Below are positions 1 through 64,000 of a stretch of DNA of 64,000 nt, piece by piece. This stretch comes from a gamma proteobacterium HTCC2207 (GTDB lineage: Bacteria; Pseudomonadota; Gammaproteobacteria; Pseudomonadales; Porticoccaceae). The number at the start of each line of letters is the position of its first letter. The stretch's first letter is position 1. The position numbers and the translations under genes were made by a program. The notes under the pieces are model-generated. The model had not been told where the DNA came from. It saw only the letters and a list, made by a program, of their open reading frames with translations, and searched no databases. Where the stretch lies: contig CH672397.1 in the NCBI GenBank assembly GCA_000153445.1, forward strand, positions 144,120 through 208,119, written 5' to 3'.

Positions 1-2036
<2,036 letters not shown>

Positions 2037-2063
2037 TAAGCTGCCTCATCATGGTTATTGTTG

Positions 2064-4079
2064 TTATTCCACTGAATCTTCGTGCGCGGCAATCTCAATT
2101 AACAGATCATCAGTGGCCACCTGACTGCCAGTTACTGCACTGACCTCAGTCACACTGCCGTCTATCTCCGCGGTTATTTCATAGTGCATTTTCATCGCTT
2201 CTAGAACTGCCAGAACCTGACCTTTAACCACCTGGTCGCCAGGAGCAACCAGCACATCTAACAGCAGCCCATGCATGGGCGCGATTACCCGGCCTCCACC
2301 CACAGCCTCATCAACTAGTCCATCGAGGATAATCAGATCCTTAAAAAAGGCACTGCGCCCTTCGATAGAGCAATACAACTGACCCTTTTTCGGTGTCTTA
2401 TAGGTTGCAGTCAGACGTTTGCCATCAAACAGCAAGTCAACCCTAGTATCTTTTAACTCGACCAAAGTGACCACAACCGTCCGCGACTCGCCAGTATCCA
2501 TGGCGCTCACTCGATAGCCTTCTTTGCCCTCAGGACTGATGCAAAGATCGTAGATCAGGTCATCAAACTGATACTGTTTTCGCGACACCAGGGGGCTGGC
2601 ACTCGTCCAGTTTTTAAGCTTTTCGCTGACCCCAAGGGCGCGCTGAAATAGGCCCCTATGTTCCAGCTGCAGCGCCAGTACCGCCGCCACTGCAGCATCG
2701 GCAAACGCGGGTAATGGGTCGGCCAGATCAGTATCAGAGAACTCTTCAGCAATAAAGGCCGTGGTGGAAAGACCATCTATAAACTGTTGTTTTTCAAGGC
2801 ACTGCGTAAGAAACCTAAGGTTATTTGTAGTACCGAATAGCACGGTTTCCTTTAGTGCGGCGATAAGCCGTAGACGGGCCACCTCGCGAGTGGGGCCATA
2901 GCCAATCACCTTGGCAACCATGGGATCATAAAACGGCGAGATACCCTGACCACTGCAGATACCACTGTCGATACGCACGCCTACACCCGTAGCCGGCTGC
3001 CATAATTCCACCGGACCTGAGGCGGGCAAAAAGTCCTGACTGGGGTCTTCGGTATAGAGCCGCACTTCTATGGCATGGCCCTCAAGTTTGATATCGGCCT
3101 GCTCTAACCCCAGCAACTCTCCCTGAGCCACAGCAATCTGTAGGGCTACCAAATCAAGTCCGGTGATCAATTCGGTAACCGGGTGCTCAACTTGCAGGCG
3201 CGTATTCATTTCAAGGAAGTAGAATGCCCCGCTACTTTCCAGCAAAAACTCAACCGTGCCAGCACCGCGATAATGCACAGACTTGGCAGCGTCTATGGCC
3301 GACCGGCCCATCTGCTCTCGGAGCTCAGACGTCATAATTGGGCATGGCGCTTCTTCTATCACTTTCTGGTGGCGGCGCTGCACGGAGCAGTCCCGCTCGC
3401 CCAGATGGACTGTATTGCCAAAGCTATCGGCAAATACCTGAATTTCCACATGGCGCGGCTGAATAATGGCTTGCTCGAGAATCAGCTCACCCGAGCCAAA
3501 GGCACTCTCAGCTTCAGCCCGAGCCAACTTGATGGCATTAGCCAGATCAGCCTGATCATAAACCAACCTCATACCGCGACCTCCTCCACCCGCCGCGGCC
3601 TTGACCATCAGCGGCAAGGGGATTTTTGCCCCCTCAGCTAGCAGAGTTTCGTCGGACTGATCATGCCCTTCATAGCCGGGCACACAGGGCACACCGGCAG
3701 CAATCATGCGCCGTTTCGATTCAGCTTTATTGCCCATCACCTCAATGGCTTCCGCACTGGGCCCAATAAACACCAGCCCTGCAGCTTCAACCGCTTCGGC
3801 AAAGGCCGCATTTTCGCTAAGAAAACCATAACCGGGATGAATGGATTCAGCGCCGCTCGCTGCAGCAGCCTCAAGAATACGTTCAGGCAGCAGGTAGGAC
3901 TCACCCACCGGCCCTGGGCCAATACGCACAGCCTCATCCGCCAGCTGCACATGGGGTGCAATCGCATCGGCGTCGGAATAGACCGCAATGGTTCGGTAAC
4001 CCAGCTGTTTGGCGGTGCGAATTACCCGACAGGCAATCTCGCCGCGATTGGCAATTAAAATACTGTTGAAGCGCTTCAT
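2064..4079 (-). CDS. atuF: biotin-dependent acyl-CoA carboxylase alpha subunit (geranyl-CoA/methylcrotonyl-CoA carboxylase type)
   Basis: 671 aa from the ATG at 4079. An upstream in-frame TTG at 4094 would overlap the preceding gene; the ATG start begins IANRGEIACRV as in the family. Domains: biotin carboxylase (1 to about 450) with the ATP-grasp loop AAAGGGGRGM, FLEMNTRLQVEHPVTE and the catalytic ERDCSVQRRHQK; a middle BT-type domain; and a C-terminal biotinyl domain with the biotin acceptor in EAMKM (Lys630). The subunit carboxylates biotin for transfer to the acyl-CoA bound by the beta subunit (5004-6626). Its neighbours (AtuA-type protein, hydratase, beta subunit) point to the acyclic terpene pathway, so the geranyl-CoA carboxylase alpha subunit (AtuF) is preferred. 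A methylcrotonyl-CoA carboxylase (LiuD) is the alternative. Confidence 0.85.
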   Translation of the reverse strand: MKRFNSILIANRGEIACRVIRTAKQLGYRTIAVYSDADAIAPHVQLADEAVRIGPGPVGESYLLPERILEAAAASGAESIHPGYGFLSENAAFAEAVEAAGLVFIGPSAEAIEVMGNKAESKRRMIAAGVPCVPGYEGHDQSDETLLAEGAKIPLPLMVKAAAGGGGRGMRLVYDQADLANAIKLARAEAESAFGSGELILEQAIIQPRHVEIQVFADSFGNTVHLGERDCSVQRRHQKVIEEAPCPIMTSELREQMGRSAIDAAKSVHYRGAGTVEFLLESSGAFYFLEMNTRLQVEHPVTELITGLDLVALQIAVAQGELLGLEQADIKLEGHAIEVRLYTEDPSQDFLPASGPVELWQPATGVGVRIDSGICSGQGISPFYDPMVAKVIGYGPTREVARLRLIAALKETVLFGTTNNLRFLTQCLEKQQFIDGLSTTAFIAEEFSDTDLADPLPAFADAAVAAVLALQLEHRGLFQRALGVSEKLKNWTSASPLVSRKQYQFDDLIYDLCISPEGKEGYRVSAMDTGESRTVVVTLVELKDTRVDLLFDGKRLTATYKTPKKGQLYCSIEGRSAFFKDLIILDGLVDEAVGGGRVIAPMHGLLLDVLVAPGDQVVKGQVLAVLEAMKMHYEITAEIDGSVTEVSAVTGSQVATDDLLIEIAAHEDSVE

Positions 4080-4083
4080 AGAG

Positions 4084-4926
4084 CTATTTCCCAACTAATT
4101 GATCGTTCGATTGCTCGGCCCAGACCGGCTTACGCTTTTCCACAAAGGCAGCTATTCCCTCTAGACCTTCAGAGCTAAGCATGCATTGGGCAAAGCCCTG
4201 AGAGGCAAAGTCTAGAGCCTCAGCACGGGGTCGACGGAGGCTTTCAAAGAGAATGCCTTTGGTAACTGCATTGGCACCAGGGGCACAGGCATTGATATGA
4301 CCCAGAATCACATCGCACTGGGCGTCGAGATCCGCGGCATCGCTGGCTACTTGATGGCCAATACCGAGACGCACAGCCTCTTCACCCTTAAATCGGGCAC
4401 CTGTCAGCATCAAGCGTCGAGCCTGAGTCAAACCCACCCGCTCGGTCACAAAGGGGGCAATCTGTGCCGGCGGAATACCGAGACTGGTTTCACTGAGGCG
4501 GAAACGTGCATCCACGGTTACCAAGGTCACATCAGCTACACAGGCCAGACCCAGCCCGCCGCCAATAGCGGCACCCTCAACCAGCATTATCACAACCTGG
4601 GGCTGTTCATTTATCTTGATCATCAGATCGCCAAAGCTGCGGTTGCTCTTGGCCACCTGCGCGGCACTAACCGCCTGCATATCCGACTTAAACCCTTTGA
4701 TATCGCCACCGGCACAGAACACGCCACCTCTGCCACGCAGGACAATAGTACGAATAGAGCGATCGTCGCGAATAGCGTCGAGAACCAGGTGAAGCTCGTC
4801 AGTCATTTCCTCTGACAACGCATTTTTTGCCTCTGGGCGGTTAAGCCAGATTTTTAACACTGAACCACGGTGCTCAAGAATCAGCGATTGGGTCTCGGGA
4901 AGTTCGAGTTTTGAAAGATCAGACAT
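4084..4926 (-). CDS. atuE: enoyl-CoA hydratase/isomerase family (isohexenylglutaconyl-CoA hydratase-like)
   Basis: 280 aa crotonase-fold protein. The oxyanion-hole segments are visible: RGRGGVFCAGGDIKGF (first loop) and VEGAAIGGGLGLACVADVTL (second loop). In the catalytic helix the usual glutamate region reads SETSLGIPPAQIAPF. The gene sits between the two carboxylase subunits and its stop lies 4 bp before the alpha-subunit ATG, so translation is probably coupled. In leucine (Liu) and acyclic terpene (Atu) catabolism a hydratase acts right after the carboxylase, hydrating 3-methylglutaconyl-CoA or isohexenylglutaconyl-CoA. The AtuA neighbour favours the second role by inference. Confidence 0.82.
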   Translation of the reverse strand: MSDLSKLELPETQSLILEHRGSVLKIWLNRPEAKNALSEEMTDELHLVLDAIRDDRSIRTIVLRGRGGVFCAGGDIKGFKSDMQAVSAAQVAKSNRSFGDLMIKINEQPQVVIMLVEGAAIGGGLGLACVADVTLVTVDARFRLSETSLGIPPAQIAPFVTERVGLTQARRLMLTGARFKGEEAVRLGIGHQVASDAADLDAQCDVILGHINACAPGANAVTKGILFESLRRPRAEALDFASQGFAQCMLSSEGLEGIAAFVEKRKPVWAEQSNDQLVGK

Positions 4927-5003
4927 GATTATCTCGCTCTATTCTTTTCTGTTATTAACCGTTAAATGCGCGCAACGCCAAAACGATTGGATCGCACCTT
5001 TTG

Positions 5004-6626
5004 TTACAGCCGCGCGACGCCAAAACTATTGGGTCGCACGGAGCGATTACGCCCTTCTAAAACGGTTTCCAACAACATACCCAGCGTGCTGCGCATATTG
5101 CGTGGATCGATCATGCCGTCGTCCATCATATGACCTGAGGTGTAAAAGGCATCGGACTGAGAATCGAAGATATGCGCCATCATCTGCTCTTGCTGGGCCA
5201 GCTGCTCTTCGTCGGGCTCCACACCCATGGCCGCAGCCTTGCCTCGAGCCACCAAAGACATGGTTTTGGCAGCTTGCTCGCCGCCCATCACACCCATGCG
5301 GGCATTGGGAAAGGTATAGAGAAAATCCGGATCATAACCACGGCCACACATACCGTAGTTGCCCGCGCCAAAGCTGGCACCGGTCATAAAGGTAATGCGC
5401 GGTACATCTATATTGCGCACCGCCTGAATCATCTTCGAGCCGTGCTTAATCATGCCCGCTTGCTCAGACTGAGTGCCAACGATATAGCCGGTGGTGTTTT
5501 GGAAAAACAGCGCCGGAATATTGGCCTGATCGAGTAGCTGCAAAAACTGCGTCACCTTATTGGCGCCCTGAGGATCTATGGGGCCATTATTGCCAATAAT
5601 GCCCACCGCTTGACCGTAGATCTCCGCCTGAATACAGACCGTGGAAACACCGAAGCGGGGCTTAAAGTCGAGGAAATCGGATCCATCCACCACTCGGGCC
5701 ACCAGTTCGCGCATATCGTAAGGCGTGCGGTAATCTGTGGGAATCACACCAGCCAGTTCATCGGGATCGTAAATAGGTTCAGCAAAGCTGCGTTTAGGGG
5801 GCAATTTGCAGTTGTCATTCCACTGCAACCGCTGAATGAGTTCGCGGCAGATTTGAATGCCTTGACCATCGTTTTCCGCCAAATATTCTGCCAGACCAGA
5901 AACCGTTGCATGCATCTCCGCACCGCCAAGCTCCTCTTCTGTGGCAATCTCGCCGGTAGCGGCTCGCAAGAGTGGCGGCCCTGCTAAAAACGCACGGCCT
6001 TTGCCTTTAATCGCAATCACATAGTCACTGAGACCGGGCATGTAGGCGCCGCCGGCTGTGGAGGAACCATGCAAAATGGAGATCACCGGAATACCCGCTT
6101 TGCTCAGTTTGGCCAAGGCGCCAAACAGAGCGCCACCGGCGCTAAAGCCCTCCACGGTGTAATTCATTAAATCGCCACCGGCGCTCTCGACCAGATGCAC
6201 AAAGGGCAGCTTTTGCTCTAGGGATATCTCCTCGGCTCGACGCAGACGATAGCCGCCAGCAGTGGTCATAGAACCCGCCATAATGCCGCTATCATCCACC
6301 ACCACAGTGCAGCGCACGCCGGATATAAAGCCTATTCCAGCAATTACTGTGGAGCCGGGAATCGACTTGTCGGGATTCTTGGTATCTACCAGATAACCGG
6401 CGAGATTACCGATTTCAAGAAATGGCATACCCGGATCCAGAAGTCGTGCCAGACGTTCCCGTGGCGTCAGCTGACCGCGTTTATCAAAGCGCGGCTTGCG
6501 CTGCTCAGAGATAGCGCGGGCGCGGCCATTAAGCTCATTGAGCTTGTCCACCAGCTCGAGCATCTCGGCGCGTTGGCGCTGAAAGGTCTCGGAACTGGTA
6601 TTTATCTTTGAGGCAAATACTGCCAT
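5004..6626 (-). CDS. atuC: acyl-CoA carboxylase beta subunit (carboxyltransferase), geranyl-CoA carboxylase type
   Basis: 540 aa, the normal length for MCC/GCC beta subunits. The carboxyltransferase N and C halves are both present. Conserved segments include RERLARLLDPG (about 56-66), HGSSTAGGAYMPGLSDY (187-203), FLAGPPLLRAATGE, NNGPIDPQGANKVTQF and TGASFGAGNYGMCGRGYDPDF. Around residues 166-174 the sequence reads ALFGALAKLS. Methylcrotonyl enzymes have an aromatic pair at the same place, and a glycine there is, as I recall, a mark of geranyl-CoA carboxylases because it opens the acyl pocket. The gene is followed by the hydratase and alpha-subunit genes and preceded by the AtuA-type gene, all on one strand. 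The 5' leader is rich in AAT/AAC repeats ahead of a GGGAG ribosome site. Confidence 0.85.
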   Translation of the reverse strand: MAVFASKINTSSETFQRQRAEMLELVDKLNELNGRARAISEQRKPRFDKRGQLTPRERLARLLDPGMPFLEIGNLAGYLVDTKNPDKSIPGSTVIAGIGFISGVRCTVVVDDSGIMAGSMTTAGGYRLRRAEEISLEQKLPFVHLVESAGGDLMNYTVEGFSAGGALFGALAKLSKAGIPVISILHGSSTAGGAYMPGLSDYVIAIKGKGRAFLAGPPLLRAATGEIATEEELGGAEMHATVSGLAEYLAENDGQGIQICRELIQRLQWNDNCKLPPKRSFAEPIYDPDELAGVIPTDYRTPYDMRELVARVVDGSDFLDFKPRFGVSTVCIQAEIYGQAVGIIGNNGPIDPQGANKVTQFLQLLDQANIPALFFQNTTGYIVGTQSEQAGMIKHGSKMIQAVRNIDVPRITFMTGASFGAGNYGMCGRGYDPDFLYTFPNARMGVMGGEQAAKTMSLVARGKAAAMGVEPDEEQLAQQEQMMAHIFDSQSDAFYTSGHMMDDGMIDPRNMRSTLGMLLETVLEGRNRSVRPNSFGVARL

Positions 6627-6659
6627 TTGGCTGTCTCCCTATTATTATTGTTACAGCTG

Positions 6660-8480
6660 TTAATAACCTAACTGAGTTGAGATTTCTGCACTCACTGGAA
6701 TCTGCGCATCCAATAGCAATTGACCATAGCCTTTCCCTTGAGCGTCATTGCGCAGACTGGCCATGCCACCACCACCCAGAACATCGTCAATCAAAAAGTT
6801 AATGCCATGGCAGCCAGGCATCAGATAGCGCTTAACGGACTCGACCGCCGAGGACTGTATAAAGTGAGCAAAGCGCTGCGCCACAGCCTGCTCAGTCAGC
6901 GCCGCATAAATATAGCCAAGGTATTCTGGTCGCCGGGCAATTATGCCGATATTGGATTTATCACCTTTGTCTCCGCTGCGGGCGTAGGCAAGAGCCACCA
7001 GAGGAACACTCACCAAATCCTCGGTAATGGCAGTCTGCGGCGCAGCTGGACGAACAATAGTGTTTAGATTTAGCGCTGTTCCCTGAGTATCTGGGCAATC
7101 CAAAAGCTGACCATTGATCTCTACCTGAGGCGTTAGGGCCCCTTTTGGCAACTCAAAGGAAAACAGCCTGACGATGGGCGAAGGTTTTGGTCGACCACCA
7201 GCAAAACCACAGAGCCCTGGCGGTGTCGCCAGACCCAGTCCGGTCATTTCCTTTAATAAGATACCTATACCCGCGGCGTCGGGATGCTTGGCGGCGACCT
7301 TGAGTGCTACTTCACGATAACTGCCCATTTGAGCCGCAGCACCGTACTGTGACTCTGCGCCAATCACCTCAACACTGGTTTCACTAAAATCGGGCAAGCC
7401 ATAGAGCTGCAGCGTGCGTCGCGATGCAGCGAAGATTGCCGCAGCCAGCTTCTCAGCCTTTCGATTAGCATCTATACCGTAGAGACTCAGTAGATGGCCG
7501 CCGCGCCACTGGTCGGCATAGGTAGTGCAGACTTTGTATTTATCCGGCGCCGGCAGACCGGTGGCACCGGTCACAGACACCAAATTTTCGCCCACCTGCT
7601 CAAGTTTGACCTGAGAAAAATCACAGACCACATCTGGCAAAATATAGGCCTGGGGATCACCAATTTCATACACCATCTGCTCAGCCACAGTGCCCACCGA
7701 GACTAACCCGCCAGTGCCTGCCGGTTTTGAACAGAGAAAACGGCCATCCGCACTAATTTCGGCAATCGGGTAGCCAATAGTTTCAAGATTCTCAACCAGC
7801 TCCCAATCGGTAAAGTTGCCACCGGTGGCCTGAGGTCCGCATTCAAGAATATGCCCCGCTAGAGAACCCATGGCCAGCTGATCCAGATCATCGCGACCCC
7901 AACCAAAGTGATTGATACAGGCTCCCAATGTCACCGCACTGTCTACGCAGCGCCCAGTAATCACAATATCGGCGCCCTGCTGCAGCGCCAGAGCCACAGG
8001 GAAAGCACCCAGATAGGCATTGATACTGGCAATCTTATTCAGCTCTGGAAAAGGCTCAGCGCTAAACATCTCAGCGTGCTGCTGTCCGGCTAACTGCTCT
8101 CCCTGATCCAGAAGGTCATCACCAATAATGCAGGCTACCTGTAAATCCAGACCTTGTTCGGCAATCACCGCGCGTAAGGCTTCGGCACAGGCTTGGGGAT
8201 TAACACCGCCTGCGTTGGACACAATTCTGACGCCCTGGCGGGCGATCTCTTTAAGATTGGGTTTCATTGCCGCGCTGACAAAATCTAGCGCATAACCAGT
8301 CTCAGGCTTTTTAGCCCGGGCCCGGGCCATAATTGACATGGTGATTTCAGCCAGATAGTCATAGACAATAAAGTCGACTTTCCCGCTTGAAGAGCCGTCC
8401 TTAAGAAGCTGCGATGTGGAGTGACTAGCGTCTCCCCAAAACCCGCTGGCACCCGCTATTCGTAGTGTTTTTTCTACCAT
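6660..8480 (-). CDS. atuA: AtuA family protein (DUF1446 plus C-terminal AtuA-like domain)
   Basis: 606 aa, close to the length of AtuA of the acyclic terpene utilisation pathway. The N-terminal DUF1446 domain (about 1-450) starts LRIAGASGFWGD and has VSNAGGVNPQACAEALR, ITGRCVDSAVTLG and ECGPQATGGNFTDWE. The C-terminal AtuA-like domain (about 490-600) has ARSGDKGDKSNIGI and GGGGMASLRNDAQGKGYG. The biochemical role of the family is not settled, but in Pseudomonas it is needed for growth on citronellol/geraniol and is encoded with geranyl-CoA carboxylase. It is the first gene of the carboxylase block here. Its presence is the main reason for reading this block as Atu rather than Liu. Confidence 0.85.
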   Translation of the reverse strand: MVEKTLRIAGASGFWGDASHSTSQLLKDGSSSGKVDFIVYDYLAEITMSIMARARAKKPETGYALDFVSAAMKPNLKEIARQGVRIVSNAGGVNPQACAEALRAVIAEQGLDLQVACIIGDDLLDQGEQLAGQQHAEMFSAEPFPELNKIASINAYLGAFPVALALQQGADIVITGRCVDSAVTLGACINHFGWGRDDLDQLAMGSLAGHILECGPQATGGNFTDWELVENLETIGYPIAEISADGRFLCSKPAGTGGLVSVGTVAEQMVYEIGDPQAYILPDVVCDFSQVKLEQVGENLVSVTGATGLPAPDKYKVCTTYADQWRGGHLLSLYGIDANRKAEKLAAAIFAASRRTLQLYGLPDFSETSVEVIGAESQYGAAAQMGSYREVALKVAAKHPDAAGIGILLKEMTGLGLATPPGLCGFAGGRPKPSPIVRLFSFELPKGALTPQVEINGQLLDCPDTQGTALNLNTIVRPAAPQTAITEDLVSVPLVALAYARSGDKGDKSNIGIIARRPEYLGYIYAALTEQAVAQRFAHFIQSSAVESVKRYLMPGCHGINFLIDDVLGGGGMASLRNDAQGKGYGQLLLDAQIPVSAEISTQLGY

Positions 8481-8635
8481 CTAGATTCCCCGAGCGACTT
8501 GTGCGCAGTGCTATTTAGACTAAAACTAAGAGCAAAATAGTACTATCGCAGCGTCACTGTCTCTTTGGATAGGACGCCATCAACATAAGCGCCGATGACA
8601 TTCGGGGCTAACCATTGATGGCGTAGAAAAGCCTT

Positions 8636-9946
8636 TTAAGCCGCAGCAGCTCGTCGGTTTCGTTCTAGATAGATCGAGGCCATAATAAAGCTCGGCGCAG
8701 CAAAGAAGCCAAAGCCATCACCCACTAATAGCGCCTTGGTCAAAGGCTCAAACACCTGTGCGGCAGTTAACAGATCACTGATCAAGCCGGTCATCAATGC
8801 ACCTATACCCATTCCCACCAAATTGCAGGCAACCAATAACAGCGCCGTCATCAGACCGCGCAAACGCACTGGCGTAAGATCCTGTACTGTGGAAAAAGCC
8901 GGGCCATAGAACGAGCTGACACTAAATAGTGCAAAAGCCAGCGCAATAAAGAACATTGGGGAATCTGGCGAAGCAAAGCGAAATGCAAGGGTCAATGGTG
9001 CAACCGCTAGCATCAATATGGCAAGAAAACGAATCCGACCGCCCTTCCAGCGCGACTGATACCAGTCACTGAGAAAACCGCCTAAAAAGGTGCCCGCGGT
9101 ACCGCAGATAATATAAATTAAGCCGTAGAGGGATTGGATTTCCGCCAGTTCGAAACCGCGTTCACGCTCCATCCACACCATCACAAAGTTGCCGGCACCC
9201 AATGGAATATGCAGAAAAATCGCCCCGAGCATGGTCCAGGCCAATGCTGGATTGGTTTTGATCACCTCAAGGATCTCAGGCAGTGTTTGGCGCCAGCCGC
9301 TAGCCTCCTTAACCTTGCGAGCACCGGGGTCCGCAGCCGGTTCCATAGCACCGCGCACCGGATCTTTGACCATATAGAGCACGCCCGCCAGCACAATACC
9401 TATGCCCCCGAGCAGATAGAAACAGTTGCGCCAGCCCATTATAGGTCCGAGAACTCCGGCAACAACGAAGGCACCACCGGCTCCCAGAGGTACACCTAAA
9501 TAGTAAAGCCCTGCCGCCGTGCCGCGTTGGCGCTGAGGGAATAGATCAGAAATCATCGACATGGATGAAGGGGTCATGGTGGACTCGCCAACGCCGATAA
9601 ACAGTCGCGCCAAACCAATCTGCAAAAAGCTTTTTGTCGCCCCGGAAACTGCAGTGAGCACACTCCACAGCAATAGACCCGCCGCGATTAGCCTAGGTCT
9701 ATGAAAGCGGTCTGCCAGAGCGCCCATAAACAGCCCCATAATGGCGTAGAAGAAAACAAAGATAAAACCGGTCAGGGCACCGAACTGGGAGTCGGTCAAA
9801 TTAAGATCGGCAATAATTTGCGGCCCAAAGCTGGCAATCAGTGTGCGATCGACCATATTGAGAATATTGAGGACGGTGAGAAACAACAGAATACCCATTG
9901 CTTTCGGTGATGCTTTTATCTGTTCCGCAGCTTTTACCTGATCCAT
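8636..9946 (-). CDS. MFS transporter (spinster/ACS-like family)
   Basis: 436 aa integral membrane protein with about twelve hydrophobic segments. The N-terminal signature NMVDRTLIASFGPQIIADL and the loop GALADRFHRPR (MFS motif between TM2 and TM3) are clear. A second half carries the corresponding loop GGFLSDWYQSRW. It probably carries an organic acid or lipid-like substrate of the neighbouring degradative pathway, but the substrate cannot be read from the sequence. The gene lies about 155 bp upstream of the AtuA-type gene on the same strand and is divergent from the SCP2 gene. Its mRNA leader (9950-10000) is an unusual A-rich tract of AAC/AAAAAC repeats just before the AGGGCCTCC ribosome site. 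Confidence 0.87.
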   Translation of the reverse strand: MDQVKAAEQIKASPKAMGILLFLTVLNILNMVDRTLIASFGPQIIADLNLTDSQFGALTGFIFVFFYAIMGLFMGALADRFHRPRLIAAGLLLWSVLTAVSGATKSFLQIGLARLFIGVGESTMTPSSMSMISDLFPQRQRGTAAGLYYLGVPLGAGGAFVVAGVLGPIMGWRNCFYLLGGIGIVLAGVLYMVKDPVRGAMEPAADPGARKVKEASGWRQTLPEILEVIKTNPALAWTMLGAIFLHIPLGAGNFVMVWMERERGFELAEIQSLYGLIYIICGTAGTFLGGFLSDWYQSRWKGGRIRFLAILMLAVAPLTLAFRFASPDSPMFFIALAFALFSVSSFYGPAFSTVQDLTPVRLRGLMTALLLVACNLVGMGIGALMTGLISDLLTAAQVFEPLTKALLVGDGFGFFAAPSFIMASIYLERNRRAAAA

Positions 9947-10202
9947 GGAGGCCCTTTTTCTTATTATTTTTGTTTTTGTTTTTGTTATTGTTATTAATGT
10001 CTCGGCTGAAGTTTAATGTATCAACAGGACAGATTTCATCAGCCTTTGCTCGGCGTACGATACTGCATTTAAGCAGACAAATATATATTGACACTCATTA
10101 TGTCTTGATTTGTCTCTCGGACATTTTTACAGTAAGCTTTCAACCTTCGTATGCCGAGCGAATATAGCAGCTCTAAATAATTTTAACTGTGGGGGAAATC
10201 AT

Positions 10203-10502
10203 ATGTCTTTAGACGCAGTAACAGCAGGTTTAAAAGAAAAAATTGGCGAAGATTGTGGCCTAGGCGCAATCCTTAAATTCGATTTCGGCGACGAGGGCCA
10301 TATTGTTCTCGACGCCACTCAGGTTCCCAATGTAATCAGTAACGACGATATTGAAGCCCAGTGCACCATGGCTTTGAGCCTGGAAAACTTTATGCTGATG
10401 GCCGAGGGCAAACTCGACGGTACCATGGCATTTATGTCTGGCAAACTTAAGATTCAGGGTGATATGGGTATTGCCATGAAACTAGGTCCATTGCTCGCGT
10501 AA
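10203..10502 (+). CDS. SCP2 sterol-binding-fold protein
   Basis: 99 aa. The ATG at 10203 is preceded by GGGGGAAATC as a ribosome site; a longer open frame upstream has no support. The sequence has the SCP2 pattern in which a hydrophobic ligand cavity is closed by the C-terminal helix: DAQCTMALSLENFMLMAEGK-like central part (here DIEAQCTMALSLENF) and MSGKLKIQGDMGIAMKLGPLL at the end. SCP2 domains bind acyl-CoAs, sterols or isoprenoids in the cytoplasm. The gene is transcribed away from the MFS gene and ends in a strong terminator, facing the acyl-CoA dehydrogenase. A role in presenting terpene- or lipid-like acyl-CoA to the Atu enzymes is inference. Confidence 0.85.
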   Translation: MSLDAVTAGLKEKIGEDCGLGAILKFDFGDEGHIVLDATQVPNVISNDDIEAQCTMALSLENFMLMAEGKLDGTMAFMSGKLKIQGDMGIAMKLGPLLA

Positions 10503-10532
10503 GAACTCAACCACGGGTTTTCTGTGACGATA

Positions 10533-10573
10533 AAAATACCCCGTTCACTGCTGTGATCCGGGGTATTTTTTTG
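10533..10573. terminator. intrinsic terminator, probably bidirectional
   Basis: AAAAATACCC (10533-10542) pairs with GGGTATTTTT (10561-10570), followed by more T. The loop itself can form a small TCAC/GTGA hairpin. It lies between the convergent SCP2 and acyl-CoA dehydrogenase genes, and the A-run on one side and T-run on the other allow it to act on both strands. Confidence 0.8.
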
Positions 10574-10606
10574 CCTACACTTTTTGAACAGCCGCTAAAT
10601 TCAAGC

Positions 10607-11779
10607 TTAGAGGCCATACTGACGCGCCGCTAGATCACGCATAATCTCTTCAGAACCACCACCGATAGCATTGACCCGCACCTCGCGATATATCCGCTCA
10701 ACACGATTGCCACGCATATAGCCCATACCGCCAAGAATCTGCATCGCCTCCCGGGCACAGAATTCCATAGTCTGACTCGACTGCACTTTTAAAAGCGCAA
10801 TATCACCAGCATATTCACGTCCCGCTTGCACCTCTGCACAGATCTGATTGAGATAGCACTGAGTGCTGTTAATACGCTGCTTCATCTCGGCGATTTTGTG
10901 GCGAATCACCTGATGGTCCGCCAGCCTCTGACCAAAGGTCTTGCGCTCTCGACCCCAGTTCACCGCATCCTCTAAACAGACCCGAGAAAATGCCTCCATC
11001 GACGCCGACATGGCCAATCGTTCGGCGTTAAAGTTGGTCATAATGACACTAAATCCCCGATTCTCCTGACCGACTAAATTAGCGGCAGGCACGCGGACAT
11101 TATCAAAGTAGATCGTCGCCGTATCCGAACACCACCAACCCTGCTTTTTATCCAGCGCCGTGCGTGAAACGCCCTCTAAATCCGCCGGAATTAGCAGCGC
11201 CGAAACGCCCCCCGCCCCTTCGCCACCGGTACGCACAGCCGTGGTAAACCAATTGGCATTCATGCCGCCAGTGATATAGGTTTTCGACCCATTGACCACA
11301 TAGTGATCGCCATCGAGCCTTGCAGTAGTGGTTAAATGGGCCACATCAGAGCCCGCACCAGGCTCGGTAATCGCCAGAGAAATACGTTTAGTACCGGCCA
11401 AAACCGGTGGTGCCACTTCTTGCTTTATAGCCTCACTGGCAAAATTAAGCACCGGCGGTAAGCCAATACCATGGACCATTAAAGTTGCACTCAGGCCGCC
11501 CACAGCAATCCGCGCCAACTCCTCATTGAGGATATTTTTGTGCCAGATATCGATACCCTCAGAGACACCGCCAAACTCTTCAGGATAACCAAGCCCAAGA
11601 ATCCCCACCGCCGCAGCCTTGGGCCACAACTCATCGGGCAGCGCGCCATCCTCATCCCATTGATCAGCGAAGGGAATGACCTCACGGTCAAAAAAGCGCC
11701 GCAGCTGGGCACGCCATTCCTCGTGTTCTGCGGTCAGGTGACTGTTGTTTAAGCGTGCACTATCGAAATCGAGTGACAT
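10607..11779 (-). CDS. acyl-CoA dehydrogenase (possible citronellyl-CoA dehydrogenase role)
   Basis: 390 aa from the ATG at 11779 (MSLDFDSARLNNSHL); an upstream in-frame ATG at 11836 adds 19 residues that do not look like the family. The three-domain acyl-CoA dehydrogenase fold is clear: LAITEPGAGSDVAHL (signature 1), KTYITGGMNANWF, RKTFGQRLADHQVIRHKIAEM and QILGGMGYMRGNRVERIYREVR (signature 2). The usual catalytic glutamate positions are not evident. The MCAD-type YEGT site reads AIGGGSEEIM and the LCAD-type helix-G site holds arginine, as in other GGG-type members. It lies convergent to the SCP2 gene next to the Atu block, so alpha,beta-dehydrogenation of citronellyl-CoA (AtuD role) is plausible but unproven. 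Confidence 0.85.
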   Translation of the reverse strand: MSLDFDSARLNNSHLTAEHEEWRAQLRRFFDREVIPFADQWDEDGALPDELWPKAAAVGILGLGYPEEFGGVSEGIDIWHKNILNEELARIAVGGLSATLMVHGIGLPPVLNFASEAIKQEVAPPVLAGTKRISLAITEPGAGSDVAHLTTTARLDGDHYVVNGSKTYITGGMNANWFTTAVRTGGEGAGGVSALLIPADLEGVSRTALDKKQGWWCSDTATIYFDNVRVPAANLVGQENRGFSVIMTNFNAERLAMSASMEAFSRVCLEDAVNWGRERKTFGQRLADHQVIRHKIAEMKQRINSTQCYLNQICAEVQAGREYAGDIALLKVQSSQTMEFCAREAMQILGGMGYMRGNRVERIYREVRVNAIGGGSEEIMRDLAARQYGL

Positions 11780-11911
11780 TGGGTTTTCCCGCTGATCAAA
11801 GGCTGTTGTTTTAGTCTTTGATACTAGGCAGGCCAATGTTTATCGCACAGGAATAAGCGCCATATTTAGTGGAATCAATGCCATATGCTGCCAGCTTGGG
11901 ATTATTTACTT

Positions 11912-12095
11912 TGTCACCCTGAACATACTTAACCTGTCACCCTGAGCATACTTAACCTGTCACCCTGAGCATACTTAACCTGTCACCCCGAACATACTTA
12001 ACCTGTCACCCTGAACATACTTAACCTGTCACCCTGAACATACTTAACCTGTCACCCCGAACATACTTAACCTGTCACCCTGAACATACTTAACC
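11912..12095. repeat. tandem array, eight 23-bp units
   Basis: Eight direct head-to-tail copies of TGTCACCCTGAACATACTTA plus ACC, differing only by A/G (GAACAT/GAGCAT) and T/C (CCCTGA/CCCCGA) changes. There are no spacers. The array runs directly into a dispersed repeat that begins with the same TGTCACCCTGA. Confidence 0.95.
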
Positions 12096-12390
12096 TGTCA
12101 CCCTGAGCGCAGCCGAAGGGTCTCCTACTAACAGACCAAACCCACCAAACAGTGCGCAGTTCCAACCACAAGAATGTCATCTCGAAGCACCCAACTGTCA
12201 TCTCGAAGCACCCAACTGTCATCTCGAACGAATGTGAGAGATCTCAAGAACTGGCAGGAAGATCCCTCGTCGCTCCGCTCTGTCGGGATGACATAAAAAG
12301 GGATTCTGTCGGGATGAAAAGCCCTGCGGGCTTTTTTAACTACTGGAGATCCCTCGTCGCTTCGCTCTGTCGGGATGAAAAGCCCTACGG
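12096..12390. repeat. cluster of dispersed hairpin repeats
   Basis: 12096-12123 reads TGTCACCCTGAGCGCAGC then CGAAGGGTCTC (family A). From 12174 there are three starts of TGTCATCTCGAA, the third extending to GAGAGATCTC, followed by the inverted arm GATCCCTCGTCGCTCCGCTC then TGTCGGGATGACA (12262-12293). A further copy lies at 12346-12380 (family B). Facing arms could form long hairpins in RNA. Confidence 0.85.
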
Positions 12391-12395
12391 GCTTT

Positions 12396-13430
12396 TCACT
12401 TGCGGCGGTAATCTCTTGGGGACATGCCGTGCCAGCTTTTAAAGGCACTGGAAAATGAGCCCTGATCTGCATAACCCAACAGAAAGGCAATCTCGGTAAT
12501 ACCCAGACGATTATCGGAGAGATAGCGCAGCGCCATGCGTGAACGCACTTCTTGAAGTACTTGTAAAAAGTTAGTGCCGCGATCAGAGAGGCGGCGCTGC
12601 AATGTGCGTCGAGAGATATTCATTAGACTGGCAAGCTTGTCGATACTCACTTCGCCCTCGGGCAGGCGACGCATCATAAAGGACTTGAGGTTGGCTAAGA
12701 ATTCATCGATTGCCTGATCATTTTCAAACAATTCACTAAAGGGCTTAGTCAGATCAGGCCCCTGCTGATAGTCCTGTTTGAGCAGCTGAAAGTCCAGAGC
12801 GCCGCTGTCAAAAAACAGGCTACTATAAGGCTGATTATAAGCAATATTTCGACCAAAAATTGCCTCTAACTGGATGGTATCCTTGGGCTGAGAATAGCTG
12901 AAATTGGCTTTTACTACAGGCACCGGTCGCACACATAATGAGTTGATTATGGCTGCAGATGCGGAGAGCACCTCATCACTACAGAAGCGCTTCAGACCAC
13001 TACTTTTCAAAAGTGGCTCCCAGCGTAACTCAACCAAATTGCCTTCGCGATGGGCTGTGGTTTCACCCATATCACCACGCATTTTTAGGGTGCTGGGAAT
13101 TAGATTGAGATAGTCGCGAAAAGATTTACACAGTGAACAGGTATAGAGCTGCAAGTTGAGCCCTTTAAGATAAATAATGCGCCCTACTGAAAGACCTATA
13201 TCCGGATTTCCAGAAGCTTCGGCAGCTAGCTGATAGAGCTTGTAATAGTTAACTACCGGAAAACGGCGTTCAGGGATGCTTAGCTGACTCTGCTGTAAGC
13301 CGGAATCGCGCAGCAGACGCTGCTGATTAGCCCCATCTTTTTCCGCCGCCTGCAAAATAGCCACAAGGGCCGGAGCAAAAACGCTCCAGTTTGGGTTTAT
13401 CTGCTGTTCGGCTGCTGTGTTAGAGGCCAT
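12396..13430 (-). CDS. AraC family transcriptional regulator
   Basis: 344 aa. The N-terminal two thirds matches the arabinose-binding-like domain of OruR/ArgR-type AraC proteins (QAAEKDGANQQRLLRDSGL, GLSVGRIIYLKGLNLQLYTC). The C-terminal about 100 residues are the double helix-turn-helix: SIDKLASLMNISRRTLQRRLSDRGTNF as the first HTH and RYLSDNRLGITEIAFLLGYAD then FSSAFKSWHGMSPRDYR as the second. This family often controls catabolic genes in response to a pathway intermediate. The location beside the acyl-CoA dehydrogenase and Atu block suggests it regulates them (inference). Its 3' end runs into the dispersed repeats. Confidence 0.88.
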   Translation of the reverse strand: MASNTAAEQQINPNWSVFAPALVAILQAAEKDGANQQRLLRDSGLQQSQLSIPERRFPVVNYYKLYQLAAEASGNPDIGLSVGRIIYLKGLNLQLYTCSLCKSFRDYLNLIPSTLKMRGDMGETTAHREGNLVELRWEPLLKSSGLKRFCSDEVLSASAAIINSLCVRPVPVVKANFSYSQPKDTIQLEAIFGRNIAYNQPYSSLFFDSGALDFQLLKQDYQQGPDLTKPFSELFENDQAIDEFLANLKSFMMRRLPEGEVSIDKLASLMNISRRTLQRRLSDRGTNFLQVLQEVRSRMALRYLSDNRLGITEIAFLLGYADQGSFSSAFKSWHGMSPRDYRRK

Positions 13431-13575
13431 AGCCCTTTTTTCTCGACGCTGTAAAACGGAGGTTACTTTAACACTTTAGAAGATTTGGCTTCAATATCAT
13501 TGAATTAAAACCGCCCCACTTGCCCTATACGAAGATCAGTATTGAAATCAAATTCTCCAGTGACATTTGGCAGAA

Positions 13576-13595
13576 TACTGTATATATTAACAGTA
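13576..13595 (+). promoter_or_regulatory. LexA (SOS) box upstream of imuA
   Basis: TACTGTATATATTAACAGTA is a complete CTGT-N8-ACAG LexA site with symmetric flanks, 19 bp upstream of the imuA ATG. This shows directly that imuAB is under SOS control, as for imuAB cassettes elsewhere. Confidence 0.93.
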
Positions 13596-13613
13596 TATCG
13601 AGAGCGCCCATCT

Positions 13614-14378
13614 ATGCCCAACACTGAAATAATAACCAAACTCCTCGCCCGCCATGATACCTGGCGTGGACAGAGCCAAAAACCTTCACAGCGCAGTATC
13701 TCCAGCGGCAATGATCAAATTGATCTGCTATTAAAGGGTGGCTGGCCTGCGTCTGCATTAACCGAATTGTTGGTTCAACGTCCGGGGATTGGCGAGCTCT
13801 CGCTACTACTACCGACAATTAAAGACTACTGCCAAAACAATCATCTCAGCGTCTGGCTCGACCCACCTTATCAACCCTATGCTCCGGCATTGGCTGCCGC
13901 CGGTATCGCTTTGCAGAAGGTGCTTATAGTGCAGAGTAAAAGCGCTGCTGAGTGGCTCTGGGTCGCGGAACAGTGCATTCGCAACAATGCGCTGTTATTG
14001 GCCTGGAGTGATAATAAAATGCCCAGTTATAGCGATCTGCGCAAACTGCAACTGGCGGCGGCTGACAGTGGCCATGCGGCTTTTTTATTTTCTAATAATA
14101 AACAGTCTGGAAATCAAAAATCTAACCGACAAGAGTCCGGTTCATCACCCGCCACTCTGCGCTTAGAAGTCGATTCTGTCGGCGAAAAAAACCTGCGTCT
14201 CTCTGTGCGAAAACTGCGCGGTGTGGCACCGGGGGAGCAACTGCTGATTCCGCGGGGTAAAGATCTCAGCTCTCAGGTTTCTCTGGCTAAGTTACCAGTT
14301 AATAGCGTCTACCCTGCTATTCCGATATCAACCGATATTCCCCGCATTAAAACCAGCGATCAGAGACTCAACGCCTGA
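13614..14378 (+). CDS. imuA: ImuA, RecA-like SOS mutagenesis accessory protein
   Basis: 254 aa from the ATG at 13614 (MPNTEIITKLLARHDTW). A longer open frame from 13542 would run through the LexA box and is rejected. ImuA/SulA-like features: a RecA-like fold around NDQIDLLLKGGWPASALTELL and LLLPTIKDYCQNNHLSVWLDPPY, with no true Walker A lysine motif. The C-terminal part carries LRLEVDSVGEKNLRLSVRKLRG. ImuA works with ImuB and normally ImuC/DnaE2 in translesion synthesis after DNA damage. imuB follows with overlapping stop and start codons. Confidence 0.88.
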   Translation: MPNTEIITKLLARHDTWRGQSQKPSQRSISSGNDQIDLLLKGGWPASALTELLVQRPGIGELSLLLPTIKDYCQNNHLSVWLDPPYQPYAPALAAAGIALQKVLIVQSKSAAEWLWVAEQCIRNNALLLAWSDNKMPSYSDLRKLQLAAADSGHAAFLFSNNKQSGNQKSNRQESGSSPATLRLEVDSVGEKNLRLSVRKLRGVAPGEQLLIPRGKDLSSQVSLAKLPVNSVYPAIPISTDIPRIKTSDQRLNA

Positions 14379-15919
14379 AATCTTCGCGTTATAGCGAAAG
14401 CGGAAATAGACGAAAAGGATTTTCAAATTTACCCACAGCAGCCCGGGCAACAAACGCCTATCCAGAAAAAATATGGCTCTATCTACACTTTCCATTACTG
14501 CCTATAGATGCCCTCTCCGATCAATCAGAAACCAACGATAGCAAACAAGTCCCAGTTGCAGTTGTAGCTCAAGAAAATAACGCAATGCGTGTTTTATGCT
14601 GCAGTGAAAGTGCTAAACAATCTGGTATAGAACCCCAGCTATCACTCTCTACAGCTCTGGCTCTATGTCCTGAGCTACTGACATTACAACGGCAACCAGA
14701 GCGTGAAAAAACTCGCTTGCAACAGCTGGCATTAATCGCCTACAGTTTTAGTCCAGTGGTAATTATTGACGAGAAGGGTTTGTGGCTTGAGTTAAGCGGC
14801 TGTGAAAAACTTTTTCACAGCTACCGCCAGTTGCTGCAACAGTTACAAACAAAACTGCTACACCACTGTACTGATGTAGCTATGGGCATCGCCGGTAGTG
14901 CCTATGCTGCGCGTTTGCTATGTCAGCCAGGCTTTCGCTGTGAACTTCCGCAGAGTATTGAACTGGAACAGCAGTTTCGTCGAACATCACTGAACCTACT
15001 CAGAGTTACCAAACGCCAACAGCAGAGTTTCCAGCAACTCGGATTAACCTATTTAGACGATTTGCTAGCACTGCCTAGAGCTGAATTAGCCAGCCGCTTT
15101 GGCACTGCAATAGTAGAGCAATTGCAGTTATTACTCGGAGAGAAACCCTGCCAACTGAAACTGTTTAATCCGCCGGCAACATTTCATGATCTATTGCAGA
15201 GTCCTCAGGGTATTTTGAGCAAGCAGGGCTTGCTATTTCCTATGAAAGCGCTGCTTCAACGACTCAGTATTTACCTACAGGCTCGCCAGTGTTACTGCCG
15301 TAAAATTGAGTGGCGTTTTGAACCGCTAATCGGCGATCACAGCTCTATGTGCATTACTCTTTCTGGCAGTCAAAACAGCTGGTCGACTCTGCTCGATTTA
15401 AGCCGCTTGCAACTGGACCGTATAAACTTACCTGGCAGTATAGAGACCATTATTTTATCCACTGATGACTTTGCTGAAGGTCTGCCGGAGGGGCTGGATT
15501 TATTCGGTGATACCTCGGCTGGAGAAGAGCGTTTAGAAACCAACCGATTAATTGATAGTCTGAGTGCACGGCTGGGTCCAGAGGCTCTTCAGCAACCGGT
15601 TATGGGCGATAACTATTTACCTGAAGAAGCGGGAAAAATTGTAGCTCCAGGAGAACATCAACCAGTAACTGTTGGCCATAGTGGCCTGCAACCTCTCTGG
15701 TTATTACCCAAGCCTATTGCTCTTCAGCTGCGCAATCAGCAGTTGTTTTGGCGTCAGCCGCTGTATATTTTAAGCGGCCCACGGAGGCTCAGTGATAACT
15801 GGTGGCAGAGCGACCAGCAGCGAGATTATTATTTAGCCTGCGATAATGAGGGTTCGCGGTATTGGTTGTTTAAACAGGCTGGGACGGATCGCTGGTTTGT
15901 ACAGGGGCTTTTTTCGTAA
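14375..15919 (+). CDS. imuB: ImuB, Y-family polymerase-like translesion protein, probable CTG start
   Basis: The reading frame is open from 14351 and encodes the family's N-terminal core IWLYLHFPLLPIDAL at 14471-14515, well before the first ATG (14585). The only start-like codon in frame upstream of that core is CTG at 14375, which overlaps the imuA stop as CTGA, analogous to the usual ATGA junction. This gives 514 aa, a normal ImuB length. Y-family features: RVLCCSESAKQSGIEPQLSL, VVIIDEKGLWLELSGCEKLF, MGIAGSAYAARLLC, helix-hairpin-helix LGLTYLDDLLALPRAELASRFG, and a C-terminal RPPRPL-like tail with WRQPLYILSGPRRLSDNWW. ImuB is a catalytically weak or inactive hub that binds the beta clamp and DnaE2. 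No dnaE2 follows. Confidence 0.85.
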   Translation: MKSSRYSESGNRRKGFSNLPTAARATNAYPEKIWLYLHFPLLPIDALSDQSETNDSKQVPVAVVAQENNAMRVLCCSESAKQSGIEPQLSLSTALALCPELLTLQRQPEREKTRLQQLALIAYSFSPVVIIDEKGLWLELSGCEKLFHSYRQLLQQLQTKLLHHCTDVAMGIAGSAYAARLLCQPGFRCELPQSIELEQQFRRTSLNLLRVTKRQQQSFQQLGLTYLDDLLALPRAELASRFGTAIVEQLQLLLGEKPCQLKLFNPPATFHDLLQSPQGILSKQGLLFPMKALLQRLSIYLQARQCYCRKIEWRFEPLIGDHSSMCITLSGSQNSWSTLLDLSRLQLDRINLPGSIETIILSTDDFAEGLPEGLDLFGDTSAGEERLETNRLIDSLSARLGPEALQQPVMGDNYLPEEAGKIVAPGEHQPVTVGHSGLQPLWLLPKPIALQLRNQQLFWRQPLYILSGPRRLSDNWWQSDQQRDYYLACDNEGSRYWLFKQAGTDRWFVQGLFS

Positions 15920-15989
15920 AAGTTAGGAACTTTTACTTTGGGCTCAGGGCTGTTTTGGCAAGCGAAGATGCCCGAGGAAAAACTGAAGT

Positions 15990-16096
15990 TTGCTGAGGGA
16001 GATCCTTCGGCTGCGCTCAGGATGACAAGGTGGTGGTCGAGCTAACAATCAACTCTGTCATCCTGAGAGAGCGCAGCGAACCGAAGGATCTCCTTG
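15990..16096. repeat. inverted pair of dispersed repeats (family A)
   Basis: GAGATCCTTCGGCTGCGCTC followed by AGGATGACA (15999-16027) faces TGTCATCCTGAGAGAGCGCA then GCGAACCGAAGGATCTCC (16057-16094). The arms are nearly complementary and can form a long hairpin after imuB, possibly serving as terminator or mRNA end. The rest of 15920-16157 holds no gene. Confidence 0.85.
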
Positions 16097-16157
16097 CAGT
16101 ACGCAGCATCAATCAACAACACCCTACTGGCCTTTACCAGCCCTGCCCCACCCTAGC

Positions 16158-17684
16158 CTAACCAACCAGCTCATCTTTAATTTTAAACTTCTGCACCTTA
16201 CCCGCAGGATTGCGCGGCAACTCATCGAGAAAATAGAGCCTGCTCGGCAGCTTATATTTCGCCAAACTCTGGCTGGCAAACTCACGCAGTTCCTCAAGGT
16301 CTAAGGTGGCGTCCTGCTTTAACACTGCCACTGCAGTAACCGCCTCACCCCATTTTTCATCGGGCAGGCCAATCACAGCGACTTCAACCACCGAGCTATG
16401 ACCATAGAGAATACTTTCCACTTCTGCGGGGTAGATATTTTCGCCACCGGAAATAACCATATCTTTGACTCGATCACAGAGAAACAGATAACCCTGATTA
16501 TCGAAATAGCCTATATCACCGCTATGAAACCATCCTTGAGCATCTATGGCATCGGCCGTAGCTTCGGGACGGTTCCAGTAACCTTTAAGCACATTGGGTC
16601 CACGAACACAGACTTCGCCATGCTCCCCCGCGGGCAGCGGATTATTCTCACCGTCAACTATCCGCACATCAGTAAACATAGGTGGCCGCCCTGCCGAACC
16701 GACTTTCTCAAGTGCCATACTGGTCTCAAGCATGGTCGCAAAAGGCGATGTCTCGGTGAGGCCATAACCCTGACAGAAACGCACATCGCGATCGCTATAG
16801 AGATTAATCAGCGGTACCGGCACTGGTGCACCGCCGACCACAAAGGCACCAATATGACTTAAGTCTGTACTGGCAAAACTATCGTGCTGACTCATCATTA
16901 AAAACATAGTCGGCGCGCCAAACATAGTGGACACCTGATACTTTTCCAAGGCAGCCAATACTTCAGCAGCGTCAAATGATCGAATCAGTACGACTTCAAT
17001 TCCCCGAGCCAAGGATGGCAAGGTGGTGACATTGAGCCCGCCGATATGAAATAGCGGTGCGCAGGTGAGCGTTGTGGTGCCCATAAAGTCTTCGCCATAG
17101 GCAGTATTGGCACTGTTCCAAAACAAATTACCGTGAGTCAGCATGGCGCCTTTGGGCAGACCAGTGGTACCTGAGGTGTACATAATAAAGGCCACTTCAT
17201 CGGCATCGACCTGCTCAATCAACTCAAGCGGTTGGCTATCCTGCAAAAGGCTTTCTAGGGATTCCCAGTTAGCTGCCTTGTCTTCAATACTGATATAACG
17301 TTGGCATACCAAATTATCTCGCTCTTGATCTACCAATGATCTAAGACCATTGTCGGCAAGCATCGTGTGGATACCTGCATCGTTGGTTATATAACGCATC
17401 TCGGGGCCGGTAAGCCGGAAGTTAAGCGGCACAAATATCGCACCCAGGCAACTGCAGGCATAGAGCGCCTCTAAAAACGCTGGGTGGTTTAGACCTATAT
17501 AACCGACACGGTCCCCCCGGCAGACGCCGCCAGCACGAAGCAGTGCTGCAAGTTTACGAATCCGCTGACCAAATTCTCCAAAGGTCGAGGTCTTACCCTC
17601 AAAGGTTAACGCCTTGCGCTCCGGTGAAAGTGCTGCGCGACGCAAGATGGTGTAACCCAATCCGATTTCTGGTGTGAAAGACAT
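16158..17684 (-). CDS. acyl-CoA synthetase (AMP-forming fatty-acid/carboxylate CoA ligase)
   Basis: 508 aa member of the adenylate-forming family. Motifs: P-loop YTSGTTGLPKGAML; GYGLTETSP (A5); GWFHSGDIGYFD (A7); CDRVKDMVISGGENIYPAEVE (A8 hinge); and the catalytic lysine region LPRNPAGKVQK (A10). It activates a carboxylic acid to acyl-AMP and then acyl-CoA in the cytoplasm. Length and motifs fit medium/long-chain or aromatic acid ligases; the substrate is unknown. A role in activating citronellate-type acids for the nearby Atu block is possible but not adjacent. The leader carries AACAACAATAGGGGG directly before the start. Confidence 0.9.
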   Translation of the reverse strand: MSFTPEIGLGYTILRRAALSPERKALTFEGKTSTFGEFGQRIRKLAALLRAGGVCRGDRVGYIGLNHPAFLEALYACSCLGAIFVPLNFRLTGPEMRYITNDAGIHTMLADNGLRSLVDQERDNLVCQRYISIEDKAANWESLESLLQDSQPLELIEQVDADEVAFIMYTSGTTGLPKGAMLTHGNLFWNSANTAYGEDFMGTTTLTCAPLFHIGGLNVTTLPSLARGIEVVLIRSFDAAEVLAALEKYQVSTMFGAPTMFLMMSQHDSFASTDLSHIGAFVVGGAPVPVPLINLYSDRDVRFCQGYGLTETSPFATMLETSMALEKVGSAGRPPMFTDVRIVDGENNPLPAGEHGEVCVRGPNVLKGYWNRPEATADAIDAQGWFHSGDIGYFDNQGYLFLCDRVKDMVISGGENIYPAEVESILYGHSSVVEVAVIGLPDEKWGEAVTAVAVLKQDATLDLEELREFASQSLAKYKLPSRLYFLDELPRNPAGKVQKFKIKDELVG

Positions 17685-17867
17685 AATGTATCCCCCTATT
17701 GTTGTTTGGCTCTATGGCTCTATTTTTATTATTTTTATACTTTTTTTACTGCTGATAGCTATTGTCTTGAAGGCGTCCAGCCACAGCGCAGCTTATCCTC
17801 AACTACCGCTCCATGTTGTACCTCGAACAGTCTGATATGTAAACACGTGTTACACACAGTCATAGCC

Positions 17868-17931
17868 AAAGCTCGATTATAAAGCTCGACTATAAAGCTC
17901 GACTATAAAGCTCGTCCATAAAGCTTGGCAT
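17868..17931. repeat. tandem array, 13-bp units (4 copies plus partial)
   Basis: AAAGCTCGATTAT, AAAGCTCGACTAT (twice), AAAGCTCGTCCAT, then AAAGCTTGGCAT. Head-to-tail, no spacer, in a non-coding gap. Confidence 0.92.
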
Positions 17932-18102
17932 GAATTCTGCAACGTCTTCTACAGGTAAGCCGATAACTAGACAGCACTGATCGCAATAGGAGCCGTTGGA
18001 ACTATTAAAGCGCCCTATTTTCACCACCCAGCGCCAGTTAATAGTGCAAACAGAGAGCACAGACTGATGACAGCAAGCCCAAATTGGCGCACAGCATTGC
18101 AT
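17890..18102 (-). CDS. doubtful small hypothetical protein
   Basis: 70 aa, no family recognised. The N-terminal part is rich in Cys and Trp; the C-terminal part (SYCDQCCLVIGLPVEDVAEF) looks more protein-like and could bind metal through its cysteines. Its last ten residues come from the 13-bp tandem array, which also supplies the stop. No clear ribosome site. It may be a decayed gene end or chance open frame. Confidence 0.2.
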   Translation of the reverse strand: MQCCAPIWACCHQSVLSVCTINWRWVVKIGRFNSSNGSYCDQCCLVIGLPVEDVAEFMPSFMDELYSRAL

Positions 18103-18188
18103 TAACGCACCAAATCAGTGCTTTAAAGCTATAGGCCAGTACACCTAACTGAACAGGCAGGCAACTAATCAAACAAAATATACAACAG

Positions 18189-19034
18189 ATGAGACTTATT
18201 TTTACCGATCTCGATGGCAGTCTTCTAGACCACCATAGCTATAGCTTTGCGCCCGCAGTGCCACTGCTTGCAGAACTTGATGCCCTGGGCATACCGGTAA
18301 TTCCTATCACCAGCAAAACCTTTGCCGAAGTGATCACTCTGCGCGGTGACCTCGACAACCAGCATCCGTTTATTGTTGAGAATGGCGCAGCGATCTATAT
18401 CCCCAGCCGCTACTTTAAGTCCCAACCCGAACATGCCCTTTTAGAAAACAATTTTTGGGTGCTGCGCAATGTGCCACGGCGAGCAAAATGGCAGCAACTT
18501 CTGACCGAGAGGGTGGCCGATTTTAACGGTGAATTTGAAACCTTTTACTCTCTCTATGCGACTTCCGGCGCCGCAGGCGTGGCTGCCATTACCGGCTTAG
18601 ATCTGCACGCTGCGGAGCTGGCCAATCAACGGGAACACAGTGAGCCCGTTCATTGGATTGGTACCAAAGAACGAAAACGAACCTTTGTCTACCGATTAAA
18701 AGAGGCTGGCGCGACAGTGCTTCAGGGTGGTCGCTTTTTAAATATTGGCGGCGATGTAGACAAGGGCCGCGCTATGCTTCAACTGCGCGATCTCTATCTG
18801 CGTGATGCCAATATTAGCCAGCCAAAACACTGTGAAACCTTGGCTATAGGCGACAGCAACAATGATATCGCTATGCTCGAAGCCGCTTCCTCGGCACTGG
18901 TAATACGCGCCGATAATCGTGCACCACCAGCCCTAAAACGCACAGAAAATTGCCACACCAGTAAACAGATTGGGCCCGACGGTTGGGTTGAAGGTGTCCG
19001 CCTGTGGCTGGACCAATCTACCAAAGGGACCTAA
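18189..19034 (+). CDS. gpgP: HAD-IIB phosphatase, glucosyl/mannosyl-3-phosphoglycerate phosphatase
   Basis: 281 aa. HAD motif I FTDLDGSLLD at residues 4-13 (nucleophile Asp), motif II PITSKTFAEV, and motif IV AIGDSNNDIAMLEAA. The cap is of the MPGP (C2B) type with FNGEFETFYSLYATSG and FVYRLKEAG. The family dephosphorylates mannosyl-3- or glucosyl-3-phosphoglycerate to the free compatible solute. The next gene is a glucosyl-3-phosphoglycerate-synthase-like transferase and the third is a GH13_18 phosphorylase, so glucosyl-3-phosphoglycerate is the probable substrate. The three genes are closely spaced on one strand. Confidence 0.85.
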   Translation: MRLIFTDLDGSLLDHHSYSFAPAVPLLAELDALGIPVIPITSKTFAEVITLRGDLDNQHPFIVENGAAIYIPSRYFKSQPEHALLENNFWVLRNVPRRAKWQQLLTERVADFNGEFETFYSLYATSGAAGVAAITGLDLHAAELANQREHSEPVHWIGTKERKRTFVYRLKEAGATVLQGGRFLNIGGDVDKGRAMLQLRDLYLRDANISQPKHCETLAIGDSNNDIAMLEAASSALVIRADNRAPPALKRTENCHTSKQIGPDGWVEGVRLWLDQSTKGT

Positions 19035-19099
19035 CTGCAGTACCTCATAAACACTTAACAGACAGACAGACAAAATTAAACTTTAAAAGAGAATTAACC

Positions 19100-20326
19100 A
19101 TGGGCGACTTCCATCAAAACGGCGTGATCACGACTCTTCACAACCTATCCAAGCGATCGGTTGAGACAATGGAGACTGAACTGCTGGGCTTTTCCAAAAA
19201 CAGGCCCATGGGGCTAATACTGCCGTCGCTCTACTCCGAGCTTCAGGGCGATGCTCTAAAAGGGATTGTTGAAGAGTTAAAACAAGTGCCCTACCTCGAT
19301 GAAATCGTTATTGGCCTCGACCGCGCCAACGAGCAAGAGTATCGCCAGGCACTAGAATTTTTCTCCGTCTTACCTCAGCACCACAGAGTGCTGTGGAACG
19401 ATGGTCCCCGCCTGAAAGCACTGGATGCAAAACTACAGAAACTCGACTTGGCTCCCAAGGAGCTCGGTAAGGGCCGCAATGTTTGGTATTGCATGGGTTA
19501 TACATTGGCATCGGACAAGACCGAAGCTGTAGCACTGCACGACTGTGATATCACCACCTACGACCGCGAATTACTGGCCAGACTAATTTATCCAGTAGCC
19601 AACCCGCGTTTTAGTTATGAGTTCTGCAAAGGCTATTACGCACGAGTGGCCAACGGTAGAATCAATGGACGAGTTTCACGACTCTTGGTCTCGCCGCTAT
19701 TAAGTGCGCTTAAAAAGACTGTCGGCCACACTGACTATCTCAACTATATGGGCAGCTTTAGATACCCTCTAGCGGGTGAGTTTTCATTCCGCCGCGACGT
19801 ACTCAACGATATTCGTATTCCCAGCGACTGGGGTCTAGAAATCGGCGTTCTGTCAGAGATGCACCGCAACTACGCCAGCAATCGACTCTGCCAGGTAGAT
19901 ATTGCCGATAATTATGATCACAAACACCAGAACCTTTCCCTGGACGATGATCAGGACGGTCTGTCAAAAATGTCTATTGATATTGCCAAGGCGCTATTCC
20001 GCAAGCTTGCGACTCAGGGTGTGGTATTTAGCCATGAAGCTTTCAGATCGTTGAAAGCCACCTACTACCGCATGGCTCTGGATATAGTTGAGACCTGCCA
20101 TAACGACGCAATTATGAATGGCTTAACGCTGGATATTCATGAGGAAGAAAAGGCCGTTGAGATGTTTGCCGAAAATATTATCAAGGCCGGTGAAGTGTTT
20201 TTTACCAGCCCAATGGAGAAGCCTTTTATTCCTAGCTGGAACCGCGTTATTAGTGCAGTGCCGGATATTTTTGAACAGCTAGTGGCTGCAGTAGAAGCAG
20301 ACACCGAAGAATTTAACCAGCGCTAG
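19100..20326 (+). CDS. gpgS: glucosyl-3-phosphoglycerate synthase-like glycosyltransferase
   Basis: 408 aa from the ATG at 19100, preceded by AAAGAGAATTAACC. An in-frame start at 19004 would overlap the previous gene by 30 bp and has no similarity to the family. GT-A fold: [19 protein letters not shown] (N-terminal), [11 protein letters not shown], and the divalent-metal/sugar nucleotide motif [11 protein letters not shown] (D-x-D). [11 protein letters not shown] and [14 protein letters not shown] are typical of glucosyl-3-phosphoglycerate synthases of the GT81-related type. It transfers glucose from an NDP-glucose to 3-phosphoglycerate. With the upstream phosphatase it makes glucosylglycerate, an osmolyte used under salt stress and nitrogen limitation. 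Confidence 0.85.
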
Positions 20327-20339
20327 GACGGCCAAAACG

Positions 20340-22094
20340 ATGAATCCAAACTCCCTTTCTGATGCACTGACACGCCATCTAACCACTATTTACCAGGGAG
20401 TCGATGGCGTTGACAGCGATAATCATGGACAGCTGGGCAACAAGCTTATTGAGCTTATGGGTCTGCAGCAGGCAACCACTGAGCCGACTCGCTATGTTAA
20501 TCACTGGGATGAAAAAGACTGTCTGGTAATCAGCTATGGTGACAGCGTATTGCAGCCGGAAGAAACACCGCTGCAAACATTAAAACGATTTCTAGATCGC
20601 TATGTTGAAGACTGTATTAGCGGCGTCCATATTTTGCCTTTTTACCCCTACACCTCGGATGACGGTTTCTCTGTACTCGACTATTCCAGCGTCAATGAAT
20701 CCCTCGGCGACTGGTCCGATATCGAGGCCATAGCCGCAGACTATTCACTGATGTCAGACCTGGTGATCAACCACTGCTCGGCACGCAGCCCCTGGTTTGA
20801 AAATTTTCTCAATGATCGCGAGCCTGGACACAATTTCTTTGCCACCGCCTCTCCAGACGACGACCTGAGCGCCGTGGTACGTCCGCGCACCAACGCGCTG
20901 CTAAAAGAAGTCGAGACGGTTAGGGGCAGTCAGTTTGTCTGGTGTACTTTTAGTCATGACCAGGTCGATCTCAACTTTCGCAATCCAGAGGTACTCAAGC
21001 AGTTTGTCAGTATTATTCGCCAGTACCTGGATAGCGGCGTACGTATTTTTCGCCTAGATGCGGTGGCGTTTTTGTGGAAAGAGCCAGGCACTAGCTGTAT
21101 CAATTTGGAACAGACGCATGAGGTCGTTCGCCTACTCCGGACGCTGATTGAGCACGCTCAACCCGATGCCATTATTGTTACCGAAACCAATATTCCCAAT
21201 CGCGAAAATCTCGCCTATTTCGGCAATGCCAACGAAGCGCACTGGGTGTATAACTTCTCTCTGCCACCCCTATTGGTCAACAGTCTGATCACTGGTGACT
21301 GCAACTATCTCAAGCAGTGGATGATGAGTATGCCGCCAGCGCGCAATGGCACGGCTTACTTTAACTTTATTGCCTCCCACGACGGTATTGGTCTGCGACC
21401 CGCCGAGGGCCTGCTCAAAGAAACTGAGATCGACATTCTTGTCGATACTATGCAATCTTTTGGTGGACGCATTTCCTGGCGCACTGGGGATCAGGGGCAG
21501 CGCAAACCCTATGAAATCAATATCTCGTTGTTTGATGCCCTGCAGGGCACCACAGAGGGGCCAGATCAATGGGGACTGCAGCGTTTTCTCTGCGCTCATG
21601 CCATTATGTTTGCTCTCGAAGGGGTACCCGGAATCTACATTCATAGTCTGGTGGGCACGCACAATGACTACCAGCGAGTTGAAAATGCCGGTCATAACCG
21701 TGCTATTAATCGTCATCAATGGCAGTACTCTGAGCTTCAGGCGCGGCTAGCCAATGCCAATAGTTCGGAGCATCAGGTGTTTGGTGGTATTAGCGAGCTG
21801 CTAAAAATTCGCCGCCAACAGTCTGCATTCCACCCCAATGCCACGCAGTTCACGCTCCACTTGGGCAGTGGTCTATTTGGTTTCTGGCGTCAAAGCATTG
21901 ACCGTCAGCAAAGTATTTTTTGTATCAGCAATATCACCTCTGAAGTGCAGATGCTCAATCTCTCTGATATCAATTTAATCGACAATGAAAACTGGGTTGA
22001 TCTAATCAGTCAACTGCCCTGCGATGGGCTTATGCAGTCAGTTGCTATGGAGCCCTACCAGACCCTGTGGATCACCAATCAGGTCAATGGTTAA
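20340..22094 (+). CDS. GH13_18 sucrose-phosphorylase family, likely glucosylglycerate phosphorylase
   Basis: 584 aa, GH13 TIM barrel. Catalytic residues: nucleophile Asp in [14 protein letters not shown], acid/base Glu in IVTETNIPN, and transition-state Asp in [31 protein letters not shown] is typical of the sucrose-phosphorylase subfamily. It starts 13 bp after the synthase gene, whose product pathway yields glucosylglycerate. Known members of this subfamily phosphorolyse sucrose, sucrose-6-phosphate or glucosylglycerate. The context selects glucosylglycerate phosphorylase, which would release glucose-1-phosphate and glycerate. Substrate choice is inference. Confidence 0.85.
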
Positions 22095-22189
22095 CTTGTT
22101 ATATGCCCTTATAGGTGAGAATATTACCGCTTGAAATGAAGACTAAAATTGTTCATTAAACTGTTCATTAAACTGAACCCGGCAGCAGT

Positions 22190-22209
22190 GATTGTTGTCG
22201 GCAACAATC
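22190..22209 (+). promoter_or_regulatory. perfect hairpin in the metY leader
   Basis: GATTGTTG TCGG CAACAATC: an 8-bp perfect stem with a UUCG-like 4-nt loop, 36 bp before the metY ATG. Just upstream, CTGTTCATTAAA is repeated. No T-run follows, so it is not a terminator. It could affect mRNA stability or initiation. Confidence 0.5.
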
Positions 22210-22245
22210 TATTCAAACCACTATAAAAGCAGGGGCACAGACGCA

Positions 22246-23514
22246 ATGAAATTAGAGACACAGGCCATTCACGCCGGATTCAATGACGACCCAACCACTA
22301 ATGCAGTGGCGGTTCCGATTTATCAAACCACCTCTTATAGCTTTCGCGACACCGAGCACGGTGCCAATCTGTTTAATCTTGCCGAGCCCGGCAATATCTA
22401 CTCGCGCATTATGAATCCCACCAACGATGTGCTTGAACAGCGCATCGCGGCAATGGAAGGTGGCGTCGCAGCACTGTGCATGGCGTCGGGAATGGCTGCT
22501 ATCACAGCGTCTATCCAAACTCTGTGTCGCAGCGGTGACAATATGGTCAGTGTCAGCCAGCTCTACGGTGGCTCTTACAACCTGTTCGCCCACACCTTGC
22601 CACAGCAAGGTATCGAAGTGCGCATGGCGTCAGGTGATGATATTGACGCGTTGGAAGCCTTGATCGACGACAACACCAGAGCAGTGTTCTGTGAGTCGAT
22701 TGGCAACCCCGCTGGCAATGTGGTGGATATAGCCGCGCTTTCGGATATGGCCCATCGTCACGGTGTGCCTGTGATTGTCGATAACACCGTTGCCTCCCCC
22801 TACCTATGTCGCCCCTTTGAACATGGCGCCGATATTGTTGTGCATTCGCTGACTAAATACATTGGCGGCCACGGCACTACGATTGGCGGCATTATCGTCG
22901 ACAGCGGCACCTTCACCTATAAGGACAACCCGCGCTTTGCGCAGTTTAATACCCCAGACCCCTCCTACCATGGCGTTACCTATGCCAACGATTTCGATGC
23001 GCCCTTTATTGGCCGCGCTAGAGTAGTTCCACTGAGGAGCATGGGCGGTGCACTATCACCGTTTAATGCGTTTTTAATTCTTCAGGGATTGGAAACACTG
23101 GCATTGCGTATGGACCGTCATGTTGAAAATGCGGTCGCGGTGGCAAACTATTTACAAAACCATGATTCGGTCTCTTGGGTTAATTATGCGGGTCTCGAGA
23201 GTGACAAATACTATGAACTGGCGCAACGTATGTGCTCGGGCAAGGCGTCTTCGATTGTCAGCTTTGGTATCAAAGGTGGCGAAGCTGCTGGCGGGAAGTT
23301 TATCGATGCGCTGGGCATAATCAAGCGCCTAGTGAATATTGGCGACGCAAAATCACTGGCCTGTCACCCCGCCAGCACCACTCACCGCCAGCTCAATGAA
23401 GAAGAGTTGGCCCATGCCGGTGTCAGTTCAGACCTAGTGCGACTGTCGGTGGGTATCGAGCATGTCGATGATATTTTGGCAGATATTGAACAGGCTATCA
23501 GGGCTGCTAGTTAG
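22246..23514 (+). CDS. metY: O-acetylhomoserine sulfhydrylase (MetY)
   Basis: 422 aa from the ATG at 22246 ([16 protein letters not shown]), the standard N-terminus. A start at 22192 would translate the leader hairpin. Cys/Met-metabolism PLP enzyme: [55 protein letters not shown], and the PLP lysine in [14 protein letters not shown]. The length and the long insert [15 protein letters not shown] are typical of MetY rather than MetB/MetC. It makes homocysteine from O-acetylhomoserine and sulfide in methionine synthesis. It stands alone after the glucosylglycerate operon. Confidence 0.9.
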
Positions 23515-23849
23515 GTAAGGGAAAAGTCTAATACAGCTATTAGCCTAGCACCTTGGAAGCACTTACTCGGGCGAGTTGAGCGCGCTGTTCTGTCATCTTG
23601 AGAGAGCGGCGCGACCCTAAGGATCTCCTTGCAGAATGGCTCTGTAAATTAATGAGATCCTTCGGCTACGCTCAGGATGACAATGTAGGTGCTAGGCATA
23701 AGAAAGTAGATACTCTGATTAAGAAAGTAGATGCTCTGATTAAGAAAGTAGATGCTCTAAGTAAAAAAAGCGCTCGGGATTACAAAAAGAGCGTGCGACG
23801 CACTAACGTCACCGTCATGACAATAGAGCGCAGCGACGAGGAATCTCAA
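23515..23849. other. intergenic repeat region
   Basis: Contains dispersed family A copies (TGTCATCTTGAG...AAGGATCTCC at 23592-23629 and GAGATCCTTCGGCTACGCTC plus AGGATGACA at 23654-23682), a 21-bp tandem array and a degenerate copy near 23815-23850. A 102-codon open frame here is an artefact of the repeats. Confidence 0.75.
23700..23762. repeat. tandem array, three 21-bp units
   Basis: AAGAAAGTAGATACTCTGAT plus T, repeated three times with one or two changes. It lies just after a dispersed repeat. Confidence 0.92.
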
Positions 23850-24398
23850 TCAGTCACTGACCTGAGTCAGAAAAAACCGCTCGCAAGCCCCAGACGCATC
23901 TCCTAGACTTTCTCGCTGCACAGTCAACTTCTCGCCATAGTAGGCTGCACAGCCTTGAATCAGCCCCTCCGCCACATCACCTAAACAGCGAGGCGATTCA
24001 TAGATCAGTTCCATGGTGTTATCTGTATATCGACTGCACTTAAAAGCCGGAGGTGAGGCGTCAGGATAGAGTTTTCTCACCTCAACATGAATAAAACCAT
24101 CCACCTTTTGCAACATATCAAAGGACGATTTCATCCCTTCAATCCATTGGGGATAGGCTGCAATCAACTCAGCGAATAAATACATACCAAAGGTTTTAGT
24201 CACCTTAGGCACTGAAACATCGGTCTTTTTACTCAACACCACAATCATCTCGATCAGTTCCATATGATCGTAGACGCCCATGGTGGTATAGATTCCGCCA
24301 CTGGCAGGCGCGGCCTCTTCAATGATCTCTTCAACCATCTCGAGCCCGTAGCGCTCCTCTACCAAGTAGAGAAACGACGTAAATATCATCCCCGTCAC
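23850..24398 (-). CDS. H-NOX (heme NO-binding) sensor protein
   Basis: 182 aa from the GTG at 24398 (TGMIFTSFLYLVEERYG); GGGGTG sits a few bases before it. An ATG at 24410 adds MGCF, which is less like the family. The single-domain H-NOX is complete. The proximal heme histidine is His104 in FIHVEVRKLYPDA, and the heme-propionate motif Y-x-S-x-R is YESPR (133-137). GLIQGCAAYYGE closes the fold. H-NOX proteins bind NO (or O2) and usually pass the signal to a histidine kinase or diguanylate cyclase encoded next door. None lies within reach here, so the partner must be elsewhere. Confidence 0.9.
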   Translation of the reverse strand: MTGMIFTSFLYLVEERYGLEMVEEIIEEAAPASGGIYTTMGVYDHMELIEMIVVLSKKTDVSVPKVTKTFGMYLFAELIAAYPQWIEGMKSSFDMLQKVDGFIHVEVRKLYPDASPPAFKCSRYTDNTMELIYESPRCLGDVAEGLIQGCAAYYGEKLTVQRESLGDASGACERFFLTQVSD

Positions 24399-24935
24399 AA
24401 AACACCCCATTAATTTCCAGCTGCTGTGGATTCCAGCAGTCTAATGTTCAGCCCTGAACCGGCGATGCCCTCAAAACGGCACCTGTACCTATTCAAATTA
24501 ACATAGTAAATTTTTATTCCACTGAGCGACTGTCATTCTCACCCTTATTTGCTATGTACTATAGTTCAGTTACTCCGCTCCACCTGATAATTGGATCCGA
24601 TATTTGGCATCTCTAAAATCGGCATCGGCGCCCTTGGCGAGAATAGCGAGAATAGCGACTAAAAATTCAACGCGATTGTGAGGGAACTCAGTTGAGTTAC
24701 GCTGAACGGGTGATCACTCAGACGTTATAATCAGCGCCGCTGCTGATTTAATGAATCGTCACAACGCCTTTGACCGTAACAACTATATATAGATCAGAAT
24801 TGGCAAAAAAATTAGTGCCCTTCACGCCTTTTTTTATCCTATACTGCGTGCCGGCGGTCGGGAATTCTGGCGCTGACCGAAAAAAATGGTGTAACCAATC
24901 CCTAATTTTAATAACAAGCAAATGGAGTCAACACT
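24399..24935. other. intergenic region upstream of pqqA
   Basis: About 540 bp between divergent H-NOX and pqqA. A 100-codon open frame starting at 24770 overlaps pqqA in another frame and resembles nothing. The region probably holds both promoters; I see no clear conserved operator. The pqqA ribosome site GGAG is at about 24923. Confidence 0.6.
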
Positions 24936-25007
24936 ATGTGGAAAAAACCAACTTATCAGAAACTCCGTCTCGGTTTCGAAATCACTATGTACAAATACAA
25001 CCGCTAA
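24936..25007 (+). CDS. pqqA: PqqA, precursor peptide of pyrroloquinoline quinone
   Basis: 23 aa: begins MWKKPTYQKLRLGF and ends ITMYKYNR. It holds the Glu15-x3-Tyr19 pair that is cross-linked by PqqE and excised to become PQQ. The length and the E-x-x-x-Y spacing are those of PqqA. AATGGAGTCAACACT supplies the ribosome site. It is the first gene of the pqq cluster and is followed by a terminator-like hairpin that would let it be made in excess over the enzymes. Confidence 0.95.
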   Translation: MWKKPTYQKLRLGFEITMYKYNR

Positions 25008-25090
25008 CTCAGATACTGTTTATAAAACAGACGATGCAGCACTATTCAGCCAATACAAGTAACCGCTATTAGAGTGATTAATAGCTTTTA

Positions 25091-25124
25091 AAAACCGACT
25101 CGATAAATTTGCGTCGGTTTTTTT
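25091..25124 (+). terminator. intrinsic terminator between pqqA and pqqB
   Basis: AAAACCGAC (25091-25099) pairs with GTCGGTTTT (25113-25121), followed by TTT. The hairpin lies 84 bp after pqqA. Partial read-through would explain a high precursor:enzyme ratio, as known for other pqq operons. Confidence 0.85.
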
Positions 25125-25210
25125 ATGCGACATAAGAAGGTCGCAACACAGTAATTTACCCATTGGCTACTCGAAGTAATGTCTTACGCTCAATAAAAAG
25201 GTCGCCCATT

Positions 25211-26143
25211 ATGTTTATCCATGTGCTCGGCTCTGCCGCTGGCGGTGGCTTTCCTCAGTGGAACTGCAATTGCGCCAACTGCGCAGGCCTTAGAAACGGC
25301 AGCATTAACGCCAAAGCCAGAACACAGAGCTCCATAGCGGTAAGCAGTGATGGCATCAATTGGGTGCTATTCAACACCTCTCCCGATATTCGGGCACAGC
25401 TGGCCGATTTTGAACCCTTGCAACCTGCCAGACAGCTCCGGGATACAGGAATCTCAGCAATTGTGTTGATGGACAGCCAAATCGACCACACCACCGGTCT
25501 ACTCATGCTACGTGAAGGCTGCCCCCACGATGTGTACTGTACTGATATGGTGCTTGAAGACTTGAGCAGCGGATTTCCATTATTTAGCATGCTTAAACAC
25601 TGGAACGGGGGCTTGCAGCACAGGCCCATTCTGCTCAATAAAGACGATCACACTCAGGAAGGCAGCTTTACCATTCCTAACATTGACGGCCTACGATTTC
25701 ATGCCGTGCCCCTGCTCAGCAAAGCTCCGCCCTATTCACCGCACCGAAATAACCCTCATGTGGGCGACAATATTGGCATTAGAATTGAAGATACTCGCAG
25801 CGGCAAGAATCTCTTTTATTCCCCGGGGCTCGGTGAACCTGAGCCACATATCATCAAATTAATGCAACGTGCCGACTGTCTATTAGTGGACGGGACGTTT
25901 TGGCGAGAAGATGAAATGGCCTTTGCCGGTGTTGGTACTAAACTCGCCGCCGAGATGGGCCATCTGCCGCAAAGCGGTGAGAATGGCATGATCGAATTGC
26001 TTCGGCCTATGAAAAAACCTCGCAAGGTGCTTATTCATATCAATAACACCAACCCCATTTTGATAGAGGATTCTGAGCAACGGGCGATCTTGAATAAAGA
26101 AGGCATTGAAGTGGCCTACGACGGCATGGACATTGAATTGTAA
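25211..26143 (+). CDS. pqqB: PqqB, PQQ biosynthesis metallo-beta-lactamase-fold protein
   Basis: 310 aa from the ATG at 25211. An in-frame start at 25163 lacks family similarity. Typical opening [19 protein letters not shown] with the CNCANC zinc-like cluster, then [16 protein letters not shown] in place of the HxHxDH motif, and [14 protein letters not shown]. PqqB is thought to hydroxylate the tyrosine of the processed precursor. The stop codon overlaps the pqqD start (TAATG). Confidence 0.94.
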
Positions 26144-26439
26144 TGATCAATATCTCCGACAGTACCTCAGTTAAACTATCCAGCCAATTTCGTTTTCAAT
26201 GGGAAGAGGCCCAGCAGAGCTTTGTACTGCTGTATCCTGAAGGGATGATCCAACTCAGCGCCAGTGCCGGTGAGATTTTAAATCGCTGCCAGCAGCAAAT
26301 CACTATTGCTGAAATTATCAGCGACTTACAAACGGCATTTGCTGAGGCGGACCCCAACGAGCTTGCCGCTGATGTTAGGGAGTTTATTCAGGAGGCCAAC
26401 GATCAGGCCTGGCTGGAAATAAAACACCAGAAATTGTAA
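26143..26439 (+). CDS. pqqD: PqqD, peptide chaperone for PqqA
   Basis: 98 aa with the PqqD fold: RFQWEEAQQSFVLLYPEGMIQLSASAGEIL, then a helical part around ITIAEIISDLQTAF and DVREFIQEANDQAWL. PqqD binds PqqA and presents it to the radical SAM enzyme PqqE, encoded next. It overlaps pqqB by one base. In the common order pqqABCDE, pqqC would stand here; in this genome pqqC has moved to the end. Confidence 0.92.
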   Translation: MINISDSTSVKLSSQFRFQWEEAQQSFVLLYPEGMIQLSASAGEILNRCQQQITIAEIISDLQTAFAEADPNELAADVREFIQEANDQAWLEIKHQKL

Positions 26440-26470
26440 CAAAGCACTGCCACCAAAGAGATAAACCAAA

Positions 26471-27676
26471 ATGAGCGATAGCATCACCATAGCCAGCGAC
26501 CAACAGCAATCTATTCCTCTTTGGTTACTGGCTGAGCTGAGCTATTCCTGCCCGCTGCAATGTGCCTACTGCTCTAATCCCATTAATTACCCTGAAGCCA
26601 GAAGCTCGGAGCTGTCCACCGACGAATGGAAAACCGTCTTTAAAGACGCGCGTAAAATGGGTGCAGTGCAACTGGGGCTATCCGGTGGCGAGCCATTAGT
26701 CCGGCCAGACTTAGAGGAGCTGATTGCAGAGGCTCGCGCCCTTGGGTTTTATACCAACCTGATCACCTCAGCTGTGGGAGCCGATGCCGCTAGGCTGGCC
26801 GCCATTCGTGAAGCCGGGCTAGATCATATTCAAATTAGTTTTCAAGGCAGCAATCAAGCTGTCAATGATCACTTTGCTGGGACTAAAAGTTTTCACCACA
26901 AAGTAATGATGGCCAAAGAGGCGAAAAAACTGGGCTTCCCGATGGTGCTTAATTTTGTTCTACACAGACAAAATATCCATCAAATTGCCGATATGCTCAA
27001 GTTGGCTGAAGACTTGAATGCAGACTTTGTAGAATTAGCCAATTCACAATATTACGGCTGGGCACTTAAAAATATTGATGCCCTGCTCCCCAGCCGACAA
27101 CAACTAGTGAATGCAGAGGCGATCACCAACGACTTCCGTAAAAATCATCAAGGCAACATGGACGTGATTTTTGTTGTACCCGATTATTATGAAAATCGGC
27201 CAAAGGCCTGTTGCAATGGCTGGGGAACAACCTTTGTTACCGTCACTCCCGATGGCGACGTTCAGCCCTGTCAAAGTGCTCAGGTATTGCCAGGCTTTGA
27301 ACTCCCAAATGTACGCCGTCAGAGTTTGGAGTGGGCCTGGCGTGAATCGCCTTTATTTAACGCCTTTAGAGGTACTGAGTGGATGCAGGAGCCCTGCCGC
27401 TCCTGCCCTGAAAAAGAGCAGGACTTGGGCGGCTGTCGCTGCCAGGCCTATCTGCTAACGGGTGATGCCTACGCCACCGACCCTGTTTGTGACCTGTCAC
27501 CAAAGCACTCAGATATTGAACGCGTTGTCGCCAGTGCGCAGAACATTGCCGATCTAAACGATGATGGCTTTAGTTACGACATTAACAAGGCTGACGATAT
27601 CACTCAGCCGTTACTATTTCGCAATCCCAAAAACGCTAAAATCCTGACTAAAAAAATAGGCGAACACAATGACTAA
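26471..27676 (+). CDS. pqqE: PqqE, radical SAM cross-linking enzyme
   Basis: 401 aa. The radical SAM cluster is C27-x3-C31-x2-C34 ([11 protein letters not shown]), followed by [17 protein letters not shown]. The SPASM cysteines are visible in [35 protein letters not shown] and [10 protein letters not shown]. It forms the Glu-Tyr carbon-carbon bond in PqqA with PqqD. It overlaps pqqC by 8 bp at its 3' end. The C-terminal extension after SPKHSDIE (about 40 residues) is a little long. Confidence 0.95.
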
Positions 27677-28391
27677 AGCCTGGACTGCAGAAGAATTTGA
27701 GCAGCAGCTACGAGACAAGGGCGCGCTCTACCATATTCATCACCCCTTCCATATTGCGATGAATACCGGCAACTGTACTCAAAAGCAGATACAGGGCTGG
27801 GTGGCTAACCGCTATTATTATCAAATCAGTATACCGATCAAAGACGCCGCCATTATGGCCAACTGTGACGACGCCTCTGTTCGTCGTTTATGGGTGCAGC
27901 GTATTCTTGATCACGATGGCACCAGCGATGAGGATAGTGGTGGTATTGAGGCCTGGCTCCGCTTGGGAGAGGCTGTGGGTTTAACCCGAGACGAAATTAT
28001 AAGTCAGCAACATATATTACCCGGCGTGCGCTTTGCAGTAGACGCCTACGTTAACTTTGCCCGCCGCGCTAACTGGCAGGAAGCGGCCTGCTCATCACTC
28101 ACCGAACTCTTTGCCCCGACCATTCATCAAAAACGCTTAGCGACCTGGCCGGAACACTATCCCTGGATCGATCCCAACGGCTATCAATATTTCCGCACGC
28201 GACTTAGCGAAGCCCGAAGAGATGTAGAGCATGGTTTGGCGATTACTCTGGACTACTTTAAAACCTTCGAACAGCAGCAGCAGGCCATGGGTATACTGCA
28301 GTTAAAGCTGGATATTTTATGGAGTATGCTGGATGCAATGCAGTTGGCTTATGTCTATGAAGAGCCGCCATTTCATAGCTGTAGCCGGTAA
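27669..28391 (+). CDS. pqqC: PqqC, pyrroloquinoline-quinone synthase
   Basis: 240 aa, heme-oxygenase-like all-helical fold. Typical segments: [49 protein letters not shown] and [14 protein letters not shown]. It catalyses the final ring closure and eight-electron oxidation to PQQ. The start overlaps pqqE. The last codons (CSR-stop) lie in the first unit of a 17-bp tandem array, which also supplies the TAA. No PqqF protease or quinoprotein dehydrogenase is in the window. Confidence 0.94.
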
Positions 28392-28482
28392 AGAGCTGTA
28401 CCCGGTAAAGAGCTGCACCCGATAAAGAGCTGTAGCCGATAAAGAGCTGTACCCGATAAAGAGCTGCACCCAATAAAACAGC
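28381..28482. repeat. tandem array, six 17-bp units with 51-bp higher order
   Basis: Units read GTAGCCGGTAAAGAGCT, GTACCC..., GCACCC..., then the same order again, so the array is two copies of a 51-bp trimer. It overlaps the 3' end of pqqC. Confidence 0.93.
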
Positions 28483-28522
28483 CTGAGACTAAAGCCCCTA
28501 TTTGTTTGCTATTCAGGCGCAA

Positions 28523-29122
28523 TTACTTGCGCCGAACCACCTGATAATTACGCCCGATATATTTCATCGGTACGCTGAGCATATGCACCAGGCGCGAGAA
28601 TGGAAACAGAACAAAAATAACCATACCCAACAGAATATGCAGCTTATAAATCCAGTGCACTGAAGCGATACTAGCGGCGGCGGTTGTGGGATCAAAGATG
28701 ACTATACTCTGCGCCCAGCTCATCAGCTTGAGCATTTCTTGGCCATCCAGATGGCCCACAGAGACGAAGATCGAACCCAGCCCCAAAATCAGTTGGGCGA
28801 ATAGCACCAGCAAAATAGCTATATCCATTCTGGTGCCTGAGGCTCTGACTCGCACATTGGTCAGCCGTCGCACAATCAAGATAACCATGCCGTAAAAACA
28901 GATCAGACCAAAGAAACCGCCAGCGCCCATAGCGATCAGCTGTTTGGTGGACGCTGAGACACCCAGCACGTGCCACAACGTGTTGGGGGTTAGCAGACCG
29001 ACAAAATGCCCCACAAAAATCGCCAATATCCCTATATGAAAAGGAATGCTGCCCCTGCGCAACTGCTTGCTCTCAAGCAATTGGCTGGAGCCGGTTTTCC
29101 AGCTGTACTGTTCCCGACAGAG
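28523..29122 (-). pseudogene. narI: narI remnant (nitrate reductase gamma/cytochrome b), 5'-truncated
   Basis: About 185-195 codons of a NarI-like membrane protein. FHIGILAIFVGHFVGLLTP and HWIYKLHILLGM ... FSRLVHML carry the two pairs of heme-ligating histidines, and about four membrane helices remain. The first 40-odd residues of NarI, including the first helix, are missing. In frame upstream of the TTG at 29080, the conserved REQYSWKTGSSQLL is still readable to 29116. There the sequence changes abruptly into a dispersed repeat (CTCTGTCGGGA, minus strand). No narGHJ is nearby. Loss by recombination at the repeat is the likely history. A short product from an internal TTG cannot be excluded. 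Confidence 0.8.
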
Positions 29123-29145
29123 CGAAGCGACGAGGGATCTCCGGC
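29111..29145. repeat. dispersed repeat (family B) at the narI break point
   Basis: TTCCCGACAGAGCGAAGCGA then CGAGGGATCTCC. One end coincides with the loss of narI similarity. A partial family A arm (GAGATCC...CTCTCAGAATGAC) follows to 29190. Confidence 0.85.
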
Positions 29146-29213
29146 CAGTTGGCAGAGATCCTCCAGTTCACTTGCCCCTCTCAGAATGACCCTCCTGAAC
29201 CTTACAAATTACT

Positions 29214-30323
29214 TTACTTGGGCAATACAATAAGCCCTTCATTGGGGTTCATCTTTCCCACTACAACATCCGCATAAACCTCAGCAAACGCCTCAAAATC
29301 AGCCACAGTCTCAACCGTCATCCAGCCGGCGCTCTGTTGCATCCGCGCTTTCATAAAGTCCCCAGCCTGCTGATTAAATCCATCTTGGCCCCAGTCACCA
29401 ACACGCTTTTGAACATGGGCAGGGGCAAAGAAAAAGCTACTGCGCTGTCGATTGATCTTGGCAGCCAATGGGTCATTGTCAGCGAGAGTCTCCCAATGAG
29501 TCATACCCACACTGATGCAGTTTTGCAGATTGTCGCCTAAGGCTTCATGTAACGCGCCTAACACGGCACGATTACCGGCCATATCGACCATTACAGTCGC
29601 TTTGCTCGTATCAATATCACGTAATTTGTCATAACAGATAATCTCATCGTAACACCCCAGAGAGGCAACAAAGTCACGGTTAGGGCTCGAGGTAACACCA
29701 ATAATTTTAGGGCGGCTTTCTTCATCCGCTAGACCCTGAGCCAAACCTATAGCGGTTTTACTTGAAGCACTCAAAATTACCACTTGGGAGGCACCGTGAT
29801 AGCGCTCAGACTGCAGGGCATCACAGAGGCAAAATGAGGTCACATGCAGAGGATTTAACAGGGAGCGAACATTATCAGTAGAGGCGTCATAATGCGCTTC
29901 ACCGGACATTAGCAGATAGTTGTTGTACACCGCGGGCAGCTCTGCCCGATGAGGCGCACCGTCCATAAAGCGAAGAGGAGATACTTTGATCGGCGACATA
30001 GCCAGAAAATCGGCTGGCGGGAAGTAGCCATAAAGTCTCTCACCCACAGCTAGTCCATCAACCTTCGAAGCGGTAACTTCGGCAAAGCCCCAAACTGGCA
30101 GACAACCCCACTCCCCGCTCTCATTGTCAGTTGCAGGAAAGAACTTCCAGTAGCCAATAGTGTCGCCCGCGGCACCGTAGGTGACATTGTTTGCCGTAAA
30201 AGCAAAGCGCTCAATCTCCACTAGGATATCACCGGTTTTTAAATCGGCTAGGGCTTGGGCCTTGTCAGTCTCAACTAGGCGTGATCGGGTTAGGTCTTTT
30301 TTATAGGTTTGAAATTCGCTCAT
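29214..30323 (-). CDS. DUF2855 family protein
   Basis: 369 aa. The sequence fits DUF2855, a family distantly related to quinone oxidoreductase/MDR folds: FAFTANNVTYGAAGDTIGYWKFFPA, LPVWGFAEV, GERLYGYFPPADFL and a Rossmann-like stretch VVILSASSKTAIGLAQGL. There is no catalytic zinc motif. The function is unknown; an NAD(P)H-dependent reductase is plausible. Its ATG overlaps the stop of the upstream flavoprotein gene (30320-31798), so the two are translated together and probably act on one substrate. Confidence 0.85.
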   Translation of the reverse strand: MSEFQTYKKDLTRSRLVETDKAQALADLKTGDILVEIERFAFTANNVTYGAAGDTIGYWKFFPATDNESGEWGCLPVWGFAEVTASKVDGLAVGERLYGYFPPADFLAMSPIKVSPLRFMDGAPHRAELPAVYNNYLLMSGEAHYDASTDNVRSLLNPLHVTSFCLCDALQSERYHGASQVVILSASSKTAIGLAQGLADEESRPKIIGVTSSPNRDFVASLGCYDEIICYDKLRDIDTSKATVMVDMAGNRAVLGALHEALGDNLQNCISVGMTHWETLADNDPLAAKINRQRSSFFFAPAHVQKRVGDWGQDGFNQQAGDFMKARMQQSAGWMTVETVADFEAFAEVYADVVVGKMNPNEGLIVLPK

Positions 30324-31798
30324 GCTTTGGCACCTTGGGATGTCTTTTTATTGGATAGCTCTTTATTGGATAGCTCTTTATTGGCCAGCTCTCTATTGGC
30401 CAGCTCTACATTGAACTGCTGTAACTTGTTTATAGCGGGCATTGCGTTGTTTTGAATCCGTTGCAAAATACCCATTTTTTTCATGTCGCTTTTATCGGCA
30501 CTACTGATCAGCTTGGTAAACCCATCCAGTCGATTCTCTCGCACCCAAAGTCGCAGGGTCTTATCCAGAGACCAATTATACTGGTTCATCATCATGGCCA
30601 ACGTCATGGGAATAAAATCCACATCATGGTTTGGCGGTGGAACTAGAGCGCAGAGGCGATTTTTCTCAGCATCGCTGTCGTAGTTAACCTCAACATAGGC
30701 TGCCATTGATGCACTAAAGGCTGGCTGATAGGCGCGTATCATCTGTGGGGTAATACAATTGCCATCAAATACAGGGCGCGGTTGTTTGTGAGCAAAAGAC
30801 CGCTCTAGACTTGCCGAGCAATCAATATGAATATGGGCTGGGGTGGTTGGGATTTCTCCGTTAGTTAAAACAATACGGTCTTTTTCAATGGCGCTTACTT
30901 GACCCATACGAACAATATTCTTAATGCGCTGCAGCTGCTCTATTTCAGGCTTGCTGATTGTCGCGGCATGAAACATAGTCGGCCGCACATCTTTATCTAA
31001 ACGCAGAAAATAACCGCCCTCTTCAAGCCGATCAAACATATCATCAATAGAACTGGCATTGCCAATCGCCTCATATTGCGCGGCGATAGAACCCACAGAC
31101 TTGTGGAAGAATTCATCTGTAGGCTGGGTGTTAGCGCGATCAAGTAACCAGGCATCACGGGATCGAATCCAGGTAATATCATCCGGATCTACGCCCTGAG
31201 AAAGCAGCCATAGGCAGGCATCTATACTCGTCTTACCGCCACCAATGACCACATAGCCAGCAGGTTTTTCAGTGATGCTTGGCATATCATTGAGCGGCAT
31301 AAATTGCGCTTCTGTGGCTATGCTGAAGTTGGGTGTGTGGGTAGAGGGCACGGCAATGGTCAAGAATGTCGCATCGACCAATTTCTCATAGTCCACTGAA
31401 TGCGTTTCACCGGTCAACTTAGAGGTGAACTGGCCATCGCCTTCATATTCACACATGGGAAAGTATTGAACTCTGCCGCTAGCTAAAAATCTCTGGCGCA
31501 TAACATCATCGAAGTAGGCGCAGATCTCATCACCAGTGGCGAGATCACCCATGCCTTTATTCAAACCAATTTGATCTATCTCTCCTCGACTCAACTCCTT
31601 AGAGCTAACGCCAAAAAACGATGAGGGTTGATGTAGAGTGACAAAGGGATAGGCCAGATTCCAGTGACCACCGGGCTTAGCATAGCGATCCACAATAATG
31701 ATATTGGCGTCGGTTTCAGTAAAAAGCGTATCGGCAAAGGCCATGCCGACTAGACCGCTGCCAATAATCAGATAATCCGTCTTTAATGATTCCCCCAC
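30320..31798 (-). CDS. FAD/NAD(P)-binding flavoprotein (monooxygenase-like)
   Basis: 492 aa from the GTG at 31798, with AAAGGAG before it. Two nucleotide-binding motifs: DYLIIGSGLVGMAFAD (FAD, N-terminus) and GYVVIGGGKTSIDACLWLL (NAD(P), about residue 180). RYAKPGGHWNLAYPFVTLHQPS resembles class B flavin monooxygenases. The last 25 residues (ELANRELANKELSNKELSNK) are encoded by a 15-bp tandem array and look like a recent low-complexity addition. It is paired with the DUF2855 gene by a 4-bp overlap. The substrate is unknown. Confidence 0.85.
   Translation of the reverse strand: MGESLKTDYLIIGSGLVGMAFADTLFTETDANIIIVDRYAKPGGHWNLAYPFVTLHQPSSFFGVSSKELSRGEIDQIGLNKGMGDLATGDEICAYFDDVMRQRFLASGRVQYFPMCEYEGDGQFTSKLTGETHSVDYEKLVDATFLTIAVPSTHTPNFSIATEAQFMPLNDMPSITEKPAGYVVIGGGKTSIDACLWLLSQGVDPDDITWIRSRDAWLLDRANTQPTDEFFHKSVGSIAAQYEAIGNASSIDDMFDRLEEGGYFLRLDKDVRPTMFHAATISKPEIEQLQRIKNIVRMGQVSAIEKDRIVLTNGEIPTTPAHIHIDCSASLERSFAHKQPRPVFDGNCITPQMIRAYQPAFSASMAAYVEVNYDSDAEKNRLCALVPPPNHDVDFIPMTLAMMMNQYNWSLDKTLRLWVRENRLDGFTKLISSADKSDMKKMGILQRIQNNAMPAINKLQQFNVELANRELANKELSNKELSNKKTSQGAKA
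30347..30406. repeat. in-frame tandem array, four 15-bp units
   Basis: TTTATTGGATAGCTC twice, TTTATTGGCCAGCTC, TCTATTGGCCAGCTC, then a degenerate fifth. It encodes repeats of E-L-A/S-N-K/R at the C-terminus of the flavoprotein. Confidence 0.93.
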
Positions 31799-31968
31799 CC
31801 TCTACTCCTTTATTATTTTTATTCTAGGCCAAGATGCTCGGCATTAAATGAACTTGCGGGCTAGTCTTTGATGGTATCCTCTTCTTATTAACTTACCAAT
31901 AGACCAGTGTGCAAAATGCGGCTTTAATATGCACCTCTGCCATGGCTACGTATTCTGGAGAGATAAAT

Positions 31969-32553
31969 ATGCGTTACACCCTTTTTTCCACACCGCTGCT
32001 CTCACCATTACTCCGTGTGCTTTCAAAAGTTATCTTGAAAGTAATCCGCTGGCGAGTGGATGGGTCACTGCCAACAGATCAGAAAAAGTACGTACTGATC
32101 GTTGCACCACACACGTCAAACTGGGATTTTTTCCTTTTTGTGCTTACCGTATCCGTGCTCCGTCTGCAGCCGAGTGTACTGATTAAAGATACGCTATTTG
32201 TCGGACCTCTGGGTTGGTTCCTGCGCTACTGCGGTGCTGTTCCAGTGAATCGCAGACAAGCAGGGTCTCTGGTGACCTATATATCGGGTATTTATGAGGC
32301 GCGAGAGGAATTTGTGTTGATTATTACACCCGAGGGTACGCGAAGCCCCAATGCCAATTGGAAGCGTGGATTTCACCATGTGGCGAAGACTGCGGGGGTG
32401 CCGATTCTAGTGGTCTATGTTGATAGTGCCGTGCGCACTATTGGTATAGAAGGACTGATGGAGCCCAGTGATGATATTGAGGCGGATATGCAGCAGTTGA
32501 AGACTTTCTTTGATACTAAGAAGGGACTTAAACCGGGAAATTATGCGTCTTAG
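31969..32553 (+). CDS. 1-acyl-sn-glycerol-3-phosphate acyltransferase family (PlsC-like)
   Basis: 194 aa from the ATG at 31969, which has GGAGAGATAAAT directly before it; an earlier in-frame start at 31909 lacks this. The acyltransferase motif I is HTSNWD (H-x4-D), motif II GAVPVNRR, motif III TPEGTRS, and GVPILVVYVD follows. An N-terminal hydrophobic stretch suggests membrane association. It is small, like the lysophospholipid acyltransferase-type proteins of marine gammaproteobacteria. The acceptor cannot be told from sequence; it may act in phospholipid or ornithine-lipid synthesis. Confidence 0.86.
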   Translation: MRYTLFSTPLLSPLLRVLSKVILKVIRWRVDGSLPTDQKKYVLIVAPHTSNWDFFLFVLTVSVLRLQPSVLIKDTLFVGPLGWFLRYCGAVPVNRRQAGSLVTYISGIYEAREEFVLIITPEGTRSPNANWKRGFHHVAKTAGVPILVVYVDSAVRTIGIEGLMEPSDDIEADMQQLKTFFDTKKGLKPGNYAS

Positions 32554-32595
32554 GCTGATTTATTAGACTTAACTCTAACGGCCTCCGCCCTCAAC

Positions 32596-32730
32596 TTGTC
32601 ATCCTGAGCGAAGCCGAAGGATCTCATGCAAACTACTAGAGACCCTTCAGCTACTCTCAGGATGACGTCCTTTGGTGTATAAGCACCTATTAATTCTGTC
32701 ACCCTGAGCGCAGCCGAAGGGTCTCTTCTG
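32596..32730. repeat. three dispersed family A repeats
   Basis: TTGTCATCCTGAGCGAAGCC then GAAGGATCTC (32597-32627) faces GAGACCCTTCAGCTACTCTC then AGGATGAC (32639-32666). A further TGTCACCCTGAGCGCAGCC then GAAGGGTCTC lies at 32697-32726. They occupy the gap between the convergent acyltransferase and GH16 genes. Confidence 0.88.
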
Positions 32731-32764
32731 ATCTACTTAATAACCTATTACCTTGCGTCCAACT

Positions 32765-34735
32765 TTAGGGCGTTAGCTGGAAAACTCGCACATAGTCAAC
32801 CAGCATGCCGCGAGGGAACTGAGTCGCCGTGACTGGCGAACCAGGCCAATCGCCACCTATCGCAACATTCAAGATCAAGAAAAAATCTTTTCTAAATGCC
32901 TCTGCCCGATCAGAACCATCGGCAATGGATAGCGAGTGAGTCTGAACATCATCGACATACCAAATAATCTTATCTGGTGACCACTCAATACTGAACACAT
33001 GGAAGCTGTTAGAGTAAGTCGCTCCACTCGAGAGTTTATGTTCTGTCCCTGCCGATCTTGGGCTATAGCTGGCGTCTAAACCACCGTTATTGTAGTAGAC
33101 ATTGTGCACTGCAGTGTCTTCATTGCCTGGACCACCAACGGTATCTACAATATCGATTTCACCACTGTAGGGCCAGCTAACGTCAGCGAAATTCTGCCCT
33201 AGCATCCAAATTGCAGACCAAAGGCCTTTGCCCTCTGCTACCACAGCACGAACATCTACACGACCGTAGGTAAAGGAAAAGTTGTCCTCGGTTTTAATGC
33301 GAGAGGATGTGTAAGCTCTGCCACCAAAATTTTCTTTACGAGCTTCGATAACCAATAAGCCATTTTCTACTGAGGCGTTTTCTTCACGATAGTACTCCAG
33401 TTCATTGTTACCCCAGCCGTTACTGCCAGTGCCAATATCAAAGCGCCACATATCCGTATCTAGCTCAGTACCATCAAACTCATCAGAGAATACCTTGGTA
33501 TAGCCGACGTATGAGTCTGCCGACTGGTAACCGATACTAGGGTCAGCCTTAACCCAGTCAGAGAGAGTGCCGCCGGTATTGCCTGAACTGGCAATTGGCC
33601 CATTGGGATTCGCAACCCAGCGAACATTGTCTACCTGAAACACAGTAGAGTCATGGTCCGTTGCCCAGATTGCAAAGCCGATATCTACACCTCCTAAGAT
33701 AAGTCCCTGATCAACCAGCTCGTTTATACTGACCGATAATGCAACCCAACCTGAGCCCTCGATAGCGCCAAGGCTAAAGTCGCCCGATGAACAGGGGAAG
33801 AGGCACTCCGATTTCATAGTTAGCTTGTTATCACCACTTATAATCTTCACATCAAACTCAATGGTTCCGCCAGCATAATCAGATAGATCATAGGGGGTTG
33901 ATGTCTGAGCAATAACAAAGCCGAGCTCTGCGCCAACCGCGTGATTAATTTGCAACACATCACCGCGCTCAGAGTCGCTTACTACTGACCAGGTAGTGCT
34001 CGGGCAGCTTGCATCATCACCGGTCTCACATCGACCCCACCCTTTAGCCTGGTCAACAATAACCAGCCCAGTATCCCACTCTATTGAGGTTGCGCCGTCT
34101 TGAATAATGAGCAGATCATCGGCGACTGTAGGACCCGAGGTAGCATCTTCGACAGTGACTGTTCTGATTACACTATCTGAGTTGCCAGCTACATCAATTG
34201 CTGTGTAGGTGACTGTATAAACGCCTGCAGTGCCATTGTCGACAACACCAGTAACGGTTACAGCGACTTCGCCATCAACGGTATCCGTGGCTGTGGCACC
34301 GGCATCAGACCAGGCATCATTGGTGTTAATAGAGATTGCCTGGTCACCCGCTAACGCAATAACCGGTGAACTGGTATCTGCAACGATAACTGTTCTGGTT
34401 TCGGATACAGTATTGCCCGCGCTGTCGCTGCTAGAATAGGTCAGAGTGTAAGAGCCAGCTTCCGCTGAGTTCACCTCGCCTGCTACGCTAACACTCAGGT
34501 TTGAATCTACATTGTCGGTTACGCTGGCTCCGGGATCTGTAAATGCTATGCCCTGCTCATGGGGCATTGACGATGAGCCACTCAGTGTAATAACCGGTGC
34601 ACGGGTATCAGCCGCTGGTGGGTTGGCTGGTGAGTCACTGCCACCGCCTCCACCGCCACATGCCGTAAGTATGGTTGCGGTAATGCCAACGATTAGGGAT
34701 TTACTTTTGTGGTGGAACAGATAATCTGAAAACAT
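32765..34735 (-). CDS. GH16 family glycoside hydrolase lipoprotein (laminarinase-like) with Ig-like domains
   Basis: 656 aa. Lipoprotein signal with lipobox LTAC (Cys26), then a Gly/Ser linker. Two DUF5011-type Ig-like repeats (about 45-120 and 122-200; APVITLSGS..., SPVIALAGD...). A beta-sandwich module (about 205-375) looks like an ExoP-type glucan-binding domain. The C-terminal GH16 domain (about 415-656) has YTKVFSDEFDGTELDTDMW, WGNNELEYY, LWSAIWMLG and HVFSIEWSPDKIIWYVDD. The catalytic stretch is GEIDIVD (Glu526, Asp528, Asp531): the usual E-x-D-x-x-E acid/base glutamate is aspartate here. It probably acts at the cell surface on beta-1,3-glucan such as laminarin. Confidence 0.88.
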   Translation of the reverse strand: MFSDYLFHHKSKSLIVGITATILTACGGGGGGSDSPANPPAADTRAPVITLSGSSSMPHEQGIAFTDPGASVTDNVDSNLSVSVAGEVNSAEAGSYTLTYSSSDSAGNTVSETRTVIVADTSSPVIALAGDQAISINTNDAWSDAGATATDTVDGEVAVTVTGVVDNGTAGVYTVTYTAIDVAGNSDSVIRTVTVEDATSGPTVADDLLIIQDGATSIEWDTGLVIVDQAKGWGRCETGDDASCPSTTWSVVSDSERGDVLQINHAVGAELGFVIAQTSTPYDLSDYAGGTIEFDVKIISGDNKLTMKSECLFPCSSGDFSLGAIEGSGWVALSVSINELVDQGLILGGVDIGFAIWATDHDSTVFQVDNVRWVANPNGPIASSGNTGGTLSDWVKADPSIGYQSADSYVGYTKVFSDEFDGTELDTDMWRFDIGTGSNGWGNNELEYYREENASVENGLLVIEARKENFGGRAYTSSRIKTEDNFSFTYGRVDVRAVVAEGKGLWSAIWMLGQNFADVSWPYSGEIDIVDTVGGPGNEDTAVHNVYYNNGGLDASYSPRSAGTEHKLSSGATYSNSFHVFSIEWSPDKIIWYVDDVQTHSLSIADGSDRAEAFRKDFFLILNVAIGGDWPGSPVTATQFPRGMLVDYVRVFQLTP

Positions 34736-35147
34736 GGTGCCCTCTAAAATAATTATTTTGGTTAATCAGTGCTAACGTCTTTTTTTAATGGACGGTATTC
34801 TGCAATCGAGAGGTTTTGACATCTACAAAAACGAGGTAAAAAGGGAGAGAGGTGCGATAAGAGACTATTTTCTCTTAAAATAGTAGTTTGTTATAACCAC
34901 TTGGAAGTTCGAGATGCAGTTTTCTTAGCAGGGTTTATAGTAATTGCCTGAGAGCTATCACTGCCTCTTTGAGGGCTACGTTGTGGTGTTACTTTCCCAA
35001 GCACTGCCGTTCCGGCAGTCAAAAAAGGCTATTTAATACAAAACGCTGTCATCTCGAACATATGTGAGAGATCTCTCGTCGCTGCGCTCTGTCGAGATGA
35101 TAAGTGGGGTGAATGCACTTGAAAGTTGGGAGCAATACTGCGAATAG

Positions 35148-35283
35148 ACGGCAGGATTTAATGATTAACAAACTAAAGTTTGTTAATCACCCCTATGGGG
35201 CTGCGTTGCTGCGCTCCTCGTTCAAATTCCGCCGTAGGCGTAATTTGTGAACCTGGGCGCTTTGAGCCTCGAAATCCTGCCGT
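35148..35283. other. structured tRNA-related element, copy 1
   Basis: 136 bp closed by ACGGCAGGATTT (35148-35159) and AAATCCTGCCGT (35272-35283). Inside: a 13-bp stem TGATTAACAAACT/AGTTTGTTAATCA (35162-35189), CCCC-TAT-GGGG (35190-35200) and CAAATTCCGCC-GTA-GGCGTAATTTG (35223-35247, one mismatch). The 12-bp ends equal part of the neighbouring tRNA-Pro T arm and acceptor. It could be a structured RNA or a miniature inverted-repeat element. Confidence 0.65.
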
Positions 35284-35424
35284 TCCGGCGGTTAAATAAA
35301 AAAGGCTGTCTAATCCACATCGCTGTCATCTCGAACGCACGTGAGAGATCTCTCGTCGCTACGCTCTGTCGAGATGATAAGTGGGGTGAATGCACTTGAA
35401 AGTTGGGAGCAATACTGCGACTAG

Positions 35425-35560
35425 ACGGCAGGATTTAATTAGTAGCAAACTAAAGTTTGTTACTAACCCCTTTGGGGCTGCGTCGCTCCGCGACTCGTTC
35501 AAATTCCGCCGTAGGCGTAATTTGTGAACCTGGGCGCTTTGAGCCTCGAAATCCTGCCGT
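35425..35560. other. structured tRNA-related element, copy 2
   Basis: Same layout as copy 1, 277 bp later. The long stem is TTAGTAGCAAACT/AGTTTGTTACTAA (35439-35466): bases on both arms differ from copy 1 yet still pair, with one G-T. CCCC-TTT-GGGG follows. The next stem is GTCGC-TCC-GCGAC (35482-35494), weaker in copy 1. The CAAATT...AATTTG hairpin is identical. Confidence 0.65.
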
Positions 35561-35580
35561 TCCGGCGGTTAAATAAAAAA

Positions 35581-35610
35581 GGCCATCTACTTTGTAGATG
35601 GCCTTTTTTA
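35581..35610. terminator. intrinsic terminator after tRNA-Pro
   Basis: GGCCATCTAC-TTT-GTAGATGGCC is a perfect 10-bp stem (35581-35603) flanked by A7 on the left and T7 on the right. It can stop transcription on both strands and lies just after the tRNA 3' end (minus strand). Confidence 0.9.
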
Positions 35611-35616
35611 TTTAAT

Positions 35617-35693
35617 TGGTCGGGACGGCAGGATTTGAACCTGCGACCACTACACCCCCAGTGTAGTGCGCTACCAGGCTGCGCTACGCCCCG
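35617..35693 (-). tRNA. tRNA-Pro (anticodon GGG)
   Basis: 77 nt including an encoded CCA. The acceptor stem CGGGGCG/CGTCCCG (one G-T) begins with C1 as in bacterial tRNA-Pro. The D stem is GCGC/GCGC, the anticodon stem CTACA/TGTAG with loop CTGGGGG, and the T stem GCAGG/CCTGC with loop TTCAAAT. The anticodon GGG reads CCC/CCU. Confidence 0.95.
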
Positions 35694-35754
35694 ATTTCAA
35701 GTGGGCAATCATACAGGCACAAGATGCTTTTGCAACCACAATAGTCTGTGACAG

Positions 35755-36114
35755 TTACTCTTTGTCGAGTAATGTAATAATGCCTTCAAGCTCGGAGATA
35801 GTTTGCTCGATAAGCTGCTTGTAAGGGGTCTGTTCTTCTTTGCTCGATTCACCTTCTAAGCGCTGACGCGCGCCACCAATAGTGAAACCCTGCTGGTAAA
35901 GCAATGAACGAATCTGGCGAATCAACACCACGTCTTGACGCTGATAATAACGGCGATTACCGCGACGTTTAACCGGGTTTAAGCTGGGAAATTCCTGTTC
36001 CCAATAACGCAGAACATGAGGCTTTACTTCACATAATTCGGACACTTCGCCGATGGTGAAGTAACGCTTACCTGGAATAGCAGGTAGTTCGTTATTGTTA
36101 CTTGGTTCCAGCAT
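35755..36114 (-). CDS. MerR family transcriptional regulator (downstream of ihfA)
   Basis: 119 aa. N-terminal MerR winged helix: [46 protein letters not shown] coiled dimerisation helix follows ([15 protein letters not shown]). There is no cysteine-rich metal site, so it belongs to the small MerR proteins that follow ihfA in many gammaproteobacteria; its targets are not established. The start overlaps the 3' end of ihfA by 17 bp, so the two are co-transcribed. Confidence 0.9.
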
Positions 36115-36397
36115 AGTTCTCTACTCGCGCCTTTAATTTCTGGCCTGGCTTGAAAGTCACTACTCGCCGCGCGGAAATGGGGATTTCCTCACCGGTTTTA
36201 GGATTGCGTCCAGGTCGGCTTTTTTTGTCGCGGAGCTCGAAATTTCCGAAACCAGACAACTTAACCGAATCATTATTTTCCAATGCTAGTGAGATTTCGC
36301 TGTAAAACATTTCGACGATTTCTTTGGCCTCGCGTTTATTGAGACCCAGTTCTTCGAACAACATTTCAGCTAAATCAGCTTTGGTTAACGCACCCAT
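36098..36397 (-). CDS. ihfA: integration host factor subunit alpha
   Basis: 99 aa, full-length DNABII protein: [25 protein letters not shown], the core [22 protein letters not shown] with the intercalating-proline beta arm, and [14 protein letters not shown]. It forms a heterodimer with IhfB that bends DNA. It follows pheT as in E. coli (pheST-ihfA). Confidence 0.96.
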
Positions 36398-36468
36398 TTT
36401 TACACCTAACTTTTACGCGTGACATTGCCACACAAGAGTAATTTCATACTTTGAACTCAGCGTTTGAA

Positions 36469-38847
36469 TCAGCCTCTGAGTTCGGCTTTAAACTTATTGT
36501 CGAGCTTCTTAACGACTCGATCTATGGCCGTATTGATTTCTTCGTCGGTAAGAGTGCGCGATGCGTGCTGAAACGTCAAGCCCAAGGCGAGGCTTTTTCC
36601 TTTGTTATCAATATCTTTGCTCTGATATACATCAAACAACATTAAATCAACAAGATGCTCTCCTGCAGCATTGCGCGCTTCAGACATCAAATCCGCAGAG
36701 GCAATTTGGCTGTCCACTAGGAATGCCAAGTCACGGCGTACCGCGGGAAACTTACTCACTTCGCTGAATTTAGGCAGTCGGCTTTCGCTGACTTTAGCCA
36801 CATCAACTTGAAATAGATAGACCGGTGTACTGACGTCTAACTGCGCCTGAAGCTTGGGATGCAACTGTCCTATCCAACCGACCTGCTCACCATTGCGCGA
36901 TAGCATTGCCGATTGACCTGGGTGCAGTGCCGGATGCTCAGCAGCGCTAAAACTAAACTGCTCCGCCAAACCAGTCAGTGCGAGAACCGACTCTAGGTCA
37001 CCTTTTATATCAAAGAAGTCGACTTTGTCTTTGCTTGCAGTCCAACCTGCTGGAGTGCGAGAGCCGCAGATCAATCCGGCCAGAGCCATATTCTGAGTAA
37101 GCTCACCATTTTCACCTGGCACAAAACACTGGCCGGCTTCAAAAATACGCACGCGATTTTGCTGCCGATTAAGGTTATAGATAGCTGTGGATAACAATCC
37201 CGACCACAGGCTGGTACGCATTACTGACATATCAGCTGAAATAGGATTCTGCAGTGCTATGCCATCAGTTTCCGGATCAACCAACTTTTGCAGTTCGGGG
37301 TCGACAAAACTATAGGTCACCGCTTCTTGATAACCACTGGCAACTAACTGCTGCCTAAAAATACTCAGGTCCTGTTGACGCTCGGGCTTGGCCTGTAATT
37401 CAAGAGCCATAGTCGGGGTCGAGGTTGGAAGATTGTTATAGCCATAAATACGCGCTACTTCTTCAACCAGGTCCTGCTCAATGGCAATATCAAAGCGCCA
37501 GCTCGGGGCAACCCAAGTGGAGCCCTCGTCATCGCGAGAGACAAAGGTCAGTCCCAAACGCGCCAAAATATCATCAATTTCAGCGCTACCAATGACAACG
37601 CCCAGTTGCTGGGCCAGATGTGCATCGCGCAGCTTTATAGTAGCGGGTGCCGGCAAGTGTTCAGCAGACTCTTGAATTACAACAGGTCCAGCTTCACCGC
37701 CGCAGATCTCAAGCATTAAGGCTGTGGCGCGCTCAATCGCGGCAACCTGAAGTTCAGAGTCCACACCACGCTCAAAGCGGTGCGACGAATCAGTGTGTTT
37801 GCCATAGTTACGCGCTTTACCGGCAATCGCTAGGGGGTTAAACCAAGCGCTTTCAAAAAGAATATCGGTGGTGTCATCGCCAACAGCGGATTCGTCGCCG
37901 CCCATAATGCCGGCCATGGCAAGTGCTTTGCTCTGATCAGCAATTACTAATGTCTGGGTATCAATAACCACATCTGAGTCATCGAGTAATTTTACTTTTT
38001 CATCGCGACCCATGCGCACAACAATTCCACCATCAATCTTTGATAGATCGAAGGCATGCATCGGCTGTCCTAACTCGAGCAATACATAGTTGGTCACATC
38101 CACGGCTGGACCCAAACTACGCACGCCGCTGCGGCGCAATTTTTCCTGCATCCACTGAGGTGTTGGCTGGCGTAGGTCGAGATTGCGCACTACGCGGCCT
38201 ACATAGCGAGCACAGGCCTCTGGGGCCTCGAGAGTAATACTGATACTGTCGTTGATAGACGCGGTTACAGGGGCACAGGCTTGCTCTAGTACTGCAGTCT
38301 TATTGAGTACGCCCACTTCACGCGCTAGACCACGGATACTGAGACAGTCACCGCGATTCGGGGTTAAATCCACTTCGATAATATTGTCGTTTAGCTCAAG
38401 GTATTCAATAAGGTCGCTACCGACGCTGGCATCTGCAGGCAGCTCCCAGAGACCGTCATCATCATCGCCCAACTGCAGTTCAGTCTGCGCACAGAGCATA
38501 CCGAAGGATTCAACGCCTCTTAACTTGGCTTTTTTAATTTTAAAGTCGCCGGGTAGTTTGGCACCCACTGTAGCAAATGGCACTTTAATGCCAGCGCGAG
38601 CATTTGGCGCACCACAGACCACTTGGGCTGTTTCACCGCCACCGGCCACCTGACAGACACGTAGCTTGTCGGCATCCGGATGTTGTTCTACAGAGAGGAT
38701 CTCACCTACCACCACACCAGACATTTCTGGCGCAGCACTTTCCACTGCATCCACTTCCAATCCCGCCATGGTCACTTGAGCCACTAGCTCTTCGATTGAG
38801 ATGCTCGGGTTAACGGCACTACGCAACCAGGATTCACTAAATTTCAT
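36469..38847 (-). CDS. pheT: phenylalanyl-tRNA synthetase beta subunit
   Basis: 792 aa, the usual bacterial length. The N-terminal OB-fold tRNA-binding domain (VEQHPDADKLRVCQV) is followed by the B3/4 editing domain, B5 (about 400-470), the class-II-like core and a C-terminal ferredoxin-fold anticodon-binding domain (FSEVSKFPAVRRDLAFLVD, DIDNKGKSLALGLTFQH). It works with PheS as an alpha2-beta2 enzyme charging tRNA-Phe. It starts 13 bp after pheS. Confidence 0.97.
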   Translation of the reverse strand: MKFSESWLRSAVNPSISIEELVAQVTMAGLEVDAVESAAPEMSGVVVGEILSVEQHPDADKLRVCQVAGGGETAQVVCGAPNARAGIKVPFATVGAKLPGDFKIKKAKLRGVESFGMLCAQTELQLGDDDDGLWELPADASVGSDLIEYLELNDNIIEVDLTPNRGDCLSIRGLAREVGVLNKTAVLEQACAPVTASINDSISITLEAPEACARYVGRVVRNLDLRQPTPQWMQEKLRRSGVRSLGPAVDVTNYVLLELGQPMHAFDLSKIDGGIVVRMGRDEKVKLLDDSDVVIDTQTLVIADQSKALAMAGIMGGDESAVGDDTTDILFESAWFNPLAIAGKARNYGKHTDSSHRFERGVDSELQVAAIERATALMLEICGGEAGPVVIQESAEHLPAPATIKLRDAHLAQQLGVVIGSAEIDDILARLGLTFVSRDDEGSTWVAPSWRFDIAIEQDLVEEVARIYGYNNLPTSTPTMALELQAKPERQQDLSIFRQQLVASGYQEAVTYSFVDPELQKLVDPETDGIALQNPISADMSVMRTSLWSGLLSTAIYNLNRQQNRVRIFEAGQCFVPGENGELTQNMALAGLICGSRTPAGWTASKDKVDFFDIKGDLESVLALTGLAEQFSFSAAEHPALHPGQSAMLSRNGEQVGWIGQLHPKLQAQLDVSTPVYLFQVDVAKVSESRLPKFSEVSKFPAVRRDLAFLVDSQIASADLMSEARNAAGEHLVDLMLFDVYQSKDIDNKGKSLALGLTFQHASRTLTDEEINTAIDRVVKKLDNKFKAELRG

Positions 38848-38860
38848 TGTTTACCCAGCC

Positions 38861-39880
<1,020 letters not shown>

Positions 39881-39918
39881 TCACCACAGTAGTTCAGTCG
39901 GCTATCTTATATTACTGA

Positions 39919-39956
39919 TAAAAAAATAGGGAAAGAGCGTTGGCCCCTTCCCTATT
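39919..39956 (-). terminator. terminator/attenuator hairpin between rplT and pheS
   Basis: On the minus strand AATAGGGAA (39948-39956) pairs with TTCCCTATT (39925-39933), followed by six T. It ends the infC-rpmI-rplT unit. It also lies in the pheS leader, and a smaller CCTGC/GCAGG hairpin precedes it (about 39973-39986), so attenuation of pheST is possible. No Phe-rich leader peptide was found. Confidence 0.75.
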
Positions 39957-40000
39957 CGATTAGCTTGTTACAACGCCTGCCAGAGCAGGTGGGTCGCTAT

Positions 40001-40357
40001 TTAAGCTAGGGCAGCTTTGGCTAGATTAACTACTGCACCAAATGCTGCTTTGTCGTGTACTGCCAAGTCGGCGAGTACGCGACGGTCGAGAGCAATACCT
40101 GCTTTGCTCAGACCATTGATCAGTCTGCTATACGCCAATCCTTCAACACGAGACTGGGCGTTAATACGAGCAATCCAAAGTCTGCGGAACGTACGCTTCT
40201 TAGCGCGACGGTCACGGTAGGCATATTGACCTGCTTTGGTAACAGCCTGAACGGCTACACGATAAACTCGGCTACGAGCTCCGTAATATCCTTTGGCTTG
40301 CTTTAAAATCTTCTTGTGTCTGCGACCTGCTTCAACACCGCGTTTTACTCTAGGCAT
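40001..40357 (-). CDS. rplT: 50S ribosomal protein L20
   Basis: 118 aa, full length. [25 protein letters not shown] at the N-terminus and [20 protein letters not shown] are diagnostic. L20 is needed early in 50S assembly and in relatives represses its own rpmI-rplT mRNA. It follows rpmI by 26 bp. Confidence 0.97.
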
Positions 40358-40383
40358 AGCTTTTTCCTCCCAAAATTAGTTAA

Positions 40384-40578
40384 TTAGACGTTACGCAGCA
40401 TGCGATCGACGCGTGGTTTATCAGCAGCATTCAGAATGCTGGTGCCACGGAGTTGACGCTTACGCTTCGTTGTCATTTTGGTGAGGATGTGGCTCTTATG
40501 CTGGTGTTTGTGCTTATAACCAGAAGCCGTTTTTTTGAAGCGTTTTGCCGCTCCACTGTGTGTCTTACCTTTTGGCAT
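40384..40578 (-). CDS. rpmI: 50S ribosomal protein L35
   Basis: 64 aa, standard L35: starts [20 protein letters not shown], with [11 protein letters not shown] and KRKRQLRG. The 90-bp gap from infC contains ACGCG/CGCGT and CAGCC/GGCTG stems on the mRNA. These may be the L20 control structure, as in E. coli (inference). Confidence 0.97.
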
Positions 40579-40668
40579 TGCTGTTCTCCAAATTGAGAGT
40601 TAATTTTATCAAGAAGAGACGCCCGGACAGCCTGCCAAAAAATGTGGCTGAACGCGGGTCGCGTTAAA

Positions 40669-41196
40669 TTACTTCTTCTTGCTACGTGGTGACAGAACCA
40701 TGATCATTTGACGACCTTCCATTTTTGGAAACTGTTCCACTTGTGCCAACTCAGCGAGATCCGCTTCAATGCGTTTCATCATATCCATGCCGAGCTGCTG
40801 GTGAGCCATTTCACGACCGCGAAAACGCAGCGAGATCTTAGCTTTATCACCGTTTTCCAAGAAGCGAACTAGGTTGCGCAACTTGATGTCGTAATCGCCC
40901 TGATCGGTACCAGGACGAAACTTCATTTCTTTTACCTGTGTCTGCTTCTGCTTTTTCTTCTGCAGAGCAACTTTCTTCTTAATATCAAAGACATGTTTGC
41001 CGTAATCCATGATTTTACACACAGGTGGCTCTGCATCTGGGGAAATCTCAACCAGATCGAGAGTCTCTTTCTGTGCAGCTTCAAGGGCAGTGGCAAGGTC
41101 AACTACGCCAACCTGACTACCATCTGATGCAACCAATCGAACTTCGGGGGACGTGATACTGTCATTAAGACGTGCCCGCTTGCTGTCTTTTTTAAT
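40669..41196 (-). CDS. infC: translation initiation factor IF-3, ATT start
   Basis: 175 aa when started at the ATT codon at 41196, preceded by GGAG nine bases upstream. The N-terminal [21 protein letters not shown] then matches the IF3 N domain. A TTG at 41136 would cut off the first 20 residues. The unusual AUU start is the hallmark of infC and underlies its autoregulation, since IF3 rejects AUU. Core segments: [32 protein letters not shown] and [17 protein letters not shown]. The start lies 5 bp after the thrS stop. Confidence 0.95.
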
Positions 41197-41201
41197 AAGC
41201 T

Positions 41202-43130
41202 TTACTCCGTTTCAACACAAGTACGCCCGCGTCGCTCCGTCTCGGTGGTACACATGGCTTCAACCTGTTCCAGCGGCAAGCTGCCAAGGTCTTTTCCATC
41301 TCGAGTTCGGACCGCCACAGTGCGCGATTCTTTTTCATTATCACCAACAACGAGAATAAAGGGGACTCGCTGCATTGAATGACCGCGGATTTTAAAGCCG
41401 ATCTTCTCGTTTCTCAAGTCACAATTCACTCTAAAGCCTTTATTTTGCAGTGATTTAGCAACTTCTTGGGCATATTCGGCCTGTGCGTCAGTAATATTGG
41501 CCACAACAGCCTGTTCTGGGGCTAACCAAAACGGAAACGCACCTTCGTACTGTTCGATCAAAATTCCGATAAATCGCTCAAATGAACCGAGAATTGCGCG
41601 GTGCAACATTACCGGAACCTTGCGCGCGCCATCTTCGGCAACATACTGTGCATCGAGGCGACCAGGCATGGAAAAGTCCACCTGAATGGTGCCCAACTGC
41701 CAGACACGACCAATACAGTCTTTTAAGGAGAATTCAATCTTGGGGCCGTAAAAGGCACCCTCTCCCGGCAATTCCTGCCAAGGCAAACTTTTGGCATCCA
41801 GTGCCTGGCCCAAGGCCTCTTCAGCACGATCCCAATCTTCATCGGAACCTACACGCTCCGGAGGGCGAGTCGATAGACGATAGATAATTTCATCAAAGCC
41901 AAAGTCTGCATAGACCTCATGGAGAAAATCAATAAACTGAGATACTTCCGGCTGAATCTGCTCTTCAGTACAGAAGATATGGGCATCGTCCTGGGTAAAG
42001 GAACGCACACGCATAATGCCGTGCAGAGACCCTGAGGGCTCATTGCGGTGACAAGAACCAAACTCAGCCAGTCTCAAGGGCAAGTCTCTGTAGCTTTTTA
42101 AGCCCTGATTAAACACCTGCACGTGACAGGGGCAGTTCATTGGCTTAACAGCATAATTGCGATCGTCGGTCTGCAGGCTAAACATATCGTCGCCAAACTT
42201 ATCCGCGTGGCCCGACTTCTCCCACAGACTCATATCAACAATCTGTGGTGTCTTAATTTCTTGGTAGCCCTGCTCGCGCTGTTTGTTGCGCATATACTCT
42301 TCAATCGCGCTATAAACACTCCAGCCCTTGGGGTGCCAAAAGATCGAACCCGGCGCCTCTTCCTGCATATGGTAGAGGTCGAGTTTTTTGTTAATCTTAC
42401 GGTGATCACGCTTCTCAGCTTCAGCCAGACGATTGATATAAGCTTTGAGCTCTTTCTTGTTGGTCCAAGCGGTACCATAGATACGCTGCAACATTTCATT
42501 ATTGCTGTCACCACGCCAATACGCTCCGGCAACTTTAGTCAGCTTAAACGCCGGCAATTTAGCTGTAGACGGAACATGAGGCCCGCGACAAAGGTCGATA
42601 AAATCACCCTGGCGATAGAGACCAATTGGCTCACCCGCTGGAATGCTGGCAATAATCTCAGCTTTATATTCCTCACCTATACTTTTAAAGAATTCCACCG
42701 CCTCATCGCGGTCCCATTCTTCCCGGGCAATACCGTGGTCGGCTTTAACCAGCTCGGTCATGCGCGCTTCAATAGCCTCTAGGTCTTCTGGCGTAAAGGC
42801 GCGCTCAAAGGCAAAGTCATAATAGAAGCCGTCTTCAATTACCGGGCCAATGGTCACCTGAGCTGCAGGAAACAGTTGCTTGACGGCCATAGCCAGCAAG
42901 TGAGCTGATGAGTGACGGATAATATCCAGTGCCTCATCCGAACGATCGGTGACAATCGCCAGCGTCGAGTCTTCCTGCATAATATATGAGGCATCCACAA
43001 CCTGGCCATTAACCACCCCGGCGAGCGTGGCCTTGGCCAGACCAGCACCGATATCCGCAGCCACATCGGCTACAGAAACTGGGTTGTCGAAAACACGTTG
43101 GGATCCGTCAGGGAGGGTAATTGCGGGCAT
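41202..43130 (-). CDS. thrS: threonyl-tRNA synthetase
   Basis: 642 aa, full length. The N-terminal TGS domain ([11 protein letters not shown]) is followed by the editing domain with [16 protein letters not shown] and the class II core ([75 protein letters not shown]). A C-terminal anticodon-binding domain ([17 protein letters not shown]) closes it. The last residues [10 protein letters not shown] are slightly unusual. It heads the thrS-infC-rpmI-rplT operon. Confidence 0.97.
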
Positions 43131-43297
43131 TGTCTTTTCCTTTCCAGTGGTGACCTATACCAAAGGCCACGTGGGGTTAAATTATTAAGCGAGCATTCTA
43201 CCCTGAACAACCCTATTTACAAGGCTATTAACAAGACTGTTTAGCCTGCGCTTCAGTCGGTACAATGCCTCAAGCCGAAACCGAGAGAACCTAACCT

Positions 43298-43747
43298 TTG
43301 AAAATTTATGTCGACGCCGATGCCTGCCCAACAGTGATAAAAGACATTCTCTACAGAGTCTCTCAGCGCACCGGTATTGAACTGATATTGGTTGCCAACC
43401 AAGCTCTGACTACACCAAGGATTCCGACTGTGCGAAGCATTCAGGTGAGTTCTGGATTTGATGTCGCAGATGATCGAATTGTTGAATTGGTGGAAGCCGA
43501 TGATTTGGTGATTACCGCGGATATACCTTTGGCGGCTGAGGTGATTGATAAGGGTGGCAAGGCATTGAATCCTCGCGGTGAGCTGTATACCAAGGCAAAT
43601 ATTAAAGCGCGTCTAAATATGCGCGATTTTATGGACAGTATGCGCAGCAGTGGTGTGCAGGTGGGTGGTGGGCCGCCGCCATTGAGCCAGAGGGATCGGA
43701 TGGAGTTTGCTAATGCGCTGGATTCTTATGTGGCGCGGTTTAAGTAA
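43298..43747 (+). CDS. YaiI/YqxD family protein (DUF188)
   Basis: 149 aa from a TTG start at 43298 ([10 protein letters not shown] directly follows). It is a PIN-like fold family with conserved acidic residues: [31 protein letters not shown] and [12 protein letters not shown]. The biochemical role is not established; a nuclease is suspected from the fold. Stands alone, divergent from thrS. Confidence 0.92.
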
Positions 43748-43782
43748 TCAGCGGGTGGCAATAGTTAGGACTCAGAATGCTG

Positions 43783-43865
43783 CATTGGATCCCTCGGCTG
43801 CGCTCAGAATGACAGCCATCGATACCGGACTGAGAGAGCAAAGCGAACCGAAGGATCTCTCCCAG
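43783..43865. repeat. inverted pair of dispersed repeats (family A)
   Basis: GGATCCCTCGGCTGCGCTCA then GAATGACAG (43786-43814) faces CTGAGAGAGCAAAGCGAACC then GAAGGATCTCTC (43830-43862). It lies between the convergent yaiI-like and thioredoxin-fold genes. Confidence 0.85.
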
Positions 43866-43890
43866 TAAACCGCCTAGCATGACACCACTC

Positions 43891-44148
43891 TCAACTAGCC
43901 CCATCCAACAACCGCCCAATCTGCGCCGCAGTAAAAGGCCAGCCCTTCTCCTCACCATTGGCCAACGCCACAACCGGAATACGAATAGCGTATTTTTCCT
44001 GCAGTTCAACATTCGATTGAATAGTAATTTCAATCAGGCGCAGCCCTCTCTCAGTCATCAAAGGATAAAGTACTGCTTTGGCCTGCTCGCAGAGATGGCA
44101 GTTGGGCCCGGTGTAAAGCTTAACCTCAGACTCTTTAAACGACATCAA
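43891..44148 (-). CDS. glutaredoxin-like protein (DUF836)
   Basis: 85 aa thioredoxin-fold protein with the redox motif CHLC (KLYTGPNCHLCEQAK), the cis-proline region IRIPVVAL, and a short C-terminal helix. Single-domain DUF836 proteins are small thiol oxidoreductases of unknown partner. It lies 2 bp downstream of rlmKL and is probably co-transcribed. Confidence 0.88.
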   Translation of the reverse strand: MMSFKESEVKLYTGPNCHLCEQAKAVLYPLMTERGLRLIEITIQSNVELQEKYAIRIPVVALANGEEKGWPFTAAQIGRLLDGAS

Positions 44149-44150
44149 GA

Positions 44151-46322
44151 TTAACCAAAAGTACTACGTCGAGTAATACGCCAAACATTATGAATACGTG
44201 GGTTTCTCTCAAAATCCATATCCAATGTCTGCGGGGTAATGTTCTCCGCATTAAACTGCCTGGCAACCAACTCATCCATTTTGAACTTGCGGAAATTATT
44301 GGAGAAGATCAACACACCATCCGGCGCCAGTTTGGCCATTGAATTACGAATTAAATCGCCATGATCCCGTTGCACATCGAGAATAGAATCCATCTTTTTC
44401 GAGTTAGAAAAGGTTGGCGGATCGAGAAAGATAACGTCGAACTGCTCACCATCAGTCTCTAACCACTTTAGGCAATCGGCACGCAGAAGATGATGATTTT
44501 TGGCACTGATATTATTCAGATCATAATTGCGCTGAGCCCAATCCAAATAGGTATTGGACATGTCGATACTCAGGGTGCGTTTAGCGCCACCCAGTGCAGC
44601 CTGCACAGATACCGCTGCGGTGTAGCAAAATAGGTTAAGCAGACTTTTGCCCTTGGCTAATTCACTTACCATACGCCGAACTGGACGGTGGTCCAAAAAC
44701 AGGCCTGTATCCAAATAGTCTGACAGGTTGGCTTCAAATTGAGCATTCCCCTCAAAGACAGTGATGGTATCGCTGGGGCCTTCATTAAAACGTTCATACT
44801 GACTATCGCCCTTTTGACGACGGCGCTCTTTATAATGAATATGGCCGCGGGCATCCTTGGCAAACTCTTTAACCGCTTGCTTAACCTCAGCAAAGCGCTC
44901 TCTGGCGACTTTGTCATCAATGGTATTGGGCGGCAGGTATTCTTGAACATGCACCGAGTCTTCGTAGATATCGACGGCCACAGAGTATTCAGGAATATCC
45001 GCATCATAGACACGGTAGCAACTGACACCGGTTTTGTTTAACCAGCCATTTAATTTGCGCTGATTTTTCACCAACCGGTTGAATACCATCTTGGCGCCTT
45101 CTGTGAGCTCCTGAGCCGGTGCAGGCTTATTTAGCCGCTGCTCAATTTTTTCTGAGCGCGAAGTGAGATCCTCAAAAACCAAAAGCTTGCAGGGGATGGT
45201 GCCATTAAACAGCTGGTACTGTTTGGTGGGTGTCAGATCAGTCTCGCGACCCAATTCAACATTGCCGGTAAACACCGCAGCTTTCCAACCCTGAAAGTTC
45301 TTCTGCAATACCGCCCCGAGCTTTTGGTAGACCGGAACCAGGCCATCCAAATCGCCGAGACGCTCGCCGTAGGGAGGGTTAGTGAGCAGCAAACCATAGT
45401 CAGCAGTGGCTTTACCAAACTGATCTATAGGCTTGTGGGCCAGGCGGATATGTTCATCTAGCCCAGCTTTTTCAATATTGAGGGTAGCGAATTCCAACAC
45501 GCGTGGATTGGCATCATAGCCCCGAAAATCCAGGTCTAAGGCTTCGAGCCCGGCACCTTTGCGCTGTTCTGCTTCGTCTAAAATTGACTGCCAGAGTTCT
45601 TGATCATGCTGTTTCCAATCGGTAAAACCATAGCGCTCACGCAATAGACCTGGGGCTATATCCGCCGCCATCATTGCGCCTTCGATAATCAATGTGGCAC
45701 TACCGCACATAGGGTCGAGCAGCGCAGCGCCGTTTTTCATCATCTCAGGCCATTTGCAACGCATCAGCAGTGCAGCAGCGAGATTCTCTTTGATCGGTGC
45801 ACTGCCCTGCCCACTGCGGTAACCGCGACGATGGAGACTCTCACCAGAGATATCCAGAGAGACGGTGACCTGACCTTTATGCTGACGCACCTGAATACGA
45901 ATATCTGGATTCTTGGTATCCACATTGGGTCGCTCGCCCTCTTCGCGACGGATACGATCAACCACTGCATCTTTAACGCGCTGAGAGCCATACATGGTGT
46001 TGTCCACCAGGCGCGAGGTGCCAATAAAATCAATGGCAATGGTTTGTTCATGGGAGAAGTGCTCTTCCCAAGGGATATCCAAACACTCTTGATAGAGTTG
46101 ATCTTCCTCGTCAAGACTAAAATTGTGCAACGGCATCAACACTCTGTTGGCCAGACGCGACCAGAGACAGGCGCGGTAGGCTAACTCTCTGGTGCCGACA
46201 AAATGCACGGCAGCCACGGTTTCTTTGGTGCTCTCCGCGCCCAGGGCCAGTAACTCTTGGGCGAGCAATTGCTCTAGCCCTTTAGGGCAAGTGGCTAACC
46301 AGGCATGATCAACTGAAGACAC
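44151..46322 (-). CDS. rlmL: bifunctional 23S rRNA methyltransferase RlmKL
   Basis: 723 aa fusion. The N-terminal RlmL part has a THUMP domain (about 50-155), RGYRSGQGSAPIKENLAAALL, DPMCGSATLIIEGA and the catalytic LLTNPPYGERLG; it makes m2G2445. The C-terminal RlmK part (about 410-723) has DHRPVRRMV, SLLNLFCYTAAVSVQAALGGA (SAM site) and FLDPPTFSNSKKM; it makes m7G2069. The fused form is that of E. coli and most gammaproteobacteria. Confidence 0.96.
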   Translation of the reverse strand: MSSVDHAWLATCPKGLEQLLAQELLALGAESTKETVAAVHFVGTRELAYRACLWSRLANRVLMPLHNFSLDEEDQLYQECLDIPWEEHFSHEQTIAIDFIGTSRLVDNTMYGSQRVKDAVVDRIRREEGERPNVDTKNPDIRIQVRQHKGQVTVSLDISGESLHRRGYRSGQGSAPIKENLAAALLMRCKWPEMMKNGAALLDPMCGSATLIIEGAMMAADIAPGLLRERYGFTDWKQHDQELWQSILDEAEQRKGAGLEALDLDFRGYDANPRVLEFATLNIEKAGLDEHIRLAHKPIDQFGKATADYGLLLTNPPYGERLGDLDGLVPVYQKLGAVLQKNFQGWKAAVFTGNVELGRETDLTPTKQYQLFNGTIPCKLLVFEDLTSRSEKIEQRLNKPAPAQELTEGAKMVFNRLVKNQRKLNGWLNKTGVSCYRVYDADIPEYSVAVDIYEDSVHVQEYLPPNTIDDKVARERFAEVKQAVKEFAKDARGHIHYKERRRQKGDSQYERFNEGPSDTITVFEGNAQFEANLSDYLDTGLFLDHRPVRRMVSELAKGKSLLNLFCYTAAVSVQAALGGAKRTLSIDMSNTYLDWAQRNYDLNNISAKNHHLLRADCLKWLETDGEQFDVIFLDPPTFSNSKKMDSILDVQRDHGDLIRNSMAKLAPDGVLIFSNNFRKFKMDELVARQFNAENITPQTLDMDFERNPRIHNVWRITRRSTFG

Positions 46323-46548
46323 AAATAGGATCCTTTTTAACGCTTTTTATTACTTTCAGGATTAAAACGCCGCCGTCATAGACTAACAAAATCTTCGACA
46401 GCGTCGATAGAATTTGATGAACTGGTGTCAGCGTTTCGAAAGGCGCTCATTCTATCGCTCTTTGTACAATTTTGTTTGATAAAAACTGCTCTCGGCACGT
46501 TTTTCAAGCTGAGTGTCAGTTTCCTAGATAAACCATTAGGAGATATAA

Positions 46549-46755
46549 GTGAAAAAACATAAAAGAGATTTGGAACACCGTTCATTTGTAAAAGGCTATC
46601 AGGCGGCAGTTCAGGGCCGCACCCTCGCAGCACTCCCCTATCAAGAAAAATCAATAATGGCCTACCATTGGTCCAGAGGTTGGCGCGAAGGCAAAGAAGA
46701 TTATTGGAATGGGTACAAACAGCACTCATTTCAACAAAAAGCGGCAAGTTTGTAA
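46549..46755 (+). CDS. rmf: ribosome modulation factor
   Basis: 68 aa from a GTG at 46549 with AGGAGATATAA just before it. KRDLEHRSFVKGYQAAVQGR and W-S-R-G-W-R-E-G-K-E-D-Y-W-N-G-Y are the RMF signature. RMF dimerises 70S ribosomes into 100S particles in stationary phase. Its gene is divergent from rlmKL, as in many relatives. Confidence 0.95.
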   Translation: MKKHKRDLEHRSFVKGYQAAVQGRTLAALPYQEKSIMAYHWSRGWREGKEDYWNGYKQHSFQQKAASL

Positions 46756-46873
46756 GCAAACTAAAGCCCAAGACCAACTTAACAGGCACCAAGCAATAAG
46801 TAGACGTATCTAACGAAGACAAAACTTAAACAGGAATTTATCCTGTTTCAGGCTCAAAGTAAGGGCCAACCAG

Positions 46874-46909
46874 TGGCCGCAACTCGATAACAGTTGTGGC
46901 CATTTTTTT
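46874..46909 (+). terminator. intrinsic terminator of rmf
   Basis: TGGCCGCAACT (46874-46884) pairs with AGTTGTGGCCA (46892-46902, one G-T), followed by seven T. Confidence 0.9.
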
Positions 46910-46960
46910 GTCTTTGATTTGGGGGGTGGTGCCACAACTAGGAGATCCTTCGACTGCGCT

Positions 46961-47038
46961 CAGGATGACAGGCTGGGGAGCTGTCTCAGGATGAAGGACT
47001 GGGGAGCTGCCTCAGGAAGACGGACTGAGGAACTGGCT
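46961..47038. repeat. tandem array, three 26-bp units
   Basis: CAGGATGACAGGCTGGGGAG plus CTGTCT and two diverged copies, then a partial. The first CAGGATGACA is the end of a dispersed family A repeat, so the array has grown from it. Confidence 0.92.
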
Positions 47039-47057
47039 CGGGATGATGGCCTAGAGA

Positions 47058-48434
47058 TCAAATAACCCTTTTCGGATTCAAAATTCCTTTCGGGTCCATG
47101 GCCATCTTTAACGTTTTCATCAGCGCAATCTCACTGGGCGTTCTCGACAGCGCTAAAAAGTCACGCTTTAAAACCCCGATGCCGTGTTCCGCAGTGATAG
47201 CGCCGGCGTACTCACTAATCATCAGCATAATGTCTTCATTGATCCTAGCCTTGTCTTCATCGCGCCCAGTGTAGGCACAGACATGCAAATTATTATCGCC
47301 AATATGACCAAATAGCAGCACGCCAATATTGTTATATTTGGCCTTTAAACGCTGATCCAAATCGTCGGCAAAAGGCCCAATCTGCTCAAGCGGCAAACTC
47401 ACATCTTGATTCGAAACTGGCCCCAAAACCTGAAAAAGCTCACCGATACCATCGCGTATCTGCCAAAATTTATCCGCATCCTGATGGGATTGGGCAATCA
47501 AGGCATCGTCGATCAAACCTGACTCAAGCTGCTCAAATAACGCCGATTCAAAACGCTCAGCACCCAACGTTTGATTATTATCTTTGTACTCAAGCAAAAG
47601 GTAATAGGTGTGGTTTTCTTGAAAAGGACTGGTCAAGCTGGGCAGCACTTCAAGCACTTTGTTGTAGTAGCTGTCCCACATCAATTCAAAGCCAGTTAGC
47701 CCAGAACCGAGACTGCGCTTAAGCTCGACCAATAATTTTGTCACCGACTCATAACTGTTTAAAGCGCAGAGTGCGGTATGGGAGCTGCGAGACTTTGGCT
47801 GCAGCTGCAAAACCACTCGGGTAACAATACCCAGAGTGCCCTCTGAACCAATAAATAGATGTTTAAGATCATAACCGGAGTTGTTTTTAACCATTTTATT
47901 TATGGCATTGATCACCGTGCCATCGGCCAGCACAGCCTCCAGACCCAGCACCATTGAACGGGTCATACCGTAGCGAATCACTTCAGTGCCGCCAGCATTG
48001 GTCGCTAGATTGCCGCCTATATTACAGCTGCCCCGTGCGCCTAAATCCAGGGGTAAAAACAACTCTCGATCCTCAGCGGCATCCTGCAATACTTGCAGCG
48101 GAGTGCCTGCCAATGCGGTAACCGTCATGGCAGTGGCATCCAGCTCTTCAATGCCATTCATGCGCTCGAGGGAAATTGCGATTTCACCAGATTGGGGAGT
48201 TGCGCCGCCGGCCAGACCGGTCAGACCACCCTGAATCACTACAGGCTGATCATGCTGGTGGCAGAGCGCCATAATCTCGGAGAGTTGCTGAGTTGTTTTT
48301 GGCTTTAGCAGAGCCAGTGGCTGACAGGGATCTGCACCACTCCAATCGGCGTGATATTTTTCACTGATATCGGCGCCGGTCAGCACAGTAGACGGGTCGA
48401 GCAGCTCGACCAGGGAAGCAATTAGGTTATTCAT
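47058..48434 (-). CDS. FAD-linked 2-hydroxyacid dehydrogenase (GlcD/D-2-hydroxyglutarate dehydrogenase-like)
   Basis: 458 aa. The N-terminal FAD-binding PCMH domain (about 40-215) has PVVIQGGLTGLAGGATPQSGEIAISLERM and GARGSCNIGGNLATNAGG. The C-terminal FAD-oxidase domain has GHIGDNNLHVC and ITAEHGIGVLKR. Members oxidise D-lactate, glycolate or D-2-hydroxyglutarate; the compact form fits the last group best, but this is uncertain. The next gene upstream (same strand, 72 bp away) is a 2-oxoglutarate-type dioxygenase. Confidence 0.88.
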   Translation of the reverse strand: MNNLIASLVELLDPSTVLTGADISEKYHADWSGADPCQPLALLKPKTTQQLSEIMALCHQHDQPVVIQGGLTGLAGGATPQSGEIAISLERMNGIEELDATAMTVTALAGTPLQVLQDAAEDRELFLPLDLGARGSCNIGGNLATNAGGTEVIRYGMTRSMVLGLEAVLADGTVINAINKMVKNNSGYDLKHLFIGSEGTLGIVTRVVLQLQPKSRSSHTALCALNSYESVTKLLVELKRSLGSGLTGFELMWDSYYNKVLEVLPSLTSPFQENHTYYLLLEYKDNNQTLGAERFESALFEQLESGLIDDALIAQSHQDADKFWQIRDGIGELFQVLGPVSNQDVSLPLEQIGPFADDLDQRLKAKYNNIGVLLFGHIGDNNLHVCAYTGRDEDKARINEDIMLMISEYAGAITAEHGIGVLKRDFLALSRTPSEIALMKTLKMAMDPKGILNPKRVI

Positions 48435-48506
48435 TTAGACTTTGCTGCCAGGTTATAAATGATAGAGCATGATAACCGACAATCTTCGCCAGCTACTAAC
48501 TACGAC

Positions 48507-49577
48507 CTACCACTTATCCTCAAGAGTCTGCACACGATCAAAAGACTCACCGATCAGCACACCCAACTCACGCTGCTCACCCTCTTCAAGATGAACCGCA
48601 GGACGGCCATGAGCAAAGCGGTAATTACAGATCAGGGCAATATCACCGACCTTCCAATTGATTGGAATGCCGTAGTTATCGTAGATATCGAGAAACAGCT
48701 GCTTTTCTTCAGATGACATCTCGCTGCCGTCACCAAACGTTAGTTTTAGCGGACGCTCTTCTGGCGGCAAGTGCTGCACCAAAGGCCAGCTATCAAACCA
48801 GGCGTCATCATCAGCCAAGCTGCTATACAGAAGGTTGCGGTCAAGATGCGGGAAATACTCAAACGCTGAAATGTAGTAGCGAGTCATTAATTTACGATCG
48901 GGTCCCCACTCAGCCTCAAGGCCTCGACGACGGGCTTCGGCAATCGCTTCATCCTGATCGTCAGTCAACATGGACTGCTGCCAGTGGTTGTAGACACCTA
49001 CATCAAGGCGACCCTCAAAGGCATCGCGATCGGTAAGGTCACGGTGGTAGCAAAGACCTAACGCTTTTAGCTTCTGCCCAAAAGCTGTAGCCATCAAAGC
49101 ATCAGTAGCCTGGCAATTATCCGAGACAAAAGTAGCACCGCCGACCTTAGGCATCTTATGGGCCATAAAACTGACCATTTTGGTACTGGAACCGATATAA
49201 GCCATCTCATGATGGTAATGCAGCGATGCAGCCAGGGGCGCACCCACTTCGTAGACATTCTTTTCAATGATCTTACGCGGGTTGGCACCACCCTCGTATT
49301 TGCGCTCGTTTTTTAGCACCTGAGTTGCAACCAAACGCATGGCTTGCAAATCATCTAAACCGCTATTGATAACATGAACCAAACCAACTTTATCGAACGT
49401 GCTTTGCATACGCTCGGCAAGTTCGGGGCTGGCAACCAAAGGGCCGCCATCGACGCGAAACTCATTGCCGTCGACAACAAATAGCTCTGGAGAAATTGCC
49501 GGCGTACCAGTCCACCATTTGGGCTCAAGACGGCCCTTTAGCGGTGCAAACTCTTCGGCGAAGTTAGGGTTCAACAT
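48507..49577 (-). CDS. TauD/TfdA-like Fe(II)/2-oxoglutarate dioxygenase
   Basis: 356 aa from the ATG at 49577. A TTG at 49586 is better spaced from a GAGAT ribosome site and would add three residues. The double-stranded beta-helix metal motif is H-x-E in LHYHHEMAY, the distal histidine is in FAHGRPAV, and a following arginine (QRELGVLI) may bind 2-oxoglutarate. TauD-family enzymes hydroxylate small acids; the substrate is unknown. It precedes the FAD dehydrogenase gene, suggesting a hydroxylation-oxidation sequence (inference). Confidence 0.85.
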   Translation of the reverse strand: MLNPNFAEEFAPLKGRLEPKWWTGTPAISPELFVVDGNEFRVDGGPLVASPELAERMQSTFDKVGLVHVINSGLDDLQAMRLVATQVLKNERKYEGGANPRKIIEKNVYEVGAPLAASLHYHHEMAYIGSSTKMVSFMAHKMPKVGGATFVSDNCQATDALMATAFGQKLKALGLCYHRDLTDRDAFEGRLDVGVYNHWQQSMLTDDQDEAIAEARRRGLEAEWGPDRKLMTRYYISAFEYFPHLDRNLLYSSLADDDAWFDSWPLVQHLPPEERPLKLTFGDGSEMSSEEKQLFLDIYDNYGIPINWKVGDIALICNYRFAHGRPAVHLEEGEQRELGVLIGESFDRVQTLEDKW

Positions 49578-50333
49578 GGATATCAATTATCTCAAAAATT
49601 TAAAAAAGCAAGGCAGTTTAGCCGTGAACTTGTGTGTCGACAATCAAAAAGTGAGTCGCTGACTAAACTTATCTAGAGTGGTTTGCTATTAGCTTAAAAC
49701 CGAAGCGTTTAGACCGACGGCATTTGTAGTCGATATACGCAGTATATTTCCAGTTGGTTTGCTCCAAAAGGCAATGGTGGCGGCATGTTTAGACGGTTTG
49801 AAAAGGTTAGTTTGGAGTTGAGAGTGGCCCTCTAAAAAGAGTGGTATTGCCGCTGTGGTTTTGGCTTCGCTGCTCAGTGCATCGTGGAAAAGTACGGCGC
49901 AACAAAGAAGTTCACTACAGACTGGTCGAGATTCTTCGGCTACGCTCAGGACGACAGGCTGTTATGGGCCGGGATCAAAGAGTGCAGCGGCTCGAAATAA
50001 CAATTAACCCTGTCATCCAGAGAGAGCATCGCGAATCAAAAGAGCTCTCTCCAACACTGTCGAACTCTCAGCAAAGCCAAGCAGCCCCTTTTTGATCAAT
50101 CAAGTCCATGGGACCGATCGCAAAGGGGCTGCATGGCTTTGCCACACTCGACAAAGAGATCCCTCGTCGCTACGCTCTGTCGGAATGACAGGTTTAAAAA
50201 GCTCTATCGGGATGACGGGTTTAAAAGCTCTGTCGGGATGAAGCGTTTAAAAGCTCTGTCGGGATGACGGGTTTAACAAGCTCTATCGGGATGACAGGTC
50301 TAAAAAGCCCTGTCGGGATAGCAGACTTATCCT
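49578..50333. other. intergenic region with repeats, no gene
   Basis: About 750 bp. 49600-49910 shows no recognisable feature. Then come family A arms (49930-49962 and 50013-50053), a family B arm (50157-50190) and a 26/27-bp tandem array reaching the gdh stop. Short open frames here come from the repeats. Confidence 0.7.
50175..50307. repeat. tandem array, five 26/27-bp units
   Basis: CTCTGTCGGAATGACAGGTT plus TAAAAAG and four near copies, then a partial. It begins inside the CTCTGTCGGGATGACA end of a family B repeat. Confidence 0.93.
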
Positions 50334-53300
50334 CTACTCTCGACCATCAATCGACGCCTGCACCAAATCAAGTAGTTCACGAAGTGCCACAGAGATCATT
50401 GCAAAATCTGGTGTCGGCCCATGACGCAGATCCTTGATCATAAACCTCCAACGATCAATCAATGGCGCCTGCTGTTGCTGCCAATCCTCCACCAACAGAT
50501 CCAGATTATCCCCCTCAATGTCACGCAGCAGATTAGCCGTTAGCCTGCGACGCTGCCCCTCAAGATCATCCACATAGGATTCACGTGCCAAATCCTCCCA
50601 GCGATTCTCCGGGTGCAGTGCAACAATCTGCGCCATAAACCAATCCAGAGAGAGAAACTCACCGAGCCTAAAGTAGAGCTTGGCAACCTGCTGAACCGGT
50701 TTATCCAACTCCAGCACTGTGTCCACCACACCCAGACTAATAAACATACTGTCTGATGCGGCGAGCCGCGAAGCTAGTTTATCCTCAACACCCAGCTCAG
50801 TGATATTGTCCTTCTCAGCACTCCAGAGATTGATCCACTCCACTTCATGGAGTTCCTCCAGCTGTTGCAAAACCAAATCCATAGGCCCGGTAAATTGATT
50901 AATTATCTCCGAACAATTTAAGGTCTGACGTCGATTACGTAGCAACCATCGGGTTGTTCGCCGCGTCAGACGAATCACAATATGGAGCAGGTCCAGCTGC
51001 ACAGTGGCGGGTAAATCACTGCCTTCGATACTGTCCCAGAGCTGATGCAGACCGAGAATATTCATCGCAGTACTGTAGGCCCGAATCACATCCCCGACCG
51101 AAGCACCAGTGGATTCCATCTGTCGAAAGAAGAAGCTAAAGCCCACCCGATCGACCATATCATTAGCCAACTGGGTAGCGACAATTTCCTGGCGCAGCTG
51201 GTGACCTATTACCTCATCGGGGTAACGCTCGACCAATGCCGACGGAAAAGCTCGCTCAACTGATGCGGCTAAATAAGGCTCCGACAAAAGATCCGCTGCC
51301 ACCAAGGCTTCTTTAAGCATCACTTTTGAGTAGCACACCAACACCGCCAGTTCAGGTCTTGTCCAGCTCGGTTTATGGCGGTTAATACGCTCACTGAGCT
51401 GGTCATCCGTCGGTAAAAACTCCAGTTCTCGATCAAGTTTTCCACTGCTCTCCAACCAGGCCATAAAGCGCTGATACTCGGCATGCTGCTGATCACTGCG
51501 ATGCTGAGCCAAACTGATTGCCTGAGTCTGGCGCAGATTATTGTGCAGTACCAACTCCGCGACAGTGTCGGTCATAGATTCGAGAAAATCATTGCGCTCC
51601 TCGACTCCGAGCTGTCCATTGAGCACTAACTGATTGAGCAGAATTTTGATATTGACCTCATGATCTGAGCAATCAACACCGGCGGCGTTATCAATAAAGT
51701 CCGTATTACACAGCCCGCCCTTGAGGCAAAACTCAATCCGCCCACGCTGGGTCATACCCAAATTTCCGCCCTCACCAAACACCTTGCAACGCAGATCACG
51801 GCCATCTACTCGCAAAACGTCGTTCGCTCTATCGCCAACGTCGGCATTGTTTTCAGACGAAGCTTTTACATAGGTGCCAATGCCACCATTCCAGATCAAA
51901 TCCACTGGCGATTTTAACATTCCGTTGATCAATTCCGTTGGCGTCACCTCGTCGTTTTCAATAGCAAAGCGCTCTTTGATCTGCGGGGTCAGAGTGAGGG
52001 ACTTTGATGAGCGAGAGTAGATTGCGCTGCCCTCAGACATAAGCGAACGATCAAAGTCATCCCAAGTACTTCGAGGCGTATCAAACAACCGCTGGCGCTC
52101 GACAAAGGTACTAGCTGCATCCGGATTTGGGTCGACAAAGATATGCAGATGGTTGAACGCTGACACCAGCTGAATATGCTCAGATAGCAACATCCCGTTG
52201 CCAAATACATCGCCCCCCATATCGCCAACACCGACTACCGTAAAGTCCTGCTGCTGAATATCTATACCAATTTCACGGAAGTGCCGCTGCACCGCCACCC
52301 AGGCTCCACGAGCGGTAATACCCATGGCTTTGTGGTCGTAACCATTGCCACCACCGGAGGCAAAGGCATCGCCGAGCCAAAAGTTATTGGCATGGGAGAT
52401 TTCATTGGCTATATCGGAGAAGGTTGCAGTACCTTTGTCTGCCGCCACAACCAGATAGGGATCATCACCATCGCGGCGTATCACATCCGCTGGAGGCACA
52501 ATTTCGCCCTCAATTATATTGTCGGTAATATCCAGAAGAGCCTGTATATAGAGCATATAACTGGCAATGCCCTCTTGTAGCCAAGCGTCGCGACCAGCGT
52601 CCATTGAGGCCTGTTTGGCGACAAACCCACCCTTGGCACCTGTGGGCACAATCACCGCGTTTTTAACTTGCTGAGCTTTTACCAGCCCCAGAACTTCAGT
52701 TCGATAGTCTTCCAACCGATCAGACCAGCGCAGACCGCCACGAGCCACTTTGCCACCGCGCAGATGCACACCTTCAACCCGCGGCGAGTAGACAAATATC
52801 TCAAACTCCGGGCGCGGCTTCGGCGCCAAGGATATTTTTCCCGACTCCAACTTCACCGAGATATAGGATTTGTAACTGCCGTCCTCAATAGTTTGGAAAA
52901 AATTGGTGCGCAGGGTTGCCTGAATCACTTCCAAGTAACTGCGAATCACATTGTCTTCACTGATATTGTCGACATCGTCCAGTGCACCGAGAATCTTGGA
53001 GGCCAGCCCCTGAAACCGCTCACCGCGACTTTCACCTGCATAGCGGGGATCAAAATAGCTTTTAAATAGCGCCACCAGATTGCGCGTGATATCCAGATAA
53101 CGGGATAGCGTGTCGGCAATAAATTCTTGACTGTAGCTAATACCAAGCTGCTTTAAATAGCGGGCGTAGAGTCGCAACATAGCCACCGCCCGCCAATCGA
53201 GACGCGCGCCAATCACCAGACGGTTAAAGCTATCGTTCTCGGCATCACCTTTCCAGACAGTACTCAGGGCTTCCTTAAAACTGCCCTGCACCGCTTCGAC

Positions 53301-55274
53301 ATCGACATTGACATCCAGGGAAAACGACAACTGAAATTCCTGTAGCCAGACATCGCCATCAGCCTCAGGACGTATCAAATAGGGATGCTCCATCACCACT
53401 CGGAAGCCGAGATTTTCCAGCATCGGGATCATATCCGACAGCTCTAGAGGTTGGTGACGATGAAACAGTTTTAGCTGCAGATGATTGTTCTCGGCAGCCT
53501 GCTGATGCTGCAGTTCAATGGCTATATCGGCAGCCCCTTCGAGGCTCTCAAAAAGCGCGATATGGGCCAAAGCCTGATGGGGAGAATAGAGTTCTCGATA
53601 GGCCGCGGGAAAGGCGCGCTGAAAGCGCCGCGCCAAGGCAGCGCCCTGTGCCACAGTGCTTTTTGTGTCGGTGCTTTTTATATCAGTGCTTTTTATGTAA
53701 GTGCTCTGTATGTCAGTGCTCTTTATTTCAGTGCTCTGTGCCTCAAAACCCTGCTCAATGGCCAAGGCAGCAAACTCGTCGCACCAATCTCGGGTCACCT
53801 GACGGACAATATCCTCCAGATCAGCGCCATCCACATTTAAGTAGCTTTTATTGCGCACCTGATAGACCAAATAGATTCGCACCAATACAGATTCAGGCAA
53901 AAACTGTGTGGTAAATTCACTCTCCACTGCATCCAGGCGATCGCCGATGCTATGCTGAATTTTCATACGCGCCTGAGTGCTAAAGGACTCGCGGGGCAAA
54001 TAGACAATACAGCTGACAAATTTATCAAAAGGGTCTGGGTGAATAAACGCCTTGATCACTCGGCGCTCATAGATCTGCCAAATGCCAATGGCGATCTCGG
54101 CCAAGTCCTCTCGGCTAACAAAAAACAGTTCATCTCGAGGATGGAAATCGAGAATAGCCATCAATGCTTTACCGTCGTGGCTGCTGGCTTTAAAGCCTGA
54201 GTTCTCGAGCACCCAGTTGACCTTGTTGCGCAGGACGGGAATGCGCCGAGGACTGTAAGAGTAGAACTGTGAGGTGTAGAGGCCCATAAAACGCACTTCA
54301 CCACAGGGCAGGCCCAGAGTATCAAACCGCTTTACCACAACATAATCCGAGTAAACATCTCGGTGTACTCGAGACCGCTGGGAGGATTTGGTAATAGTAA
54401 GCAGCTCATCGCTTTCATAGAGCGCCCTAACCCCTGGACTAAGCTCTTCAACCCATCCCTCGCGACGATCGCCGCTGTATTTTTTCAATAGACCACAGCG
54501 GCTATCGGCCGCTTCGCTGAGATAGAGCTTGTCTCCATCGACTTTTAAGTCGAACTCAACACAGCCGGTAAAGGTAAAGTAACCATTGTGGATCCAGCGC
54601 AAGAACTCCAATGACTCGGCCAGTTGTTCAACCTCTGGCGCATTGTTCTGCAGCTCTTCAATAAGGGTTTCGACCCGCTGCCGCATAGGATCAAATTCAG
54701 CAACGACCACCTCGACATCGTTGAGAACGTCCAATAACTCGCGGCGTAAGTCGACGAATTCGGATTCAGCATGGAGATCGACCTCAACCGTAATCAAAGC
54801 CTCTCTCTCTGCGCCCTCGGCAAAATCAGCGTGAGTCCGCTCAACCGCACCCTGAGGGTTGCGCACAACCCAAACTGGATTACTCTGCAAGGTAAAGACA
54901 TTTAAACCGCGACGATTGAGCACTATGCGCAGCGAATCTACCAGAAACGGCATATCCCGCTGATTGATATAAATCGTCGTATGGGCGCTAGACCAGCCAT
55001 CCAACTCTGGATCTGGATTAAACACACGCACGCGAGCGCGGTTTTCTGCATTGGTCGCCTCCACTGACTCGGCACTGAAGCGGCAGAGCCCCCAGAGATT
55101 CCAAAAAATATCCTGAGCGGGCCGAGCCAGATAGTCGGCATCGGGATAGAAGTGCATGGCATTGGCAATAAAATTATCAAATTGCTGAGCCTGAAATTGG
55201 GTCAGCTGGCGAGTCGCGATCTTATTCAGAGAGGTAATAAGCTCACCGCGCTGATTAATATTTTTTGCATCCAT
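50334..55274 (-). CDS. gdhB: NAD-specific glutamate dehydrogenase, large (180-kDa) type
   Basis: 1646 aa. It belongs to the large NAD-GDH class: long N-terminal ACT-like regulatory part (1 to about 700), a central dehydrogenase domain with GGKVARGGLRWSDR, QQVKNAVIVPTGAKGGFVAK (catalytic Lys region) and FTVVGVGDMGGDVFGNGML (NAD site), and a helical C-terminal part. It converts glutamate to 2-oxoglutarate and ammonia. Residues about 511-540 (STEIKSTDIQSTYIKSTDIK...) are an in-frame repeat of five residues from a 15-bp tandem array, an insertion that I do not associate with the family. The leader of about 200 bp separates it from the divergent MoxR operon. Confidence 0.95.
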   Translation of the reverse strand: MDAKNINQRGELITSLNKIATRQLTQFQAQQFDNFIANAMHFYPDADYLARPAQDIFWNLWGLCRFSAESVEATNAENRARVRVFNPDPELDGWSSAHTTIYINQRDMPFLVDSLRIVLNRRGLNVFTLQSNPVWVVRNPQGAVERTHADFAEGAEREALITVEVDLHAESEFVDLRRELLDVLNDVEVVVAEFDPMRQRVETLIEELQNNAPEVEQLAESLEFLRWIHNGYFTFTGCVEFDLKVDGDKLYLSEAADSRCGLLKKYSGDRREGWVEELSPGVRALYESDELLTITKSSQRSRVHRDVYSDYVVVKRFDTLGLPCGEVRFMGLYTSQFYSYSPRRIPVLRNKVNWVLENSGFKASSHDGKALMAILDFHPRDELFFVSREDLAEIAIGIWQIYERRVIKAFIHPDPFDKFVSCIVYLPRESFSTQARMKIQHSIGDRLDAVESEFTTQFLPESVLVRIYLVYQVRNKSYLNVDGADLEDIVRQVTRDWCDEFAALAIEQGFEAQSTEIKSTDIQSTYIKSTDIKSTDTKSTVAQGAALARRFQRAFPAAYRELYSPHQALAHIALFESLEGAADIAIELQHQQAAENNHLQLKLFHRHQPLELSDMIPMLENLGFRVVMEHPYLIRPEADGDVWLQEFQLSFSLDVNVDVEAVQGSFKEALSTVWKGDAENDSFNRLVIGARLDWRAVAMLRLYARYLKQLGISYSQEFIADTLSRYLDITRNLVALFKSYFDPRYAGESRGERFQGLASKILGALDDVDNISEDNVIRSYLEVIQATLRTNFFQTIEDGSYKSYISVKLESGKISLAPKPRPEFEIFVYSPRVEGVHLRGGKVARGGLRWSDRLEDYRTEVLGLVKAQQVKNAVIVPTGAKGGFVAKQASMDAGRDAWLQEGIASYMLYIQALLDITDNIIEGEIVPPADVIRRDGDDPYLVVAADKGTATFSDIANEISHANNFWLGDAFASGGGNGYDHKAMGITARGAWVAVQRHFREIGIDIQQQDFTVVGVGDMGGDVFGNGMLLSEHIQLVSAFNHLHIFVDPNPDAASTFVERQRLFDTPRSTWDDFDRSLMSEGSAIYSRSSKSLTLTPQIKERFAIENDEVTPTELINGMLKSPVDLIWNGGIGTYVKASSENNADVGDRANDVLRVDGRDLRCKVFGEGGNLGMTQRGRIEFCLKGGLCNTDFIDNAAGVDCSDHEVNIKILLNQLVLNGQLGVEERNDFLESMTDTVAELVLHNNLRQTQAISLAQHRSDQQHAEYQRFMAWLESSGKLDRELEFLPTDDQLSERINRHKPSWTRPELAVLVCYSKVMLKEALVAADLLSEPYLAASVERAFPSALVERYPDEVIGHQLRQEIVATQLANDMVDRVGFSFFFRQMESTGASVGDVIRAYSTAMNILGLHQLWDSIEGSDLPATVQLDLLHIVIRLTRRTTRWLLRNRRQTLNCSEIINQFTGPMDLVLQQLEELHEVEWINLWSAEKDNITELGVEDKLASRLAASDSMFISLGVVDTVLELDKPVQQVAKLYFRLGEFLSLDWFMAQIVALHPENRWEDLARESYVDDLEGQRRRLTANLLRDIEGDNLDLLVEDWQQQQAPLIDRWRFMIKDLRHGPTPDFAMISVALRELLDLVQASIDGRE
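53655..53744. repeat. in-frame tandem array inside gdhB, six 15-bp units
   Basis: Units AGTGCTTTTTGTGTC, GGTGCTTTTTATATC, AGTGCTTTTTATGTA, AGTGCTCTGTATGTC, AGTGCTCTTTATTTC, AGTGCTCTGTGCCTC. On the coding strand they give repeats of x-x-K/Q-S-T. Confidence 0.93.
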
Positions 55275-55490
55275 AGGCGGGTTTCGAAACCTTTATTCGT
55301 TTTGTCAGTCTATTACTTTTTTACTCGCTCTTCGCTTAAGGTTTTATTTTTCCAAAACAATAGAATCTATTCACTATTGGATATAACTATTGTATTAAGC
55401 AGATATAAAAAAGGTCAAATTTGTGTTGCAATAATAGACACTAGATTCGTCCATCGCGCGATTTATCGCAACTATCATTAGGGGTTAGTT

Positions 55491-56444
55491 TTGCATCAGA
55501 AAATTCATCTACTCAGAGATTGGCTGAACACTCAGATCGTCGGCCAAGAACAACTTGTTGAACGCTTGATTATCGCCCTGCTGGCAGATGGACACCTGCT
55601 TGTTGAAGGCGCACCGGGCTTGGCTAAGACCAAGGCGATCAAGACACTCTCTGAAGGAATTGAAGGGGATTTTCAGCGCGTGCAGTTCACCCCAGATTTA
55701 TTGCCAGCAGATATTACCGGCAGCGATATCTATCGCCCTGAGCAGGGTAATTTTGAATTCCAGGCCGGCCCCCTATTCCACAATTTAGTATTGGCCGATG
55801 AAATTAACCGTGCCCCAGCCAAAGTTCAATCGGCACTGCTCGAAGCCATGGCGGAGCGTCAGGTCTCTGTGGGCGGCACCACCTATCCTCTGCCAGAGAT
55901 GTTTATGGTGATGGCAACCCAAAACCCAATCGAACAAGAAGGTACCTATCCGCTCCCTGAAGCTCAGATGGACCGCTTTTTAATGCATATTATGGTCGAC
56001 TATCCAGCGCCAAAAACTGAGCGCCTGATTCTTGAACTGTCGCGCAGCGAAGCCTTAAAAGAAGCACCGAAAACAGTGGAACTGCTGTCCCAAGAAACAC
56101 TGTTCGCAGCGCGCAAGGAAGCTCTTGCGGTGCATATGGCGGAGCCGGTTGAGGAGTACTTGGTGCAACTTATTCTCGCCACCCGCGATGTCAAACGCTA
56201 CGGCGGCGACCTCGCCAAATGGTTAGATTATGGCGCCAGCCCAAGAGCAACCATCGCACTGGATCGCTGCAGTCGCGCAATGGCCTGGCTTCAGGGCCGT
56301 GACTTTGTCACTCCGGATGATATTCGCGCAGTGGCTCACGATGTCTTGCGTCACCGCCTAATTCTCAGCTTTGAAGCCGAAGCCAGTGGCGTAACCGCCA
56401 ACCAAGTAATAGATACACTATTGGAATCTGTTGCCTCAGCCTAA
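55491..56444 (+). CDS. MoxR family AAA+ ATPase
   Basis: 317 aa from a TTG at 55491, with AGGGGTTAG before it. Walker A-like GAPGLAKTKAI, Walker B LVLADEINRAPAK, sensor 1 MVMATQNPIEQEGTYPLPEAQMDRF, and a C-terminal lid (YGASPRATIALDRCSRAMA) are typical of MoxR. MoxR ATPases act as chaperones with VWA-domain proteins. It is the first gene of a six-gene Bat-type operon and overlaps the DUF58 gene by one base. Confidence 0.94.
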   Translation: MHQKIHLLRDWLNTQIVGQEQLVERLIIALLADGHLLVEGAPGLAKTKAIKTLSEGIEGDFQRVQFTPDLLPADITGSDIYRPEQGNFEFQAGPLFHNLVLADEINRAPAKVQSALLEAMAERQVSVGGTTYPLPEMFMVMATQNPIEQEGTYPLPEAQMDRFLMHIMVDYPAPKTERLILELSRSEALKEAPKTVELLSQETLFAARKEALAVHMAEPVEEYLVQLILATRDVKRYGGDLAKWLDYGASPRATIALDRCSRAMAWLQGRDFVTPDDIRAVAHDVLRHRLILSFEAEASGVTANQVIDTLLESVASA

Positions 56445-57385
56445 TGAATCAATCGTCAGATCAAGATAGCCACCCCGCCATTGCCAGTCTTGCTGAGATG
56501 GTGCGCCTGCGTTATGCCGCCCGTGAACTAACCGGCTTCCCCCGGGTTCAGGCGCGACAGATGATGGCCGGCGGCCACCGCTCAAGCTTTCGCGGTCGCG
56601 GTATGGATTTCGATGAAGTGCGCATCTACCAGCCCGGCGACGATGTGCGCACAATCGACTGGCGAGTGACTGCAAAAACGCAAGTTCCCCACACTAAAAT
56701 CTTTCGCGAAGAGCGAGAGCGACCGGTACTGGTGGTATGCGATCTCCGTGGGCCAATGTTTTTTGGCAGCCAGCGTTTGAAATCCGTTGTCGCCTGTGAG
56801 ATCGCCGCTGCACTAGCCTGGGCCGGACTCAGTGCCAATGATCGCGTTGGCGGTCTAGTGTTTGGCGCGCAGCAGCAGGCAGAGGTGAAATCTCGGCGCA
56901 GTCATCATGCGGTGCTGCAATATATCCATCAGCTGCAAGACTTTAGCCAGCAGCTACTGCAGCCAGCGCCAGACCAATTCAGCCTGGCGCATATTCTTGA
57001 GGAGGCGCGGCGCTTTGCCCTGCCCGGCACCACAGTTTTTATTGTCAGCGACTTCCACGATTTTGACGATGCCTGCGAGCGCCAGCTGTTTGAATTGGCT
57101 CGTCACAGCAATCTCAACTTCTGCCATGTGTTTGACTCAATCGAGACCGAACTGCCCCCGGCCGCGCTCTATGCGGTCAGCGACGGGCAGCAACAGAGCT
57201 TACTGAATACCGGCGACAACCAGCTGCGCAGTGACTTTGAGCAAGCATTTATCCATCGCAGCCAACAGCTCAAACGAGCCAGCCAACAACTCTCTGCTGG
57301 CCTTTTGCCCTTTAATAGCGCCGACTCGGTAATGTCAGTACTGGCTCAGGCCTATGGCAAGCGCCGCAAAGGTCGACGCAGCTAA
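56444..57385 (+). CDS. DUF58 domain protein
   Basis: 313 aa. RGMDFDEVRIYQPGDDVRTIDWRVTAKT is the DUF58 signature, followed by a VWA-like domain with VLVVCDLRGPM and FIVSDFHDFDD. It is standard in MoxR-DUF58-VWA operons; its molecular role is not known. Both ends overlap the neighbouring genes by a base. Confidence 0.92.
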   Translation: MNQSSDQDSHPAIASLAEMVRLRYAARELTGFPRVQARQMMAGGHRSSFRGRGMDFDEVRIYQPGDDVRTIDWRVTAKTQVPHTKIFREERERPVLVVCDLRGPMFFGSQRLKSVVACEIAAALAWAGLSANDRVGGLVFGAQQQAEVKSRRSHHAVLQYIHQLQDFSQQLLQPAPDQFSLAHILEEARRFALPGTTVFIVSDFHDFDDACERQLFELARHSNLNFCHVFDSIETELPPAALYAVSDGQQQSLLNTGDNQLRSDFEQAFIHRSQQLKRASQQLSAGLLPFNSADSVMSVLAQAYGKRRKGRRS

Positions 57386-57903
57386 TGGCTACTACTCCTG
57401 AGTCTTCAACAGCTAATCCATTAGATCAACTGCGGGATATACATCTGCCCGAACCGATTTCATGGTGGCCGCCGGCACCGGGCTGGTGGATTTTTGCACT
57501 GGCTAGCTGTGCCCTTCTGGTTTGGCTGGTGAGATTTATTTACCGTCGTTATAGCGCCAAACATTATCGTCGTCAGGCTCTGGCACAACTGCAAGAGCTG
57601 CAAACTGGCACTGATGCCCAAGAGCAACTTCGAGCTCTATTTGTAATGCTAAAACAGACCGCCAACTGCGCCTATCCAAGCCGTCAACCAAGTAGCTTGG
57701 CAATAGAAGCCTTCGTAGAATTTTTGCGTTTTAGCTGTGACAAACCAGTATTTGCTCAGTCGACTCTCGAACTGCAAAGCCTGCTCTATGCTCAAAACCC
57801 AAGCCAGCAAACCACTGATATTGAGCGACTATTTGAAGATGCGCGTATCTGGATCAACAACCATGCGCAGGAAGACAAACTGGAACTGGGCGTGCCATGT
57901 TAG
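57385..57903 (+). CDS. DUF4381 domain protein, single-pass membrane
   Basis: 172 aa. LRDIHLPEPISWWPPAPGWWIFALASCALLVWLVRF shows the DUF4381 N-terminus and one membrane helix (about residues 32-52). The rest is a cytoplasmic helical domain. It lies between DUF58 and BatA genes, as is usual in proteobacterial Bat operons. Confidence 0.88.
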   Translation: MATTPESSTANPLDQLRDIHLPEPISWWPPAPGWWIFALASCALLVWLVRFIYRRYSAKHYRRQALAQLQELQTGTDAQEQLRALFVMLKQTANCAYPSRQPSSLAIEAFVEFLRFSCDKPVFAQSTLELQSLLYAQNPSQQTTDIERLFEDARIWINNHAQEDKLELGVPC

Positions 57904-58889
57904 AACTGATCTGGCCCTGGGCACTGGCTCTGGCGCCACTGCCATTTATTTATCGCTGGTTGCGCAAACCTGCTGAAGTGCGCATGCGCGCCCTGCGCGC
58001 GCCCCTGCTGGCCAATGCCGCAGGCAATAGCGGTTCCAAAGCCACATCATCCTGGCGTAAGTCACTACTACTATTAATACTTAGTCTTATTTGGCTCTGT
58101 ACATTGCTCTCCATTGCACGGCCAGTATGGATCGGCGAGCCGGTGTCGCTGCCCACCAGTGGTCGAGATATTTTACTGGCGGTAGATATTTCCGGCAGTA
58201 TGGAGCGGGAAGATATGCAGCTCAGCGGCCAGACGGTTAATCGACTGATGGCCGTAAAAGCCGTTGTCGGCAATTTTGTTACCGAGCGTGAAGGTGATCG
58301 TCTAGGGCTAATTTTATTTGGCGAGAAGGCCTATCTGCAGACCCCCCTGACGTTTGATCGCAAAACCATGCAGACCTTACTCTATGAGGCCCAACTGGGA
58401 TTTGCCGGCAATGGCACAGCCATAGGTGACGCTATTGGACTCTCAGTGAAACGTCTGCAGCAGCGCCCGGAAAATCACCGCGTAGTGATTCTGCTGACCG
58501 ATGGCGCCAATAACGCCGGAGAACTAGACCCCTTAAAAGCCGCCGAACTGGCCAGTAGCGCCAAGGTAAAAATTTACACCATAGGTGTAGGCGCCGAAAC
58601 TCAGGAGGCCTGGGGCCTGTTTGGCAAACGTGTTACCAACCCCTCGGCAGATCTCGATGAGCAGACCTTAACCGCCATAGCCGAGGCCACCGGCGGGCAA
58701 TATTTTCGTGCACGTAATCCCGAAGAGTTGATGGCGATTTACCAAGAGCTCAATCGCCTGGAACCCATAGAACAGGATGCGGAGATTATTCGTCCTGTTG
58801 CCGCGCTCTATCATTGGCCCCTAGCCTTGGCTTTTGTTATCAGTCTGCTGATCGGTCTCACCAGCGGCCCCAGGAAGTCCCATGCTTGA
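57897..58889 (+). CDS. batA: VWA domain protein BatA-like
   Basis: 330 aa. An N-terminal membrane helix region (SLLLLILSLIWLCTLLSI), then a VWA domain with the metal-ion site DISGSMEREDMQ (D-x-S-x-S), LILFGEKAYLQTPLT and VVILLTDGANNAGELD. A C-terminal membrane helix follows (WPLALAFVISLLIGL). It overlaps the previous gene by 7 bp and the next by 8 bp. The Bat proteins are linked to aerotolerance and envelope stress; the exact role is unknown. Confidence 0.93.
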   Translation: MLELIWPWALALAPLPFIYRWLRKPAEVRMRALRAPLLANAAGNSGSKATSSWRKSLLLLILSLIWLCTLLSIARPVWIGEPVSLPTSGRDILLAVDISGSMEREDMQLSGQTVNRLMAVKAVVGNFVTEREGDRLGLILFGEKAYLQTPLTFDRKTMQTLLYEAQLGFAGNGTAIGDAIGLSVKRLQQRPENHRVVILLTDGANNAGELDPLKAAELASSAKVKIYTIGVGAETQEAWGLFGKRVTNPSADLDEQTLTAIAEATGGQYFRARNPEELMAIYQELNRLEPIEQDAEIIRPVAALYHWPLALAFVISLLIGLTSGPRKSHA

Positions 58890-60723
58890 GTTTTTGAATA
58901 GCGATTTCAGCGAACTGCATCTGCTGCGGCCACTGGCACTGTTGGGTTTAATCCCAGCCCTTATTGCGGTAGCTCTAGCCCAGTGGCGTAAACGTAGCGC
59001 GGGTAATTGGGAAAAAATTATCAATCCTGCCCTGCTGCCCTATTTAATGCAGGGTGAGACCAGCAAAAAACAGCGCGGAATGCTCTGGGTGCTATTGGCC
59101 TGGATTATCACCTGCTTGGCTCTGTCTGGTCCAAGCTGGCAGCAATTACCCCAACCGGTGCATAAAAAAGATACCGCGCTGATTTTAATTATGGATTTAT
59201 CGCCCTCCATGCTCGCTGAGGATATTAAACCCAGTCGGCTGGAGCGGGCGCGGTATAAATTAATTGATATTCTTAAAAATCGCGGTGAGGGTTTTAGTGC
59301 GCTGGTAGTCTATGGCGGTGCGGCCTATACCCTGGCGCCTCTCACCGAAGACAGCAATACCATCATTAGCTTAGTGCCGGTATTACATCCAACGCTATTA
59401 CCGGAGTACGGCAGTAATACCGAAGAAGCTATAGAGACTGCGCTAGAGTTGGCGGTAAACGGCGGCTATCAGCAAGGGGATCTGCTGCTGATCACTGACG
59501 AGGTGTCGCGCTCGGCATTTAATAGCATCCAATCGATGATCTCTAAAGCCGGTAAATTTAGACTTTCTATTTTAGGCGTGGGTACCCAACAGGGTGCGCC
59601 GATTCCCACCGGCGCCGGCGGCTTTGCCAAAGACCCTAGGGGCGCAATTGTTATTCCCAAACTGTCTCCCGCTTCTCTGCAAATGCTGGCGCAAAATAAT
59701 GGCGGTATCTATGTCGGCATGAGTGCCGACGATTCAGATATAGACGCGTTGCTGGCCACCACTGACGTATTGTTTCCCGATGCCACTAAAGAGTTGGAGC
59801 GCTCCTTTGATCTCTGGGATGACCAGGGTTTTTGGCTGGCGTTTTTATTGCTACCGATAATTGTGCTGAGCTTTCGCAAAGGCAATATTGCTGTGATTCT
59901 GCTGGTGCCCCTGCTGTTCTCAGACCCAACCTATGCACTTGGCTGGCAGGATCTATGGAAGACCGCCGACCAGCAGGCCAGTGAGGCACTTGAGAACGGT
60001 GATGCGGCATCGGCTCAGAGTCTATTTGAAGATTCACAATGGCGCGGCAGTGCAGCGTATAAGGCCGGCGACTACGAAACCGCAATCAATGAATTTATCG
60101 ATTTTGACCATGCTGATGGGCATTACAATCGTGGCAATGCCTTAGCCCATTCTGGGGACCTTGATGCCGCTATCGAAGCCTATGATCAAGCTCTGGCACT
60201 AAATCCTGAAATGGACGATGCCCTGGCCAATAAAGAACTGCTTGAGCAACTTAAACAGCAGCAGAAGCAGCAAGAACAGCAAGACTCTGATAATTCGGAA
60301 AATTCAGACTCTCAGGATTCCCAGCAACAGGACTCGCAACAACAAGATGCGCAGAATCCGCAATCCCAGAATCAACAGCAGTCTGACCGACAAAATGGTG
60401 AACAACAGAATCCCGCAGACCAAGAGCCGGAACCCAAAGACGGCGAGTCAGAAAAGTCAGAGGAACAGCGTCAGCAAGAAGAGGCTCAGAGACAGGAAGC
60501 TCAGCAAAAGGAAGCTCAAAAACAAGAGCAGACTGGAGAGCAGGCTCAAGAGGAAAGCGAAGCCGAAAAGCAGGCTCAGAAGGAACTAGAGCATTGGCTG
60601 CGTCGAGTTCCAGATGATCCAGGTGGCTTGCTGCGAGAAAAATTCCGCTATCAATCTCGGCAGCGCGCACTTGAGCAGCGCCGCCCAGCACCTCCCAATA
60701 ACGAACAGCAAGAGCGCTGGTAG
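58882..60723 (+). CDS. BatB/BatC fusion: VWA plus TPR protein with Gln-rich tail
   Basis: 613 aa. Two N-terminal membrane helices are followed by a VWA domain with DLSPSMLAEDI (MIDAS) and DLLLITDEVSRSAF, a further helix (WLAFLLLPIIVLSF), then two TPR-like repeats (YKAGDYETAINEFIDF, HYNRGNALAHSGDLDAAIEAYDQAL). Residues about 455-570 are an acidic, Gln-rich low-complexity stretch, before a conserved-looking end LEHWLRRVPDDPGGLLREKF, which is a BatC feature. Fusion of BatB and BatC is common in gammaproteobacteria. Confidence 0.92.
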   Translation: MLEFLNSDFSELHLLRPLALLGLIPALIAVALAQWRKRSAGNWEKIINPALLPYLMQGETSKKQRGMLWVLLAWIITCLALSGPSWQQLPQPVHKKDTALILIMDLSPSMLAEDIKPSRLERARYKLIDILKNRGEGFSALVVYGGAAYTLAPLTEDSNTIISLVPVLHPTLLPEYGSNTEEAIETALELAVNGGYQQGDLLLITDEVSRSAFNSIQSMISKAGKFRLSILGVGTQQGAPIPTGAGGFAKDPRGAIVIPKLSPASLQMLAQNNGGIYVGMSADDSDIDALLATTDVLFPDATKELERSFDLWDDQGFWLAFLLLPIIVLSFRKGNIAVILLVPLLFSDPTYALGWQDLWKTADQQASEALENGDAASAQSLFEDSQWRGSAAYKAGDYETAINEFIDFDHADGHYNRGNALAHSGDLDAAIEAYDQALALNPEMDDALANKELLEQLKQQQKQQEQQDSDNSENSDSQDSQQQDSQQQDAQNPQSQNQQQSDRQNGEQQNPADQEPEPKDGESEKSEEQRQQEEAQRQEAQQKEAQKQEQTGEQAQEESEAEKQAQKELEHWLRRVPDDPGGLLREKFRYQSRQRALEQRRPAPPNNEQQERW

Positions 60724-60725
60724 TA

Positions 60726-62474
60726 ATGATAACTATGATTGTGAAAAACACACCGCTTAACCGACTCTGTGCCATCGCACTGGCCGCCATCTTGGCTCTT
60801 GTCTGCAGCCACAGCTGGGCAAGTCTCACTGCCACCGCCGATCGCACAGTTATCGACAGCAATGAAACTCTGCAGCTGTTAGTGCGCTTGGACTCTCAGG
60901 CACTTATGGGCGAGCCGGACTTCACGGTAATCGAAAGCAATTTCGAAATACTCTCCACCAGCCGCCAGCAACAATACTCTAGAGTGAATGGGCAGACTCA
61001 GTCCTTCACCGACTGGAATTTACTCTTGGCACCAAAACGTACTGGCCAATTATTAGTTCCTTCGATCAAATATAAAAAAGATATAAGCAACGCCATCGAG
61101 ATCACCGTGCGCAAGGCAAGCGCTGCATCAGCAGTGGGTCAGCCAGTGTATACAGAAACCCTAGTGGATAAATCTGAGGTCTATATTCAGGAGCAGCTAC
61201 TGCTCACCCACCGACTCTACACCTCGGTGCGACTCAGTGATCTGGGGCTAGACCCGCTAAAGGTTGATGATGCCCTGGTGCAAAAAGTCTCAGAGACCCA
61301 ATTCCAGAAAAATATTGCCGACAAAAACTATCAAGTGGTTGAAATCATTTATGCCCTCTTCCCCCAAACCAGCGGCAAACTGCAAATCCCTGCGCTGCGT
61401 TTTTCGGCTTATGAATCGAGCAGTAATCGCTACGGGGGCTTTAGTTCCAGAGGCAATCGCATTATCCGCAACACGGATGCCAAAACCATCGATGTGATGG
61501 CAAAGCCCGCTCAAATAGACATAGATAACTGGATGCCGGCCAGTAGTATCGGTTTGACTCAGCAGTGGAGCAGCCCACTGGATCAACTAAAAGTTGGTGA
61601 GCCTATAACGCGCAATATAAGCATCACCGCCAAAGGACTAACCGGCGCTCAGATTATGCCGCTGACTCTGGGTGAAAGTGATGACTATAAAATGTACCCG
61701 GACCAACCTCAGTTGACCGACAGTGCCGACGCATCAGGCGTAACCGGCATTCGTCGCGAATCCTTTGCGCTGGTGCCCAATCGCCCAGGGAAGATAAGAT
61801 TGCCGGCGGTAACCTTGCGCTGGTGGGACAGTCGCAAACAGCTTATGCAGACAGCTCAGCTGGACGCGGTAACGATTGACGTGGCGGCGGCTGAATTGAG
61901 TAAAGTGAATCCCTACATCAGCGCACCTACCCCAACAGTGGGACCCAATACGCAGGCCACAGAGACTGCACCAGAAGGACCAAAATCACTTGTGGCAGAG
62001 CTGCGCTCGTCTCTGTCTCTGCAACTGTCCCTGGCGGCTAATGGGCTGCTACTGATGCTGTTAATATTTGTCTGGCTGCGCCGCTCAAATGCGCCGACAC
62101 CACAGAGAGATCTGAGCGGTTTAAACAGCGCCCGACTGGAGCTCAAGCAGCTGCTCACTAATATAGAGCGAGCGGCACGGAAATCTGATCTGACCCCATT
62201 ACGGGATAGTATTTTGGCCTGGGGTCGCTGTATTTTTCCTCAGCAAAAAGTGAAAACTCTGGCTGAAATCGCGCTATTGCTGGATAACCCAGAGCTGCAG
62301 CAACAATTCGACCTGCTCGATCAAGCTCTCTACAACAGCAGCTCAGAGCAACAACCGGATTTAAAATTGCTGGTCAATTTGATTCGCAGTGCCATAGTGC
62401 CTAAGAAGGGATCGAACAGAGAGAATATTCACAGTGCCCAACCCGAGCTTAAACCGCTCTACCCCAGCAGCTGA
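60726..62474 (+). CDS. batD: BatD family protein
   Basis: 582 aa. Signal peptide (ALAAILALVCSHSWA), several beta-sandwich repeats (ADRTVIDSNETLQLLVRLD..., QLKVGEPITRNISITAKGL, IRLPAVTLRWWDSR), a membrane helix at about 430-450 (LAANGLLLMLLIFVWLRR) and a cytoplasmic tail. The layout is that of BatD/oxygen-tolerance proteins, predicted periplasmic. It closes the operon. Confidence 0.92.
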   Translation: MITMIVKNTPLNRLCAIALAAILALVCSHSWASLTATADRTVIDSNETLQLLVRLDSQALMGEPDFTVIESNFEILSTSRQQQYSRVNGQTQSFTDWNLLLAPKRTGQLLVPSIKYKKDISNAIEITVRKASAASAVGQPVYTETLVDKSEVYIQEQLLLTHRLYTSVRLSDLGLDPLKVDDALVQKVSETQFQKNIADKNYQVVEIIYALFPQTSGKLQIPALRFSAYESSSNRYGGFSSRGNRIIRNTDAKTIDVMAKPAQIDIDNWMPASSIGLTQQWSSPLDQLKVGEPITRNISITAKGLTGAQIMPLTLGESDDYKMYPDQPQLTDSADASGVTGIRRESFALVPNRPGKIRLPAVTLRWWDSRKQLMQTAQLDAVTIDVAAAELSKVNPYISAPTPTVGPNTQATETAPEGPKSLVAELRSSLSLQLSLAANGLLLMLLIFVWLRRSNAPTPQRDLSGLNSARLELKQLLTNIERAARKSDLTPLRDSILAWGRCIFPQQKVKTLAEIALLLDNPELQQQFDLLDQALYNSSSEQQPDLKLLVNLIRSAIVPKKGSNRENIHSAQPELKPLYPSS

Positions 62475-62583
62475 TTAACGACTAATACGGTCTACCCTGC
62501 CCAGCTTATTCTTACAGGACTATCGCTCTAGCCATAAGTTTGGGTAGAATCAGTCCTGTCTTGTAACTAATGGAGTAAGACAA

Positions 62584-63363
62584 ATGCGCAGAATTATTTT
62601 TAATGAAAAAGGCGGCGTCGGAAAATCGAGTATCACCTGTAATCTGGCAGCCATTAGCGCCTCAAGGGGCAAGCGCACCTTGGTGGTGGATCTAGATTCC
62701 CAGTGTAACTCCACGCATTATCTACTCGGCGACAGCCCCGAAGAGAGCACAGTTGCCGACTATTTTGACGGCACTTTAGAGTTCTCCTCGAAGCTCAATG
62801 AGCCCCTGGACTATGTCCATGAAACTCCTTATGAAAACCTCTTTGTACTGCCCTCCAGCGTCAATCTGTTGGCCCTTGAGCACAAGCTCGAGTCTCGACA
62901 AAAAATTTATAAGCTGCGAGATCTGTTAAATAAGCTCGACGATGACTTTGACGAAATTTATATAGACACCGCACCCGCACTCAACTTTTACACTCGCTCG
63001 GCGCTAATAGCTGGGGACTCTGTGTTAATCCCCTTTGACTGTGATGCGTTCTCTAGACAGGCGCTCTATTCGATACTCGATGTAATCTATGAAATTCGCG
63101 AAGACCACAATGAAGATCTCAGTGTTGGCGGTATTGTCGTGAATCAGTTTCAGCCCACAGCATCGTTGCCCAGTCGATTAATTGCCGAAATGAAGAAAGA
63201 GAAGCTGCCGGTGATTCCCACCTACCTCAATCAATCGGTGAAAATGAAAGAGTCCCATAATGAATCTGTGCCGCTGATTTATTTCGCTCCCTCGCACAAG
63301 TTGACTGGGCAGTATATTGCGCTGTTTGATCATTTGAGTAGGAAGCGGCGTGGGAAAAAGTAA
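62584..63363 (+). CDS. ParA/MinD-like ATPase, no ParB partner
   Basis: 259 aa. Deviant Walker A NEKGGVGKSSITCNLA, Walker A' VVDLDSQCNST, Walker B EIYIDTAPAL. Chromosomal ParA proteins are usually followed by parB; here a repeat region and a shikimate-kinase-like gene follow. This orphan type may position another cell component. It starts 110 bp after batD, with its own GGAG site, and may have its own promoter. Confidence 0.9.
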   Translation: MRRIIFNEKGGVGKSSITCNLAAISASRGKRTLVVDLDSQCNSTHYLLGDSPEESTVADYFDGTLEFSSKLNEPLDYVHETPYENLFVLPSSVNLLALEHKLESRQKIYKLRDLLNKLDDDFDEIYIDTAPALNFYTRSALIAGDSVLIPFDCDAFSRQALYSILDVIYEIREDHNEDLSVGGIVVNQFQPTASLPSRLIAEMKKEKLPVIPTYLNQSVKMKESHNESVPLIYFAPSHKLTGQYIALFDHLSRKRRGKK

Positions 63364-63390
63364 CTTTTTTGCGTGCTCAGTGAATGAGAT

Positions 63391-63545
63391 CTCTCACATG
63401 CGTTCGAGATGACAGATGGATGGTTCGAGATGACAGATGGATGGTTCGAGGCGACAGCTTAATGATTGGACGCGACAGCTTAATCGTTCGCGAAACACCA
63501 ACCCAGTCATCCCGACAGAGCGCAGCGACGAGGGATCTCAAACTA
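63391..63545. repeat. dispersed family B repeats with a 21-bp tandem array
   Basis: GAGATCTCTCACATGCGTTC then GAGATGACA starts the region. Four 21-bp units (GTTCGAGATGACAGATGGAT plus G and variants) fill 63402-63485. Then comes the inverted arm GTCATCCCGACAGAGCGCAG then CGACGAGGGATCTCA (63506-63540). Confidence 0.9.
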
Positions 63546-63586
63546 AAAACACAGCACAATCCAATACAACCAATGACAAAATAAAT

Positions 63587-64000
63587 ATGCGTAACAACCA
63601 CGACAGCATCGTTCTTATCGGCATGCCAGGCGCCGGAAAGAGCACCCTCGGTATTCTTCTGGCTAAAGAGTTAGGCTTGGATTTTGTCGACACCGATATC
63701 GCCATCCAAGTTCGCGAGGGTCGTACCCTGCAAGAAATCCTCGATGGCAGTGATTATCTCCACTTGCGCGAGATCGAAGAACAGGTTTTATTAAGCCAAG
63801 ATATCGCTGGAAAGGTTGTCGCCACTGGCGGAAGTGCCGTCTACTCAGAACCCGGCATGGCGCGCTTAAAACACAATGCCACGGTTGTTTTTCTCGATGT
63901 ACCACTTCGAGAGCTGCGCCAGCGCATCGGCAACTTTGACTCTCGGGGTATTGCCCGCAAACCCAATCAGAGCCTCGAATCACTGTTCGAAGAGCGCTGT
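63587..64000 (+). CDS. shikimate kinase-like P-loop kinase, 3' end outside window
   Basis: 138 codons present, cut by the right edge. The P-loop IGMPGAGKSTLG, the shikimate-binding DTDIAIQVREGRTLQEILD, the arginine-containing LREIEEQVLL and GGSAVYSEPGMARLKHN follow the AroK/AroL pattern. VFLDVPLRELRQRIGN is the lid region. It phosphorylates shikimate if it is a true AroK. Its position next to a parA-like gene, away from aroB, suggests a second paralogue. Confidence 0.82.
   Translation, partial: MRNNHDSIVLIGMPGAGKSTLGILLAKELGLDFVDTDIAIQVREGRTLQEILDGSDYLHLREIEEQVLLSQDIAGKVVATGGSAVYSEPGMARLKHNATVVFLDVPLRELRQRIGNFDSRGIARKPNQSLESLFEERC

Follow-up and report, generated by a model that had tools for sequence, protein, structure and literature searches.

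The 64,000-nt stretch of DNA analysed here (hereafter the window) carries, 3′ of its sole tRNA gene, a tandem array that appears to be a divergent branch of the RtT-type repeats missed by Rfam. Each unit of this array holds a hairpin module, named E, between pieces of the tRNA 3′ end. We consider it probable, at roughly 60%, that the locus is an RtT-type tRNA-end repeat array in which E is a gene-less DNA element that acts through its palindromes and was inserted at the T-loop.

The tRNA gene is tRNA-Pro(GGG), on the minus strand, and in the tRNA sense it is followed on its 3′ side by two 277-bp units that are 93% identical, each containing one 136-nt element. The two elements had been placed at 35148-35283 and 35425-35560 by the initial annotation of this DNA, and both were recovered there within the 277-bp tandem. 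The features of the locus are as follows, R1 and R2 being the covariance models introduced below:

35617..35693, minus strand: tRNA-Pro(GGG), source of the 3′ part copied in the units (ARAGORN; RF00005, 64.1 bits)
35569..35615, minus strand: perfect 22-bp terminator-like hairpin with A/T tracts, between tRNA-Pro and the element (inverted repeat I3, 22 nt, 100% complementary)
35298..35574, minus strand: whole near tandem unit, 277 bp (repeat D1, alignment A4)
35549..35568, minus strand: near unit, inverted copy of the tRNA 3′ end, ACGGCAGGATTT and neighbours (inverted repeat I2)
35525..35533, minus strand: near unit, direct copy of the 5′ half of the T-stem/loop, CCAGGTTCA (from the sequence)
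35437..35524, minus strand: E module, copy near the tRNA, four hairpins (R1 92.0 bits at 35433-35528; R2 71.7 bits)
35424..35436, minus strand: near unit, direct copy of the tRNA T-stem 3′ half and acceptor part, AAATCCTGCCGTC (repeat D4), with an 11-nt exact match to the own tRNA-Pro
35021..35297, minus strand: whole far tandem unit, 277 bp (repeat D1, alignment A4)
35272..35283, minus strand: far unit, inverted tRNA 3′ piece (inverted repeat I9)
35248..35256, minus strand: far unit, CCAGGTTCA (from the sequence)
35160..35247, minus strand: E module, far copy (R1 92.2 bits at 35156-35251; R2 69.4 bits)
35147..35159, minus strand: far unit, direct copy of the tRNA 3′ part (repeat D4)

The terminator-like hairpin next to the tRNA was found to fold at -28.9 kcal/mol (z -10.2), and it was absent from the output of the consensus terminator scan, a scan which has its limits. 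The inverted repeat I2 has 32-nt arms (35549-35580 and 35605-35636) that are 75% complementary. Half of the terminator-like hairpin also falls within the far unit, as does a dispersed palindromic repeat. The motifs that had been read initially from the letters, namely the closing pair ACGGCAGGATTT/AAATCCTGCCGT, CCCC-N3-GGGG, CAAATT..AATTTG and GTCGC/GCGAC, are all present in the sequence, and the ends of the element indeed derive from the tRNA-Pro gene. The suggestion that the element was built from tRNA sequence holds for its flanks only; the four-hairpin module between them forms a separate family, common to different tRNAs. When the 136-nt sequence was compared with its own genome, two full matches and one 28-nt self-inverted piece were obtained, all at this locus, and the structure model added two related copies 3′ of tRNA-Lys(TTT) (G000:C4:103779-104043, L134). 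The palindromic repeat (CATCTCGAACG..GAGAGATCTCTC..CTCTGTCGAGATGA), which lies inside the 277-bp units at 35046-35100 and 35324-35377, recurs at scattered places of the own genome, and of 67 places listed there most match this part.

Read in the tRNA sense, a unit consists of the inverted tRNA 3′ end (ACGGCAGGATTT..), CCAGGTTCA, the module E of about 90 nt and AAATCCTGCCGTC. E is inserted in the T-loop of a partial tRNA-end copy (..GGTTCA, then E, then AATCCTGCCGTC), with the inverted end copy just before. Since GGTTCA and AATCC are the two halves of a T-arm, the position of E is precisely the T-loop of a second, incomplete tRNA copy. The module starts with C(A/T)AA, ends with ATCA and comprises four hairpins: H1 (CAAATTACGCC..GGCGGAATTTG), H2 (GTCGC..GCGAC, or GGAGC..GCGAC with a tandem G-A pair), H3 (CCCC..GGGG) and H4 (13 bp). 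The tandem G-A motif of H2 occurred as GA and AG jointly in 17 of the 115 rows of alignment A3. Head-to-tail copies of E (L146, L102, L290) join as ..ATCA directly to CTAA.. with nothing between, so that the ends of E are fixed and E can be defined as a module. It is joined flush to TTCRA and ATCC, with at most one ambiguous A. Terminal inverted repeats and a target-site duplication, the traits of a classical MITE (DDE transposon), were not found at the joints examined, and the inverted ends of the units are tRNA sequence rather than part of E; because of the flush joints, a simple IS-derived MITE bounded by terminal repeats and a duplicated target was rejected. Another repeat (GACAGATTTTTGCTCCTGCAAAATCTGCATACATGCC..) was seen inserted inside H2 of several E copies (L068, L074, L075, L005).

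By blastn, the element was detected in 25 of 94 genomes, its own included; the first homologous loci lay 3′ of tRNA-Pro(GGG), tRNA-Leu(CAG) and tRNA-Ser(GCT), and each unit closed with the end of its own tRNA. A covariance-model search of related genomes, carried out with a model (R1) built from 33 copies, found E in 39 of 88 relatives, and a feature unique to the window locus was thereby rejected. A broader model (R2), built from 122 matches (alignment A3), gave matches in 87 of 229 genomes of the class Gammaproteobacteria. Among the R1 matches listed (173 distinct), 83 lie at most 150 nt 3′ of a same-strand tRNA or tmRNA gene, 13 immediately 5′ of a tRNA and the other 77 elsewhere. Outside the 3′ class, many are later array units, RF02902-type copies or matches close to contig ends. 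The 83 first-unit loci represent 17 tRNA isoacceptors and tmRNA, and the first E is 39 to 127 nt from the tRNA end, mostly 60-90. The best R2 locus of each of 30 genomes, one of them the window itself, was 3′ of a same-strand tRNA or tmRNA in every case, 25 at 30-94 nt and five at 227-477 nt. Altogether, the E layout was seen at tRNA-Pro, Leu, Ser, Arg, Lys, Asp, Val, Gln, Tyr, Thr and tmRNA genes of many Gammaproteobacteria, the Tyr and Thr loci coming from this 30-genome sample.

The flanks of E were then compared with the tRNA ends at 81 of the 83 first-unit loci (the tmRNA and one short end were dropped). Of 18 positions, the right flank shared 14.2 with the end of its own tRNA and 10.5 after permutation of the tRNAs (0 of 2000 permutations as high), and the own tRNA was strictly the best match in 54 of the 81 loci and tied in four. 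The left flank likewise resembled the inverted end of its own tRNA, with a score of 11.26 against 7.77 permuted (0 of 2000; 81 loci). The flanks are thus directly observed to come from the own tRNA. Arrays were also found on the 5′ side of tRNA genes: in L144 (G019:C4:594300-596000), three copies of the tRNA-Val 5′ part, each ending in GGTTCGA followed by E, precede an intact tRNA, and further examples include L203, L207, L209, L211 and L213. An intron in the T-loop was rejected because the 5′ halves in L144 have no following acceptor strand. A pattern search of contigs returned at least 120 stretches, of which 80 were analysed together with three from viral contigs; as the pattern itself contains GGTTCGA, T-loop starts found in this way are not independent evidence. 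Only one of the three viral stretches (L167) had the layout, judged by eye. Presence of the element in phage or plasmid records was rejected, blastn of window 35000-35620 giving no match in either collection. Among the openly licensed papers found by literature searches, none describes the T-loop layout of E in its title or abstract; a passage of one report places a Methanopyrus palindrome behind tRNAs (PMC5217627).

The closest known counterparts are the RtT/tyrT repeats of E. coli (RF00391, rttR). These, too, lie in tandem on the 3′ side of a tRNA gene, and each of their units combines an inverted tRNA end, GGTTCGA and a hairpin module with a direct copy of the tRNA 3′ end. In the window array, tandem units with a copied tRNA 3′ end likewise follow a tRNA gene, their parts coming in the order inverted tRNA end, GGTTCRA, hairpin module and direct tRNA end, and sequence comparison revealed that K-12 tyrT-tyrV-rttR and two E. 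coli tRNA-Ser loci share the layout of the window unit. On the other hand, the window E lies at tRNA-Pro, behind a terminator-like hairpin, and has diverged beyond the reach of RF00391, which gave no match in the window at its gathering score (45 bits), nor at E<=5 over 34900-35700. The proposal of a new structured ncRNA needs revising accordingly: because the element has the layout of the known RtT/tyrT repeats it is not wholly new, even though the Rfam RtT model has no match here.

In the own genome, RF00391 scored 80.1 bits, above its cut-off, at tRNA-Tyr (G000:C5:20165-20293, L311); it exceeded the cut-off in 11 of 88 relatives and, among 14 control genomes, only in E. coli. R2 recognised RtT loci as well, with 35.8 bits at L318, 29.5 at the own tRNA-Tyr, 29.2 at E. 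coli tRNA-Ser and 16.7-20.1 at four places of K-12 tyrT, and R1 scored them weakly, at 13.5 bits at most. L139, a locus included in the alignment A3 behind R2, scored 67.1 bits with R1 and 35.8 bits with RF00391, the latter short of the cut-off of 45. Serratia loci showed the same arrangement 3′ of tRNA-Ser. When a Serratia locus including its tRNA was used as blastn query, 5375 of 5426 E. coli genomes were matched, in 2785 cases with 80% or more of the query covered, and nine of the 10 matches listed are annotated as tRNA-Ser with "RtT sRNA". The annotation of E. coli K-12 places the rttR RNA at tyrT/tyrV. The rtT of E. coli may have a role in the stringent response. As far as the cited passages go, the RtT sRNA is up-regulated at 10 degrees in Thioalkalivibrio (PMC8092127), and RtT RNA has a tandem G-A motif (PMC7657543) of the kind also present in hairpin H2 of E. 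One passage further describes rtT RNA as a 175-bp tandem repeat that varies between Salmonella Typhi and Paratyphi A, which indicates that rtT copy number changes (PMC2658671).

A second family, AaHKsRNA22 (RF02902), has four hairpins in the same order as E. Both window copies aligned to RF02902 over its full length (1-101 of 101), with 26.0 and 24.6 bits (E 0.007 and 0.014), short of the gathering score of 39.8 bits, and R2 matched RF02902 loci, the best copy in genome G343 reaching 39.3 bits. Unlike E, the G343 copies come after AAAAGTGCGGTCA, and 12 of the 13 G343 loci have no tRNA nearby. Several of these copies (L111, L119, L125, L128, L133 and others) were seen to begin after AAAAGTGCGGT(C/T)A; such a start, AAAAGTGCGGTCA or AAAAGTGCGGT(C/T)A, is presumably akin to the DNA-uptake signal of Pasteurellaceae. 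A passage of PMC9577009 names a different family, AaHKsRNA020. It looks as though E, RtT and RF02902 form one superfamily with divergent branches; the shared layout is itself a direct observation, and the R2 matches make a family link of E to RtT probable.

When both copies were folded as RNA on both strands, 0 of 200 shuffles were equally stable in each case (z = -8.5/-5.8 on the minus strand, -7.1/-7.3 on the plus strand). Alignment A3, with 115 distinct rows fitted to R1, had 91.4% of its cells paired against 62.2% after shuffling; double changes were found in 31 of 31 pairs, with 844 double-change cells against 251 shuffled, and covariation was 0.510 against 0.118 shuffled and 0.041-0.065 with the partners slid. 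The helices are real, since pairing and covariation are far above these controls, the slid ones being given because alignments of the R1/R2 type are fitted to structure and their pair counts lean towards it. A lack of homologues with compensating changes had been named initially as grounds for giving up the idea of a kept fold; many such homologues were found. The covariation claimed for the long stem was borne out by two fully compensated pairs between the copies, although its "G-T" pair exists on the plus strand only and is an A-C mismatch on the minus strand, the tRNA sense.

The stems of E do change in a compensatory manner, as expected of selection on RNA; yet in the transcribed strand G-U was not tolerated above A-C, the counts being 44 G-U and 40 A-C among 3015 cells of A3. 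Similar figures were obtained from the 23 best-aligned pairs (28 and 22) and from the R1-type alignment A2 (39 and 33); the rows of alignment A1 were picked by hand. In the tRNA control from the same loci (acceptor and T-stems of 187 distinct tRNA genes), G-U outnumbered A-C by 78 to 3 among 2244 cells. This absence of a G-U bias in E, unlike tRNA stems, points to mutations that fit DNA palindromes rather than RNA selection, and decayed copies contribute to the equality. The simplest readings of it are that the palindromes are kept as DNA, or that the arms are copied onto each other. The argument made at the outset, that co-variation implies selection on the folded form of an ncRNA, was not upheld, given these mismatches and the terminator-like hairpin between the tRNA and the element, and action of E at the level of DNA is supported.

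The inheritance of E was followed with 34 hand-picked copies. Copies at the same tRNA in different genomes were most alike (median identity 0.78, 89 pairs), from which E appears to be inherited with its tRNA locus; copies at different tRNAs of one genome had 0.65 (23 pairs), the same as all other pairs (0.65, 449 pairs), and recent movement of E within a genome was thus not seen among these copies. Replacement or loss does occur: in some species (L024, L025, L379, L382) the E found in the tRNA-Pro slot is of a quite different type, and in others it is truncated or absent; empty tRNA-Leu and tRNA-Pro sites were inspected by eye. Some tRNA-Leu(CAG) loci without E (L358, L363, L375) were seen to have, in some genomes, phage-integrase-like ORFs directly after the tRNA end (by eye). 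Of the 83 first-unit loci, 54 have a terminator-like hairpin between the tRNA and E, and none was found there at the other 29, among them all seven of tRNA-Leu(CAG). Such a hairpin stands behind the tRNA-end copy that follows the first E at 28 of the 83 loci, and at 5 of 78 in a control stretch. This would fit a unit that was inserted in the T-loop and displaced the old 3′ end outwards together with its terminator.

The units span 160-280 bp, with no room for an integrase gene. At one locus (L201), a 7.3-kb island with an integrase-like ORF, recognised by eye, was seen between tRNA-Ser(GGA) and its E unit; given this position and its own copy of the tRNA end, the island looks like a later arrival. 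A transposase-bearing insertion between tRNA and E at L228 also looks like a later insertion, and gene cassettes as a rule were dropped from consideration because both look later-inserted. At two loci, stretches with genes separate E copies that are themselves each followed by copies of the tRNA end: L154 (G207:C11:28500-38500; LRR, AbrB-like and HigBA-like ORFs by eye) and L155 (G097:C30:7000-14500; an ankyrin-like ORF).

Several other explanations of the array have to be weighed. E, as an rtT-like RNA, could be a functional structured RNA, read from the tRNA promoter and with a function in the 3′ trailer of the tRNA, for instance in processing or that of a small RNA. The strong fold and covariation, the RtT sRNA/RttR annotations of E. 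coli at these places, the G-A motif shared with RtT RNA according to a passage of PMC7657543, the loci lacking a hairpin before E and the cold response described in a passage of PMC8092127 all speak for it; the equality of G-U and A-C, which tRNA stems do not share, and the terminator-like hairpin that precedes E in most loci and in the window make us regard it as unlikely, if a serious contender. The paired changes might instead have arisen by mutation, the palindrome arms being copied onto each other by template switching and the tandem copies by gene conversion, so that covariation would come without selection. Mismatches that are symmetric between the strands, the zig-zag order of direct, inverted and direct tRNA pieces and the many nearly perfect stems would all be produced in this way, but it leaves unexplained that the unpaired joints and the layout (GGACG.., ..ATCA) are also conserved over great distances and that the lengths and order of the four hairpins persist, and we hold it to be distinctly improbable.

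Integration could have left its traces here, too. The T-loop and the tRNA 3′ end are known crossover places of integrases, and tyrosine integrases leave copies of the tRNA 3′ end, so that E could be an attP arm and the arrays stripped or stacked att sites; the island with its integrase-like ORF at such a tRNA and the gene-bearing stretches of L154 and L155 would suit this. However, a single E family serves many different tRNAs, the units carry no genes, the L201 island looks later, and inheritance of E follows the tRNA locus, all of which leaves such remnants about as doubtful as template switching. Flush insertion, the lack of terminal inverted repeats and end hairpins are features of IS200/IS605-type transposons, and E might accordingly be a MITE of a Y1 transposase of this type inserting 3′ of TTCRA. 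E does follow TTCRA or ATCA flush, has hairpins near both ends without terminal inverted repeats, and inserts head-to-tail after its own end; but it has so far been tied to no transposase, and its target is in practice only the T-loop of tRNA or tmRNA genes, for which we consider this origin quite unlikely, more so than the others.

The preferred reading, a gene-less DNA element in an RtT-type array, also has points against it: neither an inserting enzyme nor an insertion event was seen; RF00391 lacks a match in the window and R1 scores RtT loci weakly; copies at different tRNAs of one genome are no more alike than random ones; 27 of the 81 loci do not have their own tRNA end as strict best match; 12 of 13 RF02902 loci of G343 lack a tRNA; and rtT RNA is transcribed in E. 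coli according to its annotation and cold-induced in Thioalkalivibrio according to a passage of PMC8092127. Under this reading, E would act via its palindromes, and either E or the whole unit (tRNA 3′ end, terminator, inverted end, GGTTCRA, E) would be inserted at the T-loop dyad, which would restore a working tRNA and shift the old 3′ end outwards. The arrays would grow and shrink through recombination between tRNA-end copies, and rtT RNA would be a read-through product that was possibly put to use in some hosts. Insertion as a unit at the T-loop and recombination of a single strand are what we infer from the arrangement.

As both T-arm halves occur in direct and inverted order, one strand could refold into a double-stranded T-arm target from whose centre E bulges, which may be likened to folded attC or phage attP sites. 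Integron attC, folded phage attP, REP/REPIN and IS200/IS605 hairpins act as DNA hairpins. They offer an analogy to E in that a DNA hairpin would be the recognised or evolving unit and half-sites are repeated in inverted order; E differs in being tied here to no recombinase or transposase, and the likeness is an analogy only. As a speculative, rather doubtful extension, RtT-type units might together be a mobile DNA system devoid of genes that folds as a single strand to target the tRNA T-loop; a recombinase acting in trans would insert the unit into tRNA genes while restoring the tRNA, and the gene-bearing stretches of L154 and L155 would be cassettes.

Two separate Rfam families and an unlisted branch are hereby placed in what appears to be a single tRNA-linked superfamily (87 of the 229 sampled genomes of the class), which is given a precise anatomy, a module in the T-loop of a tRNA-end copy. 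The rtT repeats of E. coli have long been catalogued as an RNA whose role is unclear; they may in the first place be DNA palindromes, and the question of DNA or RNA is directly testable in E. coli K-12.

Beyond the far unit, a very weak third E-like stretch was seen at 34934-35000 (nhmmer 8.7 bits, E 0.36), and a tRNA-end-like CTGCCGTTCCGGCAG at position 35004, which together suggest an older, decayed unit. The next gene (32765-34735) encodes a lipoprotein-like protein of 656 aa, the C-terminal part of which resembles a GH16 laminarinase by eye.
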